The translations under genes were made by a program, and so were the position numbers. From Candidatus Altarchaeum sp. (lineage in GTDB: Archaea > Altiarchaeota > Altiarchaeia > Altiarchaeales > Altiarchaeaceae), in NCBI GenBank assembly GCA_018260755.1, contig JAGTWP010000058.1, positions 119 through 8,276 on the forward strand: a DNA stretch of 8,158 nucleotides. The letters are read 5' to 3'. Position 1 is the first letter of the stretch; each line of letters starts with the position of its first letter. The notes under the pieces were generated by a model. It was given only the letters and a program-made list of their open reading frames with translations, did no database searches and had not been told where the DNA came from. Positions 1 to 8,158 of the stretch are shown piece by piece.

Positions 1-110
1 AAAAGAAGGAAGAAGGAGAGACAAAAGAAAAGAAGGAAGAAGGAGAGACAAAAGAAAAGAAGGAAGAAGGAGAGACAAAAGAAGAGAAGAAAGAAAGAGA
101 GACAAAAGAA
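1..110 (+). repeat. 27-bp in-frame tandem repeats (KKEEGETKE units)
   Basis: A purine-only-like unit of 27 bp (core gaaggaagaaggagagac) occurs as about three near-identical copies from the window edge to ~77, then as a diverged fourth ending at ~104. Further weak copies continue to ~230 (agacaaaagaa and aaacaaaagaac phrases). The period is a multiple of 3, so the repeat expands the protein without shifting frame. The array probably continues upstream of the window. Confidence 0.85.
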
Positions 111-572
111 CAAAATGAAGAAATGGAAACAAAAGAACAGAAAGAAGAAAGAAAGATAAGAGAAAAGAAGGAAGAAAAAGAGCTCAGAGAACAAAATGAA
201 GAAATGGAGACAAAAGAACAGAAAGAAGAAAAGATAGAAACAATTACTGAAGATAAAACAATTACTGAAGATAAGGAAGAAAAAAAAGAGACATTTGAAG
301 AATATAAAGAATATGAAATTAAAGAGGCGTTAATGAGTGAGGTAGAATACAAAAAACAAGGAGAAATTAATCTTACAATTGTTCAATTCGTTGAAAATTT
401 GGCAAAAAATAAGAAAGATAATGTCATTGAAATTGAAGAGGTTACGAATGAACTGACAAAGAGTGAGAAATTTTCTTCTTTAAATATAAATTGGACGGAT
501 AAAATTTACGAATTACTTGAAATGGGATATTTTTATGAACCAAAACCCGGATACATAAAGCCGATAGCATAA
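1..572 (+). CDS. 3' part of a Lys/Glu-rich protein with MCM-like C-terminal winged helix (5' end outside window)
   Basis: The reading frame is open from position 3 to the TAA at 570-572, so the ATG at 123 is probably internal and the gene starts before the window. The first ~95 visible codons are almost only Lys, Glu, Arg, Gln and Thr. They include near-perfect 27-bp (9-codon) tandem units reading KKEEGETKE, which then decay into ETKEQKEE-type variants, giving a predicted charged helix or disordered linker. The last ~75 residues look folded and end in YELLEMGYFYEPKPGYIKPI. That resembles the end of the winged helix that closes archaeal MCM helicases, where a segment such as L-x-x-G-x-I-Y-E-P-x-P-G is usual. 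Family knowledge therefore suggests the tail of MCM or another winged-helix replication protein, but the AAA+ core is not visible. A long KE-rich linker would be atypical for MCM. The gene may be co-transcribed with trpC, which starts 30 bp downstream. Confidence 0.6.
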   Translation, partial: KKEEGETKEKKEEGETKEKKEEGETKEEKKERETKEQNEEMETKEQKEERKIREKKEEKELREQNEEMETKEQKEEKIETITEDKTITEDKEEKKETFEEYKEYEIKEALMSEVEYKKQGEINLTIVQFVENLAKNKKDNVIEIEEVTNELTKSEKFSSLNINWTDKIYELLEMGYFYEPKPGYIKPIA

Positions 573-602
573 GAAAAATATTAAATTTAAATGGAAAATT
601 AA

Positions 603-1340
603 ATGGAAAATTTACTTTCAAAAATCATTGCCCAGAAAAGAGAAGAATTAGAAAGGCAAAAATCAAGAACTTCGCTAAGTAAAGCAATTAGAGAAGCGGC
701 AAAATATAAACTTCCGATTATTGCCGAAATAAAGAGAAAAAGCCCTAAATTCGGAGCGATAAAAGATGTTAATGTAATAAAAACGGCAAAAATTTTTCAG
801 AATTACGGAGCGTGTGCTTTGTCAATATTGACGAATAAAAATTTTGACGGAGATATAAAAAATTTAATAAAACTGCGAAATTTAAAATTTAAAGATAAAA
901 ATGAAATAAATATCCCGTTGCTTCGCAAGGACTTTATAATTGATGAGCTCCAAATTTATGAAAGTTATATTTACGGGGCGGATGCTATTCTGCTGATAGC
1001 AAATGTATTGCAAGAAAAAACAAAAAAATTTTTGGATGTTGCAAGGAAATTAAATATGGAATGTATAGTTGAGGTTCATGATAAGGATGATTTAAAATTT
1101 GTTTATGATGCAGGAATTATAGGAATAAATGCAAGAAATCTCAAAAATTTTGAAATTGACTTGGATAAATTGAAATTAGCAGAAAGTATAGGGAATAGGA
1201 AAAACAGAATTATTGTTGCTGAAAGTGGGATTAAAGATAAAGAAGATGTAAAGACAGCATTAAAGTATGTGGATGCCTTGCTTATAGGAACGAGTATAAC
1301 AAAAAATTTTGAATTGTTAAAGGAGTTTGTGAAAAAATAA
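603..1340 (+). CDS. trpC: Indole-3-glycerol phosphate synthase
   Basis: This cytoplasmic enzyme of tryptophan synthesis closes the ring of CdRP (1-(o-carboxyphenylamino)-1-deoxyribulose 5-phosphate) to give indole-3-glycerol phosphate, releasing CO2 and water. The 245 residues form a complete TIM barrel of near-usual length. Visible motifs are IIAEIKRKSP (39-48; E42, K44, S47), LLRKDFIIDE (106-115; K109 in the position of the catalytic acid), CIVEVHD (154-160; E157 in the position of the catalytic base), GINARNL (174-180; N176) and IVAESGI (204-210; E207, S208), with GTS near the C-terminus for phosphate binding. All expected active-site residues are present. The ATG at 603 is chosen because the ATG at 591, inside a duplicated aaatggaaaatta, runs into a stop after three codons. 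No Shine-Dalgarno site is seen. No other trp gene is in the window; the preceding gene ends 30 bp upstream. Confidence 0.95.
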   Translation: MENLLSKIIAQKREELERQKSRTSLSKAIREAAKYKLPIIAEIKRKSPKFGAIKDVNVIKTAKIFQNYGACALSILTNKNFDGDIKNLIKLRNLKFKDKNEINIPLLRKDFIIDELQIYESYIYGADAILLIANVLQEKTKKFLDVARKLNMECIVEVHDKDDLKFVYDAGIIGINARNLKNFEIDLDKLKLAESIGNRKNRIIVAESGIKDKEDVKTALKYVDALLIGTSITKNFELLKEFVKK

Positions 1341-1355
1341 AATATTGAAATATAC

Positions 1356-1425
1356 CTTTTCTTAGAAAGAATCTAGTAAGAAAAGTTATGTCAAAAGAAT
1401 ACACAAAAATCCTTCTGGATTTTTG
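1356..1425 (+). terminator. Two-hairpin module downstream of trpC (copy 1)
   Basis: The first hairpin pairs cttttctt (1356-1363) with aagaaaag (1378-1385), with an inner TAGA/TCTA stem. The second is a perfect 9-bp stem, caaaaatcc (1404-1412) with ggatttttg (1417-1425), around a TTCT loop and followed by T-rich sequence. Lying 15 bp after the trpC stop, it may end or process the trpC transcript. Archaeal termination depends mainly on U-tracts, so this role is inferred. It could instead be a small structured RNA, since the same module recurs at 1793-1861. Confidence 0.4.
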
Positions 1426-1437
1426 AAATTTTATAAA

Positions 1438-1445
1438 TTTAAATT
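1438..1445. repeat. Left 8-bp target site duplication TTTAAATT of the MITE
   Basis: TTTAAATT directly abuts the left terminal inverted repeat and matches 1690-1697 on the right. The empty allele is seen at 1874-1881. Confidence 0.85.
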
Positions 1446-1689
1446 GTAACTATTCAGAGGGTACAAAAATTTACTGAAAATTTATAAATAAATTTTCAAT
1501 CTTAAAAAATATTTCAAATATTTTTTAATACCTGCGATTTTCAAACTTGTTTGAAAATGCACGAACGAAGTCAGTGTAAAATTTCAAAAAATACAATTTT
1601 AAAATCTCAAAGATTTTAAAATGCACGAACGAAGTCAGTGTAAAAATCAAAAAATTTAATCGTAATTTTTTGGGTGGCTGAATAGTTAC
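1446..1689. mobile_element. MITE-like element, 244 bp, non-coding
   Basis: Perfect 12-bp terminal inverted repeats, GTAACTATTCAG at 1446-1457 and CTGAATAGTTAC at 1678-1689, bound a 244-bp segment with no open frame of note. It is flanked by the 8-bp direct repeat TTTAAATT (1438-1445 and 1690-1697). The duplicated sequence downstream carries the uninterrupted target with a single TTTAAATT (1874-1881), which independently confirms the boundaries. Ends starting GTAA with 8-bp target duplications are typical of IS66-family elements, so mobilisation by an IS66-type transposase is a reasonable inference. No transposase gene is in this window. The interior is mostly AT-rich hairpins and a 28-bp direct repeat. 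Confidence 0.85.
1554..1645. repeat. 28-bp direct repeat inside the MITE, two copies
   Basis: Copies at 1554-1581 and 1618-1645 share the core gcacgaacgaagtcagtg, flanked by A-runs. Each directly follows a perfect hairpin: 1538-1557 (ttttcaaa/tttgaaaa, loop cttg) and 1596-1622 (12-bp stem, loop caa). Two more perfect hairpins lie further left, at 1476-1497 and 1504-1526. Confidence 0.85.
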
Positions 1690-1697
1690 TTTAAATT
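1690..1697. repeat. Right 8-bp target site duplication TTTAAATT of the MITE
   Basis: Direct copy of 1438-1445, immediately after the right terminal inverted repeat. The target is itself palindromic and AT-only. Confidence 0.85.
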
Positions 1698-1756
1698 AAA
1701 TTTTGCTCGTATTTTTAATTTTAAATTTTGCTTTAAAGTTTATAATTCTAATTCTT

Positions 1757-1783
1757 TAGGAGGTAGCAGTTGTGGGAGGATTG
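1757..1783 (+). pseudogene. Duplicated 5' fragment of RNase P RNA gene
   Basis: These 27 bases are identical to 1941-1967 (taggaggtagcagttgtggg, then aggattg). That is the start of the intact RNase P RNA, including its complete 5' P1/P2 strand. After aggattg the sequence diverges at once and no conserved RNase P region follows. The identical promoter region upstream (1698-1756) may still drive a short transcript that carries the P1/P2 5' strand and runs into the hairpin module. Confidence 0.75.
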
Positions 1784-1792
1784 AACGACTAA

Positions 1793-1861
1793 CTTTTCTT
1801 GGAAAAACCGAGTAAGAAAAGTTAGGTCAAAAGAATACACAAAAATCCTTCTGGATTTTTG
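1793..1861 (+). other. Two-hairpin module upstream of rnpB (copy 2)
   Basis: This is the second copy of the module found after trpC. The outer stem is a perfect 10-bp pairing, aacttttctt (1791-1800) with aagaaaagtt (1814-1823), and the inner stem is GG/CC around AAAAA. The second hairpin, caaaaatcc/ggatttttg (1840-1848 and 1853-1861), is identical to copy 1. It directly follows the truncated rnpB fragment and precedes the intact rnpB promoter. Its function is unknown. Confidence 0.45.
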
Positions 1862-1915
1862 AAATTTTATAAATTTAAATTAAATTTTGCTCGTATTTTT
1901 AATTTTAAATTTTGC

Positions 1916-1930
1916 TTTAAAGTTTATAAT
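1916..1930 (+). promoter_or_regulatory. Putative TATA region of rnpB
   Basis: TTTAAAG at 1916-1922 and TTTATAAT at 1923-1930 lie 16-30 bases before the mature 5' end deduced from the P1 helix. This is near the usual archaeal TATA-to-start spacing. The same sequence is present at 1732-1746 in the duplicated copy. Confidence 0.45.
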
Positions 1931-1945
1931 TCTAATTCTTTAGGA

Positions 1946-2181
1946 GGTAGCAGTTGTGGGAGGATTGCGAAAGCAAAGGAAATTCCGCCCGCCTATTAAT
2001 CAGAAAAAGCCGGAGACGGTTTCATTGTGGTACAGAAACGAGATAATTTAGTGTAAATGAGAATGAGGTTCTTCTGACGATGCATTAAATTTTGTGAAAC
2101 GAACACAATGCTGAGGGTGCAAGGCAAATTTGCCGCTTAGACAAATTCCCAAAAAACAGAAGGTGGATTACAACTGCTGCC
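1946..2181 (+). ncRNA. rnpB: RNase P RNA
   Basis: This is the catalytic RNA that trims tRNA 5' leaders. The ends are set by GGTAGCAGTTGT (1946-1957) pairing with ACAACTGCTGCC (2170-2181), a 12-bp helix with one G-U pair. Conserved blocks appear in order: the GGAAATTCCGCCC region (1978-1990, CR-I); ACAGAAACGAG (2032-2042, CR-II); GTGAAACG (2094-2101) and GAGGGTGCAAGGC (2113-2125, the CR-III region of archaeal type); GCTTAGACAAATTCCC (2135-2150, CR-IV); and ACAGAAGGTGGATTA (2156-2170, CR-V). P4 can form between AATTCCGCC and GGTGGATT with the universal bulged U. At about 236 nt it is compact, shorter than most archaeal RNAs but in the range of reduced type M-like forms. A T6 run follows at once. 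Confidence in the family is high; exact ends are inferred from pairing. Confidence 0.9.
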
Positions 2182-2187
2182 TTTTTT
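2182..2187 (+). terminator. T6 terminator of rnpB
   Basis: A TTTTTT run starts directly after the P1 helix of RNase P RNA, as expected for U-tract termination by archaeal RNA polymerase. Confidence 0.6.
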
Positions 2188-2223
2188 AATTTAAATTTTA
2201 ATTTAAATTTTAATTTAAATTTT
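2188..2223. repeat. Three perfect 12-bp tandem repeats AATTTAAATTTT
   Basis: Copies at 2188-2199, 2200-2211 and 2212-2223 directly follow the rnpB terminator. They are AT-only, each containing the palindrome AATTTAAATT. Likely slippage, with extra U-tracts that could back up termination. Confidence 0.9.
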
Positions 2224-2439
2224 AAATACTAATTATCTACTAATAACTACCAAATTAGTAATTACAATGAAAATACCTCAAAAGCCACCAGATTTGAAAA
2301 ATTTTTTGAACGAGATAATCATAGGTCGCTTTTATATTGGTTTTTATTGACAAAATTGTCTGTTTTTGTTATTTGTTCTCGTTTTGTCCTCACCAATAAG
2401 AATAGGTATAAGACGAAATTTTTTTAAAATCGTTCAGAA
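2224..2439. other. Spacer between rnpB and the dephospho-CoA kinase gene, with imperfect inverted repeat
   Basis: No supported gene. A 27-codon frame at 2267-2350 (MKIPQKPPDLKNFLNE..., ending YIGFY) is too short to call. From ~2326 to ~2415 the sequence forms an imperfect inverted repeat. GACAAAA (2349-2355) pairs perfectly with TTTTGTC (2382-2388), and the outer arms (tattggtttttattg against caccaataagaata) match only partly. GACAAAATTGTC at 2349-2360 is also a perfect palindrome. The role is unknown; it might be a decayed insertion or a leader structure for the next gene. Confidence 0.4.
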
Positions 2440-3396
2440 ATGAATGTCTTTATTTTGCCAAATAGCACAAGGGAGAAATTTAAAACTCCTTACGGAAAAT
2501 TATTCAAAAATATTGAAGAATTAAGAAAATTTAGGACTAAATTCAAGGCGAAATTTAAAAATAAATTTATTATCTGCATCGGTGATGTTGTAAGCAATTC
2601 AATGTTAGGCGACGGATGGGACATCAATTTGTGTGTGTATGATAATAAAACATTAAGAAAGGACATCAGCGAATACCTCAATAAGAAAAATTTGGAAAAT
2701 TTCAAAGGTGAGGAATTTATCGTGTGGAATCCTGCGGGAATGCTTACGGAAGATGCCTTTGAAATCGTAAAGGATGCCTTAAATTTTAAACATTCAAAAA
2801 TTTTTGTTGATGGCGAAGAAGATCTGTTTGTTATTCCATGCGTTAAATTTTGTTCGCCAAACACATTTTTGTTTTACGGACAGCCAAATGAGGGAATTGT
2901 AATGGTTGAAATTAATAGGGTAGTGCAAACCAATATTGAAAATTTATTCGGCGAATTTTATGCAGGAATTTGCGAAGAAGTGTGTGCTTACGGGCATGAA
3001 AATGTGCTTTCCAAACACAAAATGACCTTTGAAGTCACAAAAGATGCTCATTTAACAAAAAAAGGCGACTGCATAATCGGAGTTAATGCAGATAAAGGTC
3101 TTGCGGACTTTTCGGAGAAATTTAAAGGTCTGATAAAGAGTGCAAATTCCTGTGTCCGAATTTTTGTAATTTGCACTCAATTTAGAGATGAAATCAATGC
3201 AAAAGGAAATGAAAATTTAATTCTTACAAATGAAAAAGATATTGTTGTAAGGAAAAGTAAATTTATAGACGACAGAACTATTGCCATAATAGCTGATAAA
3301 GCAGCAATTGATTTAAATAGAGAAATTGTTAAGACACTGGCAGGAGAAAAAGAAAAAGCAAAGCTCACTTTAAAATTTGTTGTCTGGAATGAATAA
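2440..3396 (+). CDS. GTP-dependent dephospho-CoA kinase (DUF359) fused to a DUF371 domain
   Basis: The first ~165 residues match the archaeal DUF359 family, shown in Thermococcus to be the GTP-dependent dephospho-CoA kinase that phosphorylates the 3' hydroxyl of dephospho-CoA, the last step of CoA synthesis. Seen here are PYGKLF (17-22), IGDVVSNSM (47-55), WNPAGMLTED (96-105), VDGEEDLFVIP (123-133) and FYGQPNEGIVMVEI (145-158). The remainder (about 180-318) matches DUF371: YGHENVLSKHKMTFEVTKD, KKGDCIIGVNADKGLAD, RKSKFIDDRTIAIIADKAA. DUF371 has no established function that I know of. Both domains look complete, and no stop or frameshift marks the joint. The ATG at 2440 is used because the N-terminus fits the family; another ATG lies at 2444 out of frame. 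No Shine-Dalgarno site is visible. The stop is 18 bp from the stop of the convergent DedA-type gene. Confidence 0.88.
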   Translation: MNVFILPNSTREKFKTPYGKLFKNIEELRKFRTKFKAKFKNKFIICIGDVVSNSMLGDGWDINLCVYDNKTLRKDISEYLNKKNLENFKGEEFIVWNPAGMLTEDAFEIVKDALNFKHSKIFVDGEEDLFVIPCVKFCSPNTFLFYGQPNEGIVMVEINRVVQTNIENLFGEFYAGICEEVCAYGHENVLSKHKMTFEVTKDAHLTKKGDCIIGVNADKGLADFSEKFKGLIKSANSCVRIFVICTQFRDEINAKGNENLILTNEKDIVVRKSKFIDDRTIAIIADKAAIDLNREIVKTLAGEKEKAKLTLKFVVWNE

Positions 3397-3414
3397 AAAA
3401 TTTACAAAAATTTA

Positions 3415-3870
3415 TCAAATTCCAAAAAATTTCATTCCTGTCATTGCGGCATAAATAACTATAAAAATTTTTATCGCCTTGCCAATTGTAATCCAGAATA
3501 TAAATTTCTTTAAATCCATTTTCAAAGCACCTGCAACAATTGTAAGCGGGTCTCCAACGAACGGAATCCATGGAACCGCCAATAGTACAAATATCCCGTA
3601 TTTGCTAAACCACATTTCTAATTTCTTTTCTTTTTCACTCTCTCTCTTTACGAGCCATTTAATTCCTTTGCTCCCTATTACATAATTTAGCATTGCACCG
3701 CCTACGGAGCCAATAAGTGCAAAAATAAACACATAAATTGCGGGTTGAAATTTTACAATAAGCATTATTAACGGTTCCGACGGAAGCGGCAATATAGAGG
3801 ATGATGCAAAACATCCGAGCAGTAAGCCAATTAATTCATATTTTATAAATATATCTTCAAAAGTTTCCAT
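3415..3870 (-). CDS. DedA/YqaA-type integral membrane protein (VTT/SNARE-associated domain)
   Basis: The 151-residue protein is very hydrophobic. Membrane segments lie near residues 12-38 (with a re-entrant-like SSSILPLPSEP), 43-66, 92-115 and 122-145. GSVGGAMLNYVIGSKG (54-69) and WIPFVGDPLTIVAGAL (101-116) are typical of the small YqaA branch of the DedA/VTT family. Members of this superfamily act in membrane lipid handling (flippase or scramblase-like, undecaprenyl- or phospholipid-related in bacteria). The archaeal substrate is unknown, so no specific role is claimed. Length is normal for the YqaA branch. The ATG (cat at 3868-3870) starts a protein that enters the membrane domain directly. 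It is convergent with the CoA kinase gene and divergent from TFB. Confidence 0.85.
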   Translation of the reverse strand: METFEDIFIKYELIGLLLGCFASSSILPLPSEPLIMLIVKFQPAIYVFIFALIGSVGGAMLNYVIGSKGIKWLVKRESEKEKKLEMWFSKYGIFVLLAVPWIPFVGDPLTIVAGALKMDLKKFIFWITIGKAIKIFIVIYAAMTGMKFFGI

Positions 3871-3910
3871 TATTTATGTTTAAATTTTAATTGTTGTTTT
3901 TTATTTGTTT

Positions 3911-3920
3911 TATTTATAAA
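3911..3920 (-). promoter_or_regulatory. Putative TATA box of the DedA-type gene
   Basis: Read on the minus strand this is TTTATAAATA, about 45 bp upstream of the start codon, mirroring the TFB arrangement. Confidence 0.35.
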
Positions 3921-4022
3921 TTAATTATTTTTATTATTCCATTTTAGTTATTCAGTATATCATTTTTATTATTCCATTTTATTATTTTATTATTTTATTA
4001 TTTTATTATTCCATTTTTAAAA

Positions 4023-4030
4023 TTTATAAA
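4023..4030 (+). promoter_or_regulatory. Putative TATA box of the TFB gene
   Basis: TTTATAAA lies about 45 bp before the TFB ATG, which would give a start site near 4050-4055 and a short leader of about 20-25 nt. Confidence 0.4.
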
Positions 4031-4074
4031 TTTAATTGTAAAACCAAAATAAAAGATAAAAATTTAAAAGAAAA

Positions 4075-5601
4075 ATGAGGTGTCCGGAATGTAAAGGGAT
4101 GTTGTTCATATTTGATGAACAGATAGAAAAAGACAAAGCACAACAAAAGGCAATAAAACAGTATTTAAAAAATATAACTCTGCCAGTGGAATTTGGCGAT
4201 AAAGAAAATTTAATGAAAAATTTAGAAGATGCCGAATATGTCTACAAAAAGGGAATGATTGAAATTAGGGGAAAAAAAGGAATAATCGGAAATTTAACTT
4301 TAAAAAGTGATATAAAGATAGATAAAAGATACGGCTGTCAAAACGGGGGAGATGCAGTAATTTATCCTCTCGGAAAGGCAATATTTGAAGATGGTCAGAC
4401 AAAAATATATTCCGACAATGGTGATGGAGGAGAATACCTGTTCAAGCTTGAAGAATTTTCAGGGTCTAAAGAAAAGCAAACAATCTTATGGGAAATTTTA
4501 AAGAAAAATTTAGATAAAAACATTATTGATAAAGCCACTTTGTTGATTAGCCTGGAAGAGCCCGAAATAAGCAATGAAGGAAGTGAAATACTTGTTAAAA
4601 AAGAAAACAGAGCAATCCTTCTAATTTATTTAAAATGTGTTTTTACACCTGCTTCGTTTGCGTATTCGGAAAAGGGAAAAAATTTTTCAATTGGCTTTAC
4701 CGAAAAGGTAAACAACAAACTCCGGATATTTTATGAAAGTGCTTTTCCGGATGTTAAGACAGGCGAGATTGTGTGCTCAAATTGCGGAACGATTATTGAC
4801 TCCGAGATGATAGATACAGGTGCCGAATGGCGTTCATTTGACAGCGGACAAAAAGAAAAAAGATCAAGGGCAAGCGGTGCAATAAAAGATGCAAAGGTAA
4901 GTAAGGGATTAACAACGGAAATAGACCGCTACGACAGAGATGCAAAAGGGGGTGGATTTGAAGTGGAAAGAAAAGTTGAACTGTATAGGATGAGACGACT
5001 ACAAACAAGAAGCAGAATGAGCGACAGTGCAGGTAGAAATTTATCAATAGCTCTTCCGGAACTTGACAGAATGTGCAGTTTGTTAGATATAGGAGAAACA
5101 ATAAAAGAGGAATGCGCTCACTTATACAGACAAGCGGTAGATAAGGGATTTGTCAAAGGAAGAAGTATAGAAAGTATAATAGGTGCAATAATATGCTATG
5201 TAACCAGAAAGAAAGGAGAGCCAAGAACATTAGAAGAAATAGGGGAAAAAAGCGGGATATCAAAAAAAGAAATCGGTAGAAGTTATAAACATATACTTAA
5301 GTCCATGAATCTGAAACCGCCAAGAACAAATGTAGAAGATTATATTGCTCTGTATGCTTCAAAAATAGGAATTTCAAATACCGCTGAAGAAGAAGCTCAG
5401 AAAATACTTAAGGGAGCAATGAAATATGGAATTACCGCCGGGAGAGGTCCTTCGGGGGTTGCGGGAGCAATTATAAGTTTGGCATGTGAACAGATTGGAG
5501 AGAATTTTCCAAAGAAAGAATTGTTGGAGTTGGCAGGAATTACGATGTCAACACTCCACAGCAGACATGAAGAAATTAAAAGTAAATTAAAGCTAAATTA
5601 A
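4075..5601 (+). CDS. tfb: Transcription initiation factor B (TFB) with a ~210-residue insertion in the zinc ribbon
   Basis: TFB binds TBP-TATA DNA and recruits RNA polymerase. At 508 residues this one is far longer than the usual 300-350. The zinc ribbon starts normally (MRCPECKGMLFIFDE; Cys3, Cys6) but its second half, KTGEIVCSNCGTII (Cys234, Cys237), comes only after ~210 extra residues. In ordinary TFBs these halves are joined by a short turn. The B-reader/linker is recognisable (GAEWRSFDSGQKEKRSRASG, 249-268; SKGLTTEID, 276-284). Two cyclin folds follow: ~308-410 (RSIESIIGAIICYVTR; LEEIGEKSGISKKEIGRSYK) and ~415-508 (GPSGVAGAIISLA; ending helix-turn-helix KKELLELAGITMSTLHSRHEEI). The insert is one uninterrupted frame with normal codon use, resembles nothing I recognise, and has mixed alpha/beta character with several beta-like stretches. 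No intein ends are present. The ATG at 4075 is the only start that keeps the first Cys pair. The methyltransferase gene begins 18 bp after the stop. Confidence 0.93.
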   Translation: MRCPECKGMLFIFDEQIEKDKAQQKAIKQYLKNITLPVEFGDKENLMKNLEDAEYVYKKGMIEIRGKKGIIGNLTLKSDIKIDKRYGCQNGGDAVIYPLGKAIFEDGQTKIYSDNGDGGEYLFKLEEFSGSKEKQTILWEILKKNLDKNIIDKATLLISLEEPEISNEGSEILVKKENRAILLIYLKCVFTPASFAYSEKGKNFSIGFTEKVNNKLRIFYESAFPDVKTGEIVCSNCGTIIDSEMIDTGAEWRSFDSGQKEKRSRASGAIKDAKVSKGLTTEIDRYDRDAKGGGFEVERKVELYRMRRLQTRSRMSDSAGRNLSIALPELDRMCSLLDIGETIKEECAHLYRQAVDKGFVKGRSIESIIGAIICYVTRKKGEPRTLEEIGEKSGISKKEIGRSYKHILKSMNLKPPRTNVEDYIALYASKIGISNTAEEEAQKILKGAMKYGITAGRGPSGVAGAIISLACEQIGENFPKKELLELAGITMSTLHSRHEEIKSKLKLN

Positions 5602-5619
5602 AGCTTTAAGAATACTAAT

Positions 5620-6353
5620 ATGTCAAATTTTGAATTTGACGGGTGCAAATACAGGAATGCTTCAAAACATCAAAAGGAATGGGTAAATAAAATCATCTCC
5701 GAACTAAATCTAAAAGGAGATGAAAATATATTGGATTTAGGTTGCGGTGACGGAGTGTTAACAAAACAACTCTATGATCTGGTTCCACAAGGATATGTTT
5801 TAGGTGCATATGCTTCAAAAGGAATGATGGACACAGCTAAAAAATCAGAGAACAAAAATCTCAAATTTCAATTAATGGATATTAATGAGCTCAATTTTTC
5901 AAATGAATTTGACTTGATTTTTTCAAATGCCACCCTGCATTGGATTAAAGACCACAAAAAATTACTTGTAAATTGCCATACTGTTTTGAAATCCGGCGGA
6001 ATAATCAGATTTAATTTTGCAGGAGATGGCAACAGCTCAAATTTTTTTGCCGTTGTTAAAGAAGTAATTAAATATAAGGACTTTCATAAATACTTTGAGA
6101 AATTCATAAATACTTTGAGAAATTTCAATGGTCGTGGTATATGCCAACAATTGAAGAATATAAATCATTAGCAAAGGACTCAAATTTTGCTAATATTGAT
6201 GTTTGGGGCGAGAACGCAGACAGATATTTTGATAACGTCGATGAAATGACACGGTGGATAGACCAGCCGTCACTTGTGCATTTTTTAAAACAGATTGACG
6301 ATGAGAAAGACAGGAAAATTTTCCGCGATAAAGATACTAAATTTTTTAAATGA
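5620..6353 (+). pseudogene. Frameshifted SAM-dependent methyltransferase (trans-aconitate methyltransferase-like)
   Basis: Class I methyltransferase features are clear: HQKEWVNKII near the N-terminus, motif I ILDLGCGDGVLTKQL (37-51), MDINEL (86-91), FDLIFSNATLHWIKDH (97-112) and LKSGGIIRFNFAGDG (123-137). The overall order resembles Tam-like trans-aconitate methyltransferases, but the substrate is not proven. A perfect 20-bp tandem duplication (6085-6104 and 6105-6124) shifts the frame. The upstream frame stops at 6171, while the true continuation QWSWYMPTIEEYK...WGENADRYF...WIDQPSLVHFL runs in another frame to 6353. Deleting one copy rebuilds one ORF of about 237 codons. Other decay signs: residue 64, normally the acidic ribose-binding residue after beta 2 (GIDAS-type), is Tyr (GAYAS), and the C-terminus seems ~15-30 residues short. 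The stop overlaps the rhomboid ATG (ATGA). A sequencing or assembly error could explain the shift alone. Confidence 0.8.
6085..6124 (+). repeat. Perfect 20-bp tandem duplication inside the methyltransferase gene
   Basis: The unit cataaatactttgagaaatt occurs twice head to tail. Twenty is not a multiple of three, so the duplication shifts the frame. Removing one copy gives FHKYFEKFQWSWYMPTIEE, a smooth family-like reading. Confidence 0.95.
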
Positions 6354-7096
6354 ATAACGATAAAAAAGCAGCAATAGTTGTTTTACTTTTAATTGCTCTA
6401 ACTGTTGCAGCATATCCGTTTACTTCGTTAGGAGATAACTGGCAAATTTACGGAATCCAAAGTTATAGCTTCTTTCAGGAGGGAAAATTTGAACCGTTAA
6501 TTACAGCAATATTTACTCACGCCGATGAATGGCACATCTTTGGCAATATGATTTTCCTTTTTGTTTTCGGAATAACTTTGACAGCATTTATCGGATGGAA
6601 AAAATTTCTTGTTGTTTATTTTATCGGAGGAATTGCGGGAAATTTAATGTGGGTAATTTATCCTGTTATTGATGAAGGAGCAGCTTCCGTCACTGCTGTC
6701 GGTGCTTCAGGTGCTGTCTTTGCCGTAATGGCCGCTCTCGCAATGGCAAAGCCGAAAAATGCCGCAGATATTGCTGAAAAATCAGAAATTTTAAAATTTT
6801 TTCCTCATGTTCCCTGGCTCGGGCTCATTTATACAATGGTTATAGGTGAAGGAATACTCGGATTTATAGGAATAATATTTTATTTCCTTTTTGTTACAGT
6901 TCCCGACTTAATTTTAGGAGAACCAGTAGCTCATGCCATACACTTTGGCGGAATGCTTGCAGGACTTGTTTTGGGCTATTTGTTTAAATGGAAAAATGAT
7001 GAAACAGAGGAAGATACAAAACACAACGTTTATGAAAAGAAATACGAAGATGTTATGCCGGTCCACGATTACGATGGATTTAACACAAATAAATAA
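6350..7096 (+). CDS. Rhomboid-family intramembrane serine protease
   Basis: This polytopic membrane protease should cleave transmembrane segments of other membrane proteins. Catalytic features are present: WHIFGNMIFLF (61-71; H62 and N66 of the HxxxN oxyanion motif), GASGAVFAVM (118-127; nucleophile S120 in GxSG), and HAIHFGGMLAGLVLG (195-209; catalytic H198). About six membrane segments are seen (near 6-22, 63-82, 86-104, 117-133, 155-184 and 195-212). The first loop, with WQIYGIQSYSFFQEGKFEPLITAIFTHADEWH, is the usual rhomboid L1 region. A charged, probably soluble C-terminal tail of ~35 residues follows. The length of 248 is typical. The ATG overlaps the stop of the broken methyltransferase frame by ATGA, suggesting it was or is translated from the same transcript as TFB and the methyltransferase. 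Its substrate is unknown. Confidence 0.93.
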   Translation: MNNDKKAAIVVLLLIALTVAAYPFTSLGDNWQIYGIQSYSFFQEGKFEPLITAIFTHADEWHIFGNMIFLFVFGITLTAFIGWKKFLVVYFIGGIAGNLMWVIYPVIDEGAASVTAVGASGAVFAVMAALAMAKPKNAADIAEKSEILKFFPHVPWLGLIYTMVIGEGILGFIGIIFYFLFVTVPDLILGEPVAHAIHFGGMLAGLVLGYLFKWKNDETEEDTKHNVYEKKYEDVMPVHDYDGFNTNK

Positions 7097-7183
7097 AAAT
7101 TTAAAAGCAAAATTTTGAAATATGAATTTAATAAAGACATCCTAATTAATTGTGTAAATTTTAATTAAATCTATCTACAAACT

Positions 7184-7197
7184 TAATTATTTAAATA
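7184..7197 (+). promoter_or_regulatory. Putative TATA region of the eS24 gene
   Basis: aattatttaaatat lies about 27-40 bp before the GTG start, consistent with a leaderless or nearly leaderless mRNA. The rest of the 7097-7223 spacer is AT-rich with no gene seen. Confidence 0.4.
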
Positions 7198-7223
7198 TTG
7201 AAATTTAAAAATTTAAAATTAAA

Positions 7224-7589
7224 GTGGATGCGGAAATTTTAAACGAAAAGGACAACCGATTGTTAGAAAGGAAAGAATTAAATTTAAAGATATCTTATGA
7301 AGGGAAGAAACCAACACCAAAATTAAATGAAATAAAGGATACTATTGCAGCAAAGTTAAATTTAGACAAGGCCTTAATTGTGATTGATAATATAAACCAG
7401 CCGTTCGGAGTGCATTATTCCGATGTATATGCAAAGATTTATGATAATGAAAACGCTATGAAGGTAGAAACAAGGTCTGTCTTAAAGAAAAATTTAAGTG
7501 ATGAAAAAGTTAATGCAATTCTTGGCGTAAAAAAGAAGAAAGAAGTAAAAGGTAAAAAGAAAGTAGCGGCAGCATCTGCAAAGAAATAA
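7224..7589 (+). CDS. rps24e: Small ribosomal subunit protein eS24
   Basis: A component of the archaeal 30S subunit. The 121 residues carry the eS24 pattern: an N-terminal strand ending NEKDNRLLERKELNLKISYEG, then PTPKLNEIKDTIAAKLNLDKALIVIDNINQPFGVHYSDVYAKIYDN and a final strand KVETRSVLKKNL. The C-terminal tail (KKKKEVKGKKKVAAASAKK) is a Lys/Ala-rich rRNA-binding extension longer than in many archaea. The start is GTG at 7224; the nearby ATG at 7228 is out of frame, and GTG places the first residue where the family starts. No Shine-Dalgarno is present, and a TATA-like run ~30 bp upstream suggests leaderless translation. eS24 next to eS27 is a common archaeal pairing, but here each seems to have its own promoter. 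Confidence 0.93.
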   Translation: MDAEILNEKDNRLLERKELNLKISYEGKKPTPKLNEIKDTIAAKLNLDKALIVIDNINQPFGVHYSDVYAKIYDNENAMKVETRSVLKKNLSDEKVNAILGVKKKKEVKGKKKVAAASAKK

Positions 7590-7622
7590 ATAAATAAGCA
7601 AGCAAGAAATAAATAAAATTAA

Positions 7623-7676
7623 GCATAAATTTTATATAGCGCAAATATTTTATATATCGCAAATATTTTATATATC
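7623..7676 (+). promoter_or_regulatory. Three 18-bp tandem repeats, each with a TATA-like box, upstream of eS27
   Basis: Units at 7641-7658 and 7659-7676 are identical (gcaaatattttatatatc). The unit at 7623-7640 (gcataaattttatatagc) is a diverged copy, and a further degenerate piece (ataaattttacataat) follows at 7677-7692. Each contains TTTATATA. The last full copy places its TATA box about 26-34 bp before the ATG at 7701, the normal archaeal distance for a nearly leaderless mRNA. The others would give starts 18 and 36 bp earlier. Confidence 0.65.
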
Positions 7677-7700
7677 ATAAATTTTACATAATGTTCTAAA

Positions 7701-7886
7701 ATGGCAGCAGCAAAAGAAAAGATAAAGACAACCAAAAAAAGCGAAAATTATAAGATTGAGGGCAATAAACTAACCAGAACAACAAAATTTTGCCCGAGAT
7801 GCGGAGATGGTATATTCATGGCAAAGCACAATGACAGATATAACTGTGGAAAGTGCGGATATACCGAGTTCATTACAAAGAAATAA
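7701..7886 (+). CDS. rps27ae: Small ribosomal subunit protein eS27 of S27ae type (zinc ribbon)
   Basis: A 61-residue 30S subunit protein with a basic N-terminus and a C4 zinc ribbon: [24 protein letters not shown] has Cys31, Cys34, Cys49 and Cys52, ending GYTEF. This matches archaeal S27ae, the homologue of the eukaryotic ribosomal part of the ubiquitin-S27a fusion; no ubiquitin part is present. Length is normal for archaea. The ATG at 7701 is the only sensible start, just downstream of the tandem TATA repeats, with no Shine-Dalgarno site. The eS24 gene ends 111 bp upstream on the same strand. Confidence 0.95.
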
Positions 7887-8158
7887 GCGGTTGCGGGATA
7901 AATTTGCGGATAGAAATCAAAACGATGAAGGATAAAAATTCCGCAACCTTCGGCATTCAAAATTTTTCTGAACAAAATTCTCAATTCTTGCGTCAAATTG
8001 GGACAAAAAATTTTTGGTGGTGATTAAGGAGTAATGCTCTCAAAAATAAATACTCCTATAAATATCTGTAATTTAACTGTAAATATTTACCTCACTTTGT
8101 TCGGAGATTTACAAAATGCTTTGCATTTTGTCACCTCATTTCATTCGATTCGGAGATT
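7887..8158. other. Non-coding tail with inverted repeats at the window end
   Basis: No protein gene is supported. GGTTGCGG (7889-7896) pairs with CCGCAACC (7941-7948), forming an 8-bp stem around 44 nt just after the eS27 stop; this may be a 3' structure. From ~8090 a repeat (CCTCACTTTG...TTCGGAGATTT, 8090-8110) is followed by a perfect 9-bp hairpin (acaaaatgc/gcattttgt, 8111-8131, loop ttt) and a second diverged copy (8134-8158, ending TTCGGAGATT) that meets the window edge. It may be the edge of a repetitive or MITE-like element. Confidence 0.5.
8090..8158. repeat. Direct repeat flanking a 9-bp hairpin, cut by the window edge
   Basis: CCTCA(C/T)TT...TTCGGAGATT occurs at 8090-8109 and 8134-8158, the second copy being ~5 bp longer in its middle. 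A perfect hairpin (8111-8131) lies between. The layout of short repeat, hairpin, short repeat resembles the inside of the MITE at 1446-1689, though the sequences are only loosely similar. Confidence 0.6.

Follow-up and report, generated by a model that had tools for sequence, protein, structure and literature searches.

Introduction

Few components of transcription initiation in archaea and eukaryotes are as well conserved as TFB (TFIIB in eukaryotes) and its zinc ribbon. In TFIIB structures, the ribbon docks on the dock of the RNA polymerase, and the loop that joins its strands is found at the opposite end from the zinc. TFB genes bearing an intein exist, for example in Methanocaldococcus jannaschii. 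TFB and TBP are kept in most DPANN genomes (PMC8407392, an Altiarchaeum paper that names TFB). We found no description in the open-access literature of the two features reported here, an Altiarchaeum TFB with a split zinc ribbon and an enlarged Altiarchaeum TBP.

Results

The TFB of Candidatus Altiarchaeum carries 213 residues between its two CxxC pairs

The window, that is the whole stretch of 8,158 nucleotides that was analyzed, belongs to contig C15 of a 1.3 Mb genome that is 85% complete. Its TFB ORF (4075-5601, forward strand) encodes a protein of 508 aa with the N-terminus MRCPECKGMLFIFDE. As the original prediction had it, the CxxC pairs at residues 3/6 and 234/237 are read in one continuous frame, all 508 codons of which are open. 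The parts that follow were expected to be intact and are so: the reader/linker region contains KGLTTEIDRYDRD and ERK..LYR.R..Q.RSRM, both common to the split TFB and the TFBs of the class, and the core matches PF00382 in two stretches (102 bits, Pfam) corresponding to the two TFIIB cyclin repeats. The core also matches the solved archaeal TFB core 1d3u (E 2.4e-40), as well as 1ais (E 3.3e-40). The parts of the protein are given in Table 1.

Table 1. Predicted parts of the split TFB and their positions in the window
Feature	Coordinates	Strand	Basis
Residues 1-14: first knuckle (C3, C6) and first zinc-ribbon strand	4075..4116	+	Completes PF08271 from position 1 once joined to residue 228 onward; PWM 26.1
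Residues 15-227: insert (213 aa)	4117..4755	+	No known family; genus-restricted; dN/dS 0.26-0.39
Residues 228-255: second half of the zinc ribbon (C234, C237), up to EWRSF	4756..4839	+	PF08271 14-43
Residues 256-320: B-reader / B-linker (QKEKRSR...KGLTTEIDRYDRD...LYRMRRLQTRSRM)	4840..5034	+	Comparison with class TFBs
Residues 321-508: two TFIIB cyclin repeats	5035..5598	+	PF00382; 1d3u

The split architecture was found in all four Ca. Altiarchaeum genomes, with TFB lengths of 500-508 aa, length differences of whole codons and frames open in every case. The four sequences compared were those of the window, HURL_140/G003, G002 and A3/G001, the proteins of G003 and G001 being identical to those of HURL_140 and A3 and thus counted once each. 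The best-segment identity of the window TFB gene is 85% with Candidatus Altarchaeum sp. HURL_140 (L008) and 77% with Candidatus Altiarchaeales archaeon A3 (L009). Within the genus, residues 227-320 are 90-99% identical, and C3, C6, C234 and C237 are unchanged in the alignment of the four sequences. These genomes are fragmented and the two named records are metagenome-assembled, which might favor an artefact joining two genes; however, four genomes, two of them the named records JAGWDQ and MTER, share the architecture, so that a frameshift or misassembly, one of the outcomes that would have overturned the original prediction, can be set aside as having a negligible probability. In HURL_140, a TnpB-like transposon-type frame (L008, 4436-5623) is inserted directly upstream of the TFB gene. 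In the window, a SAM-dependent methyltransferase-like gene at 5620-6353 appears to be divided into two overlapping frames (5620-6171 and 6141-6353), perhaps reflecting a frameshift.

The first CxxC motif probably belongs to the zinc ribbon

The intact window TFB matches PF08271 at positions 14-43 only (39.7 bits, above the 29-bit Pfam cut-off). When residues 15-227 were left out in silico, a complete PF08271 ribbon was obtained (positions 1-43, 51.5 bits), and the joined halves of the three relatives scored 51.2, 50.2 and 42.1 bits. The C-terminal half alone reaches 34.7 bits in the window, and the scores of C-terminal halves alone are 34.7 and 38.1 bits. These scores bear out an insertion between the two knuckles, where the ribbon turns (51.5 versus 34.7 bits), with the caveat that class ribbons such as that of L030 (CPDCKGILITDYKHGEVICKKCG) guided the choice of the junction, so that the gain is partly due to where the borders were set. 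The position proposed earlier (about residues 16-226) stands with slightly shifted ends, the best junctions placing the insert between D14 and K228.

We also scored the first knuckle with a position weight matrix (PWM) built from 45 distinct class ribbons, with 203 further CxxC peptides, taken from the retrieved ORFs, as a null set. The window knuckle, with a score of 26.1, falls inside the range of the class ribbons, and none of the 203 null peptides scores as high; the same is true of HURL_140. For G002 and A3, the knuckle is matched by 11/203 and 78/203 null peptides, and the test does not discriminate there. An AlphaFold2 model of residues 1-256, made from three sequences (window, L008 and L009), has a pLDDT of 36.6.

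A broken zinc site could be proposed, in which the first CxxC is vestigial or part of a separate N-terminal domain and docking is achieved by half a ribbon or otherwise. The first knuckle is indeed the least conserved part of the ribbon, that of A3 (CQECRGTVFVFG) doing no better than the 78 unrelated CxxC peptides mentioned above, and a degenerate first knuckle is known in other TFB paralogues of the class (L067, L071 and L072, f3 g12; e.g. ECDHPKKIKDYSRGEVYCAKCG). However, the four cysteines are invariant in the genus and, once joined, the halves of each of the four sequences reach a full-ribbon score, which makes a broken site quite improbable. We infer that the two knuckles probably still come together round one zinc ion.

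The insert is restricted to one genus and is under purifying selection

Among the 29 genomes of the phylum, the insert is present in four, all of the same genus, and the ordinary TFBs of the class are devoid of it. Outside the genus, none was found in 394 archaeal genomes, apart from a chance-level match (E 0.0067) interrupted by three stops. Searches against Pfam, NCBIfam, PHROGs and PDB returned chance-level matches and no family, and IMG/VR gave no match; the insert, described earlier as unrecognised, remains so.

Counted on residues 15-226, the dN/dS of the insert is 0.26-0.39 over six pairs, compared with 0.03-0.08 for the C-terminal ribbon and reader and 0.08-0.17 for the core. These values lie well below 1 and above those of the rest of the protein, indicating that the insert is constrained as a protein, less so than the other parts of TFB. 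Purifying selection acts on the insert. In addition, four of its blocks, KIDKRYGCQ, KKNLDKNII, LLIYLKCV and IFYESAFP, are nearly or fully invariant.

Since the insert sits in frame and cleanly in a conserved site, its removal from the RNA or the protein as an archaeal intron or intein-like element could be considered. It has no intein-type ends (no Asn precedes Cys, Ser or Thr at the C-terminal border), and no Hint-type Pfam match was obtained in the window TFB. Base pairing across the junctions is average, with a duplex energy quantile of 0.51, at the random median, in a simple duplex test of the pairing expected for a bulge-helix-bulge (BHB) intron. Together with the selection observed at the protein level, these results make removal very improbable.

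The split TFB is probably the general factor of the genus

Whether the split protein is the general factor or a specialised paralogue was left open by the original prediction. In a maximum-likelihood tree built from 58 TFB cores, the split TFBs fall inside the TFBs of the class, joined to an ordinary TFB of G007 with a support of 98/90, the bootstrap being short of fully settled. The stem of the split clade is long (1.45), and its exact sister is therefore unsure. A PF00382 survey detected the split TFB as the only member in G002 (87% complete), the split TFB and one divergent TFB in G000 and G001, and both of these together with two core-only fusions in G003. No other canonical TFB was found in the four genomes, which are incomplete.

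The divergent protein (C33 type; L001, L031 and L037) has an unsplit ordinary ribbon and two TFIIB repeats. A second full TFB with an ordinary ribbon, for which a survey had been proposed, thus exists in G000, G001 and G003; canonical it is not, given its branch of 3.57 changes per column in the tree, and it was not seen in G002. Because of its unsplit ribbon and its two repeats, this protein might be taken as the general factor, the split TFB then being a specialised paralogue. Its far greater divergence and its absence from the matches of the 87% complete G002 genome argue against this, as do the class-wide reader/linker sequence and near-invariant core retained by the split factor, and we judge such an exchange of roles improbable. 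The split TFB is probably the working general factor of the genus, given the tree, the reader/linker sequence and the strong divergence of the alternative TFB, with some room for doubt because the genomes are incomplete.

Other TFB-related proteins were observed in the course of the survey. In HURL_140 (L010, 5368-6573 and 8589-9740), tandem helical repeats (ENVRNELLLKLAEKD...) are fused to a TFB cyclin core devoid of ribbon and reader, and a repeat-only protein of 621 aa is encoded between the two fusions. In L034 (G023:C14), the frame of a TFB paralogue runs on into apparent tandem CBS domains. G010 and G024 gave no TFIIB-repeat or TFB-ribbon match, yet TBP, TFE and Rpo1 were found in them; G010 consists of only about 10 contigs.

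TBP is enlarged in the same genomes and the polymerase dock is of ordinary length

TBP is 464-476 aa long in the same four genomes (L134-L137: G001, G002, G003 and G000), versus about 190 aa in relatives. The additions consist of about 198 N-terminal residues and of about 100 residues in the first repeat, the latter sitting between the strand NIVASI and RFPGIVYR. A second TBP in G003 (L138, 635 onward) has 318 aa and a shorter N-domain. A portion of the TBP N-domain is also present in several further proteins of the genus, as well as in a few other archaea. A module of about 60-70 residues resembling part of it (WNNVPGKD...W..AKIEKS) was seen at G000:C67:1582-2970 and elsewhere in the genus, and a frame of 1119 aa near the TBP gene contains several copies of such a module. 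No homology was detected between the insert of TFB and the additions to TBP, using profiles of four close sequences, which have little power. The insert and the additions co-occur once, on the stem of one genus, and thus amount to a single coincidence. The TBP enlargement beside the split TFB lends plausibility to a remodelled initiation complex.

TFE was found in G000, G002 and G003, with weak matches only in G001 (65% complete), and it carries a Lys-rich N-terminal extension in the genus. Rpo1 is present, with a dock of ordinary length. The dock has no excess of genus-specific changes (10/49 conserved dock positions versus 64/379 elsewhere; Fisher P 0.55), its borders having been set for this count from sequence motifs, and so gives no sign of co-evolution. 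With TFE and Rpo1 both present, the insert is not obviously a stand-in for them; as a replacement of TFE it was rejected, TFE being detected in three genomes.

These data bear on whether the insert is a lineage-specific expansion of little function that is merely tolerated, the ribbon working despite it. It changes several times faster than the remaining TFB, with indels, the Rpo1 dock has no co-evolution signal, and the extra parts gained by TBP and TFE could reflect a habit of the lineage. However, its dN/dS is well below 1 in all pairs, its conserved blocks are nearly or fully invariant, and Rpo1 and the window genes other than TFB are of ordinary length, so we regard mere tolerance as unlikely.

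Discussion

We favor, with a probability of roughly 0.55, a general TFB with an insert looped out of its ribbon and serving a contact function at the polymerase surface. About 213 codons would have entered in frame, in the ancestor of the genus, into the loop joining the two N-terminal zinc-ribbon strands. Because this loop and the zinc are at opposite ends of the ribbon, an insertion in the loop can spare the zinc site and project outward. The two CxxC knuckles would share one zinc, leaving the ribbon able to dock on the polymerase, and the insert, for which we infer a separate fold, would loop out opposite the zinc end as an extra module. It would most likely make a lineage-specific protein contact near the dock on the polymerase surface, perhaps with an Altiarchaeum-specific partner. 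This contact could form part of an initiation complex in which TBP, too, was enlarged, by an N-terminal domain and by an insertion, which would link the TFB and TBP additions. The wider proposal of a rebuilt basal initiation complex, in which a folded module in the TFB ribbon and the TBP additions together give the pre-initiation complex a layer of lineage-specific contacts, is more tentative, and we hold it to be possible rather than probable. If true, a 213-residue insertion in what is apparently the sole canonical TFB, beside an enlarged TBP, would mean that the basal complex is open to remodelling from the inside, and the split ribbon would offer a natural way to probe what can be fitted at the dock region of the polymerase.

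Compared with known systems, the Altiarchaeum protein has the ribbon halves, the reader/linker and the two cyclin repeats of archaeal TFB and eukaryotic TFIIB (PF08271 and PF00382) in the same order, and differs by the 213 extra residues between its knuckles, which are separated by 14-15 residues in all in class relatives. Its core and reader/linker are closely related to those of the ordinary Altiarchaeota TFBs (e.g. L013, L030 and L039), whose ribbon is compact and without insert. A large in-frame insertion is shared with the intein-bearing TFB genes, whereas the Altiarchaeum insert is devoid of intein ends and of a Hint domain, is placed within the ribbon and is apparently retained in the protein. 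Finally, if the contact-layer reading is true, the additions to Altiarchaeum TFB and TBP would be comparable in role to those of eukaryotic general factors, and different in origin.
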